Source of the DNA: Cognatishimia activa
Lineage (GTDB): Bacteria; Pseudomonadota; Alphaproteobacteria; Rhodobacterales; Rhodobacteraceae
DNA: 64,000 bases
Direction: 5' to 3'
Assembly (NCBI RefSeq): GCF_026016445.1
Contig: NZ_CP096147.1
Span: 2,516,501 to 2,580,500 of the forward strand
The notes below the pieces were generated by a model. The model saw only the letters and a program-made list of their open reading frames with translations. It had not been told where the DNA came from and ran no database searches. Positions 1 through 64,000 of this stretch are shown in pieces (the stretch's first letter is position 1; each line of letters begins with the position of its first letter). Both the position numbers and the translations under genes were made by a program.

Positions 1-874
1 CCAGTGCGCCCTGCGCCAACACCACCTGTTTTGCGCGCACACGCCACATACGTTCGCGCGGGGTTTCGTCGGGCAGAGATTCCATGTGATCTGTCAGCTT
101 CTGACAGAGACCGATCATGTTCTGGTGATAGTACCCAATCGCAGTGGTACGGGTCATGATCTTGACGCCCAGCGCGGTCAACGCTGCCTTTTCAGCATCA
201 ATCCAATCCCAGGCTGCGGAACCATCAATGACGGCCTGAGGCTCCGAGAGAAGGCTGCCACCCAGCTCTGAATTTTCATCCACGATGACGACTTTCAAAC
301 CGTCCACTGCCGCAGCTTTCGCTGCGGCAAGACCTGTCGGTCCAGCCCCCACAATCAACACATCGCAATGCAGATACCGCGAAGCGTAGTGATCTGGGTC
401 TTCCTCGGTCGGAGACACACCCAATCCAGCCGCCGCGCGAATGAACGGCTCATAAACCTTGTGCCAAAAGTTCTTCGGCCACATGAAGGTCTTGTAATAA
501 AACCCTGCCGAAAACAGCATGTAGGCCGCGTCATTCACCGCGCCGACATCAAACTTCAAGCTTGGGTATTTGTTTTGAGAGGTGGTTTCGAGCCCCTCCC
601 AAATCTCCTGCACGGTAGCACGGGTATTCGGTTCAAAACGCCCCGGACCACGCCGCGTCCCGATCAGGGCATTTGGCTCCTCAGAGCCAGCAGCAACCGG
701 TCCTCGTGGGCGGTGGTACTTAAACGAGCGGCCCATAAGATGCACGCCATTGGCCAAAAGCGCTGAAGCAACGGTATCCCCTTCAAACCCTCTGAAGGTT
801 TTGCCGTCAAAGCTGAAGCTTACAGGTTTCGCAGGATTCACCCGGCCTTTGCCGGCCACACGGTAGTTGCTCAT
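1..874 (-). CDS. soxA: Sarcosine oxidase alpha subunit, N-terminal part (cut by window edge)
   Basis: The alpha subunit of heterotetrameric sarcosine oxidase, which oxidatively demethylates sarcosine to glycine and passes the one-carbon unit to tetrahydrofolate. About 291 residues are visible; the C-terminal part lies left of the window. Residues 1-95 form a ferredoxin-like (Fer2_4-type) module with the family phrase SFKYHRPRG, and a dinucleotide-binding GAGPTGLAAA motif follows near residue 180. The ATG at 874-872 overlaps the soxD stop by 4 bases, which indicates translational coupling in a soxBDA order. A soxG gene would be expected next, outside the window. Confidence 0.93.
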   Translation of the reverse strand, partial: MSNYRVAGKGRVNPAKPVSFSFDGKTFRGFEGDTVASALLANGVHLMGRSFKYHRPRGPVAAGSEEPNALIGTRRGPGRFEPNTRATVQEIWEGLETTSQNKYPSLKFDVGAVNDAAYMLFSAGFYYKTFMWPKNFWHKVYEPFIRAAAGLGVSPTEEDPDHYASRYLHCDVLIVGAGPTGLAAAKAAAVDGLKVVIVDENSELGGSLLSEPQAVIDGSAAWDWIDAEKAALTALGVKIMTRTTAIGYYHQNMIGLCQKLTDHMESLPDETPRERMWRVRAKQVVLAQGAL

Positions 875-1176
875 CGATCCAACTCCGCCATTAGTTTTTC
901 AAGATCGGGCTTCGGCTCACCTGCTTTGTAGGTGATCAGGAATTTATCCGAGACCGTGTCGCGAACTGCATTGAAGAACCGCCCGCACCCATGAATATGG
1001 CGCCAACGTTCAAAATGCAGACCTTTCACATTTGCACGGATAAAGAGGAATTTCTCCCATTCTTCATCGCTAAGCTCAGAGGGGTTTTCAGGACGCACAA
1101 TATGCGCCTCGCCTGCATAGGCGAATTCAGCCTCTGGCAGGAGTTCATCACAGTAAGGGCAATGGATCAGTAGCAT
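871..1176 (-). CDS. soxD: Sarcosine oxidase delta subunit
   Basis: Small structural subunit of heterotetrameric sarcosine oxidase, 101 residues as usual for the family. It carries the zinc ligand pattern of SoxD: Cys6 and Cys9 in HCPYC, then His60 and Cys64 in HIHGCG. The N-terminus MLLIHCPYC is the standard family start, so the start at 1176 is secure even though it lies inside the end of soxB (29-base overlap). It overlaps soxA by 4 bases. Expected in the cytoplasm in complex with SoxA, SoxB and SoxG. Confidence 0.95.
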   Translation of the reverse strand: MLLIHCPYCDELLPEAEFAYAGEAHIVRPENPSELSDEEWEKFLFIRANVKGLHFERWRHIHGCGRFFNAVRDTVSDKFLITYKAGEPKPDLEKLMAELDR

Positions 1177-2440
1177 TTTGATCTCCCTTGTGAGCTACGG
1201 CGGCAGCAGCCGCTTCGTCGATTAGGCGCCCGGTGCGGAAACGCTCCATGGTGAATGGTGCGTTGATCGGGTGCGGTTCATTTTTGGCGATGGTCCAAGC
1301 GAAGGTATGGGCAGACCCAGGTGTGGCTTTAAAGCCGCCAGTACCCCAGCCACAGTTGACGTAGAGCCCTTCGACAGGAGTTTTGGAAATGATTGCGGAG
1401 CGGTCAGGTGTCACGTCCACAATCCCACCCCATTTCCGCAGCATGCGCATGCGGTTGAAAATAGGGAAAATCTCAGAGATCGCAGCGACTGTATGCTCGA
1501 TCAAAGGCAGGCCGCCTCGCTGGCTATAGCTGGTGTATTGATCGGTTCCCGATCCGATCACCAATTCGCCTTTGTCGGACTGGCTGATGTAGGCATGCAC
1601 CGCATTAGACATCACCACGCACGGGAAGATCGGTTTCACCGGTTCACTAACCAGCGCCTGCAACGGATAGCTTTCAAGCGGCAACTGGACATCAGCGGTT
1701 TGCATCACCACCGATGTGTGACCCGCAGCGGAAACGCCTACTTTCTTGGCTTTGATAAAGCCCTTCGCCGTTTCCACACCGGCAACTGACCCGTCTGCGT
1801 TGCGCCGAATAGCCGTTACTGGGCAATTCTGGATGATATCCACACCCCGCATCGCCGCGCCGCGCGCATAACCCCACGCAACCGCATCATGCCGAGCTGT
1901 TCCGGCACGTTCCTGAAGCGCTCCACCCATCACCGGGTAACGTGCGTTCTTGGAAATGCTGAGAGGCGGGCAGTATTCTTTACACTCTTCAGGAGTGAGC
2001 CAACGGTTATCCACCCCGTTAAGACGGTTTGCGTGCACATGCCGCTTAAAGCTCTGAACATCGTGCACATTGTGCGCCAGCATCAAAACCCCGCGACGGG
2101 AATACATGACGTTGTAGTTCAAATCCTGGCTGAGGTTCTCCCATAGATCGACTGCGTGATCATAAAGCCGCGCGCTTTCATCATAGAGATAGTTGGACCG
2201 GATAATCGTCGTGTTACGGCCGGTGTTCCCACCGCCAAGCCAGCCTTTATCGATCACAGCGATATTGGTGATGCCATGTTCCTTGGCAAGATAATAAGCC
2301 GCCCCAAGCCCGTGCCCTCCGGCACCGACAATGATGACATCGTATTCATCTTTGGGCTGGCTATCGGGCCATTGCTCGGTCCAATTTTTGTGACCACCCA
2401 AAGTATGTTTCAGCAGTGAAAGAGCACTAAAGCGAGACAT
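1148..2440 (-). CDS. soxB: Sarcosine oxidase beta subunit
   Basis: Catalytic FAD/FMN subunit of heterotetrameric sarcosine oxidase, 430 residues. The Rossmann FAD motif GAGGHGLGAA is at about residues 39-48. His184 in GTARHDAV is in the position expected for the histidine that covalently holds FMN in this family. The family usually ends shortly after the RTGRLIDEAAAAAVAH stretch; here about 14 more residues run into soxD, giving a 29-base overlap. The gene lies 107 bases downstream of an IclR gene on the same strand, so it may have its own promoter or be read through from it. Confidence 0.94.
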   Translation of the reverse strand: MSRFSALSLLKHTLGGHKNWTEQWPDSQPKDEYDVIIVGAGGHGLGAAYYLAKEHGITNIAVIDKGWLGGGNTGRNTTIIRSNYLYDESARLYDHAVDLWENLSQDLNYNVMYSRRGVLMLAHNVHDVQSFKRHVHANRLNGVDNRWLTPEECKEYCPPLSISKNARYPVMGGALQERAGTARHDAVAWGYARGAAMRGVDIIQNCPVTAIRRNADGSVAGVETAKGFIKAKKVGVSAAGHTSVVMQTADVQLPLESYPLQALVSEPVKPIFPCVVMSNAVHAYISQSDKGELVIGSGTDQYTSYSQRGGLPLIEHTVAAISEIFPIFNRMRMLRKWGGIVDVTPDRSAIISKTPVEGLYVNCGWGTGGFKATPGSAHTFAWTIAKNEPHPINAPFTMERFRTGRLIDEAAAAAVAHKGDQNATDPLPLL

Positions 2441-2547
2441 GGTCCGACCCGTTCGTTCGCGAAATTGAAGATGATTGAGACTAGATCAAATGCGAAACAT
2501 CAGTCGGAATATTTGCGTCACACAAAGAGTAAAATCTCGCCATGCAA

Positions 2548-3216
2548 TCAGACGGGCAGTGAACCAGCGACCTCTTCAAGAACAGGGACCGCACGCTCAC
2601 GCGCCTCGCGATCAAATCGGCTGCGTACACCAGAAATGGCCAAGGCACCCAACAGGTCTCCGGAACTCGAAAACACAGGGGTCGCGATCGAGGAAATGTC
2701 AGGCATGGTCTCTGCTACTGAATGCGCTGTCCCGCGGGCGTTTAACTCACCTGCCCTGCCCGTTTCTTCACCTGAAAAATGTCGCAAAACCAACCCCGAT
2801 GCCCCGGAGGTCAGGTTTAGGCGAATTCCCTCCTCCGCATGAAATCGAACAGCACTCGGAGAGTTTTCGCGATAAAGACACACTCTTTGATCACCTGCCC
2901 GAACATAAAATGACGCCGTCTCCCCAGAAAACTCCACAAGTTTGCGAAGGCTCGGCTTCACGACATCTCGGCTAAGGAATTCTTTTCGAAACAGAAGACC
3001 AAGTTGCCACACGCTAGGCCCAACGCTGAACTTGCCGGTATTATCGCGGCGGATAAATCCATACAGCGTCATCGAATTCGTAAGACGCAGCACTGTGCTT
3101 TTGTGCAGCCCTGTTTCATGCGCCAACTCGGTCAAAGTCAACTTAGGCGTCTCGGTTGTGAACGCCAAAAGTATCGACATCGCGCGCTCAACGGATTCTG
3201 TACGAGTTGCCACCAC
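2548..3216 (-). CDS. IclR-family transcriptional regulator
   Basis: DNA-binding regulator of 222 residues, a little short for the family (about 250). The N-terminal winged helix-turn-helix spans roughly residues 8-65 (TLTELAHETGLHKSTVLRLTN); an IclR effector domain follows, with the typical ATPVFSSSGDLLGALAISG stretch near the C-terminus. The start is GTG, preceded by GGGAG at good spacing. It is divergent from the AtuA/DUF4387 pair and upstream of soxBDA in the same direction, so either could be a target. An inverted repeat lies in the shared upstream region at 3354-3372. The effector is not predictable from sequence. Confidence 0.92.
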   Translation of the reverse strand: MVATRTESVERAMSILLAFTTETPKLTLTELAHETGLHKSTVLRLTNSMTLYGFIRRDNTGKFSVGPSVWQLGLLFRKEFLSRDVVKPSLRKLVEFSGETASFYVRAGDQRVCLYRENSPSAVRFHAEEGIRLNLTSGASGLVLRHFSGEETGRAGELNARGTAHSVAETMPDISSIATPVFSSSGDLLGALAISGVRSRFDREARERAVPVLEEVAGSLPV

Positions 3217-3353
3217 CTGTTCTCCCAGATGAAACTTAGTTGGGTTCTTGTTGCATTTTAGATGCCCAATTGTCTAGGTGTGCAGCAACGGCCCGGCGGA
3301 TGAAATCTGCAAAACGCACCTCCAAATGGCCGAAAAGATCACTCGCATAATAG

Positions 3354-3372
3354 GCGAACAAACACTGTTCGC
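3354..3372. promoter_or_regulatory. Inverted repeat, candidate IclR operator
   Basis: Perfect 7-base arms GCGAACA / TGTTCGC around a 5-base centre (AACAC), ending 21 bases before the ATG of the AtuA-family gene, within the intergenic region shared with the divergent iclR gene. The size and symmetry fit an IclR-type operator. The binding protein is inferred from position only. Confidence 0.5.
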
Positions 3373-3393
3373 GGTTAAGCATATGAGAATGAC

Positions 3394-4743
3394 ATGACAA
3401 AAATTTTGATCCCTTCTGGCGCTTTGGGACTCGGTTACCATCGAGAAGCATTGGCGCGCGGCGTGGCAGAGAAACCTGATCTCATTGCCATTGATGGCGG
3501 CTCTACAGACAGTGGCCCGCATTACCTTGGAACCGGCACCTCCAAGTACTCTCGCAATTCCACAAAAGCGGAATGGCGCGAGTTGATGGCGGCTCGCGCC
3601 GAAGCAGGCGTTCCGCTTGTGATTGGCACAGCTGGCACTTGCGGCGCGGATGATGCTGTGGATTGGCTGATCGATATCACCAAGGAAATCGCGGCCGAGA
3701 ATGGTGAGGCACTAAAAATCGCCGTTCTGAAATCCGGTCAAAACAGTGTTGATGTTATCAACGCTCTAGAAAGTGGGCGTGTTCACCCGCTGGAACCGGC
3801 GTTTGATATCGACCCTGAGCTACTCTCCTCTTGCAGCAACATCGTAGCCTTGGCTGGGGCAGAGCATATCCAAGCCGCGCTTGAAACAGGTGCCGACATT
3901 GTCATTGCGGGCCGAACGACAGACACCGCCATTATTGCCGCGCTACCATTGGCCAACGGTTGTAACGCTGGCGGTGCGTGGCATGGTGCCAAAATCGGAG
4001 AATGCGGGGCGCTTGCAACCACTGATCCGAACTCCGGCACCATCATGATTGAATTCGACGCCGAAGGCTTCACCATCACACCAATGGGTGAAAAGGCACG
4101 GGCCACGCCATACACAGTGTCGGCTCACATGCTTTACGAAAACTCCAATCCGTTCCAACTTTACGAGCCCGGTGGTCACCTTGACGTCACCGAGGCCCAT
4201 TATGAGGCGTTGGATGATCAGCGCGTCCGGGTGACTGGCAGTCGTTGGATTGAGAGCGACACTTACACGGTCAAACTAGAGGGTGCGAAAAGCGCTGGAT
4301 TTCAAACGGTTTCAATCGCGCTGGTTCGAGAACCGAAATACGTGGAACGCGTGCGGGAATGGGTGGATGACATTCAGGAGAAGTGCACTGAAAAAGCTCA
4401 GACGCGCGTTGGCGGTGAATTTGAACTAGAACTCCGCCTAATTGGCGCAGACGCGACCCTTGGCCCATTGGATCAAGGCGCGCGCATGGGCTCCGAAGTT
4501 GGGGTCATGGGTATTGTCACAGCACCAACCGAAGCCATGGCGCGCGAAGTTGCAAAAATCCTAAACCCATATCTTTTGCATCACCCACTGCCCGAAGATG
4601 AAGATATGCCGACCTTTGCCTTCCCATTCTCTCCAACCGAGATGGCGCGAGGCGAAGTCTGTGAATTCTGCCTCAACCACATCATGGAATTGGATCAGCC
4701 AATGGATGGCTTCCACCTCAGCACAATCGAGATCGCCGCATGA
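3394..4743 (+). CDS. AtuA-family (DUF1446) protein, function unknown
   Basis: 449-residue protein of the DUF1446/acyclic terpene utilisation AtuA family. Visible family features are the N-terminal IPSGALGLGYHREAL stretch, the glycine-rich GGSTDSGPHYLGTG at about residues 35-48 and the VIAGRTTDTAII segment in the middle. AtuA was named from citronellol/geraniol catabolism, but most members are uncharacterised and no other Atu genes are here, so terpene use should not be assumed. The stop overlaps the start of the DUF4387 gene by 4 bases; these two families often pair and probably act together. The gene is divergent from iclR. Confidence 0.85.
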   Translation: MTKILIPSGALGLGYHREALARGVAEKPDLIAIDGGSTDSGPHYLGTGTSKYSRNSTKAEWRELMAARAEAGVPLVIGTAGTCGADDAVDWLIDITKEIAAENGEALKIAVLKSGQNSVDVINALESGRVHPLEPAFDIDPELLSSCSNIVALAGAEHIQAALETGADIVIAGRTTDTAIIAALPLANGCNAGGAWHGAKIGECGALATTDPNSGTIMIEFDAEGFTITPMGEKARATPYTVSAHMLYENSNPFQLYEPGGHLDVTEAHYEALDDQRVRVTGSRWIESDTYTVKLEGAKSAGFQTVSIALVREPKYVERVREWVDDIQEKCTEKAQTRVGGEFELELRLIGADATLGPLDQGARMGSEVGVMGIVTAPTEAMAREVAKILNPYLLHHPLPEDEDMPTFAFPFSPTEMARGEVCEFCLNHIMELDQPMDGFHLSTIEIAA

Positions 4744-5039
4744 CCAAGCTTTCTGACATTGCGAAAAAGATCCGCTCCAAGAATGCGGGACCTTTTTGGC
4801 TGACCATCGATGTTTTCTGCGACACCGCAGAGGCCTATCAGAAGGTCGTAAATACCCTGGATGTAACGCGACTAGCGGATGTGCTTCAGGCCGATCCTGC
4901 CACGCTGAAACGGTTTGAAATCTCTGACCTCAATGTGGTGAAAATCAGCATTCCACGTCCCGCAATTCAGGGGACGCGCCAAGACCGTGACATGCATGGC
5001 GCATCCTTTGCGAATATTCTGGCAGAGCTTGAGGTCTGA
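4740..5039 (+). CDS. DUF4387 protein, partner of the AtuA-family protein
   Basis: 99-residue soluble protein of family DUF4387, recognised by the opening LSDIAKKIRSKNAGPFWLTIDVF and the late NVVKISIPRP motif. It overlaps the upstream AtuA-family gene by 4 bases (ATGA), which suggests coupled translation and a two-protein unit. The family has no established biochemical role that I know of. The gene ends 84 bases before the convergent tmoW stop; the hairpin between them has its T-run on the minus strand and so serves tmoW. Confidence 0.85.
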   Translation: MTKLSDIAKKIRSKNAGPFWLTIDVFCDTAEAYQKVVNTLDVTRLADVLQADPATLKRFEISDLNVVKISIPRPAIQGTRQDRDMHGASFANILAELEV

Positions 5040-5076
5040 ACTAACTTCAAGGTTTTTCATCATCTGCCATCTAAGC

Positions 5077-5102
5077 AAAAAAAGGGCGCCAACAGGCGCC
5101 CT
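5077..5102 (-). terminator. Rho-independent terminator of the tmo operon
   Basis: GGGCGCC/GGCGCCC stem (8 pairs with the flanking A-T) and a 4-base loop; read on the minus strand the stem is followed by seven T residues. It sits 22 bases past the tmoW stop. Confidence 0.85.
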
Positions 5103-5123
5103 AGTTCGTTAATCTTTGGGAGA

Positions 5124-6632
5124 TTATTTTTTGCCTGCGACTATCCGGTCAAGGATCAATGCGCAGAATAGAATGGCCAAACCGGCCAGAATCCCTTGTC
5201 CTGCTGCCGCATATTGCAGCGCTTCCAGAACATCTTCGCCCAGACCTTTCGCACCAATCAGCGAGGCCACAACAACCATCGCAAGGGAAAGGAGGATCGT
5301 TTGGTTCACTCCGGCCATGATCGTGTTGCGGGCCAGAGGCAGATCCACACGCCACAGCAGGTAGCGAGGGGTCGCACCGAAGGCCAAAGCGGCTTCACGC
5401 ACGGTCTCCGGGACCTGCTGCAAACCAAGGACCGTAAAGCGGATCACAGGAGGTGAACCGAAGATCATGGTCGCAACCACACCTGCCGGCTTACCGGAAC
5501 CGATGAAGGCCACAACCGGGATCAGATAAACAAAGGACGGCATGGACTGCATGAAGTCCAAGATTGGTCGGATGATCGCATAGACCTTTGGGCGACGGGC
5601 ACAATAGATGCCCAGCGGAATACCCAGCGTGATCGAGATCAGCGCCGCGGCCCCCAGGAGCGCGATGGTGGTCATCGCTTTTTCCCAGAAGTCCAACAGA
5701 CCTAAGTATGCCAGCGCTGCACCTGTGAAGATCGCAACACGTGCACCGGCAGATAGGTAAGCCAGCATGACGATCACAAAGGCAACAACCGGCCAAGGCG
5801 TATCCACAAGCACCACTTCGATCCAGTCAAGCAGCGTCCGCATGCCGAAGGTCAGGCTGTCAAAGAAGCCACGACCGTGCAGCTTGGTCCAGTCAAAGCC
5901 CGCTTGCACACCGTCACCAACATTCAAGCGCCAGTTTCGATCCGTTGGGAAAGTCGACAGAATAGCGAATGCATCTGGCTGCGCGAATTTGATGCTGGTC
6001 AGAACCACAACGCCAAACGTCAGAACCGCAGAGATGATCATCCGCATTTGCGACCAACCGCTGTTCACACTGCGATCAGAGCGCCACTTGGCGAATTGCA
6101 TTTCCAAGGTCCAGTTGGCGGTCGCGGCCTGCAGGAATTTAAACCCAGCAAGAAGCACGATACCCACGATCAAAAAATAGGTGCCGGTATTGTCCGCAGA
6201 AATCGCTGCTTGTTGCGCATTGGCTAAAGCACCTTCTAGACTTTCGGCAGCGCGCTTCAGCGACTCCAGCGAAGAGGCTCCCGATTTCTCAGCCGCCTCG
6301 ATCTGTTGGCGGCGCAGCTCCAATGTTTGTGCGATTTGGTCCGCTCGTTCTCGGAAGTCACGACCAAGATCGCCAAAGAGGCCCAAACCGATCTGGATAT
6401 AGGCCATGGTTTCCAAAAGCAGGAAACCCAGCATCCAGTTCCAAAGGCCACGCGCGCCAAACCAAACTGGTCCAAGAAGACCTGCAACCCAGTTCAGTGT
6501 GAAGCGATAGCCGGGGGCCTGCATCATGAAGCCAAAGGTTTCTTTGTAATATGCTTCGCTGCTGCCAACGAATTGGCCGATCAGCCCATTCAGACGCTCA
6601 GCGGTTTCAGGCTTGATATCTTGATTGCTCAT
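5124..6632 (-). CDS. tmoW: TMAO ABC transporter permease (ProW type)
   Basis: Inner-membrane permease of a quaternary/methylated amine importer, 502 residues. The C-terminal half is a BPD_transp_1 domain with the EAA-like coupling segment AALAFGATPRYLLWRVDLP. The N-terminal half has extra membrane segments and a charged, coiled-coil-prone stretch at about residues 90-145 (RERADQIAQTLELRRQQIEAAE). It lies 11 bases after tmoV. Sequence alone fits a betaine/proline permease; the TMAO assignment comes from linkage with tdm and tmoX, the arrangement known for roseobacter TmoXVW. Confidence 0.88.
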   Translation of the reverse strand: MSNQDIKPETAERLNGLIGQFVGSSEAYYKETFGFMMQAPGYRFTLNWVAGLLGPVWFGARGLWNWMLGFLLLETMAYIQIGLGLFGDLGRDFRERADQIAQTLELRRQQIEAAEKSGASSLESLKRAAESLEGALANAQQAAISADNTGTYFLIVGIVLLAGFKFLQAATANWTLEMQFAKWRSDRSVNSGWSQMRMIISAVLTFGVVVLTSIKFAQPDAFAILSTFPTDRNWRLNVGDGVQAGFDWTKLHGRGFFDSLTFGMRTLLDWIEVVLVDTPWPVVAFVIVMLAYLSAGARVAIFTGAALAYLGLLDFWEKAMTTIALLGAAALISITLGIPLGIYCARRPKVYAIIRPILDFMQSMPSFVYLIPVVAFIGSGKPAGVVATMIFGSPPVIRFTVLGLQQVPETVREAALAFGATPRYLLWRVDLPLARNTIMAGVNQTILLSLAMVVVASLIGAKGLGEDVLEALQYAAAGQGILAGLAILFCALILDRIVAGKK

Positions 6633-6643
6633 GATCGATCCCC

Positions 6644-7696
6644 TTACGCCTGGCTATCTTGAATTGCGCGGATCAGACCCGCACGGTTTATCACACCAAC
6701 CGTTTTGTGGTCGGCATCAGTCACGGCAACAATTCCGTGACCTTCCACGCAAAGGTTCATGAGATCACTCAGGTCCATATCCGGTCGCGCCTTCTGAGCA
6801 TCTCCTGGAAGATCCCCGTGTTTGGCCTGGAATTCATCCACCGGCTGCATCACTGAATGCGCGAAGATCATGTTGAGCTTGGAAATACCCGCCACAAAGT
6901 CCGACACATATTCATCTGCTGGGTTCAGAATGATCTCTTCAGGTGTACCAATCTGCACGATACGACCATCCTTCATGATAGCGATACGGTGACCAATACG
7001 GATCGCCTCATCCAAGTCGTGCGTGATGAACATGGTTGTCTTTTTCAAGCGGTTGGACAGCTCCATGAACTGGTCCTGCAGCTGTTTACGGATCAGCGGG
7101 TCAAGCGCAGAAAATGGCTCGTCCATCAGCAGGATTTCTGGATCAGAGGCAATCGCACGGGCCAGACCCACACGCTGCTGCATACCACCGGATAGTTCAT
7201 GGGCGTATTTGTCTTCCCAGCCGGTCAGCTCCACCAGTTCAAGCACTCGATCCGCTTCTTCCCAACGGCGTGCTTTGCCTGTACCGCGGATTTCCAGCGG
7301 CATCGCCACGTTGTCGCGCACGGTACGGTGCGGCATCAGTCCGAAGTTCTGGAAGACCATCGCAACCCGACGGTTGCGCAAGTCACGCAGACCTTCTGGG
7401 TTCAACCCCATCACGTCTTCGCCGCCAAGATAGATGTGACCATCGGTCGGTTCCAAAAGGCGGTTCACGTGACGAACAAGCGTCGACTTGCCCGAGCCCG
7501 ACAGACCCATTACGCAGAACAATTCGCCTTTTTCAATTTCAAAGCTCGCGTCGGCCACACCGACCACGCAGTTAAAGCGTTCGAGCACTTCGGCCTTACC
7601 CAGACCTTCGGCGTGGATGGCCTTCAACGCTTCTTTTGAGCGGTCGCCAAACACTTTCCAGACGCCTTTGGCGTCAATTGCAATTTCTTTATCCAT
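6644..7696 (-). CDS. tmoV: TMAO ABC transporter ATP-binding protein
   Basis: ATPase that energises import with TmoW, 350 residues. Walker A GLSGSGKST is at 64-72, the signature LSGGMQQR and Walker B ILLMDEP follow, and then the switch histidine in FITHDLDEA. The C-terminal 70 residues resemble one CBS repeat, as in ProV-type ATPases that sense ionic strength or cyclic dinucleotides. A long insert-like N-terminus (residues 1-45) precedes the core, as in other ProV proteins. It is separated from tmoX by 73 bases holding a strong hairpin. Confidence 0.9.
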   Translation of the reverse strand: MDKEIAIDAKGVWKVFGDRSKEALKAIHAEGLGKAEVLERFNCVVGVADASFEIEKGELFCVMGLSGSGKSTLVRHVNRLLEPTDGHIYLGGEDVMGLNPEGLRDLRNRRVAMVFQNFGLMPHRTVRDNVAMPLEIRGTGKARRWEEADRVLELVELTGWEDKYAHELSGGMQQRVGLARAIASDPEILLMDEPFSALDPLIRKQLQDQFMELSNRLKKTTMFITHDLDEAIRIGHRIAIMKDGRIVQIGTPEEIILNPADEYVSDFVAGISKLNMIFAHSVMQPVDEFQAKHGDLPGDAQKARPDMDLSDLMNLCVEGHGIVAVTDADHKTVGVINRAGLIRAIQDSQA

Positions 7697-7721
7697 CCCA
7701 TCCCCGCGGAGAAACGTTGTT

Positions 7722-7745
7722 CCTCGGCGGCAATTGCCGCCGAGG
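7722..7745 (-). promoter_or_regulatory. Perfect 24-base palindrome (mRNA hairpin) between tmoX and tmoV
   Basis: A 10-base stem CCTCGGCGGC closed by an AATT loop, perfectly self-complementary. No T-run follows on the minus strand, so it looks like an mRNA-stabilising or processing hairpin rather than a terminator. It lies just after the tmoX stop, where a hairpin could protect the tmoX message and keep the binding protein in excess. Confidence 0.7.
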
Positions 7746-7769
7746 TATTATTGATGAAAACGAGAGCCC

Positions 7770-8732
7770 TTAGCTCAGGCCAAGCCAGCCATCGACGATG
7801 TCACCGTTGTTTTCGATCCACTCGGAAACAACCTCATTGATGTCACCACCCTGAACCACAACTTTGTAGGTCAGCTCAGACAGGGACTGCGCGCTCATGT
7901 CGATGTTTGCCAGGAAGGACGCTGCTGCCGGGTTCCGCTCATTCAGAGAGTTGGAATATGCAACAGTCACGGTTTTCACAGGCTCACCTGTGTCCACGCG
8001 GGACTTGTTGTACCAGTCTGCGTCTTGGTCAGGCTGAACCATTTTGTAGGTATTCGGATCGTTTTCTGGCTCTTCTAGGATGGTCACAGGATACAGCGCG
8101 TGTACGTAATGTGGGGCATAGCAATAAAATGCTGCACCTTTCTTTTGGTCAACCAGATCCTTCAAACGAGAGTAGAACACTGTTTCGTCTTCGGTGGTTG
8201 GCTCAAGGAAGGTTTCAATACCGTAGTCACGCACACGAACTTTAAATGTGTTTGTAGACGCCCAACCTGACGCACCGACCCAAACTTCGCCTTTGCCATC
8301 ACCATCGGAGTCAAAGAGATCTTGTGCTGTCGGAGTCGCAAGATCGTAGATGGATTTAATGTTGTGCTCTTCAACCATGTAGTTTGGAACACAGATACCC
8401 GCGCGCCCTTCATAAGAACCAGCAGACAGGGACACGGTGCCCTTTTCGTCTACATATTCGTTTGTGAAGGAAGACTGGTTTGGCAGCCAAACATCTGGGT
8501 GCACGTCGATGTCACCACGACCGCCATCCATGGACGCGAAGATAACCGCGTTCGCGCCAGGTGCATAACCCGCTTCGCCACCAAGGCGTGTCTCAATGAT
8601 CTGGCCAATAATGCGGCTCATGATTTTCGCACCTGGCCAGCTTGGCTCGCCCACCATGACTTTATCCTGAGCCATGGCACCGGTTGTACCGATTGCCATT
8701 GCCAGAGTTGCTGTAAATACTAGTTTTTTCAT
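7770..8732 (-). CDS. tmoX: TMAO-binding periplasmic protein
   Basis: Periplasmic solute-binding protein of an OpuAC/ProX-type importer, 320 residues. A signal peptide is clear (basic MKK start, hydrophobic stretch, cleavage after GAMA). The mature part has the OpuAC-like opening VMVGEPSWPGAKIMSRI and the GGRGDIDVHPDVWLPNQ segment, with several tryptophans of the kind that cage methylated nitrogen. It is 31 bases downstream of tdm. Betaine or choline cannot be excluded from sequence alone; linkage to tdm makes TMAO the best call. Confidence 0.9.
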   Translation of the reverse strand: MKKLVFTATLAMAIGTTGAMAQDKVMVGEPSWPGAKIMSRIIGQIIETRLGGEAGYAPGANAVIFASMDGGRGDIDVHPDVWLPNQSSFTNEYVDEKGTVSLSAGSYEGRAGICVPNYMVEEHNIKSIYDLATPTAQDLFDSDGDGKGEVWVGASGWASTNTFKVRVRDYGIETFLEPTTEDETVFYSRLKDLVDQKKGAAFYCYAPHYVHALYPVTILEEPENDPNTYKMVQPDQDADWYNKSRVDTGEPVKTVTVAYSNSLNERNPAAASFLANIDMSAQSLSELTYKVVVQGGDINEVVSEWIENNGDIVDGWLGLS

Positions 8733-8763
8733 ACCTTTTTCTCCCGTTGGTGTTTGTATGAGC

Positions 8764-11091
8764 TTATGCTCGTGCCCGCTTTCGTTGCGGGTCTATGAAT
8801 GGAATATCGGTCACGGTAGCGTTCAGGCGTTTCATACGTCCGTCCAGCAAACCAACTTCCAAAATCTTGTCATTCTCTGCGTATTCGACGGCAATGCGGG
8901 CCATCGCGATTGCACGTTCCAATGAAGGCGAGCGGGTCGCGGATGTGATCTCGCCGATCTGACGCTCTCCTGCGTAAACAGGTGATCCATGCGTCGGCAC
9001 GTCATCACAATCAAAGAGCAATCCTTTTAAAACACGACGCGGATCTTTCGCGTTGCGTTCCAGAGCTTCTTTGCCTCGGAAGGTTTCTTTCTTCAGATCA
9101 ACCGCAAATCCCAAACCGGCTTCAAATGCGTCAACGCCCGGAGGGAACTCCGCTGCCGCCGCAGCAAGGCCTGCCTCAATACGGATGATTTCAAGCGCAT
9201 CAGACCCCATGGGCTTAATGCCAAACTCTTCACCCGCTTCTATAATCGCGTCCCAGACCTCAACGGCGTCGGACTTCGCACAGAAGACCTCATACCCAAG
9301 TTCGCCAGTGTAGCCGGAGCGGGACAACATGAATGGCGCGCCGTTCCGGTCATTCAGCCGCGCGACTGAAACACCAAACCATTTCAGATGGTCGAGGTTG
9401 GGAACCGTTGGCTGGAAGAAGCAGATCTTCTTCAAGAGATCACGAGACTTGGGTCCTTGGATCGCAAGATTAGGTAAGCTGTTGCGCATTTCATGGATAC
9501 GCACCTGAAGGTTCATTTCTTCAGCGAGCGCATTCAACGTCCGGCCGCTTTCTTCCGAACCACAGAACCAGCGGAACAGATGATCACCCAATCTGAAGAG
9601 CGTTCCGTCATCAATGACTTGTCCACTTTCATCACACATGAGGGTGTAAGTGCCACGCCATACCGCCAGTTTGGCGATGTTTCGCGTTAGAGCGTGCTGC
9701 AAAAGCGTCTCGGCGTCTGGACCGATGATGTCATATTTTCGCAGACCACTCATATCCTGGATGGTCACTGCATTGCGGCAGGCCCAGTATTCACCGAGTG
9801 TTCCTGTGCCCGGAAAGCTGACAGGAGTCCAAAGATCCCGTGCGGGGGCAAAATGTTCTGTCAAAGGGGCCAGCCGCTCGTGGAAAGCGGATTCTTGACT
9901 GATTGACATTGGGGCGTCTTCCTTTTCGCGATAGGCCACCGCGCGCCTGATGGGCGTGTCTGGCCGGTAAATACGCACATGCACATCGGTTGGGTTCCAA
10001 CCGTTGATGGGATCGATGTCATCTGGGCAGGCTGTTGAGACGCAAACCAGATCTTCCATCGCCCGCATCACCACATAGTCCCCTGGACGCGAATGAGATT
10101 CCGCTGTCATCAGGTGGTTGCTGTTGTGATCGATCCAAGTGTTCCAGAAAAAGTTGATCGCAGGCCACGCAGAGCGCTTTTTGATCCCGTATGGATCAAG
10201 CGCATAAGACATGTTGTCTGAACAGTTCACATGCCCCGGAAATCCACGTTCTTCATAGCCACGCGCCGTGCAGGCCAGACCAAAAGCGTCATGGCGACCG
10301 CAGGTATCCTGAACCATGTTCAACAGCGGGCGCATGTCTTGGTCGTAGAATTTATCCAACATACCCGGGCCGGGATAGGCTCGACCAACCATTGTTCTAG
10401 TCGCCGTAGAGTCGATCATGATTTCGGTCTGTCGATCCAGACCCGCCATGCAGAAAGCCATGAAGTCGGAACACTGCTGGCCCTCAACATCGATGATTTG
10501 CACGTAGTCGCCCTTGCGCACCTCATAGGCAATGCCGGTGCCGGTCTGAACGGTGAACTCATCTCTCGTATCGCCAAGCAAAGGCGGCAGGTGGCTAGAG
10601 GTAAAGGACGCCAGTTTATGCGTTACTGAAACTGTTCCGTTTCCTTTCGCCGAAACCAGCGAAAACGCCTCCACCGGGCGGCAAAGCCATAGGGTCACAG
10701 ACGCCCGCGCTTTCAGAATCAGGTCTTCATCCTGCCCCTCATATCGCGCACTTGAGATGTCTGCGGAAACATCGCCGCCGTTTGCAGAGATCCACCCTTT
10801 AAGTGCACGGCTGTCGAACTTTGAAAGATCCAATTGGTTGGTTGCAACCAGGTTCACCTTGCCCAAGGCCGCAATTCCATCCGGTGCAAAAGCAGCAATT
10901 TCCAAAGGCACATCTGCCTCAACACCTTGAATCGTTAGAAGATCACCGGCCTCCATTTCGATTTCAATCGCCTCGCGGCTTGCGATTGCGTGGTGTCGAA
11001 CACCAGAGTTTTTCTCAAACCCCGAGAAGTGCCGACGGGATTGAAGAAACCCCATATTACTGAAGTCGTGGAGAACGGTTTGGCCAAGCAT
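8764..11091 (-). CDS. tdm: Trimethylamine N-oxide demethylase (aldolase)
   Basis: Converts TMAO to dimethylamine and formaldehyde; the formaldehyde is thought to be captured by tetrahydrofolate bound to the C-terminal domain. 775 residues with two parts: a DUF1989 region (about 170-365) and a GcvT-like folate-binding region (about 400-765). Asp209, His287, Cys290 (GHVNC) and Cys355 (STACPDD) match, with a shift of 11-12, the metal/active-site residues I recall for the Methylocella enzyme (D198, H276, C279, C343). Residues 40-110 look like a degenerate copy of the DUF1989 fold. The ATG at 11091 has a poor ribosome site; Met13 (11055) is a plausible alternative that would better fit that numbering. 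Operators lie 18 bases upstream. Confidence 0.92.
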   Translation of the reverse strand: MLGQTVLHDFSNMGFLQSRRHFSGFEKNSGVRHHAIASREAIEIEMEAGDLLTIQGVEADVPLEIAAFAPDGIAALGKVNLVATNQLDLSKFDSRALKGWISANGGDVSADISSARYEGQDEDLILKARASVTLWLCRPVEAFSLVSAKGNGTVSVTHKLASFTSSHLPPLLGDTRDEFTVQTGTGIAYEVRKGDYVQIIDVEGQQCSDFMAFCMAGLDRQTEIMIDSTATRTMVGRAYPGPGMLDKFYDQDMRPLLNMVQDTCGRHDAFGLACTARGYEERGFPGHVNCSDNMSYALDPYGIKKRSAWPAINFFWNTWIDHNSNHLMTAESHSRPGDYVVMRAMEDLVCVSTACPDDIDPINGWNPTDVHVRIYRPDTPIRRAVAYREKEDAPMSISQESAFHERLAPLTEHFAPARDLWTPVSFPGTGTLGEYWACRNAVTIQDMSGLRKYDIIGPDAETLLQHALTRNIAKLAVWRGTYTLMCDESGQVIDDGTLFRLGDHLFRWFCGSEESGRTLNALAEEMNLQVRIHEMRNSLPNLAIQGPKSRDLLKKICFFQPTVPNLDHLKWFGVSVARLNDRNGAPFMLSRSGYTGELGYEVFCAKSDAVEVWDAIIEAGEEFGIKPMGSDALEIIRIEAGLAAAAAEFPPGVDAFEAGLGFAVDLKKETFRGKEALERNAKDPRRVLKGLLFDCDDVPTHGSPVYAGERQIGEITSATRSPSLERAIAMARIAVEYAENDKILEVGLLDGRMKRLNATVTDIPFIDPQRKRARA

Positions 11092-11108
11092 ATCCAGATT
11101 CGCGCTTA

Positions 11109-11122
11109 TGTAACTGGTTACA
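11109..11122. promoter_or_regulatory. LacI-type operator, tdm-proximal
   Basis: TGTAACTGGTTACA, a palindrome broken only in the central pair, with the same half-site as the operator at 11131-11144. It is 22 bases centre to centre from that site, about two helical turns, so two dimers could bind on one face. Confidence 0.8.
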
Positions 11123-11130
11123 CAGCCTCA

Positions 11131-11144
11131 TGTAACTAGTTACA
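11131..11144. promoter_or_regulatory. LacI-type operator, lacI-proximal
   Basis: TGTAACTAGTTACA, a perfect 14-base palindrome in the tdm/lacI divergent region. A TTGACA on the minus strand (11152-11147), a good -35 for tdm, lies directly upstream of this operator in the tdm direction, so binding would interfere with tdm transcription. No convincing -10 was found. Confidence 0.82.
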
Positions 11145-11197
11145 CGTGTCAAGTTTTTCTATTTCTCTCACTCAAAAAAAACGCTACTGCTGGGCTA

Positions 11198-12202
11198 ATG
11201 CGCAAAATTGGTAATCAAAAACGAGCGAACTTAAGAGACGTTGCAAAGGCGGCAGGTGTTTCCGTTGCAACGGTTTCACGTGTCTTAAATTCACCGGACT
11301 CTGTCGCGCCGGAAACGCGGGCAAAAGTTCAGAGCACAATCTCCGAATTGCGCTTCATGCCCAGCGCCGCCGCACGCGCCATCAATAGCGGTCGCACTCG
11401 ATTTGTCGGTGCATTGGTTCCAACTCTCGACAACGCGATTTTTGCGAGCTTTTTGTCTGCACTGGAAAACAAGCTTAACGATTACGGGTTGGCCTTGATC
11501 GTCTCAACAATCGGCGAGAACCCACAGCTAGAAGTTCAAAAAGCGCAGTCTTTGATTAACCTGGGCGCAGAAGCTTTGATACTGTCAGGCGCCGCACATG
11601 ACCCAAAGCTTTTCCAGCTGACAAACCAAACGCGGTTTCCCACTCTCGCGACATCCTTCTATGACGACAGCGCGCCGCTTCCGACCATCGGATATGACAA
11701 CCACGATGCCGCTCAGCTTGGCGTTCAGTATTTAAAAAGCGCTGGCCATCGGCACATCGCGGTGGCGCATGGACCTGTTGAAACAAATGACCGAACGCAG
11801 GCACGCATCAACGGTGTTCAATCGGTTTCTGGAATGACCATCGACTACCACGAAGCAGATATTTCTTTTGAAGGCGCCCAAGTGATCGCGCGTAACATCT
11901 TGGCACAAAAAGACAGGCCAACTGCCGTCGCATGCATGTCAGACGTATTGGCCATTGGTTTACTGCAACAATTTCAGCGCAGTCATTTGCGTGTGCCGGA
12001 AGACATCTCTGTTCTTGGGATGGACGACCTTCCCTTCGCGGCACACACTTTCCCTGCGCTTTCGACCATCCATCTGCCAGTGAAGCGCATGGGGACAGCT
12101 GCAGGACGAGCCATCGGAGAGTGGCTGGAACATGGAAACGAACCCGCGCCAGAGCGGTTAGAACCGCAATTGATCTTGCGAGAATCCGTTGCTGAAATTT
12201 AG
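11198..12202 (+). CDS. LacI-family regulator divergent from tdm-tmoXVW
   Basis: 334-residue repressor-type regulator. The helix-turn-helix LRDVAKAAGVSVATVSRVLN is at residues 12-31, the hinge helix follows (AAARAINSG), then a periplasmic-binding-protein-like effector domain, ending in the family stretch LGMDDLPFAAHTFPALSTIHLP. Two palindromic operators lie upstream, between it and tdm, so autoregulation and control of TMAO use are likely. I know of no LacI regulator described for TMAO catabolism. The 3' end overlaps the convergent waaA stop by 4 bases. Confidence 0.92.
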   Translation: MRKIGNQKRANLRDVAKAAGVSVATVSRVLNSPDSVAPETRAKVQSTISELRFMPSAAARAINSGRTRFVGALVPTLDNAIFASFLSALENKLNDYGLALIVSTIGENPQLEVQKAQSLINLGAEALILSGAAHDPKLFQLTNQTRFPTLATSFYDDSAPLPTIGYDNHDAAQLGVQYLKSAGHRHIAVAHGPVETNDRTQARINGVQSVSGMTIDYHEADISFEGAQVIARNILAQKDRPTAVACMSDVLAIGLLQQFQRSHLRVPEDISVLGMDDLPFAAHTFPALSTIHLPVKRMGTAAGRAIGEWLEHGNEPAPERLEPQLILRESVAEI

Positions 12203-13503
12203 TGACTTTTAGATGGCCCCAGATGCGCAAGAACACGATCTCTGGTTTCATGTGTGATCGAATGCTGTGCCGAAAGGCAGGCCCTTGCATGAGCCAACTG
12301 TACGTCAGCAGCATCTGATTGCCAGAGCCTCAGTACGGCATCGCGTAAATCATCGGCGTCGGCCACCTGATGTACCGCCTTCGCCTCATGCAACATCTGA
12401 TAGGTGTCTTTGAAGTTGCTGGTATAAGGACCCGTCACCACGTTTGACCCCAACAAAATTGGCTCAAACGGATTATGCCCCCCCACACCTTCGACCAGTG
12501 ACCCGCCAACAAAGCTCACCTTGGCGCCACGGTACCAAAGACCCATTTCTCCGATACTGTCTGCGACGTAGACCTGCCAGTTGTCTTGCAACTGATCGCC
12601 GCTGGCTCGCGAGCCTGTTTCCAAACCGAGTGCACGAGACTGTTCAATAATCTCAGCACCACGTTCTGGATGTCGGGGCACAAGGATCAACAAACTACCT
12701 TCAGGTAAAGACTTGTGCGCCGAAAGGATGATCGTATCCTCGCCTTTATGGGTGGAGGCTGCGACCCACACTTGTCGAGATTGCAGATATTTAAGCTCTG
12801 CTTCGATATCTCCTTCTGCAGGCAAGGCAGGCGCTAATTCCGACTTCAATGACCCTGTCAGAAACCGCTTTTCCGATTTCACACCCAGAGAGGCCAAAAG
12901 CGCATCCGTAGCCTGATCCTGCACCGTGATGGCATCAAACAAGGAGAATATCGATCCAGCGGCGCGACGGGCAAACCCCCACCTTTCCAATGACTTCTGA
13001 GATACACGGGCATTCAGAAGGACCATCGGGATGCCCTGCGCCTTTGTTTCTACCAACATGCGTGGCCAGATTTCGCTTTCAACCCAGACAGCCATGTCAG
13101 GTCGCCAATGCGTCAAAAATCTTCTAACTGCGCTTGGCGTATCTATTGGCGCAAATTGATGCATCGCCCCATTCGGCAAGTCTCTCGCCATCAATTCAGC
13201 CGAAGTGCGTGTCCCACTTGTCACCAGTATTGAAAGCTCATCACGCGCTTCTAGCAAGGCAGGGATCAGACCCAACAGTGACTGCGTTTCACCAACGCTT
13301 GCTGCATGCATCCAAATCAGCGTGCCCTTAGGCCTCACGATCGAGCTGTGGCCAAACCGCTCGTGATATCGAAGGGGATCTTCCTTGCCCGTCGCTTTGC
13401 GGCGTGACACCACGCCGCGATAAACCGGGTCCAATACGCGCGTAAGCCCTAGGTAGGCGTTTAGTATTTTAGAGCCGCTGCCCAACGCCTGTCCCCTTTG
13501 CAT
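12199..13503 (-). CDS. waaA: 3-deoxy-D-manno-octulosonic acid (Kdo) transferase
   Basis: Transfers Kdo from CMP-Kdo to lipid A precursor on the inner face of the cytoplasmic membrane, the first step of LPS core assembly. 434 residues, GT-B fold. The N-terminal domain has the family motif HAASVGE with catalytic-type Glu72; the C-terminal nucleotide-binding half has PRHPERG and the GGSLVEGVGGHNPFEP signature. It lies 64 bases downstream of an LpxL-type acyltransferase in the same direction, a related lipid A step. The ribosome site before the ATG at 13503 is weak. Confidence 0.95.
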   Translation of the reverse strand: MQRGQALGSGSKILNAYLGLTRVLDPVYRGVVSRRKATGKEDPLRYHERFGHSSIVRPKGTLIWMHAASVGETQSLLGLIPALLEARDELSILVTSGTRTSAELMARDLPNGAMHQFAPIDTPSAVRRFLTHWRPDMAVWVESEIWPRMLVETKAQGIPMVLLNARVSQKSLERWGFARRAAGSIFSLFDAITVQDQATDALLASLGVKSEKRFLTGSLKSELAPALPAEGDIEAELKYLQSRQVWVAASTHKGEDTIILSAHKSLPEGSLLILVPRHPERGAEIIEQSRALGLETGSRASGDQLQDNWQVYVADSIGEMGLWYRGAKVSFVGGSLVEGVGGHNPFEPILLGSNVVTGPYTSNFKDTYQMLHEAKAVHQVADADDLRDAVLRLWQSDAADVQLAHARACLSAQHSITHETRDRVLAHLGPSKSH

Positions 13504-13567
13504 GAGCCGATTTAGTGGCCATACCCTTCAATTGCTGCCCTGTCGAGCGCAGTGCGCAGCAGATCAA

Positions 13568-14488
13568 TCACTCCAAGGTCATATCTTGTGGCTGATCCAT
13601 ATGCTTCAGGACTTTCCAGCGACGGTGAAACCAGAACCATTGCGCCATATTTTGGCGCACCTGGCTCTCCAACTTGTCATTATAGGCTTGGACCATCTCA
13701 GCTGGATCACCATGCGGAATGGGCACATCAACATGGGCTTTGTAACTGATCCCATCAGCCTGGCGGATCGCAAATACGGGCACGAAGAGCGCATCATAGC
13801 GCAAAGCCAGTTCCGCCATGCCCAGCGCCGTCCAAGCTGGTTTGCCAAAGAAGGTCAAAGGCACGCCCTCACCAGCGCGTACATCGATCAATGCAGCCAA
13901 TGCGCCGCCCTTTTTGAGATGACGCAGCATCTGACCAAAACCTGAACGGCCGCGCTCAAAAAGCGGAGTACCAATGGTCGAGATGTTGTTGAGGTAATAG
14001 TCATGAAACAGCGGATTGTTCATCCGACGATAAAGCGCGCCCACATTAAAACCGCGTTTGATCAAAGCGGCCCGCATCACATCGTAATTCCCGAAATGGC
14101 CTGAAACGAATATAACGGGCCGTCCGTTTTCCATGGCTTCCTCAATGGCCGGCAATCCCGGCCCAGCCAGAGGGACATCATGGGCGAGCTTTACGAGGTC
14201 ATCTGGCGAAAACAGCTCACCCAACATGCGACCAATGTTGTTGGATATCTGCCCCACCAAAGCGTTCCGTTCATTCTCTGGCACTTCTGGCACGACCAGC
14301 GCTAGATTTTCGCGCACCCGCCGTGTGTATCCAGCAACCGGCGCGATCACGCGCTGCATAACCCAACCCATTGCTGCGATACGGCGACGATAGGGCATCA
14401 AATGCACGGCTCCAAGAATCGCTCGGATGACGGCGAACTCGAGACGCTCAAGAATCGATGGTGATCTATTTTTCTTCGATTTGCTCAT
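13568..14488 (-). CDS. lpxL: Lipid A biosynthesis lauroyl-type acyltransferase
   Basis: Member of the LpxL/HtrB lysophospholipid acyltransferase family, which adds secondary acyl chains to lipid A at the inner membrane. 306 residues. The HX4D catalytic pair is His131 and Asp136 in HFGNYD; the later RAGEGVPLTFFGKPAWT block is typical. The gene is upstream of waaA on the same strand, fitting a lipid A function. Whether it acts at the LpxL or LpxM step cannot be decided from sequence, so the symbol is the family name. Confidence 0.88.
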   Translation of the reverse strand: MSKSKKNRSPSILERLEFAVIRAILGAVHLMPYRRRIAAMGWVMQRVIAPVAGYTRRVRENLALVVPEVPENERNALVGQISNNIGRMLGELFSPDDLVKLAHDVPLAGPGLPAIEEAMENGRPVIFVSGHFGNYDVMRAALIKRGFNVGALYRRMNNPLFHDYYLNNISTIGTPLFERGRSGFGQMLRHLKKGGALAALIDVRAGEGVPLTFFGKPAWTALGMAELALRYDALFVPVFAIRQADGISYKAHVDVPIPHGDPAEMVQAYNDKLESQVRQNMAQWFWFHRRWKVLKHMDQPQDMTLE

Positions 14489-14603
14489 GATAGGGTCTTA
14501 TCGCCGAAGCAATTGATAATGAAAAGAGGCAGGAAAAACCCAGTGCCTACAAGGTGCAAAGCGTTTCCTGCCTGCTCTAAGGAATTCCTTCGGAAAGCAA
14601 AAT

Positions 14604-14615
14604 GTAATCGATTAC
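14604..14615. promoter_or_regulatory. LacI-type operator 1, upstream of isomerase operon
   Basis: GTAATCGATTAC, a perfect palindrome, same half-site as the sites at 14658 and 18854. It is centred 55 bases upstream of operator 2, close to five helical turns, which would suit a repression loop. Confidence 0.75.
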
Positions 14616-14634
14616 TTTTTCCATTGACAATGTC

Positions 14635-14663
14635 TTGAACATTGCATCATGAATATATGTAAT
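14635..14663 (+). promoter_or_regulatory. Sigma-70-type promoter of the isomerase/dehydrogenase operon
   Basis: TTGAAC (14635-14640), 17-base spacer, TGTAAT (14658-14663). The -10 is the left half of operator 2, so repressor binding would block polymerase. The call rests on sequence match only. Confidence 0.55.
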
Positions 14664-14671
14664 CGATTTCA
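14658..14671. promoter_or_regulatory. LacI-type operator 2, overlapping the promoter -10
   Basis: TGTAATCGATTTCA, one arm perfect and the other degenerate relative to TGTAATCGATTACA. Confidence 0.7.
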
Positions 14672-14760
14672 TAACTGTTTTAGAACAAGTTTCACGCACA
14701 AAAAGGTGTGAGAAAATCGAACGAAAAACATGTTACCAAATGGGAAAAATGGAGATGCCC

Positions 14761-15525
14761 ATGCCGCTGTCGCTTCAGCTGTACAGTATGAGAAATGCGC
14801 CTAATCAGGACCAAGTATTGGCGGCCTGTGCTGCTGCCGGTGTCGGATGTATCGAGGGATATTCCGCGATAATGCAGGAACCAGCCGCTTTTGAAAGCGC
14901 CTTGGCAGATGCGGGTTTGACGATGCCGTCTGCACATATTGCATTAGATGACATCGACAAGGATCCTCAGGGGGTTATCGAACGCCTGAAGCCATTGCGT
15001 GTGACCAAGGTCTACGCCCCCTATCTTGATGCTGCCCTGCGTCCAAAAACCGCCCAGGGCTATGCCGAAATTGCGAACATTTTGACAGAGCGCGGAAAGA
15101 TCTTTGCAGATCACGGCATGACCGTTGGATGGCACAATCATGACTTCGAATTTGAAAAGCTTGAAGACGGTGCGCTACCAATGCAGGCGATGTTAGATGC
15201 ACAGCCGGACCTTCCTTGGGAAGCCGATCTTGGCTGGGTCATCAGGTCTGGAGCGGACCCCATGGCATGGCTCACCAACCACATGACCAACATCGATGCG
15301 ATTCACGTCAAAGATATTGCCGCCGAAGGTGAGAATCTGGACGAAGACGGCTGGGCTGATCTGGGCGACGGAACCGCAGACTGGTCCGGGCTGATCGCCA
15401 CCGCGCGCGCTGCAAAACCTGAGATGCTTTTCATTCTTGAGCACGATAACCCAAGCGATCCTTACAGGTATCTCGAACGCTCTGCTCAGGCATTCCACAC
15501 GATTTGGGAGAACACCAATGGCTGA
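14761..15525 (+). CDS. Sugar phosphate isomerase/epimerase-like TIM-barrel protein
   Basis: 254-residue protein of the xylose isomerase-like/AP endonuclease 2 fold, which usually binds one divalent metal. Family elements include SLQLYSMRN at the start, VGWHNHDFEFE, a metal-type acidic EADLGWV segment, IHVKDI and the late ILEHDN. In-frame ATGs exist at 14740, 14749 and 14755, but a GGAG at 14751-14754 is well placed only for the ATG at 14761. It overlaps the next gene by 8 bases. Context (two dehydrogenases, sugar ABC importer) suggests isomerisation or elimination on an oxidised sugar; the exact reaction is unknown. Confidence 0.85.
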   Translation: MPLSLQLYSMRNAPNQDQVLAACAAAGVGCIEGYSAIMQEPAAFESALADAGLTMPSAHIALDDIDKDPQGVIERLKPLRVTKVYAPYLDAALRPKTAQGYAEIANILTERGKIFADHGMTVGWHNHDFEFEKLEDGALPMQAMLDAQPDLPWEADLGWVIRSGADPMAWLTNHMTNIDAIHVKDIAAEGENLDEDGWADLGDGTADWSGLIATARAAKPEMLFILEHDNPSDPYRYLERSAQAFHTIWENTNG

Positions 15526-16642
15526 TTTAGGAGTCGGCATTATCGGTTGCGGTAATATCTCTGCCGCTTACCTGCGCCTTGCGCCGATGTTCAAAGGATA
15601 TGAAATCCGCTCTGTGGCTGACATCAATCTTGATGCAGCCCATGCACGGGCGGAAGAGTTCGGGGTGACCGGGCAATCAGTCGAAGACCTTTTGGCAAAT
15701 GACGACGTCGATCTGGTGATCAACCTGACAATTCCGGCAGCGCATTTTCAGGTATCTGAGCGTGTGCTTCAGGCAGGAAAACATGTCTACTCTGAAAAGC
15801 CATTCGTCCTGTCTCGCGAAGAGGGTCAAAAACTAGCCGATCTCGCGGCCTCCAAAGGTCTTAGAATTGGTTCAGCGCCAGACACTTTTCTGGGTGGCGC
15901 CCATCAATTTGCGCGCTCGTTGGTAGACGAAGGCCAGATTGGCAAAGTTACATCGGGCACCGCTGTTGTGCAGTCGCCGGGCATGGAAAGCTGGCACCCC
16001 AATCCGGATTTCTTCTTTCAACCGGGCGCGGGCCCTGTCCTCGATATTGGCCCGTACTACATCTCAAATCTTGTACAGCTGATCGGCCCTGTTGCGCGGG
16101 TGACTGCCGTTGCCGGCAGTGCGTCCAACAAGCGCATCATCGGCAACGGGCCTCGACTCGGAGAAGAAATTCCGGTCGATACACCGACAACCATTCATGC
16201 GGTCATGGAATTTCAAAGTGGCGCGATTATCACGCTCCTGACCAGCTGGGATGTATGGAGCCATGACCATTCTTGCATGGAGCTCTATGGTACTGAGGGC
16301 ACGATGTATCTACCTGACCCCAACTTCTTTGGCGGAACGCTTCGGGTAACACATAAGTCAGAAACGGCTGAACTATCTCCTTGGCTACATCCTTTCTCCA
16401 TCGTCAACGATGGCGAACAGGCCAATTACCGAGGCGCTGGTCTCGCAGATATGGCGCGTGCCATTGCTGAAAATCGCCCGCATCGCTGTTCTAATGATTT
16501 CGCGCTGCATGTGGTCGATGTCATGACCTCGATTTTGACAGCAGCGGAAACTAAATCTGTTGTCGACATCCAAACGACCTGCACACGGCCAGAACCTTTG
16601 GACCCAGCAAGCGCCGCAGCATTGATGACAGATCAGGAATAG
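15518..16642 (+). CDS. Gfo/Idh/MocA-family sugar dehydrogenase
   Basis: NAD(P)-dependent oxidoreductase of 374 residues. The Rossmann motif GIIGCGNIS is at 7-15, the EKP catalytic-type motif occurs in HVYSEKPFVLS, and a C-terminal GFO_IDH_MocA domain follows with FFFQPGAGPVLDIGPYYI. The start at 15518 has GGGAG 8 bases upstream and overlaps the previous stop; longer in-frame extensions lack family similarity. It is the second gene of an operon controlled by LacI-type operators. The substrate is unknown. Confidence 0.88.
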   Translation: MADLGVGIIGCGNISAAYLRLAPMFKGYEIRSVADINLDAAHARAEEFGVTGQSVEDLLANDDVDLVINLTIPAAHFQVSERVLQAGKHVYSEKPFVLSREEGQKLADLAASKGLRIGSAPDTFLGGAHQFARSLVDEGQIGKVTSGTAVVQSPGMESWHPNPDFFFQPGAGPVLDIGPYYISNLVQLIGPVARVTAVAGSASNKRIIGNGPRLGEEIPVDTPTTIHAVMEFQSGAIITLLTSWDVWSHDHSCMELYGTEGTMYLPDPNFFGGTLRVTHKSETAELSPWLHPFSIVNDGEQANYRGAGLADMARAIAENRPHRCSNDFALHVVDVMTSILTAAETKSVVDIQTTCTRPEPLDPASAAALMTDQE

Positions 16643-16651
16643 GAGCTCTGC

Positions 16652-17707
16652 ATGCCCGCAACCATGAAAGGTCCGGCACTGTTTCTGGCCCAATTTGTCA
16701 GTGACGATGCCCCATTCAATACTTTGCCCAACATCGTGAGATGGGCGGGTTCCCTTGGCTATAAGGGTGTCCAAATCCCGTCCTGGGACGCACGACTGTT
16801 TGACCTCGCTCAGGCTGCAGAAAGCCAGGACTATTGTGATGAGATCAAAGGAATCTGCGCAGCGAACGGCGTCGAAATTACGGAGCTTTCCACGCATGCT
16901 CAGGGCCAACTAATGGCTGTCCACCCGGCTTACAATGAGGCGATGGACATGCTGGCACCCTCTGAAGTGCAGGGCAATTCTGAGGCGCGTACTGCGTGGG
17001 CCAAAGATCAGCTGATTATGGCCGCCAAGGCCAGCCGAAACCTCGGTTTGGACGGTTCTGTAAGCTTTACCGGGTCACTCGCCTTCCCTTTCCTATATCC
17101 CTGGCCACAGCGGCCAGCTGGATTGATTGAAGAGGCCTTTTCAGAGCTGGCCAAGCGGTGGCGCCCGGTCTTGGATGTCTATGACGAGTTTGGCGTCGAT
17201 GTCGGATACGAATTGCATCCGGGCGAGGACGTTTTTGATGGTGCAACCTTCGAGCGCTTCCTTGAGGCTCTGGATAACCACCCCAGATGCCAGATCAACT
17301 ACGATCCCAGCCATTTCGTGCTGCAGCAGCTCGATTACCTGGAATTTATCGATATTTACCACGAGCGGATTAGCGCGTTTCACGTCAAAGACGCCGAATT
17401 CAATCCGACAGGGCGTCAGGGCGTGTATTCAGGCTATGAAAGCTGGGCCAATCGCGCCGGTCGTTTCCGGTCCTTAGGCGACGGCCAGGTGGATTTCCGT
17501 GGCGTCTTCTCTCGATTGGCGACTCATGGCTACGACCGCTGGGCAGTCCTGGAATGGGAATGCTGCCTGAAACACCCTGAGGACGGTGCTGCCGAAGGTG
17601 TCCCCTTCATCAACGATCACATTATCCGGGTGACAGACAAAGCCTTCGATGATTTCGCAGGTGGAGATTCTGATCCCGGTCAGATCCGTCGAATGCTGGG
17701 GCTATGA
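16652..17707 (+). CDS. Second sugar phosphate isomerase/epimerase-like protein
   Basis: 351-residue TIM-barrel protein of the same superfamily as the gene at 14761 but longer and clearly divergent. Metal-ligand-type segments include ELHPGEDVFDG, NYDPSHFVLQ, FHVKDAE and VLEWECC near the C-terminus. AGGAG precedes the ATG at good distance and the gap to the dehydrogenase is 9 bases. The 3' end overlaps the convergent lacI gene by 28 bases. Two such proteins beside two Gfo/Idh dehydrogenases resemble glycoside oxidation/elimination loci, but the reaction is inferred. Confidence 0.86.
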   Translation: MPATMKGPALFLAQFVSDDAPFNTLPNIVRWAGSLGYKGVQIPSWDARLFDLAQAAESQDYCDEIKGICAANGVEITELSTHAQGQLMAVHPAYNEAMDMLAPSEVQGNSEARTAWAKDQLIMAAKASRNLGLDGSVSFTGSLAFPFLYPWPQRPAGLIEEAFSELAKRWRPVLDVYDEFGVDVGYELHPGEDVFDGATFERFLEALDNHPRCQINYDPSHFVLQQLDYLEFIDIYHERISAFHVKDAEFNPTGRQGVYSGYESWANRAGRFRSLGDGQVDFRGVFSRLATHGYDRWAVLEWECCLKHPEDGAAEGVPFINDHIIRVTDKAFDDFAGGDSDPGQIRRMLGL

Positions 17708-18741
17708 CCCTGCGCGGCCTGCGAAGTACTTTCGCGGGCCACAAGATCCACACTCAGGACTTCTGGCCCCATGTTCTGCGCATTGGGCCCAGCAGAATCT
17801 GCCTTCAGGCTCTGCAACAACATCTCAGCCGCCCGCGCACCGATCCGATGACGGTCCTGTCGAATGGTCGTCAGGCTAGGCACGAAGACCTGCGCAAGAT
17901 CGATATCGTCAAAGCCAACAACCGAAATGTCCTCGGGCACACGAATGCTCAGCGCTTTCAATCCGGATATCAGGCCAAATGCCACCTCGTCAGACGCACA
18001 GAAAACCGCGGTTGGACGATCTTCCATGGCAAACACCCTCTGGGCGGCATCTAGCCCGGACTGCACAGAGAAGTCGCCACGGATGATCCATTCGGGACGC
18101 GTCTCCAGGCCAAGTCGTTCGCGCTCTGTCACCATGCCCTGGCGCCGCTCCTTTGTCAGGACATTGCATTCAGGTCCGGTCACATGTGCAATTTTCCGAT
18201 GGCCCAGATCATACAAATGTCGAACAGCCAGTTGTGCTCCCATCGCATTGTCGACCCGCACCGAAGGGTAATCTGAGTGGGCGACCCATTCGCAGGCGAA
18301 GACGATTTTATTGCTGCCCGCGCCCTGATCAAAGCGCTTCAACTCTTCCTCACTCAGATCACCGTCCAAGCTGATCATGCCATCAACACGTGAGGCCATG
18401 AAAAACTCGGCCAGTTTGCCCTTTTGACGTTCAGCAGAGCTATCCGCGATAAGCACAGAGAATTCACTTTCGGCCAAGACAGAATTGATGCCCGCAAGGA
18501 TTTGGCTGAAAAATGGATTCCCCAGATTTGGAACAAGGATCAACACTGCACCTGCGCGCTGTTTTCTCAGGTTGCGCGCAGCCTGATTCACCCGATATCC
18601 GGTCTTCTCAATCGCATCGAAAACCGCCTCGCGAGTCGTCTTCGTCAACATATCCGGGTTGGACAAAGCCCGACTGACAGTCGCTGTTGAAACTCCTGCC
18701 TCTCGGGCAACATCCTGAATTCGAGCGTTTTTTGGGGCCAT
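17680..18741 (-). CDS. LacI-family regulator of the sugar locus
   Basis: 353-residue regulator. Helix-turn-helix IQDVAREAGVSTATVSRALSN at 8-28, hinge helix NQAARNLRKQRAG, effector domain with the stretch VVGFDDIDLAQVFVPSLTTIRQD. It sits between the isomerase/dehydrogenase operon and the ABC importer operon, divergent from the latter. Four TGTAATCGATTACA-like palindromes occur, two before each operon, and it is the obvious binder. Its recognition helix differs from the TMAO-locus LacI at the specificity position (Thr versus Val after GVS), in line with the different operator centre. Confidence 0.93.
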   Translation of the reverse strand: MAPKNARIQDVAREAGVSTATVSRALSNPDMLTKTTREAVFDAIEKTGYRVNQAARNLRKQRAGAVLILVPNLGNPFFSQILAGINSVLAESEFSVLIADSSAERQKGKLAEFFMASRVDGMISLDGDLSEEELKRFDQGAGSNKIVFACEWVAHSDYPSVRVDNAMGAQLAVRHLYDLGHRKIAHVTGPECNVLTKERRQGMVTERERLGLETRPEWIIRGDFSVQSGLDAAQRVFAMEDRPTAVFCASDEVAFGLISGLKALSIRVPEDISVVGFDDIDLAQVFVPSLTTIRQDRHRIGARAAEMLLQSLKADSAGPNAQNMGPEVLSVDLVARESTSQAAQGHSPSIRRI

Positions 18742-18821
18742 TCTGGCGTTCTCCTAGCTTGCCTATCGCTACCTGTGCAAAGACGTCTTGACAAGAGGTG
18801 CCGACTCAATGAATGCTTCCA

Positions 18822-18835
18822 TGCAATCGTTTACA
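18822..18835. promoter_or_regulatory. LacI-type operator 3, upstream of the sugar ABC operon
   Basis: TGCAATCGTTTACA, an imperfect copy of the palindrome at 18854, 32 bases away centre to centre (three helical turns). Confidence 0.65.
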
Positions 18836-18859
18836 TATCAGTTTGCTCACAAATGTAAT
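18830..18859 (+). promoter_or_regulatory. Candidate promoter of the sugar ABC operon
   Basis: TTTACA (18830-18835), 18-base spacer, TGTAAT (18854-18859). Both hexamers lie within operator palindromes, mirroring the layout at 14635-14663. An alternative TTGACA at 18788 has no good -10. Confidence 0.45.
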
Positions 18860-18867
18860 CGATTACA
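18854..18867. promoter_or_regulatory. LacI-type operator 4, perfect palindrome
   Basis: TGTAATCGATTACA, perfect over 14 bases and the best example of the motif in the locus; it ends 53 bases before the ATG of the binding-protein gene. Confidence 0.82.
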
Positions 18868-18920
18868 AAGCAACAGGAGCAACACAACCGGCGCAATACT
18901 CGCGCCTTTGGGAGGAAGAA

Positions 18921-20153
18921 ATGAATTTTAAGCGCATGTTCCTTGCGACGACTGCAGCCGTAGGATTGGCGACAGCATCGCATGCGGTTGACCTAGAAGT
19001 GACACACTGGTGGACATCCGGCGGCGAGGCAGCTGCTGTATCAGAGTTTGCCAAGGCATTTAACGAAGGCACTGACCACAACTGGGTGGACGGCGCGATT
19101 GCAGGCGGCGGTGGTACTGCACGCCCAATCATGATTTCTCGCATCATCGGTGGTGATCCGATGGGAGCAACGCAGTTTAACCACGGTCGCCAGACTGAAG
19201 AGCTCATCGAAGCCGGTCTGATGCTTGACCTGACGGATGTGGCCGAAGCCGAAGGCTGGGCTGACATTGTGAACCCATCCAGTCTGCTGGCAAGCTGTAC
19301 TGTCGATGGCAAGATTTACTGCGTCCCTGTGAACATCCACTCTTGGCAGTGGTTGTGGTTGTCCAACAAAGCTTTCGCTGATGCGGGTCTGGACCTTCCA
19401 AACAACTGGGATGAATACGTTGCTTCTATGCCGGCCCTGGCCGAAGCAGGCAAAGTTCCCTTGGCTATGGGTGGCCAGGCTTGGCAATCTTCTGGCGCGT
19501 TCGGTGTTCTGACTGTTGCCCTCGCTGGCCAGGATGCCTGGCTGAAAGTGAATGCTGAAAAAGACGCGGCTGTGGCAGCCGGCCCGGAATACGCGAAGGT
19601 CTTTGAGGCAGCTGCAGCAGCACGTGAGTTTTCTAAAGACACCAACGTTATAGACTGGAACCTGGCCACAGCCATGGTTGTTGAAGGCAAAGCTGGTGGC
19701 CAGATCATGGGCGACTGGGCGCAGGGTGAATTTGCCGTTGCAGGTAAAGTTGCTGGCGAAGATTACACATGCCTGCCAGGACTTGGTGTGAATGAAGTCA
19801 TCTCTACAGGTGGTGATGCTTTCTACTTCCCAAAAAATGACGATCCAGAGATCGAAGCAGCACAGAAAGAGCTGGCGTCTCTGATGATTTCCAAAGCTGT
19901 TCAGGTCTCTTTCAACCTGAAAAAGGGTTCCCTCCCTGTGCGTGGCGACGTTGACCTGTCTGCCGCAAACGACTGCATGAAAAAAGGTCTCGAAATTCTG
20001 GCGGGTGGCAACATTCTCCCAGATGGCAACCAGGTTCTCTCTGCAGATACCACAGGCCAGATCGAAGACCTCATGACTGAGTTCTGGTCAACCGATTTGT
20101 CTGCAACTGACGCACAGGCGCGTTACGCAGACATCATCGCAAGCGCAGACTAA
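18921..20153 (+). CDS. Sugar ABC transporter solute-binding protein (CUT1)
   Basis: Periplasmic binding protein of about 410 residues. The ATG at 18921 is preceded by GGAGGA and opens a clear signal peptide (MNFKRMF, hydrophobic core, cleavage near ATASHA). The mature start VDLEVTHWWTSGGEAAAV and the WVDGAIAGGGGTARP stretch resemble GtsA-type glucose/mannose binding proteins, but related proteins bind disaccharides, so the ligand is open. It is first in the importer operon and followed by a strong hairpin terminator that would raise its level over the permeases. Confidence 0.92.
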   Translation: MNFKRMFLATTAAVGLATASHAVDLEVTHWWTSGGEAAAVSEFAKAFNEGTDHNWVDGAIAGGGGTARPIMISRIIGGDPMGATQFNHGRQTEELIEAGLMLDLTDVAEAEGWADIVNPSSLLASCTVDGKIYCVPVNIHSWQWLWLSNKAFADAGLDLPNNWDEYVASMPALAEAGKVPLAMGGQAWQSSGAFGVLTVALAGQDAWLKVNAEKDAAVAAGPEYAKVFEAAAAAREFSKDTNVIDWNLATAMVVEGKAGGQIMGDWAQGEFAVAGKVAGEDYTCLPGLGVNEVISTGGDAFYFPKNDDPEIEAAQKELASLMISKAVQVSFNLKKGSLPVRGDVDLSAANDCMKKGLEILAGGNILPDGNQVLSADTTGQIEDLMTEFWSTDLSATDAQARYADIIASAD

Positions 20154-20164
20154 CCCACGCACTT

Positions 20165-20198
20165 AAACCCGACCGAGCCAACTTCGGTCGGGTTTTTT
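20165..20198 (+). terminator. Intra-operon terminator after the binding-protein gene
   Basis: 11-pair stem AACCCGACCGA/TCGGTCGGGTT, 7-base loop, run of six T. It lies between the binding-protein gene and the first permease, so it probably acts as a partial terminator. Confidence 0.88.
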
Positions 20199-20238
20199 GC
20201 GTCTAAACTGGCACATCGTCTGTGCACAGAGAGCTCAA

Positions 20239-21177
20239 ATGGCTGACATTTCCCAATCCACCACGACCCGCGCGGCATCCTCTGCCCGCTCGTCGAAACC
20301 GCCAATCAGGATTTTCCGAAACCTGAACGCTAAGATCGCCGCGACACCTATGATCCTGACCGCATTGGTCATCTTCGTTGGCTGTTCTGTTTGGACGATC
20401 GTTTACTCATTTACCAACTCCCGGCTGCTGCCCAAGACCAACTTCGTTGGCTTTGACCAATATGAACGGCTCTGGAGCACCAAACGTTGGATGATCGCCG
20501 TCGAAAACGTTGCGATCTACGGTATCCTTTCGCTGATTTTCACCATGATCATCGGCTTCTTCCTCGCGGCTCTTCTGGATCGTAAAATCCGCTTCGAGGA
20601 CACTTTCCGCACCATCTTCCTTTACCCTTTCGCCCTGTCATTCATTGTGACGGGCCTTGTGTGGCAGTGGATTTTGAACCCAGAGTTTGGCGTGCAGAAG
20701 ATTGTGCGCAACCTTGGCTGGGAGAGCTTCACCTTCGACCCACTGTTTAACGCCGAGATCGTGATCTACGGCATCTTGATCGCAGGTCTTTGGCAAGGCA
20801 CCGGTCTAGTCATGGTCATCATGCTGGCAGGTCTGCGCGGCATTCCCGAAGACATCTGGAAAGCTGCTCGCGTTGATGGCATCGGCACCGCCAAAACCTA
20901 CACACACATCATTCTGCCAATGATGAAACCGGTTCTCGTGACAGCATTGGTTCTAATTTCAGCAGGGATTGTGAAAGTCTATGATCTTGTCGTCGCGCAA
21001 ACCGCCGGTGGACCGGGCATCGCGTCAGACGTGCCAGCAAAATACGTCTATGACAGCCTCTTCCAGCGTCAGAACCTTGGCCAAGGCTTTGCGGCCTCCA
21101 CCATGATGCTGGTGATGGTGATCATCATCCTCATCCCCTACCTCTACCTTCAATACGGGGGCAAGAAAGACAAATGA
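20239..21177 (+). CDS. Sugar ABC transporter permease (MalF type)
   Basis: Inner-membrane permease of a CUT1 importer, 312 residues from the ATG at 20239 (GAGAG upstream; a longer in-frame reading through the terminator lacks homology). About six membrane segments; the cytoplasmic coupling segment is IPEDIWKAARVDGIGTAKTYTHIILP. It overlaps the next permease by 4 bases. It works with the permease, ATPase and binding protein of the same operon; the substrate is probably a sugar or glycoside. Confidence 0.92.
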   Translation: MADISQSTTTRAASSARSSKPPIRIFRNLNAKIAATPMILTALVIFVGCSVWTIVYSFTNSRLLPKTNFVGFDQYERLWSTKRWMIAVENVAIYGILSLIFTMIIGFFLAALLDRKIRFEDTFRTIFLYPFALSFIVTGLVWQWILNPEFGVQKIVRNLGWESFTFDPLFNAEIVIYGILIAGLWQGTGLVMVIMLAGLRGIPEDIWKAARVDGIGTAKTYTHIILPMMKPVLVTALVLISAGIVKVYDLVVAQTAGGPGIASDVPAKYVYDSLFQRQNLGQGFAASTMMLVMVIIILIPYLYLQYGGKKDK

Positions 21178-22079
21178 GCACCGCCGTTCAAACATCCCCG
21201 AATACACCGCGTGGCCCAAAGCCAAAACGTGCCTTTACGCCCGCGAACATCATGATCTATGGCACGCTTTTCGTAGTCTCGATCTACTACCTTCTGCCGC
21301 TTTACGTGATGGTTATGACCTCCTTGAAAGACATGGCAGAGGTTCGCGTCGGCAACATCTTCTCGCCTCCGGTTGAGATCACATTCGAGCCATGGGTCAA
21401 AGCCTGGGCCGAGGCCTGTACCGGTATCAATTGTGATGGCCTTTCGCGCGGCTTCTGGAACTCCGTTCGTATTCTGATCCCATCCGTTGCTGCCTCAATC
21501 GCAGTTGCCTCGGTCTCAGGCTACGCGCTCAGCTTCTGGCGCTTCAAAGGTTCAGAACTCTTCTTCAACATCCTGATCGTCGGGGCCTTCATCCCTTATC
21601 AGATCATGCTCTACCCGATCGTGATCATCCTGCGTGAATTGGGCGTATATGGCTCTCTGACTGGTCTGGTGATGGTGCACACTATCTTCGGCATGCCGAT
21701 CCTGACGCTCCTCTTTAGAAACTACTTCGCGAGCGTGCCGGAAGAATTGTTCAAAGCTGCCCGCGTCGATGGGGCAGGCTTCTGGGGCATCTACTTCCAG
21801 ATCATGCTGCCCATGTCGCTGCCGATCTTCGTGGTCGCAATCATCTTGCAGGTCACTGGCATCTGGAATGACTTCCTCTTCGGCGTCGTCTTCACCAAAC
21901 CCGACATCTACCCGATGACAGTGCAGCTCAATAACATCGTGAACTCGGTGCAGGGCGTAAAGGAATACAACGTCAACATGGCAGCGACTCTGCTGACCGG
22001 CGCTGTACCGCTCGTCATCTACTTCGTCTCCGGAAAACTCTTCGTGCGCGGCATCGCTGCCGGTGCAGTCAAAGGCTGA
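21174..22079 (+). CDS. Sugar ABC transporter permease (MalG type)
   Basis: Second permease, 301 residues, about six membrane segments and the EAA loop VPEELFKAARVDGAGFWGIYFQIMLP. The first gene of the pair ends inside its start (ATGA). It ends with the short cytoplasmic tail FVRGIAAGAVKG typical of MalG-like proteins. Sixteen bases separate its stop from the ATPase start. Confidence 0.93.
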   Translation: MSTAVQTSPNTPRGPKPKRAFTPANIMIYGTLFVVSIYYLLPLYVMVMTSLKDMAEVRVGNIFSPPVEITFEPWVKAWAEACTGINCDGLSRGFWNSVRILIPSVAASIAVASVSGYALSFWRFKGSELFFNILIVGAFIPYQIMLYPIVIILRELGVYGSLTGLVMVHTIFGMPILTLLFRNYFASVPEELFKAARVDGAGFWGIYFQIMLPMSLPIFVVAIILQVTGIWNDFLFGVVFTKPDIYPMTVQLNNIVNSVQGVKEYNVNMAATLLTGAVPLVIYFVSGKLFVRGIAAGAVKG

Positions 22080-22095
22080 ACCCATAGGTTATAAA

Positions 22096-23184
22096 ATGGA
22101 TCAAATCGTAAATCCCAGCATCTCTATCAAAAATCTGGACCTGAGCTTTGGCGCTGTCGAAGTTCTGAAGGACCTCAATCTCGACATTGCAGACGGCGAG
22201 TTCGTCGTTCTGCTCGGATCTTCAGGGTGTGGCAAGTCCACACTCCTAAATTGTATCGCAGGGCTCTTGGATGTGTCTGACGGAGAAATCCATATCTCCG
22301 GCAAAAACGTCACTTGGGCAGAGCCTTCCCAACGTGGGATTGGCATGGTGTTCCAATCTTACGCGCTCTATCCGCAGATGACGGTCAAAGGGAACCTCAG
22401 TTTTGGCCTCCGCAACGCAGGTGTTTCCAAAGCTGAAATTGAAGATCGCGTCGCAAAGGCCGCAAAGATCCTGCAGATTGAGCCGCTTCTCAGCCGCAAG
22501 CCAGCCGCCCTGTCTGGCGGTCAACGCCAGCGGGTCGCCATCGGGCGCGCCTTGGTTCGTGATGTGGATGTCTTTCTATTTGACGAGCCACTTTCAAACC
22601 TCGACGCGAAATTACGTGCGGATTTGCGCGTAGAGATCAAGCAACTGCACCAGCAGCTGGGCAACACCATGATCTACGTGACACACGATCAGATCGAAGC
22701 GATGACGCTAGCGGACCGCATTGCGATCATGCTGAATGGCAACGTCTTGCAATTCGCCAGCCCATTTGAAATTTACAACCACCCAGCCAACAAATATGTC
22801 GCGCAGTTTATTGGCTCTCCGACCATGAACTTCATTGAAGGCTCAGTCTTGGATGGCGCGTTCGATTGTGATCTGGGACAATTATCTTTGGATGGCTATG
22901 AGTTTGCGAACAGCCATACCAATGGTGCAGCCTGCCTTGGTATCCGCCCAGAGCATATGGCGACAGGCGATGAAGCGACCCAGAAACCGATACAACTTAG
23001 TGGCAAGGTTGAATTCGTCGAACCTCTGGGATCAGACACCCTCGCGCGTGTTCATGTGGGTGGGCAACAGATGTGGGTCCGTATGGATGGGCAAGCCAAA
23101 GTTGCGACAGGCGATGAGTTGACCATGGGGTTCCATGCCCAGCATTGCCACCTGTTTGACGCCCACACTGAAGAACGCCTGTGA
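22096..23184 (+). CDS. Sugar ABC transporter ATP-binding protein (UgpC/MsmK type)
   Basis: 362-residue ATPase. Walker A GSSGCGKST is at 41-49, then the Q-loop FQSYALYPQMTV, signature LSGGQRQR, Walker B VFLFDEP and H-loop YVTHDQ. The C-terminal TOBE/MalK-like region carries the IRPEHM motif. The ATG at 22096 is chosen because the earlier in-frame ATG lies inside the preceding permease. Such ATPases can serve several importers in one cell. Confidence 0.93.
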   Translation: MDQIVNPSISIKNLDLSFGAVEVLKDLNLDIADGEFVVLLGSSGCGKSTLLNCIAGLLDVSDGEIHISGKNVTWAEPSQRGIGMVFQSYALYPQMTVKGNLSFGLRNAGVSKAEIEDRVAKAAKILQIEPLLSRKPAALSGGQRQRVAIGRALVRDVDVFLFDEPLSNLDAKLRADLRVEIKQLHQQLGNTMIYVTHDQIEAMTLADRIAIMLNGNVLQFASPFEIYNHPANKYVAQFIGSPTMNFIEGSVLDGAFDCDLGQLSLDGYEFANSHTNGAACLGIRPEHMATGDEATQKPIQLSGKVEFVEPLGSDTLARVHVGGQQMWVRMDGQAKVATGDELTMGFHAQHCHLFDAHTEERL

Positions 23185-23204
23185 GTTTGGAAAGGAGCAC
23201 TTCC

Positions 23205-24344
23205 ATGACACGGAAACTTCGACTGGGCATGGTTGGCGGCGGCCAAGGGGCCTTCATCGGAGACGTACATCGTATGGCGTCTCGGCTGGATGGCCAATGG
23301 GAACTTGTGGCCGGGGCCCTGAGCTCTGAGCCCGGACGTGCATTGGCCTCTGCGTTGGAATTGGGCATTCCTGAGGATCGCAGCTACGCCAATTTCGAGG
23401 ACATGGCTATCAGGGAAGCGGCGCGTGCGGATGGCATCGACGCCGTTGCAATTGTTACCCCAAACCACATGCACGCAGCGCCATGCATCGCTTTTTTGGG
23501 CCAAAATATTAACGTGATCTGCGACAAACCTTTAGCGGCGACATTGGAGCAGGCACAGGCGATTGAGGCGGCGGCCAAGGCCTCTTCAGCACAGTTCTTT
23601 CTGACACATAACTACACTGGCTATCCACTGATCCGACAAGCACGGGATATGGTGAAGGAAGGTGAGCTGGGTACCATCCGTCTGGTGCAAGTTGAATACG
23701 CGCAGGATTGGCTCACGGAGGAAGTCAGCAACAAGCAGGCTGACTGGCGCACCGATCCTGCCCGTTCGGGTGCTGGGGGCTGCGTCGGAGATATCGGCAC
23801 ACATGCCTATAACCTCGCCAGCTTTGTGACCGGTCTGAAACTAGAAAGCCTTTCTGCGGAGCTGACAAGTTTTGTTCTGGGAAGGCAGCTTGATGACAAT
23901 GTGCAAGCGAGCCTTCGGTTCGAAAGTGGCGCACGCGGTAGTCTCTGGGCCAGCCAGGTGGCTGTGGGGAATGAGAATGGCCTGCGGCTTCGGATATATG
24001 GCACGAAAGGCGGTCTGGAGTGGGAACAAGAAGATCCCAACAAGATGACTTTCACACGCTTTGGCGAAGGGAAACAGATCCTGACCCGCGGTGGTGCTGT
24101 GTCAAACGCATCAAACCTCACTTCAACACGCATCCCGGCAGGACATCCTGAGGGGTATCTTGAGGGCTTTGCCAATCTTTACCGGGATGCGGCTGATCTC
24201 ATCCGTGCTCAAATCGATGGGGAAGCAGGCGATATATCAAACCTTGTCAGCCTTGAGGATGGATTGGACGGCATGCGCTTTATCCAAGCCTGCGTGCAAT
24301 CGTCCGAAAACGACGGCGCATGGACCCGCATCGCAGATTTTTAA
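23205..24344 (+). CDS. Gfo/Idh/MocA-family sugar dehydrogenase, second copy
   Basis: 379-residue NAD(P)-dependent oxidoreductase, last gene of the importer operon. Rossmann motif [10 protein letters not shown] at 8-17; the EKP-type motif appears as CDKPLA. The block [17 protein letters not shown] matches the substrate-side helix of this family and places a likely catalytic His in GTHAYN. AAGGAG precedes the ATG at 23205. Close relatives include glucoside 3-dehydrogenases and myo-inositol-type dehydrogenases. A hairpin follows the stop. Confidence 0.9.
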
Positions 24345-24355
24345 CGAGTGAGACT

Positions 24356-24384
24356 GGCGGGTACTATTTTTGATAGTGCCCGTC
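24356..24384. terminator. Hairpin between convergent dehydrogenase and galE genes
   Basis: A 12-pair stem with a G-T pair and a 5-base TTTTG loop, overlapping the last codons of galE. No long T-run, so termination strength is uncertain. Confidence 0.45.
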
Positions 24385-25359
24385 GGTGTTTTGATGCCAA
24401 CGCCACGCGTCGCGGATCATCGTTTCCATATTAGACCTTGTTGGCTTCCATCCAAGTTCATTGACTGCGCGATTGGAACCAGAAACCAGTTTTGTGCAAT
24501 CGCCCGGACGCCGGTCCCCTTCTACAATCGGCACAGCACGATTGGTTACCGCGCTGCTTTGATCCACCACTTCACGTACAGAAAACCCATCGCCGGTGCC
24601 CAGATTGAAGACCCGGTCTTCTCCTCCGTCCTTTAGCCAATTCAGCCCCAGAACATGCGCATCCACCAAGTCGCAGACATGCACATAGTCTCTGATGCAG
24701 GTTCCGTCCGGCGTGTCATAATCCGTGCCGAAGATCGTCAGCGCCTCGCGCTTACCATCTACCGCGTCAAGCAACAGCGGTATGAGATGGGTTTCGGGTT
24801 GGTGTAATTCACCTACTTCGGCGTCAGGATCAGCCCCCGCCACATTAAAGTAGCGGAAAATAACATGTCTTAAACCGTCAGACGCTGCGAAATCCTTAAG
24901 AATGTCCTCGATCGCTTTCTTGGATGCACCATAGGCGTTGATCGGCAACTGCGCGCTGTCTTCATTTAAGACTACGTGGTCCTGATCTCCATAAGTCGCG
25001 CAGGTGGAGCTGAAAACGAAGTCCAGGCAGTTCGCGGCCACCGCAGCTTCCACGAGGTTCAAGGCCCCCGTGACGTTTTCCCGCCAATAGCGCCCTGGCT
25101 CACGCATGCTTTCGCCCACTTGGCTGAGCGCTGCAAAATGCATTACCGCGGCCGGTTGATATTCTTCAAACACCTCGGCCAAACGTTGGCGATCCAAAAG
25201 ATCACCTCGCGCGAAAGGGCCAAATTTAACGGCGTCTTGCCAGCCAGTTGAACAGTTGTCGTAAGTCACCGGTACAAACCCGGCAGCCTTTAGCGCCTTA
25301 CAGGCATGAGACCCGATATAGCCAGCCCCGCCAGTGACCAAGATATTTTGGTTTGTCAT
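24364..25359 (-). CDS. galE: UDP-glucose 4-epimerase
   Basis: Interconverts UDP-glucose and UDP-galactose in the cytoplasm using tightly bound NAD; 331 residues, the usual length. NAD motif GGAGYIGSH at 10-18, catalytic Tyr143 and Lys147 in YGASK, and the sugar-side GTGDGFSVREV stretch. It lies directly after galU on the same strand (18-base gap) and supplies UDP-galactose to the polysaccharide locus that follows. No galK or galT is present, so a biosynthetic role is more likely than galactose catabolism. Confidence 0.95.
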   Translation of the reverse strand: MTNQNILVTGGAGYIGSHACKALKAAGFVPVTYDNCSTGWQDAVKFGPFARGDLLDRQRLAEVFEEYQPAAVMHFAALSQVGESMREPGRYWRENVTGALNLVEAAVAANCLDFVFSSTCATYGDQDHVVLNEDSAQLPINAYGASKKAIEDILKDFAASDGLRHVIFRYFNVAGADPDAEVGELHQPETHLIPLLLDAVDGKREALTIFGTDYDTPDGTCIRDYVHVCDLVDAHVLGLNWLKDGGEDRVFNLGTGDGFSVREVVDQSSAVTNRAVPIVEGDRRPGDCTKLVSGSNRAVNELGWKPTRSNMETMIRDAWRWHQNTDGHYQK

Positions 25360-25377
25360 GGTAGGGCCTTGCTGTCT

Positions 25378-26271
25378 TTATTCCGCAGCCTGTTGAGAAA
25401 TTGCGATGTCTTGCAGGAATTGGCTTAGATCGTCCCGCAGGTCCTCTCGCGCCAATCCGAAAGACACGGTCGCTTGCAGGAAACCTGCCTTCGATCCGCA
25501 ATCAAAACGTTGGCCCCGGAAACGATAGCCATAGACATTGTTGTTTGCCCCGATTTCTTTTGCAATCGCATCCGTCAGCTGGATTTCACCACCGGCTCCA
25601 GCCTGAGTGCTGTCCAAATTATCCAACACCTGAGGCGCCAAGATATAACGCCCGATCACAGCAAGATTGGAGGGTGCCGTCCCCGGCTTCGGCTTTTCCA
25701 CCATTCCTTTGACAGACACCATATGGCCCATGTCCTCAGCGACGTCCAAAACACCGTATGAAGAGGTCTTTGCCGCAGGAACTTCCATCGCGGCAACCAT
25801 GTTACCACCAGTCTCGGCATAGGCCTCAACCATCTGTTTTAAGCAAGGGGTTTCCGCCGCAATCACATCGTCGGGCAATAAAACCGCCACAGGTTCATCA
25901 CCGACCAGCCTCCGGGCACACCAGACCGCGTGGCCAAGCCCTTTTGGCTTGTGCTGCCGAACGTAGGCCACTGCACCGGATTCCATATTGGTGTTCTTTA
26001 GCGTGTCCAGAAGCTCGGTCTTACCTTTTTGGGCAAGCTCCATTTCAAGCTGCGGAGCATGATCAAAATAGTCTTCCAAAGCGCCCTTGCCGCGGGATGT
26101 GACAAAGATGAATTCTTTTATACCAGCTGCGCGCGCCTCATCGATCGCATATTGGATCAATGGGCGGTCTACCAAAGTCATAATTTCTTTTGGCACTGAT
26201 TTTGTCGCAGGCAGGAAACGAGTGCCCAAACCGGCAACCGGAAAAATCGCTTTTGTGACTTTCCTCGTCAT
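25378..26271 (-). CDS. galU: UTP-glucose-1-phosphate uridylyltransferase
   Basis: Makes UDP-glucose from UTP and glucose 1-phosphate; 297 residues. Nucleotidyltransferase signature GLGTRFLPATKSVPKE at 14-29, LLPDDV metal-binding-type motif, and GMVEKPKPG. Paired with galE as the precursor module of the exopolysaccharide locus. The 226 bases upstream hold no gene and presumably contain its promoter. Confidence 0.96.
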   Translation of the reverse strand: MTRKVTKAIFPVAGLGTRFLPATKSVPKEIMTLVDRPLIQYAIDEARAAGIKEFIFVTSRGKGALEDYFDHAPQLEMELAQKGKTELLDTLKNTNMESGAVAYVRQHKPKGLGHAVWCARRLVGDEPVAVLLPDDVIAAETPCLKQMVEAYAETGGNMVAAMEVPAAKTSSYGVLDVAEDMGHMVSVKGMVEKPKPGTAPSNLAVIGRYILAPQVLDNLDSTQAGAGGEIQLTDAIAKEIGANNNVYGYRFRGQRFDCGSKAGFLQATVSFGLAREDLRDDLSQFLQDIAISQQAAE

Positions 26272-26497
26272 GACACTTCCTTTCGATCTTCAAGCCCAAC
26301 CGCGTCATCGTGTTGTGCCTGATCAAGTCCAGATAAACATCTAAACCCTGCGACTTCCTAAAAGCTTACGAGCAAAGAGCCCTAAAATGGAAGCGAAGGT
26401 TTTCGACACTCACGTGAAAATTCTTCTTGTTAGCATTCTGCTAATGGCCAAACGGGGCAGCATAGTGGCCGCTTGGTGAGGATAATGAGGAACAAAA

Positions 26498-27445
26498 TCA
26501 TTCATTTTTCTCCAAATTCGCGACGATGCGCTGAGGATGAATCTTTCCGGTCGCGAGCTCCCAAAGAGCCCAGATATTTCCCGTGATCCTCCCTGTCCGT
26601 CGCACCCATCTTTCACACCAAACGAGCCTGACCAAGTTTGCCGCGAAATTTCGCAGAATTAATCTGGCTGCATGGTTTCTCCGCATAGTTCCTTTTCTCA
26701 TCAAATACAAAGGGTTGGCAATCTGGCTATACCCAAGAGCAACCCCAAACCTTTCACGACCTAAAGGTGTTCCACAATGGACGCCAACTAAACTACCTAT
26801 TCGGATAATTTTGCCATCCACACGGTTGGAAAAGTCTACATCTTCCTGCCAGCCATATTTCGGCAGAGCCTCATCAAACCGTTCTGTTCCAATCGAAGAC
26901 GTTCGAAAGGCCATATTGCATCCATAAAGTCCGTTGCATCTTCGATCCTCTATCGTTGTAGCTGGCTTCTGCGCTGACTTCTCAAACTGGGTAATTAATC
27001 GCTTTGCCTGAGTACAACTCATGCCACCGGTGTGGATTCCATCAGCAAGCAGTTGCCCGGTTACTCCCGCCACATCCGCATGCAAAGCAAAGGCTTTTGC
27101 AATCGATTGAACCGCATGTTTTTCAGCAAGGTAATCATCGTCCATGAAGAAGATCACATCGCAACTCTTTAACAATCGCTCTAGGGCAACGTTGCGTTGG
27201 CTCGTGAGACCTTCTGGGGAAAAAACGATATCCAGATCTGCGCTACTTCTTTCTTCGACATTGTCTGGAATGTCCATTGAGCCAGTTGCAACAACCAACA
27301 CCTGACATGGCGTGTATGTTTGGCGGTTCAGCCATTGCAATGTTTCAGCCAACTGGGCGGGGCGTCCCTTGGTGCAGATCGCAACTGCTACCCGCAACTT
27401 TTCCGGGGCGTTTGGTGCAGGATTTGACATCACTGAGCTCAACAT
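26498..27445 (-). CDS. Family 2 glycosyltransferase
   Basis: 315-residue GT-A transferase, probably adding a sugar to the lipid-linked polysaccharide repeat at the inner membrane. It opens with VAVAICTKGRP, has the nucleotide-sugar DXD motif in FFMDDDYL and the acceptor-side GWQEDVDFSNR stretch (ED/DXS type). The ATG at 27445 is chosen because GGAG precedes it by 6 bases and it overlaps the exoY-like stop by 7 bases; an upstream TTG at 27460 is less likely. Confidence 0.88.
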   Translation of the reverse strand: MLSSVMSNPAPNAPEKLRVAVAICTKGRPAQLAETLQWLNRQTYTPCQVLVVATGSMDIPDNVEERSSADLDIVFSPEGLTSQRNVALERLLKSCDVIFFMDDDYLAEKHAVQSIAKAFALHADVAGVTGQLLADGIHTGGMSCTQAKRLITQFEKSAQKPATTIEDRRCNGLYGCNMAFRTSSIGTERFDEALPKYGWQEDVDFSNRVDGKIIRIGSLVGVHCGTPLGRERFGVALGYSQIANPLYLMRKGTMRRNHAARLILRNFAANLVRLVWCERWVRRTGRITGNIWALWELATGKIHPQRIVANLEKNE

Positions 27446-28122
27446 CCGTTTCTCCGCCAAATCACACCAAATGTTTTGAAGAGGATATGCATATCCAGTT
27501 TGAAACTGAGGGCTTCAGCATAATCACGATCATGTTTGACGCGGTTTTCAAAGGACATACCCCTACGCCCCGATACCTGCCATAACCCCGTAATCCCCGG
27601 GCGCACGCAATCATATGCCTCGCGATGTTTTCCATATCTCAGCAGCTCATTTTCTGTGATTGGCCGCGGCCCAATTAAGCTCATGTCCCCCAGCAAGATG
27701 TTCCAAATCTGCGGCAACTCATCCAATCCTGTTTTGCGCAAGACCCGCCCCAACCGTGTAACGCGCGGGTCTTTTCGCAACTTCTGGGTTTCCTTCCATT
27801 CAAGCTGCAAAGCCTCATCAGACTTCAAAAGCACGACGAGGCGTTCTTCGGCATTCGGAACCATGGTTTGGATTTTCCAGCAACGAAATTTCCGGCCTTC
27901 TTGCCCGCATCTCAGATGACCAAAAAAACCTGCCCCACCCTCCCAGCGTGACAGGACGAACAGTATGAAAATGAACGGTAAAATTGCGGGGAGCATGAGG
28001 AGACAAGCCGTGATGTCGAACAGCCGCTTGAGCGAGCGGCGATATCCAAACTGAGGGTAAGAGCCCAGTCGAGACTTCCTAGCGGACAACGCGCGACCGT
28101 AGATTTTAAAAACTTCTGGCAA
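27439..28122 (-). CDS. Priming sugar phosphotransferase (ExoY/WcaJ type)
   Basis: Transfers the first sugar phosphate to undecaprenyl phosphate, starting repeat-unit synthesis. 227 residues of the bacterial sugar transferase family: an N-terminal KRLFDI followed by one hydrophobic segment (about 36-57), then the conserved catalytic blocks LRKTGLDELPQIWNILLGDM, SLIGPRP and RPGITGLWQVSGR. The short form without extra N-terminal membrane segments matches ExoY. Overlaps the downstream glycosyltransferase, so both are probably co-translated. Confidence 0.93.
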   Translation of the reverse strand: MPEVFKIYGRALSARKSRLGSYPQFGYRRSLKRLFDITACLLMLPAILPFIFILFVLSRWEGGAGFFGHLRCGQEGRKFRCWKIQTMVPNAEERLVVLLKSDEALQLEWKETQKLRKDPRVTRLGRVLRKTGLDELPQIWNILLGDMSLIGPRPITENELLRYGKHREAYDCVRPGITGLWQVSGRRGMSFENRVKHDRDYAEALSFKLDMHILFKTFGVIWRRNGC

Positions 28123-28288
28123 GGCAACATACCTCCTGCATTCAAGAGATGTCGACGCATCGACAAACTAGATGATGCCTCATGAACACATCCTGCTGTG
28201 TTCATAGGGGCGATCACTGCTGACCTGCCCGGATAGATTGTTATCGCTAAGAAAAATCTATCTATGGTTGTTTTCCTCTTTCCTACGA

Positions 28289-30436
28289 CTAAGCCCTTAA
28301 TGACCTGTTAAATTTGGATTTTATTACGTGTGAATCTGGATCCAACCGAGGATCTGACTTGTTCAGAACAAGAAGTGCAGGCTTGGCACCCAGATTTTGC
28401 AAGAGATCAAGACACGACGTGATTGCTCTTTTCGGCGTTCTCGAGAACTCCGCAATAAAGACGATTAGATCGGCATGCTCCACGAAGCGAAGACTGCCGG
28501 ACTGTTCCAATAACGGACGTCCATCTATGACAATCGTGTCATAGTTTTTCTGCATTTCTTGCAGCCGACTGGATAAAGATGAATACGCCCCTTCGCAGAG
28601 AAGCTCATTAATCTCCTTGCAGTCAAAGGCACCACCCTGCGTTTCTTCCAGATCATTAACTTGAGCTGCTGGGGCATCGCTGCTGATAAGCAGCGTTTTC
28701 TTTCCCGCTTCAGAGTGAAGATGTGACAATGCCAATGCAATGGTACTCCGCCCTTCTTTAGGTCGAGCGGATACCAGCAATATCACCTGAGACGTTGAAG
28801 ACGTTTGATGTGAAAGAAGCATCTTCATCTGACGAAGCCGCTCCGCAATGGGGGCACGCTTTGGGCTCTTTAATCGGGTCAAGATCTCCGAACTTGACTT
28901 GAGATGATCCTGAGGCAGTACGCATACAGCGGAATGATCTGTGAGACGCATGAATTCTTCACGTGAAAGCACACCACGTCCAAGCGCTTCAAGGATCAAG
29001 ACGGAAAAGAAACCAATGGATGCACCGATGCAGATACCAAAAAACGCCATAAACTTTGGTCTTGGCGCACTGGGCCCCGTAGGTATCTGAGCCAAGCTTA
29101 AGACACGTGCGTCAGGCAGCTGCAGCTCTGACTGCGCACGGACATCGGCCAGTCGTCCCACAAGTTTCTCATAGCTCTCACGCGCAGATTTCGCTTCGAT
29201 CTCAAACTGTCGAAGCTGCCTTGATGAGGCCATATCATCCAGGATCTGCGCCTGAAGTAAGTCGACCTCATTGCCCAGCGATCTTTCACTGGTCGACAGA
29301 GATCCAATTTCGTTCTCGTGAGCCTCTTTCAATCCCTTCACACTGTCCGCCAGTCGCTTATCCAATTGCTGCAAACCTAAGCGAATATTTGTCCGCTCCC
29401 GATGGTGTTCACCGAATTCAGAAGCCATTTGTCTTTCGGCCTGCCTCAGTTTCTCTTCCTCGGCGAGCAGGCTCAGGAATGGCTCGCGGTTCATCGTCAT
29501 TGCCACACTTCGAATGCCGCTCTTTTGAATGCTCAATTCGAGCGTATCGAGCCGCGCCTTGGCTGCGGATAGATTAGCTTGAACACCTGCACGCGCCTTT
29601 GCGAGTTCGGTGAGCTGCAAAGTCAGAACTTCTGATGAAGCCCCAAATACTTCCGCATGTTGTCGTCGTGCCGCCTCCACACGCAGATCGGCCTTGGTCA
29701 AAGCCAAACGCTGAGTTTCGACCAACTCTTCGTGCCACTGGCTGGCTTTTGCAGCGATAGTCTTTCGCTCAGAGACCTGCTTAGTGATGTATCGCTCGGT
29801 CAGAAGGTTCACCACTTCCGCTGACAAAACGGGGTTAACCGTCGTGACCTGCAACTTCACAACAAAGGAATTGCCAATTCGAGACACCGAAGTGCCTTGA
29901 GCGATCGTATGAACGATCCGAAGCAACGCCCGGTCATCAGATGATATCAGCGATTGGCGATTGGTGTTCTCTGGTGCCAGTAATTTCTTCAACCAATCGA
30001 CAACTCCCAACAGGCCAGAATACGTTCCAACACCGGGATCGAGCGATTGAAGATGCGCATAGCCCAACGTTTTCACAACGTCATGAATGGCGGAAAAGGA
30101 GGCGATCCGAGCGACCTCACTTTCGACAGTCGCGGTCGTAAGGTCCAAGTCTGCAACGACCTGTGTCTCGGCAGTGATCAAGTTATACTCACGCGGATCC
30201 AGCAGCACCGTCGCTTCGGCTTTGAACTGCTCTGACTGCCGCGCGGCAAGCATAAAGAAAGTTAATCCGGCGAAGAAAGAGCACGCAAGAATATGCCATT
30301 TCCGAAGCCACAAGACCCGCAACACCCGTGTGGTATCCGGTATCGTCGCCATTGGATCAGCCACTTGGGCATAGGCACTAGGCGGTTCTTCGACACGCCC
30401 CTCCCGTCCTGTTCTGGAACTTTCAAAAAAGTTCAC
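28289..30436 (-). CDS. ExoP/Wzc-like polysaccharide co-polymerase with degenerate kinase domain
   Basis: 715-residue inner-membrane protein that would control chain length and export. Wzz domain with membrane segments at about 46-65 and 462-482, a long periplasmic coiled coil (about 220-430) and a proline-rich PTGPSAPRPK stretch before the second segment. The cytoplasmic tail resembles a BY-kinase, but Walker A reads ARPKEGRST with Arg563 in place of the essential lysine, Walker A' reads LLISSDAP in place of LLIDxDxR, and no C-terminal tyrosine cluster exists. Kinase activity is therefore doubtful. It is divergent from the flippase gene. Confidence 0.88.
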   Translation of the reverse strand: MNFFESSRTGREGRVEEPPSAYAQVADPMATIPDTTRVLRVLWLRKWHILACSFFAGLTFFMLAARQSEQFKAEATVLLDPREYNLITAETQVVADLDLTTATVESEVARIASFSAIHDVVKTLGYAHLQSLDPGVGTYSGLLGVVDWLKKLLAPENTNRQSLISSDDRALLRIVHTIAQGTSVSRIGNSFVVKLQVTTVNPVLSAEVVNLLTERYITKQVSERKTIAAKASQWHEELVETQRLALTKADLRVEAARRQHAEVFGASSEVLTLQLTELAKARAGVQANLSAAKARLDTLELSIQKSGIRSVAMTMNREPFLSLLAEEEKLRQAERQMASEFGEHHRERTNIRLGLQQLDKRLADSVKGLKEAHENEIGSLSTSERSLGNEVDLLQAQILDDMASSRQLRQFEIEAKSARESYEKLVGRLADVRAQSELQLPDARVLSLAQIPTGPSAPRPKFMAFFGICIGASIGFFSVLILEALGRGVLSREEFMRLTDHSAVCVLPQDHLKSSSEILTRLKSPKRAPIAERLRQMKMLLSHQTSSTSQVILLVSARPKEGRSTIALALSHLHSEAGKKTLLISSDAPAAQVNDLEETQGGAFDCKEINELLCEGAYSSLSSRLQEMQKNYDTIVIDGRPLLEQSGSLRFVEHADLIVFIAEFSRTPKRAITSCLDLLQNLGAKPALLVLNKSDPRLDPDSHVIKSKFNRSLRA

Positions 30437-30593
30437 TCAATCCCTCTCTAACCAAACTGGCATCCCTCTCGGCCATCAGGTGCCACGCTTAAGAGATCGC
30501 CCTCTGCAAGAGATTCCCGTGCAGATTTTATTTACTTTTTAATGAAATAACGTCGGAAGGTTTAACAAAGGCTTTACAGCCAAGGGGCTTTGC

Positions 30594-32054
30594 GTGACCC
30601 GATTTCCCCCTGTGTTAGAGACGAAATCGACCGCTTTTTTGCCGAATGCGGTGATTGCGATTTTGGGGCAATCCTCGCAACAAATCTCCTCCCTCATCCT
30701 CGCCCTCTTGGCCGCAATGGTTTTATCCGTCGCGGATTATGGGCTTTTTATGCTGGCTGTAGCGGTCATTGAATTCGTGATCCTTTTCGCCCACGCAGGG
30801 TTTTTCCATCACTTCATTCATAGTGAAAAATCTGCTGAGACATTCAGGAGCACGATGTTCCTATGCATAACCGGAATCGGCTTGCTGGGAGGCATTGCAG
30901 TTTGGCTGCTCGCCCCCCATCTGGCGAAGCTTTTCGGCACGCCGGATTTGACATCTGTCTTACGTATTCTGGCGGTGTTGCAGCCCTTCGGCGCAGTCAT
31001 TGCTTGGTCGACAGCCGCGCTTATCCGAGAAGGTCGGACGCGGCGATACTATGAAATCTTGTGCGTCGGAAATACTTGTTCTCTGATTGCAGGTGCCGCG
31101 CTTTTGTTGGTCTGGCCATCGATTTATGCTCTGGTTTTTTATCGCATCCTTCGCGTTTCGATTAATCTCGGTCTCTTTCTGCGTGCGGCACCTGTGCCAA
31201 AATTTCTTCTATTCGATACGAAGGATTTCAAAGCGGCTTTGCGTTTCGCACGCGGGATATATGGGGCCAAACTGTCAGACTACATTTCAAATTTCGGCGC
31301 TGATTTACTACTCGCCTATATGTTCTCAACCAGTGAATCCGGGCTGTATCGAATTGCAAATCGACTGGCCGTTGCAGCGACCGAAGTTGTCGTATTGCCT
31401 TTACGAATTCACGCAACCAAAGCTTTCGCTAAATGCACGCAAAAAGCTCGATCTATGACGCAGGAGTATTCAAATTTTTTGTCGTCCGGCAGCGTCATGA
31501 TTGGAGGAATGAGTTGGTTGATTTTTTTCCTAGCGGATGATCTTGTGACATTGCTTTTCCGCTCTGATTACGTCGGTGCAGTCATCATCATACAAATTTT
31601 GGCTTTTCGCGCATTGGCACTTTGGCCATATCAACTGTTTGAGCCTGTGCTGATGGCTCTGAACAAAACCACAACGATATTTGTTCTCTCTCTCTTATGG
31701 CTGCTTATGTCCGTTCTAGTTGTGCTGTTCGCATCGCCTCAAGGGATGATCATTTTGTCGGCGGCACAGGTTTTAGGGGCAATCGTCATCTCTCTGGTGG
31801 CTTGCAATGTTCTCACTTCAATCCAAGGCATCGACGTGAGGACCGCGGCGTTTAAATCCAGTTCGGCGCTGATACTGGTAATTGCTTTCGGCGGTCTAGC
31901 ACACCTCAGCGGACTTTGGATTGAGAGCCGCGTCGCGGGCTTAGAAACCCAGCTTTTTCTGCGTGTGGCATCACTCATCGCATTGGGTGTTGGTATGTTG
32001 CTTATTGCGTCGAGAACCCAGAGGCTAACTTGGGATGTCTTTGAGAGCCGCTAG
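30594..32054 (+). CDS. Oligosaccharide flippase (Wzx-like)
   Basis: 486-residue polytopic membrane protein with about twelve to fourteen hydrophobic segments, of the polysaccharide biosynthesis/MOP superfamily. It would flip the lipid-linked repeat across the inner membrane. The opening region (ILGQSSQQISSLILALLAAMVLSVADYGLFMLA) is typical for Wzx. The start is GTG at 30594 with AAGGGG upstream. It is convergent with the acyltransferase gene, overlapping it by 4 bases, and shares a 157-base divergent region with the co-polymerase gene. Confidence 0.85.
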   Translation: MTRFPPVLETKSTAFLPNAVIAILGQSSQQISSLILALLAAMVLSVADYGLFMLAVAVIEFVILFAHAGFFHHFIHSEKSAETFRSTMFLCITGIGLLGGIAVWLLAPHLAKLFGTPDLTSVLRILAVLQPFGAVIAWSTAALIREGRTRRYYEILCVGNTCSLIAGAALLLVWPSIYALVFYRILRVSINLGLFLRAAPVPKFLLFDTKDFKAALRFARGIYGAKLSDYISNFGADLLLAYMFSTSESGLYRIANRLAVAATEVVVLPLRIHATKAFAKCTQKARSMTQEYSNFLSSGSVMIGGMSWLIFFLADDLVTLLFRSDYVGAVIIIQILAFRALALWPYQLFEPVLMALNKTTTIFVLSLLWLLMSVLVVLFASPQGMIILSAAQVLGAIVISLVACNVLTSIQGIDVRTAAFKSSSALILVIAFGGLAHLSGLWIESRVAGLETQLFLRVASLIALGVGMLLIASRTQRLTWDVFESR

Positions 32055-33043
32055 TTTGCCTGCCAACCCAGCGCCGAACTGATGCGCAAATTTCGTGCGA
32101 GCAAAGCAAGCGCCAGAGGTCCAGCCAAACCCAGACAAGTTGCGGTCAAAGTCACGAACCAAAGGCTATCGGCTCCCAATGCAACAAGGACGATGCGCGT
32201 GCCCGCTGTGAACAGTATGTGTAAAACAAACACTGCCATCGAGTGGCGTCCAATCATGCGGAGAAGCGCCAAAATGGATGACTTCGGACGTTTCAAAGTT
32301 AACGCTTTAGCTGATGCAAAGATCAAAACCGGGCTAATCAACATCGCGGGTAAATATCGAAACTGATCTGCGGGGTATCCATTGATTTCCTCTCGGGCTT
32401 CAAACCAAGCGAAGTAGATCATGATTGCAGCGACAGCGGCGCAAATCCAAACAACATATCTGAATTGGACCTGCCTGAGGTCCGTCAGCGAAATCGTACT
32501 CGCCAGCAAGAACAACCCAACAAATCGGAAGTTTGGAACGGGGGGTTCGTAGATGTAGGGGAAAATTAGAAACAGCCCTCCTGCAATGACGACAATGCGC
32601 CTAGGCGCGCTGCCTAGCGCGCGCCGTATCAAGAGAGCAATCAACAATACATATAAGAACCACATCACGGCGGGAGGGTTCCATAAGATCCGCCAGGGCG
32701 CGTAGGTTGCGAGGGCGCGGTTGGTGTACTCGCTCAGCATGAAGTGGGTCGCAAGCAGTAGATTGGACCACAGCAAATATGGCCAAACAATTCGGGACAG
32801 CATGTGACGCGTGAAAGATGGCAATGGTTGCACGATCAGGCGCCCACACATGCCACCCGCCAAAACAAACAGCACAGGCATATGAACGCCGTAGACAACG
32901 ATCAGTAAAAATCGGCTAAGTTGGGTACTTTCAAAATTTGTAGATGCACCGATCAGCGCATGGCCGAACACCACAAGCAGCATCGCTATTCCTCTGGAGA
33001 GGTCGATCCACTCCACTCGATGTGTGTGCTCTGTTCTGATCAT
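32051..33043 (-). CDS. Membrane acyltransferase, probable polysaccharide O-acyltransferase
   Basis: 330-residue integral membrane protein of the acyltransferase 3 family, which transfers acetyl, succinyl or similar groups to exported sugars. The family opening RVEWIDLSRGIAMLLVVFGHAL has the key histidine; about ten membrane segments follow, with FVLHILF near the end. The ATG at 33043 overlaps the upstream polymerase-like stop (ATGA); a longer upstream reading lies inside that gene and lacks homology. The acyl group cannot be predicted. Confidence 0.86.
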   Translation of the reverse strand: MIRTEHTHRVEWIDLSRGIAMLLVVFGHALIGASTNFESTQLSRFLLIVVYGVHMPVLFVLAGGMCGRLIVQPLPSFTRHMLSRIVWPYLLWSNLLLATHFMLSEYTNRALATYAPWRILWNPPAVMWFLYVLLIALLIRRALGSAPRRIVVIAGGLFLIFPYIYEPPVPNFRFVGLFLLASTISLTDLRQVQFRYVVWICAAVAAIMIYFAWFEAREEINGYPADQFRYLPAMLISPVLIFASAKALTLKRPKSSILALLRMIGRHSMAVFVLHILFTAGTRIVLVALGADSLWFVTLTATCLGLAGPLALALLARNLRISSALGWQAN

Positions 33044-34461
33044 GACCGAACAAGAAATTGGTATGACTTTGACTGTGCCGCGCTTGGATTGCCAGCACTG
33101 GCGGCTGCCATCTGGTCCAATCCCACCGCCAGGCCGCACATAATAAAAAAGGGCAAACCAGGATTTGGATAAGGCGTGGTAAGTGCGGATTGGCAGAGCA
33201 CTGCCAAACACCCGCATCTCAGTGCACTTGCGAGTTCAAAACACTCGGATTGAAACGGTGGCTTCGTAGCCGGCGGTCTCAGCACCCTGAAAAGGAACCA
33301 TCCAAATACCAGTGCGCCAGGCCAACCCAAATTCCCAAGCACTGCGAATCCAAAACCCGAGGCTCGGACACTTCCGATCCCCAAACCCAGTCCAAAACTC
33401 TCTGAAAAGTTAGATAACGCCTGCGCATTCCAGCTAAACCTCTCCTGCCCAGAGTCAGAAAGCGCTTTGTCCAAAAACAATACTTCGACAAGGGTGTGAG
33501 CAGTTGCTGAGAACTCTATCCAAATCCACATTCCGCTCACCAATGCCGGCAGGGCTCCTAGAAGGCAGACATAAATCCCAAATCGCCTCTGAGATATCGC
33601 ATCAGCCACTGCGTGCCACATCAGGAAAGCGGAGCTGAAAAGTATGACGTTTGCGATGGTCGCACTTGAGGTCGAACGAAGTGCCAGAATGAGCATCGCA
33701 AACATCATGACCCCAGCGGCAAAGCTGCGCATGTTACCGAACCAATACCTCAACCAAAAACCATAAAGACCAACGGTATAGAGACCAAAACTCGCCGGTT
33801 CTGTATGGCCCCCGATCAAGCGTCTTACCGATCCAAAGTGTTGGTCCACCAAGATAGCTTGGTGGACCGTTCTGATCCGATCTAATACCTGCGCGAACCC
33901 AATGGGGTAGCTGACCCAGTCCAGGAGGCTGACCGAGACATGTAGAAAACTCGCAACGCAGACAGCTCGCAGAATGAGCAACCCATCACCCGAACGCCAT
34001 TCCACAACGCTGACTGCGAAAAACACCAGCGCGCCAAGCAAAAACCGAATGGCCTGTGCAGGTTGTGCTGCAGAAGGAACCAAAGGCGCCAGGTCGATAA
34101 ACAGGCGTCCATCGACACTTTGAATGAGATAGACCGCGGCTCTATCCGCAAAGATTCTAGGTAGAAAATAGGCGCCCAACAGAATGATGACGCAAAGAAC
34201 CAGCAACAAAAATCCGGGAGTTCCCGGCCATAAACTGGCGACAACCCTGTCCAGTTTGATGCGGATTACTACTGCCAGCACATAGGCGATCGCGCAGAAA
34301 TCTAGCAGTAAAACATTACCGATCCCGTTGGCGGAAAAAACAGCCGTCGCGCCAAAAGGCATCGCTGCAAACACTGCCCAAAGTCCCCGTTTGGGACCAA
34401 ACACCAAGATCCATGCAAATAATGCCAATCCGATGGGTGTTGACGGAACAAATGAAATCAA
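33040..34461 (-). CDS. Polysaccharide polymerase/O-antigen-ligase-like membrane protein
   Basis: 473-residue protein with about ten to twelve hydrophobic segments and a large periplasmic loop. Wzy/ExoQ/WaaL-type proteins are poorly conserved, so the call rests on topology, the FGLGLGIGSVRASGF stretch (resembling the GxGxGS-type segment of ligases and polymerases), and its place among polysaccharide genes. It overlaps the acyltransferase by 4 bases. It would polymerise flipped repeats in the periplasm; no other polymerase candidate is in the locus. Confidence 0.72.
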   Translation of the reverse strand: MISFVPSTPIGLALFAWILVFGPKRGLWAVFAAMPFGATAVFSANGIGNVLLLDFCAIAYVLAVVIRIKLDRVVASLWPGTPGFLLLVLCVIILLGAYFLPRIFADRAAVYLIQSVDGRLFIDLAPLVPSAAQPAQAIRFLLGALVFFAVSVVEWRSGDGLLILRAVCVASFLHVSVSLLDWVSYPIGFAQVLDRIRTVHQAILVDQHFGSVRRLIGGHTEPASFGLYTVGLYGFWLRYWFGNMRSFAAGVMMFAMLILALRSTSSATIANVILFSSAFLMWHAVADAISQRRFGIYVCLLGALPALVSGMWIWIEFSATAHTLVEVLFLDKALSDSGQERFSWNAQALSNFSESFGLGLGIGSVRASGFGFAVLGNLGWPGALVFGWFLFRVLRPPATKPPFQSECFELASALRCGCLAVLCQSALTTPYPNPGLPFFIMCGLAVGLDQMAAASAGNPSAAQSKSYQFLVRS

Positions 34462-34615
34462 TCGCCAAACCTAATAGCCTACAACCACTCCGAGCCAACG
34501 CGACAGCTCGGCCCAAAAAGACTTCCATTCTGTTCTTAACAAATTGCAAAGAATTTTCGTCAAATCTGTAGCGAATGCTGACCCTGATCGCAGTGAACGC
34601 TATGGGATTTCTGTT

Positions 34616-35743
34616 TTGGAAAGACTTCTGATCAACGCCCGCTTTCGAGACCGCCCGATGACGGGTGTGGACAGGGTGGCACAAGAACTATTGACCGCTT
34701 TGCAGAAACTTCCAGAGTTTCAAATTCGCTTCTCTATGCAGGAAGTGCGCCCCCCAAAATCCTTAGAGGCCTCATCTGGAGCCAATCAAATACGGCGCTT
34801 TTTGTGGGAGCAGCGGGCGCTTTCCAAATTGTCCCGACGTGATCTACTTTTCTCGCCATGCAATGCTGGCCCGGTGTTTTCACGCAACCATATTGTCTTT
34901 ATTCACGACGCTCAGGCGTTTCACGCGCAAGACAGCTATTCGCTCGCATTCCGGACATATTACAAGCGATTGTTGCCATTGCTCGGATACGGCGCAAAGG
35001 CAGTCGTGGTCCCATCTGAATTTACGAAAGCACAGTTGGTTCAACATAAGATCGCGCCGGGTCACAATATCTCTGTTGTTCCGAACGGGTCCGATCACAT
35101 CCTACGCATTCAGCCCCAACCCAATACGCTGCAAAAGTTCGGTTTGACCGATAAGAAATTCTTTCTCGCCATCGGCAGCTTAGCGCCTCACAAGAACCTC
35201 GACATGTTGGCACGAGCCTCCCATGGCCGATCAGATCGTGACGTCCCAGTTGTCATTGCAGGAGGAGGCGATGAACGCATTTTCCGGAAGATCGGGATCA
35301 AACAAAGCCGATCATTAAGACTGCTTGGCAGGGTCACTGATCAAGAGTTGCGCGCCCTATATGCCCACGCCACAGCCCTCCTTTTTCCTTCAAAAACAGA
35401 AGGATTTGGCCTGCCCGCGGCCGAAGCCATGGCATGTGGCTGCCCCGTCGTTTCAACAACGGCGGGCGCTGTGCCTGAAGTTTGTGGGAAGGCGACATGG
35501 TCTATTTCACCAAGTGATCAACAAGGATGGACCACTGCGATGGAAAAGCTGTCGTGCGATGTCAATTTGCAAAGTCACTTCAGCAAGATGGGGAAAGACA
35601 GGGCAGCCCAGTTTACTTGGCGTGCAGCTGCTGAAAAACTACTCCCCATCATGCTCAACTGCTCACCCGTATATGGTGGAAAATCCGGCAGGGGCAGCAT
35701 AGGTAAAGTCCTGCACCGCTCCGACCAATGTGGCGCGCGCTAG
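34616..35743 (+). CDS. Family 4 (GT-B) glycosyltransferase
   Basis: About 375 residues. The N-terminal acceptor half starts with RLLINARFRDRPMTGVDRVAQEL; the C-terminal nucleotide-sugar half has AIGSLAPHKNLDML and the EX7E motif in EGFGLPAAEAM. The TTG at 34616 has GGGA 8 bases upstream and begins just before the conserved first strand; another TTG at 34544 would add 24 non-conserved residues. The last 27 residues lie antisense to the end of the SGNH/SPRY-like gene (81-base convergent overlap) and look like read-on beyond the family's normal end. Confidence 0.83.
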   Translation: MERLLINARFRDRPMTGVDRVAQELLTALQKLPEFQIRFSMQEVRPPKSLEASSGANQIRRFLWEQRALSKLSRRDLLFSPCNAGPVFSRNHIVFIHDAQAFHAQDSYSLAFRTYYKRLLPLLGYGAKAVVVPSEFTKAQLVQHKIAPGHNISVVPNGSDHILRIQPQPNTLQKFGLTDKKFFLAIGSLAPHKNLDMLARASHGRSDRDVPVVIAGGGDERIFRKIGIKQSRSLRLLGRVTDQELRALYAHATALLFPSKTEGFGLPAAEAMACGCPVVSTTAGAVPEVCGKATWSISPSDQQGWTTAMEKLSCDVNLQSHFSKMGKDRAAQFTWRAAAEKLLPIMLNCSPVYGGKSGRGSIGKVLHRSDQCGAR

Positions 35744-37963
35744 AGGATTATTTTGCAACCCTGCGTAGGTGTAGAGCGTCCCGCTGAGACCCGAGATATC
35801 GAGCCCGCCAATTCCAGCAGCAGGATCAGAACCCACTGTGTTGTTCCAATCTCCAGTTCCGTTCCGACGCATCCAGATAAGGCCAGCATCGGTGTCGATC
35901 GCAATCTGAACGATATCATCCTGCACCAACGCGGCTCCCATATTGGTATTACCACCAGTGTGGAACAGAAAACTTCCACTCCAGAAACAACGCTGCTCAC
36001 CAAAGCTACCGCCAAAGATCGCTGTTACAACGTCAGTGCCAACCCCAATACCTAGGACATGCGAGCCAATGGAAACTTCAAAATAGCGCTTCCCTAACAG
36101 GGCATTTGACCCTAGAGCGTGACGAATGCCGTTGATCGCTTCGGTTGCCGAAACAACAGTGTCACCGTCGGAATACTGCAGCTGGAACGGTGCAGAGGTA
36201 TTGAGTGATGCATTCCACGTTACAGATGTCTCTACTGCAGTGATCTCAATAGAAAAATAAGGCAAGACGTCGGACAAACCATCATCATCTGTGACACGCA
36301 AAGCGATGCCCTGTTGGATCTCTGCTGCTGTCGGTACTCCTGAGATTTCGCCAGTAGACGCATTCAATGTGAGCCCACTAGGCAGCGCCCCTCCAGCCAA
36401 ATCAAAGGTATAAGGAGCTCGGCCACCTTTGACAGTGGGGGAAAACATATAGGCGTTTCCGGCGGTCCCTTTGTCTGCGGCCTCCCCTGATAACTGCAGT
36501 TCTTCAGACGTGTTTTCGACAAAGAATGCTGCTGCCTTGTGGAATTTTACCGTCAGATTTGCCCCAGCTGCGACGCAGACAAATATTTGAAAGTTCTGTA
36601 CATCTCGATCAGCGTCATAGGCGAGATCCTGTGTTCTGAGGTTATATTCACCGACCCCTAATGCCCATTCAGGGTCCAATGTCATGGGGCTTTGTCCTTG
36701 TGCCTGAACCCCAATTGACTTCAAACCCGACACACCATCCAGAATTTCAATCTGCGCCGCAAACGATACGACGTCCCCTTGCTGAGCACCTATTTCAACC
36801 GACGGAACCGTCAAAACACATGTGCCGTCCTCGGCAGGATCGCTAATCGATAATTCGAATATCCTGTCGGTTGTGTAATATCCCTGCCAAAGGTCCGCAC
36901 CCTCACCTCTGGTAACATCCCAGGACATAGGAATATCCCCGGAAACACCTGCCGCTTCAGACGGTCTAGCCCCCTGAAATTGTTCCGCACCGATCAGTAA
37001 ATTCTCGACATTGCCAGCTTCAAGCACATCCCCATGAACAAGAGGCAGAAGCAAATCCGCCAGTCTGCTAGCAAGGAATTCCGCGCCCAGCGCATTTGGA
37101 TGAGACACATCCGATTTCATCGTCATCCGATCAAATTCAGCGACATCAACTGCGTAAAACCCTTCATGAGCAGCCAGAACATGATCTACACCATCAAAGC
37201 TGACAGTGCCGCCATTTGCATAGGCCATGACCCAATCTGCAAGCGCGGTTTTCTTACTGTCTTGCGTTGTTAAACCGCCACCATCAAGCAAGGTTGGAAC
37301 AGCAATCACAACGGCGCCCGCTGTCAGGTATTGCTCAAAAACCTGATCCATATAACCGGTAATCTCTTCAAAACTGTCGTCAGCCGCGCTTTGGTTTGCA
37401 CCGATGGGCCCAACCAAAACCACTGTATTCCCAGCATCGATTTTTGAAGCCACTTCAGGCGCACCAAAGAATACCTTTTGCGCTGAATCTCCTCCTTTCG
37501 CATTTTGGTAACCTTCCGGGAAACGAAACTTATGGCCCACCATTTGCTCAAGATAAATTCTTGTCCCGGGCATGTTGTGCATCACGCTATCACCGTCAAA
37601 CATCAGCAACGGCCCGGATGCATTTGCGGTAAAAGGCGCGTGGGGGAGCACTGGGGCAATCGTAGCGCGTCGCACAAATCGTCCTTCAGCGATCAGTTCC
37701 AGCGTTTGCCCATCTCTTTGCCAAATGTTGAACAGGCACAGACGCCCCTCTGGAATGGCTTCGAGTGCGCCGGCCTCCACTTGGACCTGTCCCGTACTGG
37801 CAATCTCTATCAGTGGAGGAGTTAGCGCATCCATCCCGACCGTCAGAACCCTCTCGCCATGCTCCGGTGGGTTTTCAATCTCTAAGCAAAGAGCCTCTCC
37901 AGCTGGGAATTTGATATCGAAATTTTCGATTCCAGATTGGAAATCATAACTTTGCCTGTGCAT
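35663..37963 (-). CDS. SGNH hydrolase-like protein with Ig-like and SPRY-like domains
   Basis: 766-residue multidomain protein. A central SGNH-type domain shows Ser126 in FDGDSVMHN and the D285/H288 pair in SDVSHPNALG, with GPIGANQ as a block III-like segment. A putative Ig-like (He_PIG) domain near residues 505-580 has the family phrase LPSGLTLNASTGEISGVP. The C-terminal 170 residues look SPRY/B30.2-like and end in AGFSTIYG, a style I associate with phage tail-linked proteins. No signal peptide or membrane segment is visible. The ATG at 37963 has a GGGGGG site; an ATG at 37993 does not. Role unknown, perhaps polysaccharide deacylation or binding. Confidence 0.7.
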   Translation of the reverse strand: MHRQSYDFQSGIENFDIKFPAGEALCLEIENPPEHGERVLTVGMDALTPPLIEIASTGQVQVEAGALEAIPEGRLCLFNIWQRDGQTLELIAEGRFVRRATIAPVLPHAPFTANASGPLLMFDGDSVMHNMPGTRIYLEQMVGHKFRFPEGYQNAKGGDSAQKVFFGAPEVASKIDAGNTVVLVGPIGANQSAADDSFEEITGYMDQVFEQYLTAGAVVIAVPTLLDGGGLTTQDSKKTALADWVMAYANGGTVSFDGVDHVLAAHEGFYAVDVAEFDRMTMKSDVSHPNALGAEFLASRLADLLLPLVHGDVLEAGNVENLLIGAEQFQGARPSEAAGVSGDIPMSWDVTRGEGADLWQGYYTTDRIFELSISDPAEDGTCVLTVPSVEIGAQQGDVVSFAAQIEILDGVSGLKSIGVQAQGQSPMTLDPEWALGVGEYNLRTQDLAYDADRDVQNFQIFVCVAAGANLTVKFHKAAAFFVENTSEELQLSGEAADKGTAGNAYMFSPTVKGGRAPYTFDLAGGALPSGLTLNASTGEISGVPTAAEIQQGIALRVTDDDGLSDVLPYFSIEITAVETSVTWNASLNTSAPFQLQYSDGDTVVSATEAINGIRHALGSNALLGKRYFEVSIGSHVLGIGVGTDVVTAIFGGSFGEQRCFWSGSFLFHTGGNTNMGAALVQDDIVQIAIDTDAGLIWMRRNGTGDWNNTVGSDPAAGIGGLDISGLSGTLYTYAGLQNNPLARATLVGAVQDFTYAAPAGFSTIYG

Positions 37964-38022
37964 AGCGCCCCCCACTTGTTGACTGGGGAGCATTGCCTAA
38001 CTAAGAAAATGAGACATTAAGC

Positions 38023-39165
38023 CTAAGAACTCTCAAAGCGCATCGCTTGCACTATAGTAGGGTCGAGATCGGCAAGGCAGTCCAGTATTTCTGACCGAAA
38101 TCTTTGCTCTGAAAACTGCTTTGCTTGAGATGTACAAGCTTCGTGACAGTATTGTTCCAGGCCAGAGCGTTCAAACTGAATAACTGCGTCCATCAATCCT
38201 TCAACAGATTGATCATGAAAAAGAAGGCCTGTCTCTCGATCGATTACGGTATCAAGGGCGCCCCCTTTACCGTAAGCAATCACAGGGCGCCCGGAGGCCA
38301 TTACCTCCACAGGTACAATCCCGAAATCCTCCTCTCCTGGAAACACCAAAGCTCTGCATCGAGCCATAAAGGACTTAAGGACAGTGTCGTGCACACGGCC
38401 CAAGAAGACCGTTTTGGGACCTGATGTTTTGACCAGTTTCTGCCAGCATTTCTCAGGACCGCCTATCACAACCAGCGGACGGTCTAGCTGTTGAAAAGCT
38501 TCGATTGCCAGGTCCGGCCTTTTGTAAGGCGCGAGTTCCCCTGCCCAAAGATAAAAGCCACCGCGTTCTGAAGGCGCCACAGGCCTGAACCCATCAACGG
38601 CGACGGGTGGATGTACGACGCGCGCCTTTCGTCGCCAATAGGACTTCACACGGGCCGCAACATGTTTTGAATTGGCAACGATCAAATCTGCACGCGCGGA
38701 GGAGGTTACATCCCATTGTCGCAAGCGATGCGCCACCTTGGGTAGGATCAGTTTTGCAAGTAGGCCCATATCATCGTGATAGGTGTGATACTGATCCCAA
38801 ATATAGCGCATAGGCGAGTGGCAATAGCAAAGATGAGGCACGCCGGGGGGAGGAATAATCCCTTTCGCTGGCCCGGCCTCGGATGAAATGATCAAATCGT
38901 AGCCAGAGAGATCAAACTCCTCCAAAGCAAGTGGCATAAGAGGCAAATAGGATTTGTAATAGCGTCGTGCGAAAGGCAGCGCGGCGACGCGACTTTCGAT
39001 GATACGATGGTTAAGTAACGTTGTACTCAAGCGCCCAGGAATTGCGACATGCGTATAGATGTCTGCCTGCGGAAACATCCGACACAGGGCTTCCAGAACC
39101 TTTTCTCCACCGCGCATTCCCACCAGCCAATAATGGACTATCGCCACACGTGGAGAGTCATCCAT
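38023..39165 (-). CDS. Family 4 glycosyltransferase
   Basis: 380-residue GT-B transferase. It opens with VAIVHYWLVGMRGGEKVLEAL, a form common in exopolysaccharide loci; the C-terminal half has WAGELAPYKRPDLAI and the EX7E motif in EEDFGIVPVEVMASG. It overlaps the export-protein gene by 8 bases on the same strand, which ties it to the polysaccharide pathway. Probable mannosyl- or rhamnosyl-type transfer cannot be distinguished from sequence. Confidence 0.88.
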   Translation of the reverse strand: MDDSPRVAIVHYWLVGMRGGEKVLEALCRMFPQADIYTHVAIPGRLSTTLLNHRIIESRVAALPFARRYYKSYLPLMPLALEEFDLSGYDLIISSEAGPAKGIIPPPGVPHLCYCHSPMRYIWDQYHTYHDDMGLLAKLILPKVAHRLRQWDVTSSARADLIVANSKHVAARVKSYWRRKARVVHPPVAVDGFRPVAPSERGGFYLWAGELAPYKRPDLAIEAFQQLDRPLVVIGGPEKCWQKLVKTSGPKTVFLGRVHDTVLKSFMARCRALVFPGEEDFGIVPVEVMASGRPVIAYGKGGALDTVIDRETGLLFHDQSVEGLMDAVIQFERSGLEQYCHEACTSQAKQFSEQRFRSEILDCLADLDPTIVQAMRFESS

Positions 39166-40378
39166 TTTGACCGCCGGGCTCGATGTCTTTGTATATCATC
39201 AGCGTGTCGCCTGGCATCAACTCGGTCTTGAGGTTCAGACCTTCTTCTGGAGGTCGATCTAAACGCCTGCTCAGAATTTCGAAATGCAATCGACTTGGTT
39301 GAGTTCCTGACTGATCGGCGTGTACCTGATCCAACAATTCCAATTGCAAACGCAACGTTTTCCGTAACTTTATGGTTTCAGGAACGCGTTCCCTCACCCG
39401 CTGTAACTCTGTGATCAGACCCTCCCGGTACTCTGCTTCACGAATATCTCTTTGAGACATAAGACGCTGTAAAGTTTGCAAATTGCGCAAGGATGCGCTT
39501 TCGAGCTCCAACAAGTCGGACTGTGTATCTGCGCTTTGCCGTTGGAGTGTTGCCAATCGCACAGAGGTTTGCAGCCCTTTCGCTCTGAGTGCCTCCACAT
39601 CCGCCAGTTCGCGCGATGCTATCTCTGATTTGGTTTTTTGGACGAGAATGCGGTCAGTGAGCAGCTCCTGTCTTTCCATTACGCTCTTCGTTTCTTGAGA
39701 CAACGAGTGCATGGCGATGGAATGTGTCCGTTGTTTTGCTTGCCAGACCGAAACAATTTCCGAAGTGTTCAGGTCAGGTTGAGACGATAACTCTGATGCA
39801 TTAGCCGCCATAAGGCGCTCTATCGATAAAAGCGTCTCGCGGTCAGATTTGAGTTCTAATTCCAAAGTTTCTAAATCAGCAAACAATCGTAGTCGGCTTC
39901 GCGAGAGTTCAAGCAAATATCCAGCATCAAACTGGGGACCTCGCGCAAGCGACAATGCTGCTCCGATGGTTAACCCGGGAAAGAAGCGAATTTCACCCGG
40001 ATTGAGGACATCACCTGCAATCAAAACTGGCGCATATCGATTAATCGAAATGGTCACTTCAGGATCGATATAGAGATCAGATTGGCGCAGCCGGTCACGA
40101 ATTGCTTGCGTGGTTTCGTGTAGTGTCAGGCCAGACACATGAACCGATCCCACGCCCTCCACGCGAAGATTGCCGTCCAAATCTACTTCACGTGTGATCG
40201 ACGCTTGTAAAACCGGATAGCTGATCTGAACCACATCTCCCGTCACCAACATATATTCTGACCGCCCATCAGCAATCAGTTTGCCTGAAAAAAGGCTGAG
40301 AAATAGTAACAGAATTAGTTTACTTAAGTATCTGAGACACGGACGAAAACTTATCCCAAACATGTTGTTACCATCCAT
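39158..40378 (-). CDS. Polysaccharide export protein (ExoF/Wza-like)
   Basis: 406-residue exported protein of the polysaccharide biosynthesis/export (PES) family. An N-terminal hydrophobic segment (about 17-33) acts as signal peptide without a lipobox, unlike Wza. The PES motif YMLVTGDVVQISYP, a SLBB-like segment (VLIAGDVLNPGEIRFFPGLTI) and a long coiled-coil region (about 160-345) follow, and MPGDTLMIYKD near the end. The coiled coil and lack of a lipid anchor match ExoF. It would form the outer part of the exit path with the co-polymerase. Confidence 0.9.
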   Translation of the reverse strand: MDGNNMFGISFRPCLRYLSKLILLLFLSLFSGKLIADGRSEYMLVTGDVVQISYPVLQASITREVDLDGNLRVEGVGSVHVSGLTLHETTQAIRDRLRQSDLYIDPEVTISINRYAPVLIAGDVLNPGEIRFFPGLTIGAALSLARGPQFDAGYLLELSRSRLRLFADLETLELELKSDRETLLSIERLMAANASELSSQPDLNTSEIVSVWQAKQRTHSIAMHSLSQETKSVMERQELLTDRILVQKTKSEIASRELADVEALRAKGLQTSVRLATLQRQSADTQSDLLELESASLRNLQTLQRLMSQRDIREAEYREGLITELQRVRERVPETIKLRKTLRLQLELLDQVHADQSGTQPSRLHFEILSRRLDRPPEEGLNLKTELMPGDTLMIYKDIEPGGQNG

Positions 40379-40439
40379 TCGGTTAACGACTTAGCTAAAG
40401 TTCGGCACCCAATCGTTTCTGCAAATGGTTTATGATCAA

Positions 40440-41147
40440 TTAACCATGCTGCGTTTGATTATCCTGAAAATGCCCCACCAATCTCCGATGCTGGCAACAA
40501 AGCTCATCCGCGATCGACAAAGATAAGTCGCTTTCCAGTTCGACTGCTTCAGACGAACGAGCCTCAATCTTTCGTGCTCGGCCACTGTATATCGGATCTC
40601 CACCTCCACCTTTGGTCGAGGCAGGATGTGAGGCGTACGTGTTATCCAGACTGCGTGACAGCCCAATCCACTGCCCGATACCAATGAGGGTCTGTTCAGG
40701 ATCACGGAGTAAGCTCTCACTGGTTAAACCAATGCGATGATTGGCTGGAAATCGGTGCCACAAGCTCTCTAATCTTTGGATTCGATCCAAATAATACCGA
40801 CCAGCATCCTGCAACGATGATATCTCTGGCAAATCAGATCTCTGTGACAGATTGTAGATTGATCTGACTGAAGGCGCTGGTTTGCGCACAAGGAAAATAG
40901 CTCGCGCATTCGAAGTGGTCTCAGGCGAGAAATCATCGAGATGATTGTGGAGTATCTTATCCAAGATAAACGGTGACTTCGGCTGAAAGGCGCGTCGCCT
41001 GGCGATGTTTACGAGCACGCGGCCTGGCGCGAACTTGTCTCCGTGACAGACATGGGTTTCCCCATATCCCGATACGTCAGGATGCGACGCCAGAACATTG
41101 CAAAGAGCCGTTGAGGCGGAGCGCATGTGTGACAGGACGAGGATCAT
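40440..41147 (-). CDS. Sulfotransferase-family protein
   Basis: 235-residue PAPS-dependent-type sulfotransferase. The opening MILVLSHMRSASTALCNVLASHPDV is the 5'-phosphosulfate-binding loop, and AIFLVRKPAPSVRSIYN is the 3'-phosphate-binding block. The ATG at 41147 starts exactly at the conserved first strand; in-frame starts at 41243 and 41261 (TTG) would add unrelated residues without a clear ribosome site. It follows the GntR gene on the same strand and precedes the export genes by 61 bases. Adjacent to a polysaccharide locus, it could sulfate the product; protein or small-molecule substrates are also possible. Confidence 0.8.
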   Translation of the reverse strand: MILVLSHMRSASTALCNVLASHPDVSGYGETHVCHGDKFAPGRVLVNIARRRAFQPKSPFILDKILHNHLDDFSPETTSNARAIFLVRKPAPSVRSIYNLSQRSDLPEISSLQDAGRYYLDRIQRLESLWHRFPANHRIGLTSESLLRDPEQTLIGIGQWIGLSRSLDNTYASHPASTKGGGGDPIYSGRARKIEARSSEAVELESDLSLSIADELCCQHRRLVGHFQDNQTQHG

Positions 41148-41303
41148 TCGCCCAGGATGAGCCTGAGGTAGAACAACAGTGGCCGGCCATGCCAAGCCCA
41201 ATTTCACGAAAGCGCACAGTCCCCTGCGTGATTGTAAACTCATCACCAAGAATGGCGTCAAAAGTAGATAAAATAGGGTTAACTGAAGCCGTGTTCCGAT
41301 CGG

Positions 41304-41981
41304 TTACAGGTGATTGAGCCTGTGTTTTTCGAGCAAGGCGATCAATATCTCTTTGGCATGTTGCCGATGTTCTCTGTGACGTTTGCGAGCGGTCTCGGCA
41401 TCACCTTTTTGAATTGCCTCATAAACAGCGCGGTGGTCGGCATTTGACTTGGTGGGTACGGGGCGAATGAAAAGAGTCGTCATGCGGGCTCTTCGTACTT
41501 GATCGTTCATCATGTTGAAAATCGTCGCCACACGATTGTTCCCCCCCAGCCGCACGAGTTCTGCGTGAAAGCGATTGTCTGCTTCAGCCCATGCTTCCAG
41601 GTCTTCAGCCTCCACTGCCTGATCCATTGTTTCAATCGCATCAGCCAACTCAGAAAGTTCAGCAGACGAATATCCGCGCGATGCCGCTAATTCCGCCGCT
41701 TGGCTCTCTAAAGCTGTTAACACTTCATAGATCTCGCGCATATCACTTGGGGACACAGGAAGGATGCGCACCCCTTTGCGGGGACGCAGCTCAAGCAGGC
41801 CCTGGTTTTCAAGCGTTAAAGCAGCCTCACGAATGGGTGTCCGAGACATGCCAAGACGCTCAGCCAACTCGCTTTCCAAATGATCCGTACCTCCGGCCAA
41901 CTCACCGGAGAAAATCATGTGACGCAACTCGCGGAGTGCACGTTGAGAGTTAGATAGCGATTTTGGGGCGGCTTCGTTCAA
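41304..41981 (-). CDS. GntR-family (FCD) transcriptional regulator
   Basis: 225-residue regulator. N-terminal winged helix-turn-helix (about 10-75: LAERLGMSRTPIREAALTLENQGLL) and a C-terminal FCD effector domain with metal-type histidines in DNRFHAELVRLGG and HREHRQHAKEI. Its start overlaps the Gfo/Idh stop by 4 bases, making it the third gene of a dehydrogenase-dehydrogenase-regulator operon divergent from tctCBA. It likely controls both units through repeats at 44162-44208. FCD regulators commonly sense organic acids, in line with the transporter type. Confidence 0.93.
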   Translation of the reverse strand: MNEAAPKSLSNSQRALRELRHMIFSGELAGGTDHLESELAERLGMSRTPIREAALTLENQGLLELRPRKGVRILPVSPSDMREIYEVLTALESQAAELAASRGYSSAELSELADAIETMDQAVEAEDLEAWAEADNRFHAELVRLGGNNRVATIFNMMNDQVRRARMTTLFIRPVPTKSNADHRAVYEAIQKGDAETARKRHREHRQHAKEILIALLEKHRLNHL

Positions 41982-43009
41982 GGCTCCTCCAAAGAGATTT
42001 TGCGACCTGTTTCTGCAGACTCGTAAATCGCCTGCTCGATTTCAATGACCCTAAGGTAGTCCGCAGCGATATTCTCAAGCGGGGTTTTCCCCAAAAAGCC
42101 TGAAACTGCGTGGCTTTGCAAGGCATGGACGCAATCACCGCCAAATCCATGCCAAGTATCTGCCGCCAGAATTTCGGTTTCAGACATGTCTCCGAACGCT
42201 CTAAGGGTTACCCTGCCGTCACCGTAGATGGCCAGTGTTCCTTCCGTGCCCTCAATCAGAGCTTCTCCCATCGTACGGCGATGGTTATCAGCAGAGTGGT
42301 CCAAATTTCGATTGCCATCAAAAAGCGCGCGAACGCCGTCCGGGTGGTCAAAGAGAACATATCCTGCGTCCTCGCCTGCAATCACCGGGTTCACTTTGCG
42401 AAGATCGGCATAAACCGCCGTCGGATCCCCAAGTAGGAATCGGAAAGTATCCACCCAATGCACGGCTGTTTCATGCACAAGAAATTTATCCATCTCTTGA
42501 AAATAAGGCTGCCGGTCCAAATAAGCGTCAGGGCCCTGCCCGTCACCGGGTCGTAGTCGAAACGTCACCTGCTGCAAGGTTCCGATGCGCCCAAGATCCA
42601 GCTCTGTTTTCACGGCGCGGTACCAAGGTTGAAAACGGAAATTCTCATGCACAACAATTGTGGCGCCAGCGGCCTCAACCTCCGCCACGATTTCTTTTGC
42701 TTCATCCAGATCGTTGCAAAACGGCTTTTGGCAAATCATCCATTTCAGACCATGTGACAGAGCCGTACGAATGGTCTTTGCATGAGCAATAGGTGGAAGG
42801 ATAATGTCCAAGATATCGGGGCGTTTCTCCACCAGCATTTGTGACAGGTCATCGAATGCAGGCCACCCCGTGCATTCTGCCTTTTCAATGTCTCGATTGC
42901 AGCTTCCAACCGGCTCCACGTTCGAAATGCGCGACCAGCTGCCATAGTGAAACTGGCTGAAATACCCTGCCCCTATGCAGGCAACTTTTAGCTTCTGATC
43001 TTCAGTCAT
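41978..43009 (-). CDS. Gfo/Idh/MocA-family oxidoreductase
   Basis: 343-residue NAD(P)-dependent dehydrogenase. Rossmann motif CIGAGYFSQFH near residues 10-20. The usual EKP motif reads QKP (ICQKPFC), a substitution of the acidic residue. The substrate-side helix shows VHETAVHWVDTFRFL with candidate catalytic His residues. It overlaps its neighbours by 4 bases on both sides. With a hydroxy-acid dehydrogenase and a carboxylate transporter, the substrate could be a sugar acid or lactone. Confidence 0.88.
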   Translation of the reverse strand: MTEDQKLKVACIGAGYFSQFHYGSWSRISNVEPVGSCNRDIEKAECTGWPAFDDLSQMLVEKRPDILDIILPPIAHAKTIRTALSHGLKWMICQKPFCNDLDEAKEIVAEVEAAGATIVVHENFRFQPWYRAVKTELDLGRIGTLQQVTFRLRPGDGQGPDAYLDRQPYFQEMDKFLVHETAVHWVDTFRFLLGDPTAVYADLRKVNPVIAGEDAGYVLFDHPDGVRALFDGNRNLDHSADNHRRTMGEALIEGTEGTLAIYGDGRVTLRAFGDMSETEILAADTWHGFGGDCVHALQSHAVSGFLGKTPLENIAADYLRVIEIEQAIYESAETGRKISLEEP

Positions 43010-44097
43010 GATACAAACAGCATATCCAATACAGCACTCGCGGCCTCTTCGGTACCCGCGCTCCCCCCAAGATCTCGTGTCAGAAACCGACCATCCGCAA
43101 CAACATCTTCTACAGCTTCGCGCAGTCGACGCCCATCATCAACTAATCCTGCGTGATCCTTTTCGATGCCAAGCCAATCCAGCATCATAGCGGCGGACAA
43201 TATCATCGCCATCGGATTGGCCACACCTTGGCCCGCAATGTCTGGCGCAGAGCCGTGACACGGTTGAAATACAGCGTGCTCAAGACCAATGTCCGCAGAC
43301 GGCGCTAGGCCAAGCCCCCCCATCAACCCTGCGCCCAGATCAGACAAAATGTCTCCGAACATATTCTCAGTGACCAAGACATCAAAATCCCATGGCTTCT
43401 GAACCATCCACAATGCGGTTGCGTCGACATAAGCGTGATCGGATTCAAGCTCTGGGTGCCGTGATGCTTCGGCGTTGAACATGTCCCTGAAGAAAGCAAA
43501 GGCGCGAAATACATTTGCCTTGTCCACGCAAGTCACCCGTCCAGGACCACGCCCTGCTTTCTTCCGGTTCTGTGCCATTTCAAATGTGAAACGGAACAGT
43601 TTCTCAGAGATATCTCTCGTGATCAAAAGCGTTTCGCGCGCTTCATTTTCGCTAACTTCGCCGCATCCTTGGGTATAAAAGAGACCTTCCGTACTTTCGC
43701 GCACCAGCACAAAATCGATTTCTTTACCCTCTGGCATATTCAACGGAGTGCGCTGACCTGTTTTGACGGTCACAGGACGTACTCCAGCAAAAAGCGTCAG
43801 CGCCTTACGCAGATCAATTTGGGGAGAAATTTCTGTGCCGTCTTCATAACGGACATCCGGCAACCCCATTGCGGAAAGCAGGATCGCATCAGCAGATTTT
43901 GCGGTGTTCATCGAGGATTCGGGAAACGATTCGCCCGTCTTGGCGTAGTGAGCTGCACCAGCGGGGGCATCTTCGAATCGAAGCGAATAGCTATCGCTGG
44001 CATCTGACATTCGGCGCAGGATTTTAACCGTTGGGGCCATAATTTCAGGGCCAATCCCGTCTCCTGCAAATACCGCAATATTGAAAGTCTCTGCCAT
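43006..44097 (-). CDS. Isocitrate/isopropylmalate dehydrogenase-family protein
   Basis: 363-residue NAD-dependent beta-decarboxylating dehydrogenase fold. Family blocks are FAGDGIGPEIMAP at the start, VRESTEGLFYTQG, the Lys/Tyr/Asp region VDKANVFRAF, and DILSDLGAGLMGGLGLAPSADIG plus CHGSAPDIAGQGVANP near the end. A second leuB outside a leucine operon and next to a tct transporter argues for a tartrate/D-malate-type dehydrogenase. The exact 2-hydroxy acid substrate is not determinable here. First gene of the minus-strand operon. Confidence 0.88.
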   Translation of the reverse strand: MAETFNIAVFAGDGIGPEIMAPTVKILRRMSDASDSYSLRFEDAPAGAAHYAKTGESFPESSMNTAKSADAILLSAMGLPDVRYEDGTEISPQIDLRKALTLFAGVRPVTVKTGQRTPLNMPEGKEIDFVLVRESTEGLFYTQGCGEVSENEARETLLITRDISEKLFRFTFEMAQNRKKAGRGPGRVTCVDKANVFRAFAFFRDMFNAEASRHPELESDHAYVDATALWMVQKPWDFDVLVTENMFGDILSDLGAGLMGGLGLAPSADIGLEHAVFQPCHGSAPDIAGQGVANPMAMILSAAMMLDWLGIEKDHAGLVDDGRRLREAVEDVVADGRFLTRDLGGSAGTEEAASAVLDMLFVS

Positions 44098-44161
44098 TTC
44101 TTCCCGCTTTCTTTCCGTTCGGATCGCTTAATTCGAGGCTTTTTCAAACCAAAAGTTGACA

Positions 44162-44208
44162 ATGCATTCATTAATGCATACGCAAATAAATGCAATACAA
44201 AACGCATT
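44162..44208. promoter_or_regulatory. Repeated AATGCA inverted repeats, candidate GntR operators
   Basis: In the divergent region before tctC: ATGCATT/AATGCAT arms with a 4-base centre (44162-44179), then AATGC/GCATT arms with a 10-base centre (44189-44208). A TTGACA (44156-44161) abuts the first repeat and may be the -35 of tctC. Assignment to the FCD regulator is by position. Confidence 0.5.
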
Positions 44209-44229
44209 ACTCTTGGGAGGAGCACAAAA

Positions 44230-45237
44230 ATGAAATTTGCGTTGCGCAAAGCAGTGGCGATCACTGCAATCGCCGCGGGGCTGGGAACGGCTGCTGCTGC
44301 ACAGGATTATCCATACCGTGACATCACGACGGCCGTGGTTTGGGGCGCTGGTGGTGGCACAGACTCCATCAACCGCATGATCATGGCAGAAATGGAAAAA
44401 CACCTGCCGGTTTCGATCAATGTGATCAACCAAACTGGCGGTGTCGCCGGTTCAAACGGCATGGTCTATGTGTCCAACCAGCCAGACGATGGCTACACAC
44501 TGGTCGGTCTTTCAGAATCAAACGTAACCGCTGCCGTTCAAGGTGGGTGGGATAAGAAATTCGACTACTGGTATCCGTTCATCGTAGGTGGTTCACCTGA
44601 CCTGATTTCTGTTCCAGGCAACAGCCCTTACAACACAATTGAAGAATTGGTTGAAGCAGCGAAAGCAGCACCGGGCTCGATCCCAGCCGCAGCATCTGGC
44701 GCAGGCTCCATTCACCACCTGAACCTACTGGCAATCGAGCAAGGTTCCGGTGCAACCTTTAAATTCGTTCCATACAAAGGCTCTGCACCGGGCCAAGAAG
44801 CAGCAATCGCAGGCGAAGTTGCTCTGGTTGTGACCTCATTGGCAGAACAAGCAGCATTGATCGAAGGTGGTCAGTTGAAACCACTCGCAATGCTGACGCC
44901 AGATTCCGTTGAAATCGCAGGCAAGACAGTCCCTTCAGCGTTCGATAGCTTCGACGGCTTGGACAAATATCTGCCGCTGAAACAGGCCATTGGGTTTGCG
45001 GTACACAACTCTGCAGGTGATGACGTGAAGGCGGCTCTGGGAGGTGCATTCGAAAAAGCGATCGCATCTGATATCGTTGCAGAGTGGGCAACTGCGAACA
45101 ACTATGATGTTGGCGGCCAATACGGTGAAGAAGCGCAAGCGCTGTTTGCAACGCTGGAAAGCACCTTCGCCTACACCCTGAAAGACCTCGGAGCGACCAC
45201 CGTCGATCCAATGTCTCTCGGCATCGACAAGCCATAA
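44230..45237 (+). CDS. tctC: Tripartite tricarboxylate transporter substrate-binding protein
   Basis: Periplasmic TctC/Bug-family receptor, 335 residues. Signal peptide with cleavage after TAAAA (MKFALRKAVAITAIAAGLG); mature protein starts QDYPYRDITTAVVWGAGGGTD, the usual first Bug ligand loop, followed by NQTGGVAGSNG. The site GGGAGGAG stands 7 bases before the ATG. Bug receptors bind mainly carboxylates. A terminator-like hairpin separates it from tctB. Confidence 0.94.
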   Translation: MKFALRKAVAITAIAAGLGTAAAAQDYPYRDITTAVVWGAGGGTDSINRMIMAEMEKHLPVSINVINQTGGVAGSNGMVYVSNQPDDGYTLVGLSESNVTAAVQGGWDKKFDYWYPFIVGGSPDLISVPGNSPYNTIEELVEAAKAAPGSIPAAASGAGSIHHLNLLAIEQGSGATFKFVPYKGSAPGQEAAIAGEVALVVTSLAEQAALIEGGQLKPLAMLTPDSVEIAGKTVPSAFDSFDGLDKYLPLKQAIGFAVHNSAGDDVKAALGGAFEKAIASDIVAEWATANNYDVGGQYGEEAQALFATLESTFAYTLKDLGATTVDPMSLGIDKP

Positions 45238-45254
45238 GGCGCAATGATCCCAGG

Positions 45255-45277
45255 GGGCGCCTTCGGGCGCCCTTTTT
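45255..45277 (+). terminator. Hairpin with TTCG tetraloop and T-run after tctC
   Basis: GGGCGCC-TTCG-GGCGCCC, 7 perfect pairs around a very stable tetraloop, then five T residues. It lies inside the tct operon and probably reduces tctBA transcription relative to tctC. Confidence 0.88.
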
Positions 45278-45295
45278 CTGTGTGGAGACAAGACT

Positions 45296-46048
45296 TTGGA
45301 CCAACCCGACGACCTCACCGTACTGCGCGCTCGTGACTTTTGGAGCTCACTGGTTCTCATCGCACTGTCGATTTTCTTTTTCTGGGAGACCACTTCCATA
45401 CCGCTTTTCGGTGAAAACCGCGCGGGCGTAAGTGGAGCTGACTGGTATAACTCGGCTGCACTTGTACCCTTTGGGCTGTTTGGTGGCATGTTCGTTTTGG
45501 CCATTGTCCTGTTGGTTATATCCATACGTTCAGGCGGCGCACAACACGCCCTTTCCTCGGTCGGGATTGGCTGGAACAAAGATGAAGTACTGCGATTTTC
45601 CACCATCGGCCTCACACTGGCCGCCTATATCGTCGGGCTCGTACCTCGCGTCGATTTCATCCTATGTAGCGGATTGATGATCACAGCCATGATCTATGGC
45701 TATCGGGGCGGACACGCGCCTCGCATGGTGCTTTCAGCGATGGTCGTCACAGTGGCAGGGCTATACGCCTTTGTCGCGAACATGCCGCAAGCCGATTGGA
45801 AGCTGCACGATGATGATTGGGTGACACTAGTCCTTTGGATCGGACTAACAGCCTTTATCCTGATAAAGCATCGCAGCGATCGGGTCATTCGGATCATCCC
45901 GATCATCGCTGTATTTGCACCGACAATCCTCGTTTGCGCTATGGCCTTTGGCTTCCGCCAAAATGTGCCCAACCGCGGCGGGTTGATCTTCAAAAACATC
46001 GAATACCACTACTACGTCTCGCTTAAGCCGCTCTGGAGCCAAAAATAA
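45296..46048 (+). CDS. tctB: TctB-like small membrane subunit
   Basis: 250-residue membrane protein in the TctB position. Six to seven hydrophobic segments, longer than the common four-segment form (about 150 residues). The opening DFWSSLVLIALSIFFFWETTSIP is typical of TctB. The start is TTG at 45296 with GGAG upstream. It shares one base with tctA (TAATG). Confidence 0.83.
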   Translation: MDQPDDLTVLRARDFWSSLVLIALSIFFFWETTSIPLFGENRAGVSGADWYNSAALVPFGLFGGMFVLAIVLLVISIRSGGAQHALSSVGIGWNKDEVLRFSTIGLTLAAYIVGLVPRVDFILCSGLMITAMIYGYRGGHAPRMVLSAMVVTVAGLYAFVANMPQADWKLHDDDWVTLVLWIGLTAFILIKHRSDRVIRIIPIIAVFAPTILVCAMAFGFRQNVPNRGGLIFKNIEYHYYVSLKPLWSQK

Positions 46049-47559
46049 TGGACTTTGTAATCTCTCAACTTGCTGGCTTTGGCGGAGCCATGGCGTCTCT
46101 CGTTGTTGATCCGCTCACCTACGTTTATCTGATCACATCTGTGTTCCTGGGGATTACCTTTGGCGCGTTACCGGGGCTTACAGCGACGCTAGCCGTGACC
46201 ATTCTCACCGGCTTTTTCAGCAACAAAATCCCTCTGGATTACTCCCTCATCGCATTACTCGGTGCCTATGTGGGTGCGATCTATGGCGGCTCCTATCCTT
46301 CGATATTGCTCAATATTCCGGGCACCGCCGCCAGCGCCGCGACAGCTATGGATGGATACCCCCTTGCGAAGTCAGGACGTGGTGGTGAGGCCCTTGGCAT
46401 GACCACAACAGCGAGTTTCATCGGCACCGTCATTGGCACCATCGCACTTTTGATTTTCGTTTGGGTGCTGCTTCTGATTTCCAAGAACATTGCCAGCCCC
46501 GAAAAGGCTCTCTTAGCGCTTTTCGGAATCCTCCTCTCCGGAACGCTGATGAGCGAAGACCTGGTCATAAAGGGATGGATCGCGGGTCTTATCGGGCTGG
46601 CGATGGCAATGGTTGGACTTGACCCACTACTGTCTGAGCCGCGTTACACCTTTGGCTGGTCTTACATGCTGTCAGGCTTTCAGGTTGTTCCCGTTCTGAT
46701 GGGGGCCTTCGCTATTCCACAGATTATCGAAGGCATGCGCCACATTGAATCGGGACAGGTGTTGGCTCTGAAGGGCCGCATCATTCCCAATATGGCAGCC
46801 ATCAGACGATACCTCCCCACCATTGGCCGTTCAGGTGTCATCGGTACAGGTGTTGGGGCGCTTCCCGGTGTCGGTGAAGACGTGGCCGGATGGGTGTCTT
46901 ACGGTGTGGGAAAAACGGTTTCAAAGGAAGGTGACAAGTTCGGCAAAGGCAGCCTCGAAGGGCTTCTGAGTTCCGAAACCGCGAACAACGCCTGCATTGG
47001 TGGTGCGCTCATTCCGCTGTTGGTGCTTGGGATTCCAGGTTCACCTCCAGCGGCAGCGCTCATGGGGGCCTTCAAAATCAACAACGTCATTCCCGGTCCA
47101 ACCATTGACCCGGCCATTATCCTACGTGTTGTGGCTATTCTGGTGCTGGCCAGCTTGACCATGTTTATCATGGGTCTCTTCACTGCTAAGATCTTTATCA
47201 AGATCCTCAAAATCCCGCAGACGGTTTTCCTTCCAGTGGTGATGATCCTGACGACCATTGGTTCCTTCTCAGTTGGCGGAGGTATCAACGACTTGTATCT
47301 GATGCTGGGTGTTGGTTTCGTGGCTTACTTCATGAACCTACTCAAATACCCGATCGCACCTTTGGTGATTGGCGTCATCTTGGGGGGCTTGTTTGACGAA
47401 ACATTCCGCCGCTCCCTTTTCCTTTCTGACGGTGATCTGTCTGTATTTATAAGCCGCCCCGGCGCCGCTATTCTTCTGTGCCTAAACCTAGCGCTGATCC
47501 TAAGCCAACTGCCGATCACACGCCGCGGCCTTGCTTGGCTCAAAGGGAAGATCGCCTAA
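46048..47559 (+). CDS. tctA: Tripartite tricarboxylate transporter large membrane subunit
   Basis: 503-residue transporter with about eleven to twelve membrane segments. The TctA signature is clear: GITFGALPGLTATLAVTI near residue 33, IYGGSYPSILLNIPGTAASAATAMDG, and the second internal repeat GALPGVGEDVAGW with LGIPGSPPAAALMGAF. It performs cation-coupled uptake with TctB and TctC. Its stop overlaps the ATG of the following monooxygenase gene by one base. Confidence 0.96.
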   Translation: MDFVISQLAGFGGAMASLVVDPLTYVYLITSVFLGITFGALPGLTATLAVTILTGFFSNKIPLDYSLIALLGAYVGAIYGGSYPSILLNIPGTAASAATAMDGYPLAKSGRGGEALGMTTTASFIGTVIGTIALLIFVWVLLLISKNIASPEKALLALFGILLSGTLMSEDLVIKGWIAGLIGLAMAMVGLDPLLSEPRYTFGWSYMLSGFQVVPVLMGAFAIPQIIEGMRHIESGQVLALKGRIIPNMAAIRRYLPTIGRSGVIGTGVGALPGVGEDVAGWVSYGVGKTVSKEGDKFGKGSLEGLLSSETANNACIGGALIPLLVLGIPGSPPAAALMGAFKINNVIPGPTIDPAIILRVVAILVLASLTMFIMGLFTAKIFIKILKIPQTVFLPVVMILTTIGSFSVGGGINDLYLMLGVGFVAYFMNLLKYPIAPLVIGVILGGLFDETFRRSLFLSDGDLSVFISRPGAAILLCLNLALILSQLPITRRGLAWLKGKIA

Positions 47560-47846
47560 TGTTCGCCGTAGTCGTTAAATTCACTGTCAAACCTGATCGG
47601 CATGAAGAGTTCTTGCCGCTAATGATCGAAAACGCACGCATGTCTAGGAAGATGGAGCCGGGATGCAAACAGTTTGATGTATGCGTCGGAGAAGACCCAT
47701 CTAGCGTGTTCCTCTATGAGATCTATGACTCCAAGGCTGCCTTTGATCTCCACCTTCAGAGTGAACATTTTCTAACCTTTGACAAAACAGTCGCCAATAT
47801 GGTCGCCTCAAAGTCAGTGCAACTATTTCATGGGGTCATCAGATGA
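47559..47846 (+). CDS. ABM-domain putative quinol monooxygenase
   Basis: 95-residue ferredoxin-like dimeric protein of the antibiotic biosynthesis monooxygenase (ABM)/YgiN family. It begins MFAVVVKFTVKPDRHEEFLPLM and has the typical EPGCKQFDVCVGEDPSSVFLYEIYDSKAAFDLHLQSEHF core. TAATG coupling to tctA and a 4-base overlap with the next gene place it firmly in the operon. YgiN-type proteins act on quinols; in sugar-acid operons the role is usually unproven. Confidence 0.88.
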   Translation: MFAVVVKFTVKPDRHEEFLPLMIENARMSRKMEPGCKQFDVCVGEDPSSVFLYEIYDSKAAFDLHLQSEHFLTFDKTVANMVASKSVQLFHGVIR

Positions 47847-48664
47847 GCGACTGGGAAGTTTACTCGGTCAAATATGCCGATCGGAATAGCCGTACGCGCG
47901 CGGATAGTTTCATCTTTGACGATAACCACGACGCCCCCCACGACATGGACTACTTCATCTGGGTATTGCGACGTGGTGACAAAGTTATTCTCGTAGACAC
48001 TGGATATGACGAGGCCGAAGCGAGGGAACGGGAACGGCCGATCATTATGGATCCGAGAGAGGCGCTCAAGCCACTCGGATTGCAGCCCGAAGCGATCACC
48101 GACGTTATTGTCACGCATCTCCACTATGATCACGCCGGAGGGCTCCACATGTTCCCGAATGCGCTGTTACACATGCAATCCGCTGAAATGGCCTTCGCAA
48201 CGGGGCCTTGTATGTGCCATGGAACGCTCCAGGCGCCATTTTCTGCTGGCCATATTTGTGAGGCCGTTAAACGCCTCTACGCAGGTAAGCTTACCTTCTA
48301 TGATGGATGCGCTGAGATTGCCGAGGGTGTCACAGTTCACCACATTGGCGGGCACTCGCGAGGGTTGCAGTGTGTCCGAGTCAAAACCCAGGCGGGCTGG
48401 CTGGTCTTAGCCTCTGACGCCACTCACTTCTACGAGAATTTTCTAAGTGAAAAACCGTTTCCAATCGTGGTTGATCTTGAGGATATGTTGAAAGGCTTCG
48501 CCACGCTGCGGCAATTGGCAAGCTCTCCAAAACTGATCATCCCGGGACATGATCCTCTTGTGAAGCAACTGTTTCCACAATTTGGGTCAGACCATATTCA
48601 TCGGCTTGATATCGGCCCCCTAGATGAATTCGCTGAAATCTGGAAACAAGACACTGTAAAATAA
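47843..48664 (+). CDS. Metallo-beta-lactamase-fold hydrolase, lactonase-like
   Basis: 273-residue dinuclear-metal hydrolase. The HXHXDH motif is at residues 92-97 (HLHYDH) with further ligand-type positions in HHIGGHSRG, ASDATHFYEN and IPGHDPL. The arrangement resembles the AttM/AiiA N-acyl homoserine lactonase group, which also contains many lactonases without quorum-quenching activity. Being last in a carboxylate-uptake and dehydrogenase locus, opening of a catabolic lactone is at least as likely. Confidence 0.87.
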   Translation: MSDWEVYSVKYADRNSRTRADSFIFDDNHDAPHDMDYFIWVLRRGDKVILVDTGYDEAEARERERPIIMDPREALKPLGLQPEAITDVIVTHLHYDHAGGLHMFPNALLHMQSAEMAFATGPCMCHGTLQAPFSAGHICEAVKRLYAGKLTFYDGCAEIAEGVTVHHIGGHSRGLQCVRVKTQAGWLVLASDATHFYENFLSEKPFPIVVDLEDMLKGFATLRQLASSPKLIIPGHDPLVKQLFPQFGSDHIHRLDIGPLDEFAEIWKQDTVK

Positions 48665-48785
48665 GAGAAACTTTTGTCGCAAAATTCACTCTTACTTGTG
48701 GCACAAAATTTGAACATACGCTCAAAAAGTGGGTGATTTTTTGCGGGGAACATCCTATAAGTCTCAAGATGAGGTATGAGTAACT

Positions 48786-49079
48786 ATGACTGACATTTCC
48801 AAACTTGCTGAACTTAGAAAACTCCTTTTGGGAATGGAGCGGGCGATGGGTCTAGAAGATCTGTCAGCTGTTGAGCGGGATATTTACTATGCCGCAACAG
48901 AGCTTGCCTCACACAACCATGGCGTGCGCACAACAGGTCTTCTATCACATAGCTTGGTGGAACATGTGTCACGTCCGACCTTCTTTCGCGCCCTTAAATC
49001 GTTGGTGAACAAAGGTTACCTCTCACAAAGCTCGACATCCCGCCGCGGCGTTTATATGGTGCATGCACCACAGGTCTAA
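48786..49079 (+). CDS. Small winged-helix protein
   Basis: 97-residue protein whose C-terminal half looks like a MarR/PadR-type winged helix: VERDIYYAATEL, SRPTFFRALKSLVNKGYL (recognition helix) and a wing RRGVYMVHAP. It is separate from the upstream operon (121-base gap with no clear terminator) and 26 bases before a membrane protein gene. It could be a small DNA-binding regulator; no partner or target is evident. Confidence 0.65.
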   Translation: MTDISKLAELRKLLLGMERAMGLEDLSAVERDIYYAATELASHNHGVRTTGLLSHSLVEHVSRPTFFRALKSLVNKGYLSQSSTSRRGVYMVHAPQV

Positions 49080-49105
49080 ATTGACCAATCGCATGGGAGC
49101 ACGCA

Positions 49106-49654
49106 TTGAGGTTGAAATCGCTTGCTGTTGACACAGTCATTGCGTCTACAGCCTATATCATTGCCTTCTTTGTAACTTTCGGCGCCTTGATGCCTGTTCA
49201 AAACCTTTTTTTCGCGGATTTTCATAGCAGCGCTAGCCTTTTGTTTTTGCCCCATGGAATACGAGTACTCGCTGCATGGCTTTTAGGGTGGCGCTCTAGC
49301 ATAGCGTTGCTACCGGGTGTTTTCTTCACATACTACTATCTTGCAGGCGCAAATGTATTCTTGCCAAGCCGACTTGCCGGCATTGCGATAGCTGTATTGG
49401 TTGCCCCAGCGGTTTTCTTTGCAATCTCTCGTCTTTGGCATGACATTAGTCCATCAAAAGACCAAGATCCTTGCTGGCCCTGTGTAATGTTCGCTGGTGT
49501 TATCGCTGCAATCCTTGGTGGCATCCTGACCAACTTGGCATTTGGAAGCCCTCCACTGGATTATTTTGCTTTCTTCATTGGTGATGTTGCTGGTCTGTTT
49601 TTCTTGATGCTGATCCTAATGCTGATCTTTCGCCATATCCGCATTAACGCGTAA
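49106..49654 (+). CDS. Integral membrane protein, MASE1-like
   Basis: 182-residue protein with five to six hydrophobic segments. LLFLPHGIRVLAAWLLGWRSSIALLPGVF resembles the MASE1 sensory membrane module, but no output domain follows. The start is TTG at 49106 with GGAG 7 bases upstream; no ATG gives a better fit. Its position after a small winged-helix gene suggests a two-gene unit; function unknown. Confidence 0.6.
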   Translation: MRLKSLAVDTVIASTAYIIAFFVTFGALMPVQNLFFADFHSSASLLFLPHGIRVLAAWLLGWRSSIALLPGVFFTYYYLAGANVFLPSRLAGIAIAVLVAPAVFFAISRLWHDISPSKDQDPCWPCVMFAGVIAAILGGILTNLAFGSPPLDYFAFFIGDVAGLFFLMLILMLIFRHIRINA

Positions 49655-49831
49655 AGCACCTCTAGATGCATGAAAAATATAAGTTTCTCATCAAATCGGC
49701 TTGCGTAGTGTGAGCATGAAAGAAATCCATGACGTAACTTTATAGACATCGCGACGTCATTTTTTGTATTTTTGTTGCGCTGCAACTGCAAAAGGATTAT
49801 GTCACACTGCAGCAAAACAAGGATGTGATTC

Positions 49832-51517
49832 ATGGCTCATGACGGACAGGACCTTACTATGACCAACTCTGCCATTCTGCCCGATCTTCTGGATCTGACC
49901 AAAGCCGCGCTGCCTCCGGTAAGCGCAATCGTTGATACGGCAACGACCAAACTGCGCGAAGCGACGCTTGATGGTGACCGTATTTCCGGTGCCAAGATCG
50001 AAGAAAACCAAGTTGCTGCGCATGCACTGTCATGGCTCGCAACTTACGACGAAGCCCTGAAGCAAATGCAGGCCTGGGCTGAACGCCTGACCGCGGATGG
50101 CAAGTTCGGCGAAGTCGAACAGCTGATCCACCAAATCGCTTTCGGTGAATACCTCTGGCAGATCTATGGTGGTATCCCGATGAGCCAAGGCGAAATTATC
50201 CGCTTACAGGACATAGGCCTATCCCAAGACGAAATGCGTGGCTTGATGGAACCAGCCGTGATGACGCTCTGCCAAAACGGCAACACACAGTCGGCACGCA
50301 CTCGTCTGGTCGAGCTGATGCAGGAGCAAGCTGCGAATATTACAGTTGGTACTTCTGGCCTTGATGAAGAGCTGGAAATGATCCGTGAACAATTCCGTCG
50401 TTACGCGGTCGACAAAGTCATCCCCCACGCACACGAATGGCACCTAAAGGATGAGTTGATCCCACTGGAAGTCATCCAAGAACTCGCCGAAATGGGCGTC
50501 TTTGGCCTGACCCTGCCGGAAGAATACGGCGGTTTCGGACTGTCAAAAGCGTCTATGGTTGTTGTGACCGAAGAACTGTCTCGTGGCTACATTGGTGTAG
50601 GCTCCCTTGGCACACGCCCGGAGATCGCATCAGAGCTGATCCTCTGTGGTGGTACCGAAGAGCAGAAACAGAAATGGCTGCCGAAACTCGCGAGCGGTGA
50701 AGTTCTGCCTACAGCTGTCTTCACGGAGCCAAACACCGGTTCGGACCTCGGCTCCTTACGCACACGCGCCGTTAAAACCGATGATGGTTATGAGATCACA
50801 GGGAACAAAACCTGGATCACCCATGCTGCCCGCACACAGATAATGACCTTGCTCGCACGCACCGATCCAAACACCGACAACCACAAAGGTCTGTCGATGT
50901 TCATCGCTGAAAAGACACCGGGAACAGATGAAAACCCATTCCCGACCGAGGGCATGACTGGCACAGAAATCGAGGTGCTCGGCTACCGCGGCATGAAGGA
51001 ATACGAGCTGAGCTTTGACGCCTTTAAAGTAAAGGAAGAAAACCTGCTCGGCGGCGAAGAAAACAAAGGCTTTAAACAGCTGATGCAGACCTTCGAAAGC
51101 GCGCGCATTCAAACAGCGGCGCGTGCTGTTGGCGTCGCACAGGCCGCGCTGGATGTATCAATGCAATATGCGATCGACCGCAAGCAGTTCGGAAAGTCGC
51201 TGATCGACTTCCCTCGCGTGTCCGGCAAACTAGCGATGATGGCGGTAGAGATCATGGTCGCCCGTCAGCTGACTTATTTCTCTGCGTGGCAGAAAGATCA
51301 CGACAAGCGCTGTGACCTCGAAGCGGGTATGGCGAAGCTTCTGGGTGCTCGCGTTGCTTGGGCCGCGGCTGATAACGGCCTGCAGATCCACGGCGGTAAC
51401 GGCTTTGCACTGGAGTATGAAATCAGCCGCATCTTGTGTGACGCGCGCATCCTGAACATCTTTGAGGGTGCCGCGGAAATCCAAGCACAAGTGATTGCGC
51501 GCCGTCTGCTTGGGTGA
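49832..51517 (+). CDS. mcd: (2S)-Methylsuccinyl-CoA dehydrogenase
   Basis: Flavin-dependent acyl-CoA dehydrogenase of the ethylmalonyl-CoA pathway, oxidising (2S)-methylsuccinyl-CoA to mesaconyl-CoA. 561 residues, longer than ordinary acyl-CoA dehydrogenases because of the extra N-terminal helical domain (about 1-165) found in Mcd. The catalytic core begins near EQFRRYAVDKVIPHAHEWH; FAD/CoA motifs TAVFTEPNTGSDLGSLRTRA and YAIDRKQFGKSLIDF follow. Start at 49832 (AAGGA upstream) or Met10 at 49859 (AGGA upstream). It stands alone, with its own terminator. Confidence 0.93.
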   Translation: MAHDGQDLTMTNSAILPDLLDLTKAALPPVSAIVDTATTKLREATLDGDRISGAKIEENQVAAHALSWLATYDEALKQMQAWAERLTADGKFGEVEQLIHQIAFGEYLWQIYGGIPMSQGEIIRLQDIGLSQDEMRGLMEPAVMTLCQNGNTQSARTRLVELMQEQAANITVGTSGLDEELEMIREQFRRYAVDKVIPHAHEWHLKDELIPLEVIQELAEMGVFGLTLPEEYGGFGLSKASMVVVTEELSRGYIGVGSLGTRPEIASELILCGGTEEQKQKWLPKLASGEVLPTAVFTEPNTGSDLGSLRTRAVKTDDGYEITGNKTWITHAARTQIMTLLARTDPNTDNHKGLSMFIAEKTPGTDENPFPTEGMTGTEIEVLGYRGMKEYELSFDAFKVKEENLLGGEENKGFKQLMQTFESARIQTAARAVGVAQAALDVSMQYAIDRKQFGKSLIDFPRVSGKLAMMAVEIMVARQLTYFSAWQKDHDKRCDLEAGMAKLLGARVAWAAADNGLQIHGGNGFALEYEISRILCDARILNIFEGAAEIQAQVIARRLLG

Positions 51518-51540
51518 AAGCAAGGAAACCTAAGAAGAAA

Positions 51541-51568
51541 GGGCACCGCTTATGCGGTGCCCTTTTTT
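51541..51568 (+). terminator. Bidirectional terminator after mcd
   Basis: GGGCACCGC-TTAT-GCGGTGCCC, 9 pairs, followed by six T; A-rich bases on the other side let it also serve the convergent membrane protein gene. Confidence 0.9.
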
Positions 51569-51588
51569 GTGTGTTCAGGTTATCATTG

Positions 51589-51963
51589 TCAGGGCGAGCC
51601 GCGTCGTAGGCCGACAATAGATACCAGTGGGATCAACAAGAATATGATCCATTGTGGCATTTGCCAGATTGTGCCCAATAGCGTGGCCCCATACCACAGA
51701 AACAAAGCCGCAAATCCCAGTTGAATAGCGATCATCTGCCAGATCATCGCAGGGGTGTCATGTTTTGCAGCCCAGAGATACGCCAAAGCAAATCCGGCTA
51801 TGACGACCGATACGGCATGCCACAGGACGGCACTAACGGCGCGCAAATACTCGGACAATTCACTTGCCTGGATGGGCACGTGAATTTCAGGCCCTCCCGC
51901 AAAAACATGCACCGATAGGGTCACTACCGTCAGTGCTGATGCCGCCAAAAACCACCGATTCAT
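51589..51963 (-). CDS. Small membrane protein next to a TetR regulator
   Basis: 124-residue protein with an N-terminal signal-like segment and three further hydrophobic segments (four in all). The ATG at 51963 has GGGAGAG upstream; the longer in-frame reading would pass through the operator palindrome. It is divergent from the TetR gene with a 24-base palindrome between them, so it is the likely regulated target. I do not recognise a family; a small efflux or stress-related membrane protein is possible. Confidence 0.75.
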   Translation of the reverse strand: MNRWFLAASALTVVTLSVHVFAGGPEIHVPIQASELSEYLRAVSAVLWHAVSVVIAGFALAYLWAAKHDTPAMIWQMIAIQLGFAALFLWYGATLLGTIWQMPQWIIFLLIPLVSIVGLRRGSP

Positions 51964-51975
51964 ATCGCTCTCCCG

Positions 51976-51999
51976 ATTCCATACGCTAGCGTATGGAAT
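51976..51999. promoter_or_regulatory. Perfect 24-base palindrome, TetR operator
   Basis: ATTCCATACGCTAGCGTATGGAAT is self-complementary throughout. It lies in the 79-base divergent region between the membrane protein gene and tetR, and no other feature explains it. Confidence 0.85.
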
Positions 52000-52042
52000 A
52001 ACGCGACTTGCCCCCGCTTGCAACGCCATTTAGGCCTGTTGC

Positions 52043-52603
52043 ATGGCAAAGAATCGACTTTCACGCGAGTTGTGGTTGGCAGCTGGCTTCAAAGCATTGA
52101 CCGAACAGGGTCCCGTAGCACTTAAAGCGGAGCCATTGGCGCGCCGACTGAACACGACTAAAGGCTCATTCTATTGGCATTTTCAGGATGTTCCCGCGTT
52201 TCAGGCTGACATGCTTGAACTCTGGGAAAAGCGCGCTTTTTCTGAAATCGTCGCTGCTGTAGAAGCGGTGGACAACCCCATCAAAAGGCTCAGAACCTTA
52301 AGTGATATCGCTGCCAAGTCCGCCCCCGAGGAATTTGGCGGTGCAGGTGCAGAACCAGCGATCCGCGCATGGGCGCGTGAGAACGAAGCCGTGGCGGAAG
52401 CCATGGATCGGATCGATGCAAAACGTATGGAATACTTGCAGGGTCTACTTGCAGAAATCGGCCTCACCAATGGCGAACTTTCTCGCATTCTCTACGGGGC
52501 ACTGCTGGGTATGCAGGAACTGTCGACACGCGATCAGCATGACAATGCGCAAGCTATGGGCACTTTGGTCGATCTGCTCCTTGCTCTATATGAAGACGAA
52601 TGA
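52043..52603 (+). CDS. TetR-family regulator
   Basis: 186-residue regulator. N-terminal helix-turn-helix (about 5-50) with AEPLARRLNTTKGSFYWHFQDVPAF, the TetR hallmark, and a helical ligand domain after it. A perfect 24-base palindrome lies just upstream, so it probably represses itself and the divergent membrane protein. The stop overlaps the downstream lipoprotein gene by 4 bases. The ligand is unknown. Confidence 0.93.
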   Translation: MAKNRLSRELWLAAGFKALTEQGPVALKAEPLARRLNTTKGSFYWHFQDVPAFQADMLELWEKRAFSEIVAAVEAVDNPIKRLRTLSDIAAKSAPEEFGGAGAEPAIRAWARENEAVAEAMDRIDAKRMEYLQGLLAEIGLTNGELSRILYGALLGMQELSTRDQHDNAQAMGTLVDLLLALYEDE

Positions 52604-52986
52604 GATTTCTTGCGCTTCTTCTTTTGATCTCCGCCTGTGAACGCGATGAAAGCCTGACCGCTTACGGAGCGGCTGGTACCTGGGACTTGCAGGAAATCAA
52701 CGGGCAACCATTTGACGCCCCCGCATCCATCGTCTTTGCAGAGGATGGTCAGGTGAAAGGCGAAGCCCCCTGTAATTCCTACAGCACCTATCAGTCAGCG
52801 CCCTACCCTTGGATAGAGCTTGGTCCAATTTTATCGACCAAACGCGCGTGCGCAGATTTATCCGCGGAACAGGACTACTTTGCAGCGCTGGGAAAGATGT
52901 CACTGGCGGAAGTGTCTGGCGAATTGCTGATTCTGAGCAATGATGAAGATGAGAGTCTTCTGTTCAGGAAGCAGCACGACGGCTAA
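52600..52986 (+). CDS. META-domain lipoprotein (HslJ-like)
   Basis: 128-residue protein with a short signal peptide and lipobox (LLLISAC, Cys13), so a lipid-anchored envelope protein. The body resembles a META/HslJ domain: [13 protein letters not shown] at the start, [11 protein letters not shown], then [19 protein letters not shown], matching the GCNxxxGxY and T.MAC..P..E.xF pattern. It overlaps tetR by 4 bases, so it is co-expressed with the regulator, and its end overlaps the convergent recO by 23 bases. Confidence 0.82.
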
Positions 52987-53692
52987 GCGCATCCAGAAAA
53001 CGAGCGCGTGCATCGGGGAGCGGCTTGTTCCCTAGGTTGGGCGCAAGCTTGTTCTCCAGAAAATACCCAGTGGTTTTTAAAGCAGATAATATCGCCAAGT
53101 CATCATCTGATCCTTGACCCAACAGGATTTCCGGAAGCGGCAACATTCGATCAATCCACTCGCCAGCCCCCTCGATGGTGACGGCCCTGCCAGATTTCGG
53201 GGATATATGGGTCAGCGCTTTTGTACGTCCGGTCACAGCGCAGCTGGTCAGATCAAGACCATACCCAAGCTCATCCAACAATGCGAGTTCCCACTGTAGG
53301 TAGGCCAGAGGCCAAATCTCATCCTGACCCAATAAATCCAGAAGCGGTTCCGTCTTTTCGTACAGCGCCAGATGCGCCTCACGTTCTGGCAGTGAAAACG
53401 ACAACAAGGCCGTGACCGCATTTAGTCCAGCTAGTGAGAAGCGATCTCCGAGAGCGAGAGCCCGACTTCGAATAGGCTCAACCGTGAAAGAACCGATATG
53501 TTCTGAGAGGCGTGCTTTCCACTGTACCTCAACCTGACCGCCGGCCTGTAAGATCGGGGTCATTTTTCGGCTGGTCCCCCCGCGCACAACACCTGCGTGA
53601 CGACCTCGTGAAGGCGTGAAAACCTCTAGGATCACAGAGTTTTCTCCGTGTTTCCGGGTTGAAAGAATTATGCCTTGGTCACGCCATTCCAT
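52964..53692 (-). CDS. recO: DNA repair protein RecO
   Basis: 242-residue mediator that helps load RecA through the RecFOR pathway. N-terminal OB fold begins [26 protein letters not shown], with [14 protein letters not shown]; the C-terminal helical part holds [25 protein letters not shown], where family members often carry zinc cysteines but here only one Cys remains in that stretch. It heads the same-strand order era-DUF1491-recO. Confidence 0.93.
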
Positions 53693-53757
53693 GAACGCAC
53701 CCTATGGGGGATTAGGCCGTTGCTGCAATTGAGTATTTTTGGAAAGAAAACAGAGGC

Positions 53758-54090
53758 TCAGTCTTTAAGGCCCGGCTCGTCGAGCAAATGACGACCTTGG
53801 CGATCTTCGACTTCAATAACCCAGAGGTCGGGATCAAAACCGCGCTGCTTGGACAGAGCGGCATCCACATCCGTTTCGTTGCCTTCAGACAATACGACCC
53901 AAGTGCGTTCTCCGCTCATCAAGTCAAAGGACCGCTGATAGGCCACGGCCAGCCCATTGAGCGTATTGAGCTTAATAAGAACAGCTCCGGCCGTATTGTC
54001 ACCGTGTGCAACAACGAAAGCTGGGATTTCATAAAGGCGCAGGCGTGTCAGATAGGCCTGCACCCAGAATTCTGCCGTCAGGCGGGTCAT
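53758..54090 (-). CDS. DUF1491 family protein
   Basis: 110-residue protein of alphaproteobacterial family DUF1491, recognised by AEFWVQAYLTRLRLYEIPAFVVAHGD near the start and the VVLSEGNETDVDAALSKQRGFDPDLWVIEVEDRQGRHLLDEPG ending region. It overlaps era by 4 bases, and this pairing is conserved in the Rhodobacteraceae as far as I recall. Function unknown; coupling to Era hints at a ribosome-related role. Confidence 0.88.
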   Translation of the reverse strand: MTRLTAEFWVQAYLTRLRLYEIPAFVVAHGDNTAGAVLIKLNTLNGLAVAYQRSFDLMSGERTWVVLSEGNETDVDAALSKQRGFDPDLWVIEVEDRQGRHLLDEPGLKD

Positions 54091-54992
54091 GTGTTGCCGT
54101 CTTTGAAATCGAGGCCCATTTCCGAATAGCGCTCGGATTCCTCAAGCCAGTTCGGACGCACTTTGACCTGCAAGAACAGGTGGACCTTACGGCCCAGAAA
54201 CTCAGTTAGCTCTTCGCGAGCAGCTTTAGAGACAGCCTTGATAGTTTCGCCCTTTTTGCCCAGCACGATGCCTTTGTGGCCGTCCCGCATGACATAGATC
54301 ATCTGATCCACACGGGCAGAACCGTCTTTGCGTTCTTCCCATTTTTCGGTTTCAACAGTCAGCTGGTAAGGCAGTTCCTGATGCAAACGAAGAGTCAGCT
54401 TCTCGCGGGTCATTTCCGCGGCGATCATGCGCATTGGAAGATCAGCGATTTGGTCTTCTGGATAGAGCCACGGGCCTTCAGGCAATTCCGCCGCGAGCCA
54501 GGCCCGCAGGTCTTCTGCTCCATGTCCCTTTTCAGCAGAGATCATGAACGTTTCGATAAAGTTATAGCGGCCATTCAGATCCTGAGCGAGGCCAAGCAGC
54601 TTTTCGGACTTCACCATGTCGATCTTGTTGATCGCCAGCGCCACTTTGCGGCCCTCTCCGATCTCTTCGAGGCCTTCCAGAATGCGTTCCACGCCTTCGG
54701 TGATGCCACGATGGGCTTCTACCATCAGCACGATCACATCCGCATCCGCAGCGCCACCCCAGGCGGCAGCAACCATCGCGCGGTCGAGACGACGGCGTGG
54801 GCGGAACAGACCCGGCGTATCCACAAAGACGATTTGGCTATCGCCTTCGATTGCCACGCCACGAATGCGCGCGCGTGTGGTTTGAACCTTATGGGTCACG
54901 ATGGATACCTTGGCACCAACCATGCGGTTCGTGAGCGTTGATTTACCTGCGTTTGGCTCTCCGATGAGGGCCACAAATCCTGCGCGTGTCAT
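54087..54992 (-). CDS. era: GTPase Era
   Basis: Essential GTPase that binds the 3' end of 16S rRNA and assists 30S maturation; 301 residues. G1 GEPNAGKST at 11-19, G3 DTPG, G4 NKID, and a C-terminal KH domain with [15 protein letters not shown]. It overlaps rnc by 4 bases, the classical rnc-era coupling. Confidence 0.97.
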
Positions 54993-55672
54993 GCGCTCTC
55001 CAATCTTGTCAGCAGCGCCTTGGCGGCGGCTTGTTCGGCCTGGCGCTTTGACCCGGCAGTGGCTTCTTCTGTCTCGCCGTTATCAAGCACCGCCTTGATG
55101 GTGAAGACTGGCGCATGGTCTGGGCCCGCGCGTTTCACCAGTTCATATTTCGGTGGCGACAGACGACGTGCCTGTGCCCATTCCTGCAGCGAGGTCTTTG
55201 CATCGCGCGCATCAGCCTCCACCTTGGTCACCCTGTCACACCAAAGGCGCACGATAAGGGCTTTGGCCGCATCAAAACCAGCGTCTTTATAAACCGCGGC
55301 AATGACAGCCTCCATTGCGTCGCCAAGCAGGGCTTGTTTACGGCGGCCGCCAGACAGCATTTCAGAACGGCCAAGTTTCAAAGCCGCTCCTAAGTCAATC
55401 TCACGCGCAACATCAGCACAGGTTTCTTTACGCACAAGCGCATTAAACCGGGGGGCCAGTTGGCCTTCGCTTGCAGCGGTATCTGCTTCAAGAATGGCCT
55501 CAGCCATCACCAGCCCCAGTACGCGGTCGCCCAGGAACTCAAGACGTTGGTTGTCTTGTCGTGTCGGCGAAGACATGGAGGAGTGCGTGACGGCCCGCAC
55601 CAAAAGTTCGGGGGCATCAAAGCGATGCCCCAGTCGTTCTTCCAGTGCTTTCAATTCGTTAGATAGTTTCAC
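54989..55672 (-). CDS. rnc: Ribonuclease III
   Basis: Double-strand-specific RNase that processes rRNA and mRNA; 227 residues. The catalytic signature [17 protein letters not shown] is in the N-terminal endonuclease domain, with the second acidic cluster [13 protein letters not shown]; a dsRNA-binding domain fills about residues 155-225. Overlaps lepB by 4 bases. Confidence 0.97.
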
Positions 55673-56496
55673 TCAATCGCCTTGAAAAATCTATCTCCGC
55701 GCCAGGTCCAGAATGCAAACATAGACCGGCCAGCGGAGGAGAACATCACTCGATCAGCCCGGCCGATCAGGTTCTCAAATGGAACGAAGCCAACACCGCC
55801 ACGGCTTTGTGTGACGCGGCTATCGGTGGAGTTGTCGCGGTTGTCACCCACGAAAAAGAAGTGACCCGTTGGAACTGTGAAGACCCCAGTGTTGTCGACA
55901 TAAGAGTTTTCGATGTTCAAAATCGAATGGCTGACGCCACCAGGAAGGGTCTCAATCAAACGAGTCTTATCGCACTGACCACCGTGACCAACCGCACCGT
56001 TTTCGCAACGCGGCAGACCGCCTTGCGGTCCCTGTGGCTCCATGGTTTCAGAGAATGTTCCACCGTGCTCCAGTTTGACCGCTTCGTCATTGATATGAAG
56101 CACGCCATTTTTCATCTGAACACGGTCACCAGGAAGGCCGACAACCCGTTTGATGAAGTCGGACCCAGTCACTGGGTGGCGGAACACAACGACGTCGCCA
56201 CGCTCAGGCTCAGAACCAAACAGGCGTGTGTTGTCACCGTCAAACACAGAACAGAGTTTCTTTGCGTCGATGCCAACTGCAGGGATCGATGGGCAAGAGG
56301 CGTAGGAATAGCCATAGGCCAGCTTGTTCACAAACAGGAAATCGCCGATCAGCAGCGTGTCTTTCATCGAGCCCGATGGGATCCAGAAAGGCTGAAACAA
56401 AAGCGAGCGGAACAGCCCGGCAATCAGCAGCGCGTATACAACGGTTTTGACGGTTTCAACAAAACCGTTGGATTTCGTGGTGGCGTCCGATGCCAT
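55669..56496 (-). CDS. lepB: Signal peptidase I
   Basis: Membrane-bound protease that cleaves signal peptides on the periplasmic side; 275 residues. One N-terminal membrane anchor (about 16-34), the Ser/Lys dyad at Ser43 (PSGSM) and Lys116 ([11 protein letters not shown]), and the late [11 protein letters not shown] box. The ATG at 56496 has GGAGAGG upstream; a longer in-frame reading would overlap acpS and is not conserved-looking. Confidence 0.96.
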
Positions 56497-56548
56497 ATTG
56501 CCTCTCCGAATTGGGTCCGGGGATACATGCGTTTCACGAGGGCCGAAG

Positions 56549-56971
56549 TCAACCCGAAGCACCTTGCACGGCGCTAATCGGCAAGGCTTCAATCACGACA
56601 AACGCCTGCGCCCAAGGGTGATCGTCGGTCAGGGTGACGTGAATGGTCGCCTCATGCCCCTCTGGGGTCATTTCCTCGAGCCGTTCCTTAGCCCAACCGG
56701 TGACCTGCATAACCGGTTGCCCTGTGCGCAGATTGGTCACATGCATGTCTTTCCAGGAAATGCCCATCGCAAGCCCTGTGCCCAATGCCTTTGAGCAGGC
56801 CTCTTTTGCGGCCCAGCGTTTTGCATAGGTTCCTGCAATGTCTTTGCGCCGCTCAGCCTTTCGCTGTTCGACCTCGGTAAAGACCCGGTTTTTAAACCTT
56901 TCTCCGAAGCGATCCAAAGTACCCTGGATTCGTTCTATGTTCGCCAAGTCGGTTCCAATACCGAGGATCAT
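56549..56971 (-). CDS. acpS: Holo-[acyl-carrier-protein] synthase
   Basis: Transfers 4'-phosphopantetheine from CoA to acyl carrier protein; 140 residues. Metal-binding Asp8 in [12 protein letters not shown] and the second conserved block [15 protein letters not shown] with Glu. Its start overlaps the upstream secreted-protein gene by 4 bases. The order acpS-lepB-rnc-era is typical for alphaproteobacteria, though pdxJ is separated here by two extra genes. Confidence 0.96.
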
Positions 56972-57408
56972 TCTAGAAAGGCCTCAATCAGTCCTGTGGA
57001 TTGGTTCAGACTGAAGAGAAGGTCGCCTGAGATAAAATCGCCCAATTCACCATCGTAGTATTGCACCTGTACGCCAAACATCAGGCCGATCGCTGGATCA
57101 TAATCGGCAGCGAGCTCTTCAAACCCGATCCCTGAGAAGCCCGCACCACCAGATAGGCCGATAGTCTGACATTGCCGCCCACCCAGTTCATCAAATGGCG
57201 GCGACAACACTAACAAATGGAACGACCCTGCTGCTGGTTCGATGGTGTCCAAAAGCGCGATCCTGACATCGCCATTTGCATAGGTCCGTGAAAACTCCTC
57301 CCACGGCTCATAAATGGCATCAGCGCGTGCCTGCCAGTCACAATCAACGATCTCCTGAGCCATCGAAGGGGTGGCAAGAAACAGAGAGACTAAAATGCTT
57401 CGGATCAC
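56968..57408 (-). CDS. Hypothetical exported protein
   Basis: 146-residue protein with a cleavable signal peptide ([18 protein letters not shown]). The mature part is acidic with two cysteines (DCDW and GRQCQT) that could form a disulfide. I recognise no family. It overlaps acpS by 4 bases and lies 2 bases downstream of the LysE gene, so it was inserted into, and is co-transcribed with, the pdxJ-acpS-lepB block. Confidence 0.75.
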
Positions 57409-57410
57409 GG

Positions 57411-58034
57411 TTACACCTCCAAACGCGTGGTGAGTATTTTTAAACTCGCCGCACCAAAAAGGGCGGCGAACACTGCATCAAACCAACGTTTTGCGGACAC
57501 ATAACCGCGTACCACTGCCGGGTGCGAGAACAGCAGACCATAGCCGACAAACACGATTACTGAAGTTCCGATGAGCATTGAAAAAAGCTGCCAGATCATG
57601 GCCGAGCTTGCCCCCACTGGCAGCGCAATCGCATAAATCGCGCCCCAAGCCAAAATCGCTTTTGGATTAGTAATGTGAATAAGAAATCCTTTTGCAAAAA
57701 GGCTTTCATTTGATTGCGGTTCAATTGTGAGCGGTTTGGGCCTTACAGCGCTACGCATTGACTTGATGGCGAGATAGAACAGATAGGCGGCACCCGCGTA
57801 GCGGATGATCTCGAACATCCAAGCATTGGCTAACATCAAAGCGCTCATGCCCAGTGCTGCGGCAATGCCCCAACTGGCTGAACCGGCAACAACACCGACT
57901 GCAACGGATACGCCTGCTGCACGGCCAGACGCCATCGCTGTCCCGGAAATGGCTAAGGTCGCTGGGCCAGGGCTCCCGCCCGCAATCGCCCAACCCAATA
58001 CAATCAACCAAATTTCAGGGAGAAGCATGTTCAA
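57411..58034 (-). CDS. LysE-family amino acid/metabolite exporter
   Basis: 207-residue inner-membrane protein with six hydrophobic segments. The LysE/RhtB motif GGSPGPATLAISGTAMASGR is near the N-terminus and FLIHITNPKAILAWGA in the middle. It lies 9 bases after pdxJ. The substrate is not predictable. A second LysE-type gene starts at 63555. Confidence 0.9.
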   Translation of the reverse strand: MNMLLPEIWLIVLGWAIAGGSPGPATLAISGTAMASGRAAGVSVAVGVVAGSASWGIAAALGMSALMLANAWMFEIIRYAGAAYLFYLAIKSMRSAVRPKPLTIEPQSNESLFAKGFLIHITNPKAILAWGAIYAIALPVGASSAMIWQLFSMLIGTSVIVFVGYGLLFSHPAVVRGYVSAKRWFDAVFAALFGAASLKILTTRLEV

Positions 58035-58043
58035 CCTATCTCC

Positions 58044-58781
58044 TTAGTCGCTGCGAGCATCATCCATCAGGTGCCGCATTTCTTTGATGGCAGATTCCAG
58101 TCCAACAAAAAGCGATTCACCCATGAGGAAATGGCCAATATTGAGTTCCATCACTTCCGGCAATGCGGCAATGGGCTGAACAGTATCATAGGTCAGCCCA
58201 TGACCGGCATGAACTTCCAATCCGAGAGAATGCGCGAACTGCGCCATCTCAGTCAATCGCGCCAATTCTTCATCACGTTCTGCAAATTTGCCTTCTGCAT
58301 GAAAGTCACAGTAAGCGCCCGTGTGGAGTTCGATCACAGGGGCACCAATCCGATGTGCCGCTTCGATCTGTTTTTGATCTGCCCCGATAAAAATTGAAAC
58401 GCGACATCCTGCGTCTCGCAAGGGCGCAATAAAATGCGCCAATCGATTTTCCTCGCGCGCGACCTCCAAGCCACCTTCAGTGGTTTTCTCTTCGCGCTTC
58501 TCTGGCACGATGCAAACCGCGTGTGGTTTGTGACGCAGGGCAATCGCCTGCATCTCATCGGTCGCAGCCATTTCAAAGTTCAGCGGCGTTTTCAAAGCTG
58601 CCATCAACCCATCGATGTCATTATCCATGATGTGACGGCGATCTTCGCGCAGGTGCGCGGTAATTCCATCGGCCCCCGCAGATTCAGCAAGCAATGCAGC
58701 ACGTACGGGATCAGGGTAGGCACCACCCCGCGCATTCCTGACAGTTGCCACATGGTCAATATTCACACCCAGACGCAGCAT
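58044..58781 (-). CDS. pdxJ: Pyridoxine 5'-phosphate synthase
   Basis: Condenses 1-deoxyxylulose 5-phosphate with 3-amino-2-oxopropyl phosphate to give pyridoxine 5'-phosphate. 245 residues, TIM barrel. Signature blocks [35 protein letters not shown], and [11 protein letters not shown]; the end has [15 protein letters not shown]. Confidence 0.97.
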
Positions 58782-58857
58782 AATTAGTCTCCAGAAGTCA
58801 TTCTTAGGCCGACCCTAGGAGGTTCGACCTTAAGAGGAAACCGCTTTTTGCCCACCT

Positions 58858-59538
58858 TTAACTTTCAGGCTCCTGCGTATTTGAGGAATGTTCAGAAACC
58901 TGCGCGCTCGCCTGCTGCGCCTTGGCTTTCAACGCCTCAAATTTGGCCTGAATTTTCTTAGCACGGCGCTTTTGATAAGCGCGTATGACAGGCACGGTCA
59001 GGTAGTAGGCCACCGTTGCCGCAACCATGCCAGGCAAGATGCCGCCAATCAGATAGGGATAAAATACCTCTACCCAAAATACCGAAAGCCCATGCCAGTC
59101 CATTTCCACATCGGTGAAAATGGCCCAGAAGTTATGAAGCAGATCATAGCCGGCATCGGTGAACTTTCGGATCAGACTACGCTCTTCACCGGCTTCGAAT
59201 TCGGTGCCCAACAAGAAGTGACCCGTTTTCAACGAGATAACCCCAATTGGCAGGTAGGTCAGTGGGTTTCCAAAAAAAGTACCCAGCAGCGCGGCCAACA
59301 AATTGCCTTGGACGAAACGCGCCACGATCGCGGCAATGATAAAGTGCAGACCATAAAATGGGGAAAACGTCGTAAAGACCCCAGCCCAAATGCCTCGCCC
59401 GATCCGTTCGGGCGATCCTGGCAAGCGATGTACGCGATGCCGCACATATCTAAAGGCACGAGACCAACCACCTCTGGGCCAGAGGAAATCCAGCGTAGCC
59501 TGCAGGATTGTTCGTCTGTCCCGGCGTTTAAAGACCAC
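58858..59538 (-). CDS. DUF2062 membrane protein
   Basis: 226-residue protein with about three to four membrane segments. The DUF2062 core GIWAGVFTTFSPFYGLHFIIAAIVARF and LLGTFFGNPLTYLPIG is clear. A charged C-terminal tail (RRAKKIQAKFEALKAKAQQ) is probably cytoplasmic. It follows rsh by 11 bases on the same strand. No established function. Confidence 0.88.
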   Translation of the reverse strand: MVFKRRDRRTILQATLDFLWPRGGWSRAFRYVRHRVHRLPGSPERIGRGIWAGVFTTFSPFYGLHFIIAAIVARFVQGNLLAALLGTFFGNPLTYLPIGVISLKTGHFLLGTEFEAGEERSLIRKFTDAGYDLLHNFWAIFTDVEMDWHGLSVFWVEVFYPYLIGGILPGMVAATVAYYLTVPVIRAYQKRRAKKIQAKFEALKAKAQQASAQVSEHSSNTQEPES

Positions 59539-59549
59539 TAGGTCGTTCC

Positions 59550-61688
59550 TTATTGCTTGGGGGCAGGTATTGCCGCCCGGCTCGGATCACGGTGCCGCTT
59601 GATGGCTGCGACTTCACCCTCTGCCTGCAACGCAAGCATCAAAGAGTGCAGGTGCTCAATGTCGCGCAATTCGACATGTACAAGCAGCCGATAGAAATCT
59701 TGTTTGCGTTCGGTGAACTCCAGGTTGGAGATATTCGCCTTATGCGCACCAATCAATGAGCAAATCCGCCCAAGAACCCCGGCGTCATTGCTGATGGTCA
59801 ACTCGATGGAGCAGTCGTGGATTGGCCTGTGTTTACCAACCTGCCAATGGAGGTCGAGCCAGCGTTCGGGCTGATCTTCGAAATGCGTCAGGTTCTCGCA
59901 ATCAATGGCATGAACCACCACGCCTTTACCCCGCTGAGTGATGCCGATGATGCGCTCACCCGGCAGCGGCTCACAACACGGTGCACGCTGAAAACTCTGG
60001 TCGCTCGCCAAACCGATCACGGCGCGATCTTCTGACACTTCATCTTTGTCGTCAGTGGTCAATTCAGGGAAAACTGATTGAACCACGTCAGAAGCCGTCA
60101 GTTCGGCGCTGCCAAGTCGTGCCAAAACCGTATCGCGATCATCCAAACGAAGCTGCTTGGCAGCCATATCAAGAATGCGATCGGTAGGTTTTTTCCCCAC
60201 ATGCTCAAAAGCCGCACGCGCCAATTCGTATCCGAGTTTCACAAAGCGCTCGTGATCCAATTCGCGCAAAGCCCTGCGAATTGCAGATTTGGCTTTGCCC
60301 GTCGTGGCGATCTCGAGCCAAGTCGCCTGCGGCATCTGACCATTGGCGGTTATGATCTCTACCGATTGCCCGTTTTTGATCCGCGTCCAAAGTGGCACGC
60401 GCATATGGTCTACCTTTGCACCCACACAGGCGTTACCGATCCGGGTGTGAATGGCATATGCGAAATCGATAGGGGTCGCTCCGCGCGGCAGTTTGACCAC
60501 ATCACCTTTCGGAGTGAAGCAGAACACTTGGTCCTGATACATCTCCAGCTTCACCGCCTCGAGAAAATCCTCATGATCCTCTTCAATGTCAAATTGCTCA
60601 GTCAGCGAGCGAATCCACCGTGCCGGATCAACGGCAAATGGGTTTTCCCCTCGTACACCGTCGCGATACGACCAGTGCGCCGCAACGCCGGTTTCGGCCA
60701 CGTCGTGCATTTGACGGGTCCGGATTTGAACCTCTACGCGGCGTCCGTCACGACCAGAAACGGTCGTATGGATTGAACGATATCCATTCGACTTCGGCTG
60801 GCTGATGTAGTCCTTGAATCGGCCCGGTACCGCGCGCCAGCGTTGATGAATGGCACCAAGAACGCGATAGCAATCGTTTTCGCTCGCGGTAACAATACGG
60901 AAACCGTAGATATCAGAAAGCCGGGAAAACCCCTGATCTTTGGTCTGCATTTTTCGCCAGATGGAATAAGGCTTTTTCGCCCGACCAAAGATCTCAGCGT
61001 CAATCTCTGCCTTTTCAAGCTCCGTCACCATGTCATCAGTGATACGTTGAATGACGTCGCCGGTTTCTTTCTGAAGCGTAATAAAACGCCGCATGATCGA
61101 GGCGCGACCATCGGGGTTCAGTACCTTAAAAGCCAAATCCTCAAGCTCTTCGCGCATCCATTGCATACCCATGCGCCCTGCAAGGGGTGCAAAGATATCC
61201 ATGGTTTCACGTGCCTTCACAATCTGCTTCTGCGGGCGCATCGCTCGGATCGTACGCATATTGTGCAGACGGTCGCCCAGCTTCACCAGGATAACACGCA
61301 AGTCTTTGGACATCGCCATAAAGAGCTTGCGGAAATTCTCTGCCTGTTTGGTCTCGGTCGAACTAAGCTGCAAGTTGGTCAGCTTGGTAACCCCATCCAC
61401 CAACATGGCGATCTCATCGCCAAATTTCTCAGCCACCTCTTTATAAGAGGCTTTGGTATCTTCGATCGTATCATGCAGAAGCGCTGTGATGATGGTGGCA
61501 TCATCAAGCTGTTGCTCGGTCAAGATCGCAGCGACTTCGATGGGGTGGGTAAAATAGGGTTCTCCCGAATGACGGTACTGACCCTCATGCATCTCGAGGC
61601 CATATTGATAGGCCTCGCGAATGAGTTTTTCGTTTGTTTTGGGGTTATAGGCTCTTACGAGTTCGACCAGATCGTCAGCCGGAATCAT
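59550..61688 (-). CDS. rsh: Bifunctional (p)ppGpp synthetase/hydrolase
   Basis: Single RelA/SpoT homologue that makes and degrades (p)ppGpp, the stringent-response signal; 712 residues. HD hydrolase domain (about 25-155; His48, His72-Asp73 in LLHDTIED), synthetase domain (about 240-350; YGFRIV and GYRSIHTTV), TGS domain (about 390-450) and a C-terminal ACT domain. Both catalytic halves appear intact. It is 26 bases downstream of rpoZ, the classical rpoZ-rsh pairing. Confidence 0.97.
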   Translation of the reverse strand: MIPADDLVELVRAYNPKTNEKLIREAYQYGLEMHEGQYRHSGEPYFTHPIEVAAILTEQQLDDATIITALLHDTIEDTKASYKEVAEKFGDEIAMLVDGVTKLTNLQLSSTETKQAENFRKLFMAMSKDLRVILVKLGDRLHNMRTIRAMRPQKQIVKARETMDIFAPLAGRMGMQWMREELEDLAFKVLNPDGRASIMRRFITLQKETGDVIQRITDDMVTELEKAEIDAEIFGRAKKPYSIWRKMQTKDQGFSRLSDIYGFRIVTASENDCYRVLGAIHQRWRAVPGRFKDYISQPKSNGYRSIHTTVSGRDGRRVEVQIRTRQMHDVAETGVAAHWSYRDGVRGENPFAVDPARWIRSLTEQFDIEEDHEDFLEAVKLEMYQDQVFCFTPKGDVVKLPRGATPIDFAYAIHTRIGNACVGAKVDHMRVPLWTRIKNGQSVEIITANGQMPQATWLEIATTGKAKSAIRRALRELDHERFVKLGYELARAAFEHVGKKPTDRILDMAAKQLRLDDRDTVLARLGSAELTASDVVQSVFPELTTDDKDEVSEDRAVIGLASDQSFQRAPCCEPLPGERIIGITQRGKGVVVHAIDCENLTHFEDQPERWLDLHWQVGKHRPIHDCSIELTISNDAGVLGRICSLIGAHKANISNLEFTERKQDFYRLLVHVELRDIEHLHSLMLALQAEGEVAAIKRHRDPSRAAIPAPKQ

Positions 61689-61714
61689 GTGGTGCCTTCT
61701 CTATCCCCGGGATC

Positions 61715-62071
61715 TTATCCCTGGCCTTGTGCTTCCATCAGCGCGCGCAGCAGCTTCTCTTCAGACATATCGTCGTCAGATGGCTTGTCGGCAGTTTCCG
61801 CACCCATCAGAAGCGCCATGCTGTCTTCTTCTGGTTCGTCCACTTCGATCTGATGCTGGTTGCTTTCGATCAGACGCTCGCGCAGCTCATCAGCTGTCTG
61901 AGTCTCGTCAGCGATCTCACGCAGGGACACGACCGGATTTTTGTCGTTATCACGATCCACCGTGATGGCCGCGCCTGCGGAAATTTCGCGCGCGCGGTGT
62001 GCAGCAAGCATCACCAGCTCAAAACGGTTCGGAACCTTGTCTACGCAATCTTCGACTGTCACGCGGGCCAT
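61715..62071 (-). CDS. rpoZ: RNA polymerase omega subunit
   Basis: 118-residue omega subunit, which helps assemble RNA polymerase. The family opening [33 protein letters not shown] is intact; the C-terminal half is acidic and variable as in alphaproteobacteria. Its promoter should lie in the 74 bases before it, after folK. Confidence 0.97.
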
Positions 62072-62145
62072 TCAGGGCTCTCCATTCTCGGAAGGATTAG
62101 AAACTGAGTATTTAGGCCGCTTTCAGGCCAGTTACAAGCAGATAC

Positions 62146-62715
62146 TCAAGGGTTTGGCAGCCTGACAACCTCATTTCGATCACTTTCTGGTAGCAGCGAT
62201 AGCATTTCTGCCACGCCTTGCCCCGTAACGGGGTGTTTCCACTCCGGAAGAACCTCCAACATCGGGATTAAAACGAAAGCACGGTCCTGAATGCGGGGAT
62301 GTGGGAGAATCAGCTGTTCTGGTGCGATCTCAGCCTGCTTTTCTGGCGGCAACCCACTCCACCATAAGTATAATTCAAGATTGGGAAATACGCGCCCAGC
62401 GGCATCAATTAAATCGATATCCAGGGTGCGCGGCCCCCACCTCTTCTCCCGTACCCGGCCGCATTCAGCCTCGACTTCGTGTAAAATATCAAGCAATTCG
62501 GCTGGCTTATAATCCGAATCAACAAGAGCGACCGCATTCACAAAGTCGGGGCCCGACCCCTTGGGGAAGGCCGGATTGACGTAACGTGAACTCTCCCTTA
62601 AGATGTTCACACCTTTTTTACTTAATGCCTTTAGCGCGAAAGTTAGTGTCATCGCGGGATCACCCATCGGTGAAACCGCATTTCCGCCTAAGGCTAAAAT
62701 ACTGAATTCTTTCAT
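62146..62715 (-). CDS. folK: 6-hydroxymethyl-7,8-dihydropterin pyrophosphokinase
   Basis: Folate pathway kinase, 189 residues. HPPK signature RWGPRTLDIDLI in the middle and the LPHPRIQDRAFVLIPMLEV block near the end. The N-terminus has the usual ALGGNAVSPMGDP substrate loop. It is divergent from the NYN gene across 161 bases. Confidence 0.95.
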   Translation of the reverse strand: MKEFSILALGGNAVSPMGDPAMTLTFALKALSKKGVNILRESSRYVNPAFPKGSGPDFVNAVALVDSDYKPAELLDILHEVEAECGRVREKRWGPRTLDIDLIDAAGRVFPNLELYLWWSGLPPEKQAEIAPEQLILPHPRIQDRAFVLIPMLEVLPEWKHPVTGQGVAEMLSLLPESDRNEVVRLPNP

Positions 62716-62876
62716 GTTTTCGAATCCATATACGAAAGGTTATCTGCGCATACCGTTTCTTGAAGCCCGCACCTCTTTGCGCGAAAGGATTTTTCCTTTA
62801 GCTTACTAGGCCATGCGCGCCTAGCATTTTCACACTCACGGGCATTTACGGCGCGTCTTTGCTGGAAGGACATTGA

Positions 62877-63452
62877 ATGTTTTACAAAGACGAACGGCTT
62901 GCGCTGTTCATTGATGGATCGAATCTATACGCGGCCGCGAAGTCGCTTGGATTTGACATCGACTACAAACTCCTTCGCACCGAATTCATGCGCCGCGGCA
63001 AACTGCTGCGTGCCTTTTACTACACCGCACTTCTGGAGAATGACGAGTATTCCCCGATCCGTCCTTTGGTCGACTGGCTGCATTACAACGGCTTCACCAT
63101 GGTGACGAAACCGGCCAAGGAATACACGGATAGCCAAGGGCGTCGCAAAGTCAAAGGCAATATGGACATTGAACTTGCGGTCAATGCGATGGAACTGGCA
63201 CCACATGTGGACCATATCGTGCTGTTTTCAGGCGATGGCGACTTCCGCCCGCTGGTGGAAAGCCTGCAACGTCAGGGCGTCCGCGTTTCGGTGGTTTCCA
63301 CAATCCGCAGTCAGCCGCCGATGATTTCTGATGAACTGCGCCGCCAAGCCGATAATTTCATCGAACTTGAGGGCCTGAAAGACGTCATAGGTCGACCACC
63401 GCGCGATCCAATGCCAGGTGAACCAGAAGCCGAATTCACGGCCGACCAATAG
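62877..63452 (+). CDS. NYN-domain (LabA/DUF88-like) protein
   Basis: 191-residue protein of the PIN-like NYN nuclease family. The acidic metal-site motifs are LALFIDGSNLY near the start, KGNMDIELAVNAM in the middle and VLFSGDGDFRPLVESL toward the end, all intact, so RNase activity is plausible. Single gene, followed by a good terminator. Confidence 0.92.
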   Translation: MFYKDERLALFIDGSNLYAAAKSLGFDIDYKLLRTEFMRRGKLLRAFYYTALLENDEYSPIRPLVDWLHYNGFTMVTKPAKEYTDSQGRRKVKGNMDIELAVNAMELAPHVDHIVLFSGDGDFRPLVESLQRQGVRVSVVSTIRSQPPMISDELRRQADNFIELEGLKDVIGRPPRDPMPGEPEAEFTADQ

Positions 63453-63460
63453 AAGAATAA

Positions 63461-63489
63461 AACCGGGGAATTCGAACCCCGGTTTTTTT
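63461..63489 (+). terminator. Rho-independent terminator after the NYN gene
   Basis: AAACCGGG/CCCGGTTT stem of 8 pairs, 9-base loop, and a run of seven T (three of them in the stem). Confidence 0.85.
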
Positions 63490-63554
63490 GTATCCTTTAC
63501 CAGAGACCGCTTCGCCCTTAGGACTTAAATTATTCCATCGTTTTAAGGTTTGTG

Positions 63555-64000
63555 ATGATTTCTGCCCAATTTCTCCTAACAGCTCTAGTTGTCGTCATTG
63601 CACCCGGAACTGGAGTAATCTTCACAATCGCCATGGGCCTTGGTCGTGGACCAAAGGCAGCGCTTTGGTCCGCAATTGGATGCACATTGGGTATCTTACC
63701 AGCGCTTCTCGCCGCCTCTCTGGGTCTTGCCGCAGTCATGCACACCAGCGCACTTCTCTTTAACACGATGAAATTCGCCGGCGTTCTTTACCTACTCTAC
63801 TTGGCTTGGCAGTCCGTAAAAGAGGGAGGATCGCTTTCGGTGCGCGCCGAGACCGACGCAAGCAGCGGCTGGACCATCTGCCGGCGCGCCGCGCTGATTA
63901 ATATTCTCAACCCTAAGCTCTCGGTGTTCTTTTTGGCACTCCTGCCGCCTTTCCTAAGTGGCACGCCCGCAACCGCAACAAGTGAGATGCTTCTCCTCGG
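63555..64000 (+). CDS. LysE-family exporter, N-terminal part (cut by window edge)
   Basis: About 148 residues are visible, starting at the ATG at 63555. Membrane segments and the motif VVVIAPGTGVIFTIAMGLGRGPKAA mark the LysE/RhtB family; INILNPKLSVFFLALLPPFL is the second conserved block. The usual Pro in the GPG motif is kept. The remainder lies beyond the right edge. The substrate is unknown. Confidence 0.9.
   Translation, partial: MISAQFLLTALVVVIAPGTGVIFTIAMGLGRGPKAALWSAIGCTLGILPALLAASLGLAAVMHTSALLFNTMKFAGVLYLLYLAWQSVKEGGSLSVRAETDASSGWTICRRAALINILNPKLSVFFLALLPPFLSGTPATATSEMLLL

Follow-up and report, generated by a model that had tools for sequence, protein, structure and literature searches.

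According to the available text of PMC13390433, Ruegeria pomeroyi controls its TMAO demethylase gene tdm through the AraC-type activator TmaR and its trimethylamine monooxygenase gene tmm through the GntR-type repressor TmoR. TmaR thereby governs a Tdm-family gene in a roseobacter, as the regulator described here would, although the regulator that adjoins our tdm-like gene, tdm2, is of the LacI type instead. The LacI-family local repressors surveyed in PMC4052901 share with our locus, as far as the accessible part of that survey goes, a divergent regulator gene, an even palindrome, sites at a single locus and expected autoregulation; their targets are sugar pathways, whereas the target here is an onium importer together with a demethylase-like enzyme. 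The closest solved LacI protein by sequence is PurR (PDB 1qpz, 1jfs); unlike the regulator of our locus, it acts globally and takes purines as co-repressors. For the enzyme, the reference is the TMAO demethylase Tdm (PDB 9q59; M. silvestris Tdm, PMC12560246, seen in part), whose order of DUF1989 and GcvT domains is common to Tdm2, and for the importer it is TmoXWV (TmoX, PDB 4xz6), an OpuA/ProU-type ABC system with an aromatic cage like the one described below. The word LacI does not occur in the available text of PMC13390433, PMC4543880 or PMC7574528; among openly licensed PMC papers, none was found that links LacI to a TMAO demethylase or to TMAO and TmoX together, and a broader search of their titles and abstracts for a lacI–tdm2 module returned nothing.

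The window, a stretch of 64,000 nucleotides from Cognatishimia activa, carries four genes on the minus strand in the order tdm2-X-W-V from the promoter, with lacI opposite and divergent. The gene tdm2 (8764..11091, minus strand) encodes a DUF1989, GcvT and GcvT_C enzyme of 775 aa; it is followed by an OpuAC-type, onium-binding protein (7770..8732, minus strand) distinct by sequence from TmoX, an ATPase of the betaine/proline/choline family (6644..7696, minus strand; TIGR01186, 360.6 bits against a cut-off of 326.6) and a permease of 502 aa (5124..6632, minus strand; PF00528, 88.5 bits). The lacI gene (11198..12202, plus strand) encodes a regulator of 334 aa with a helix-turn-helix at residues 12-56, hinge Ile62 and a PurR-like ligand domain. 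When ORF families were compared over 92 such loci, each family that recurs in at least 9 coincided by position with lacI, with tdm2 or with an importer gene, and no other family occurs in more than 7; the Pfam content of genes flanking a few tdm2 loci without lacI was uninformative. CuyA was rejected as an operon member, since a LysR gene, encoded on the opposite strand, separates it from the operon in type-3 loci (LysR identified in L111 and L119), and a 332-aa "gene A" (L115:12292-13290) was rejected as a real gene because it lies opposite that LysR gene; it had no match in Pfam or NCBIfam.

Between the divergent genes, as the first-pass annotation had read directly from the sequence, lie two near-identical palindromes abutted by a minus-strand TTGACA. 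The predicted distal operator O1, TGTAACTAGTTACA (11131..11144), is a perfect palindrome that shortly follows the −35 when the tdm strand is read, and the predicted proximal operator O2, TGTAACTGGTTACA (11109..11122), is symmetric in 6 of 7 base pairs, the central pair being asymmetric; the two are 22 bp apart from start to start, and lacI begins 53 nt past O1. The −35-like TTGACA of tdm2 (11147..11152, minus strand) is 2 nt from O1, and a 17-nt spacer would place a weak −10, GAGGCT, between the operators (11124..11129, minus strand), so that O2 would lie over the expected tdm2 transcription start. A consensus scan of 10900-11400 returned no sigma-70 promoter; the TTGACA has no good −10 partner.

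This arrangement is conserved across the loci that we compared, with apparent co-loss of the operator. Once four duplicates and three loci whose upstream DNA was short had been set aside, 90 loci with a related tdm could be scored. A divergent lacI lies next to tdm2 in 76 of them, and the predicted operator is present in 75 of these 76 and in 2 of the 14 without lacI, counts that are not independent because many loci come from close relatives (Ruegeria, Leisingera, Roseibium), and in which one of the 14, L114, has 176 bp of upstream DNA, insufficient to reveal a lacI. In Markov-shuffled sequences, a mean of 0.05 of 76 loci carried an operator. The exceptions are few: L083 keeps its operator and has a LacI relative (42%) 6 kb off, L117 has an operator with no lacI found in its 10-kb flanks, and L051 has a lacI (480 bp off, 40%) and no operator. 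Two operators occur in 59 of the 76 lacI–tdm loci and are 21-24 bp apart in 51. None of 13 classical tdm loci carries one. At the level of whole genomes, a LacI orthologue (at least 41% identity) is present in 14 of 18 Tdm2 genomes and missing from four, absent from all 62 with classical Tdm alone, and present in 2 of 215 without a Tdm match; one of these two (G139) has a cut-off tdm-like gene with operators at a contig end, and the other (G180) is an orphan, for which 19.5 kb of sequence contained no site even with two mismatches allowed.

The same first-pass annotation had described the operon as tdm-tmoXVW, a TMAO operon, and this part is not supported. By sequence, Tdm2 is a separate sister clade of the TMAO demethylase Tdm. 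It is 41-50% identical to its classical relatives, the term by which we denote Tdm-family matches in that range, and PDB 9q59 matches residues 167-774 only. On NCBI's TMAO demethylase equivalog NF053776, the window protein scores 1061.5, below the curated cut-off of 1100, and four other Tdm2 proteins score 1044-1067, against 1205 and 1237 for the only two classical proteins scored. The tree of 33 Tdm2 rows (97 loci being to hand) and 13 classical rows (12 genomes and one plasmid) separates the two groups at 100%, a split that confirms the clade and does not discover it, as the labels were fixed in advance. Among other differences, Gln205 (32 of 33 rows) replaces an arginine found in 13 of 13 classical rows, and Ser295 replaces an asparagine. 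By contrast with these positions, the Zn/Fe-site residues named for M. silvestris Tdm in the available text of PMC12560246 (D198, C263, H276, C279, C343 and D346) are kept: matched by constant offset and alignment, they correspond to D209, C274, H287, C290 and C355 in 33 of 33 rows and D358 in 32 of 33. Cys264 of a QDTC motif was rejected as a metal ligand, the offset giving Cys274, and Val264 in 9 of 33 rows is hence no lost ligand.

The importer and the pathway partners bear on the same question. No match to TmoX was obtained for the binding protein at E 1e-3, whereas true TmoX matches at 2e-85, and its nearest solved relatives by sequence are ProX and DmpX. It has Trp or Tyr at five TmoX cage positions; Gln stands in the column of TmoX Phe106 and Tyr in those of Phe220 and Trp222. 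Its fold ties with TmoX, a comparison that does not separate TMAO binders from betaine or DMSP binders. We expect the importer substrate to be a methylated onium compound (a quaternary amine, N-oxide or sulfonium). In the window genome, we found no tmm (NF058570 at 1e-100), no DmmA-family protein (PF11927 at 1e-10) and no GmaS relative (1e-60), so the partners of the TMA oxidation pathway (tmm-tdm-dmm-gmaS) are not seen beside Tdm2. The pattern extends to other genomes: of 68 genomes with classical Tdm, 64 have tmm, whereas none of the 12 with Tdm2 only does (p 3e-11); DmmA occurs in 39 of the 68 and in 0 of the 12 (p 2e-4, at a threshold of 215 bits placed by eye at a gap in the score list), and GmaS in 2 of the 12. 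Tdm2 thus differs from classical Tdm in its regulator and in lacking a tmm partner. Both kinds coexist in 6 genomes, with at most three candidates scored per genome, such that extra copies could be missed. A genuine operon for TMAO import and demethylation, with LacI answering to TMAO, DMA or another product, would account for the six kept metal-site residues, the aromatic cage positions, the tie in fold with TmoX, and NF053776 being by far the best-matching family of Tdm2. Nonetheless, we regard it as unlikely in view of the sub-cut-off score, the substitutions at 205 and 295, the unmatched TmoX, the missing partners and the coexistence of both enzymes; TMAO as the Tdm2 substrate is possible and not favoured.

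The regulator itself belongs to the LacI family (PF00356, 62 against a cut-off of 27; PF13377, 102.8 against 26.5), which the fold comparison confirms without adding more, and the adjoining palindrome is conserved with its gene, as is usual for the family. Its predicted sites are confined to one locus. A search for the exact pattern over all 3.21 Mb of the genome yielded two matches, the same two that the window contains at this locus, and allowing one mismatch brought up no further site. Fourteen other genomes that encode a LacI orthologue were also scanned; every one of their 12 exact forward matches adjoins that lacI and five of the genomes have no exact match, while the pattern read backwards as a control gave two. 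Across the 15 genomes, of which 10 carry an exact site, none was found away from this lacI, and a multi-gene regulon was rejected on this basis. One selection step retained 80 of 91 loci. In 80 named loci (1.59 Mb) there are 124 sites at up to one mismatch; within loci longer than 21 kb, three sites lie away from the tdm upstream region, all with a mismatch.

The predicted ligand pocket is distinctive. In an alignment of 78 of the 80 hits, with three duplicate genomes still among them, Ser153 (78 of 78), Tyr166 (78 of 78) and Ser248 (76 of 78) stand where 14 paralogues have Trp (11), Tyr (2) or Gly (1), Phe (13) or Val (1), and Asn (14), respectively. At the position of Ser153, PurR has an Asp (Asp146 by count). 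Arg203 and Asp249 (78 of 78 each) and Asp276 (66 of 78) are retained and align with conserved family positions, so the ligand may yet be a sugar. The pocket residues name no ligand. Given that most LacI-family proteins characterised so far respond to sugars, according to the accessible part of PMC4052901, the protein might be a sugar or central-carbon regulator that places the operon under a catabolite-type signal. We consider this improbable: exact sites are confined to one locus, the regulator is kept or missing jointly with tdm2, and the pocket is unlike those of the paralogues, whose own ligands are unknown. A non-sugar effector is a reasonable expectation, and the same part of PMC4052901 names nucleobases, nucleosides and a protein as non-carbohydrate effectors. 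Instead of a sugar, the regulator probably senses a small methylated molecule, which need not be TMAO.

Promoter geometry speaks to the direction of control. In all 51 loci with closely spaced operators, the window locus included, TTGAC begins exactly 8 nt ahead of the distal one, and it holds its fixed place in 7 of 8 wide pairs and 15 of 16 single sites; with this spacing, a bound repressor would cover the core promoter. Activation from upstream sites was rejected, since both operators lie 3' of TTGAC in every close pair. Activation of tdm2 by LacI bound at these sites, or a PurR-like switch dependent on a co-repressor, would fit PurR being the closest solved structure by sequence and the eight widely spaced loci, whose distal site lies further upstream and, in seven, before TTGAC. 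We find it quite improbable, as a position downstream of the −35 suits polymerase exclusion, and we infer repression rather than activation.

Hinge and operator agree as well. In the accessible part of PMC4052901, 1173 of 1251 even palindromes have a central CG, 49 another pair and 29 a degenerate one. The window operators, with centres TA and TG, depart from this usual, not obligatory, CG and, like most of their counterparts (TA or TG/CA, with hinge Ile), belong to a known minority (78 of 1251). Ile62 corresponds to Leu54 of PurR. Counting the three duplicate genomes, a Leu hinge goes with CG at 12 of 12 sites and an Ile hinge with TA, TG or CA at 111 of 118, the other seven having CG. The match mostly reflects one old split, because the tree, built like the operator count across loci without the duplicates, shows only some three changes of the hinge residue; starred branches offer two independent pairs, of which one is in agreement and the other shows no difference, numbers with which a sign test cannot reach significance. 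A second LacI divergon in the window uses the similar TGTAATCGATTACA. That the palindromes serve another regulator, for instance one of the other LacI proteins, the neighbouring lacI being incidental, is nevertheless hardly credible, for operator presence follows the adjacent lacI, the operator centre follows its hinge residue, and the 13 classical tdm loci have no operator.

Repression of the divergent operon by LacI through the palindromes, the other part of the first-pass claim, is well supported as a prediction by operator co-occurrence, hinge–centre match and TTGAC geometry. We consider it likely that lacI and its targets form a single-locus, probably autoregulated repressor module, whose block a methylated onium compound taken up by the cell, or a product of that compound, would lift, with the following hypothetical steps: (i) one LacI-family dimer would bind each palindrome; (ii) O1, in the spacer directly after the −35, and O2, over the expected start, would keep RNA polymerase away from the tdm2-X-W-V promoter, and the bound repressor would probably also curb lacI; (iii) the ABC importer would bring in the substrate, and the substrate or a Tdm2 product would enter the LacI pocket, releasing the DNA; (iv) Tdm2 would demethylate the imported onium compound, the C1 unit passing to its GcvT-like domain. 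More tentatively, a LacI protein may have been recruited for a methylated onium compound or its product, the second kind of Tdm acting on a betaine-, N-oxide- or sulfonium-like osmolyte other than TMAO, and the Ile hinge may have moved the operator centre off CpG.

In summary, lacI, Tdm2 and an onium importer form a compact module present in many Rhodobacterales and some relatives, which current annotation would assign to TMAO metabolism. Should Tdm2 act on a different methylated osmolyte, gene surveys that take each Tdm hit as a sign of TMAO use overestimate it. The range of ligands known for the LacI family would also be extended if this member does bind an onium compound instead of a sugar.

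The lacI gene (11198-12202, + strand) is divergent from a tdm-like gene (tdm2; 8764-11091, − strand), and between them lie two 14-bp palindromes, the proximal TGTAACTGGTTACA (11109-11122) and the distal TGTAACTAGTTACA (11131-11144), whose starts are 22 bp apart, as well as a minus-strand TTGACA (11152-11147). The first-pass annotation had placed these elements correctly, as re-reading of the sequence confirmed, and the observation proved stronger than claimed. Three more genes follow downstream of tdm2 on its strand: an OpuAC-type binding protein gene after a gap of 31 nt, a ProV-like ATPase gene after a further 73 nt, and a permease gene 11 nt beyond that. The exact palindrome pattern occurs twice in the 3.21-Mb genome, both times at lacI/tdm2, and a genome-wide scan at one mismatch gave no additional site. 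Genes for a sarcosine oxidase beta subunit and for an IclR-type regulator (1148-3216) lie close to the module; none of the other loci examined for neighbours showed soxB next to tdm2.

The search of other tdm upstream regions for the palindrome beside lacI, which the first-pass annotation had recommended, was carried out on relatives of the enzyme (80 of 91 retained from a scan of the species-genome collection, plus 16 loci from further genomes of the same bacterial family). After exclusion of 4 duplicates and 3 loci with short upstream DNA, 90 loci including the window were scored, an operator being defined as at most one mismatch to TGWAACYRGTTWCA. A divergent lacI was present in 76/90 loci and the operator in 75 of these 76 (two operators in 59), compared with a mean of 0.05 of 76 in first-order Markov shuffles; the scored loci include many close relatives, and the counts are not independent events. 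The sole exception was L051. Among the 14 loci without adjacent lacI, including L114 with just 176 bp upstream, two carry the operator (L083, with a LacI relative 6 kb downstream, and L117). The motif was absent throughout the whole stretch in 13 loci of classical tdm (41-50% identity to the window enzyme). Fourteen additional genomes carrying a LacI orthologue contain 12 exact forward sites, every one of which adjoins the orthologue; the exact site is missing from five of these genomes. Ten loci (L100, L104, L105, L120, L121, L124, L125, L043, L044 and L048) contain tdm2 with neither lacI nor operator and point to other control; three of the ten come from MAGs that carry the label Granulosicoccaceae. 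An orphan LacI orthologue (L175 in genome G180, 47%) lacks both a neighbouring Tdm-like gene and an operator within the surrounding 19.5 kb; here the regulator is retained, and target and site are gone. In Paracoccus seriniphilus, the lacI-tdm2-importer module (L196, 10529-17565) is carried by a 600-kb plasmid, with tdm2 annotated as two overlapping genes.

The promoter layout is similarly regular. In 51/51 loci with sites 21-24 bp apart, the start of TTGAC precedes the distal operator by exactly 8 nt; in 7/8 widely spaced loci it lies 7-8 nt past that operator, and in 15/16 single-site loci it lies upstream of the operator, by 8 nt in 3 loci and by 28-31 nt in 12. Assuming a 17-nt spacer, the window's predicted −10 element (GAGGCT, 11124-11129) is weak and lies between the palindromes, and the predicted transcription start falls inside the proximal one; a promoter scan of 10900-11400 detected no consensus promoter. 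This layout would suit a repressor that excludes polymerase. The proposal that LacI represses the operon probably holds in the form of a local repressor of the tdm2-importer operon, which is well supported by comparison across loci; the TMAO and TmoXVW labels attached to it found no support.

LacI Ile62 aligns with the PurR hinge residue Leu54 (L54M mutant structure, 1vpw). Among 78 LacI orthologues, including three duplicates, a hinge Leu accompanies a CG operator centre at 12/12 sites and Phe at 2/2; Ile accompanies TA (70), TG/CA (41) or CG (7), and Met one CG and one CA centre. Two independent pairs could be compared on starred branches; the first fits this link, and the other shows no difference. 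Because the hinge trait changed only about three times on the ligand-domain tree and a sign test on the pairs has no power, the match is suggestive and mostly reflects one old split. A second LacI divergon in the window (lacI 17680-18741, − strand, adjoining a sugar-type ABC operon from 18813) has a Leu hinge and CG-centred TGTAATCGATTACA-like sites (18822-18835, 18854-18867), in agreement with this pattern. Similar sites precede the gene at 14740 (14603-14616, 14658-14671), and exact TGTAATCGATTACA occurs at two more sites elsewhere in the genome. A further LacI paralogue (38%; G000:C1 458478-459458, in the window's genome) has the palindrome TGTAAGCGCTTACA just upstream (G000:C1:458332-458345).

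The window enzyme has the domain order of Tdm and scores 1061.5 on the NCBI TMAO-demethylase model (cut-off 1100), as compared with 1044-1067 for four Tdm2 relatives and 1205 and 1237 for two classical Tdm proteins. The solved Tdm structure (9q59) matches it only over residues 167-774, whereas its match to a classical Tdm is nearly end to end. A tree of chosen rows separates Tdm2 (33) from classical Tdm (13) with 100% support. The metal-site residues described for M. silvestris Tdm (PMC12560246) are kept in 33/33 Tdm2 rows, the last in 32/33. Residue 205 is Gln in 32/33 Tdm2 rows and Arg in 13/13 classical rows, and 26 more columns (residues 160 to 775) differ by group. Cys264 of the QDTC motif is Val in 9/33 Tdm2 rows (e.g. 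L121, L128, L048) and 1/13 classical rows. A Tdm-family gene also occurs in 94 Rhizobium plasmid records of the plasmids collection; the Rhizobium genes among the 40 matches listed mostly show about 49% identity across residues 165-775, and for many the annotation reads just DUF1989 protein. TMAO is a possible compound of the operon; its designation as a TMAO operon is not supported.

The ligand pocket was compared between the 78 orthologues and 14 LacI paralogues, with unassigned ligands, of the same bacterial family. Ser153 (78/78; paralogues Trp 11, Tyr 2, Gly 1), Tyr166 (78/78; Phe 13, Val 1) and Ser248 (76/78; Asn 14) set the orthologues apart, Asp276 is present in 66/78, and Arg203 and Asp249 are common to all proteins compared. 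Ser153 pairs with a PurR Asp (146 by our count on the alignment), a position that lies close to the effector in LacI-family proteins. As judged from these alignments, the residues mark a distinct pocket without naming a ligand. As non-carbohydrate effectors, a 2014 LacI-family survey (PMC4052901) names nucleobases, nucleosides and a protein. In R. pomeroyi, the LacI gene hpsR is listed among the dihydroxypropanesulfonate genes (PMC4334477), and there is therefore likely a precedent in roseobacters for LacI control beyond plain sugars. In three type-3 loci (L046, L111, L115), the gene before the importer exceeds the D-cysteate sulfo-lyase (CuyA) cut-off (487-493 versus 450); L119 has a CuyA-like gene 88% identical to that of L115, and all four have an alpha/beta hydrolase after the importer. 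An opposite-strand gene, LysR-type in the two checked, separates the CuyA-like gene from tdm2. The presence of these CuyA-like neighbours may be a hint that the substrate is a sulfonated or onium compound.

Control of the classical genes has been described in R. pomeroyi (PMC13390433): the AraC-type TmaR activates tdm and has as effector a catabolite downstream of methylamine, and the GntR-type TmoR, for which the effectors are DMA and TMAO, represses tmm. Compared with TmaR and TmoR, the lacI-tdm2 module constitutes a separate regulatory arrangement, on a paralogous enzyme.
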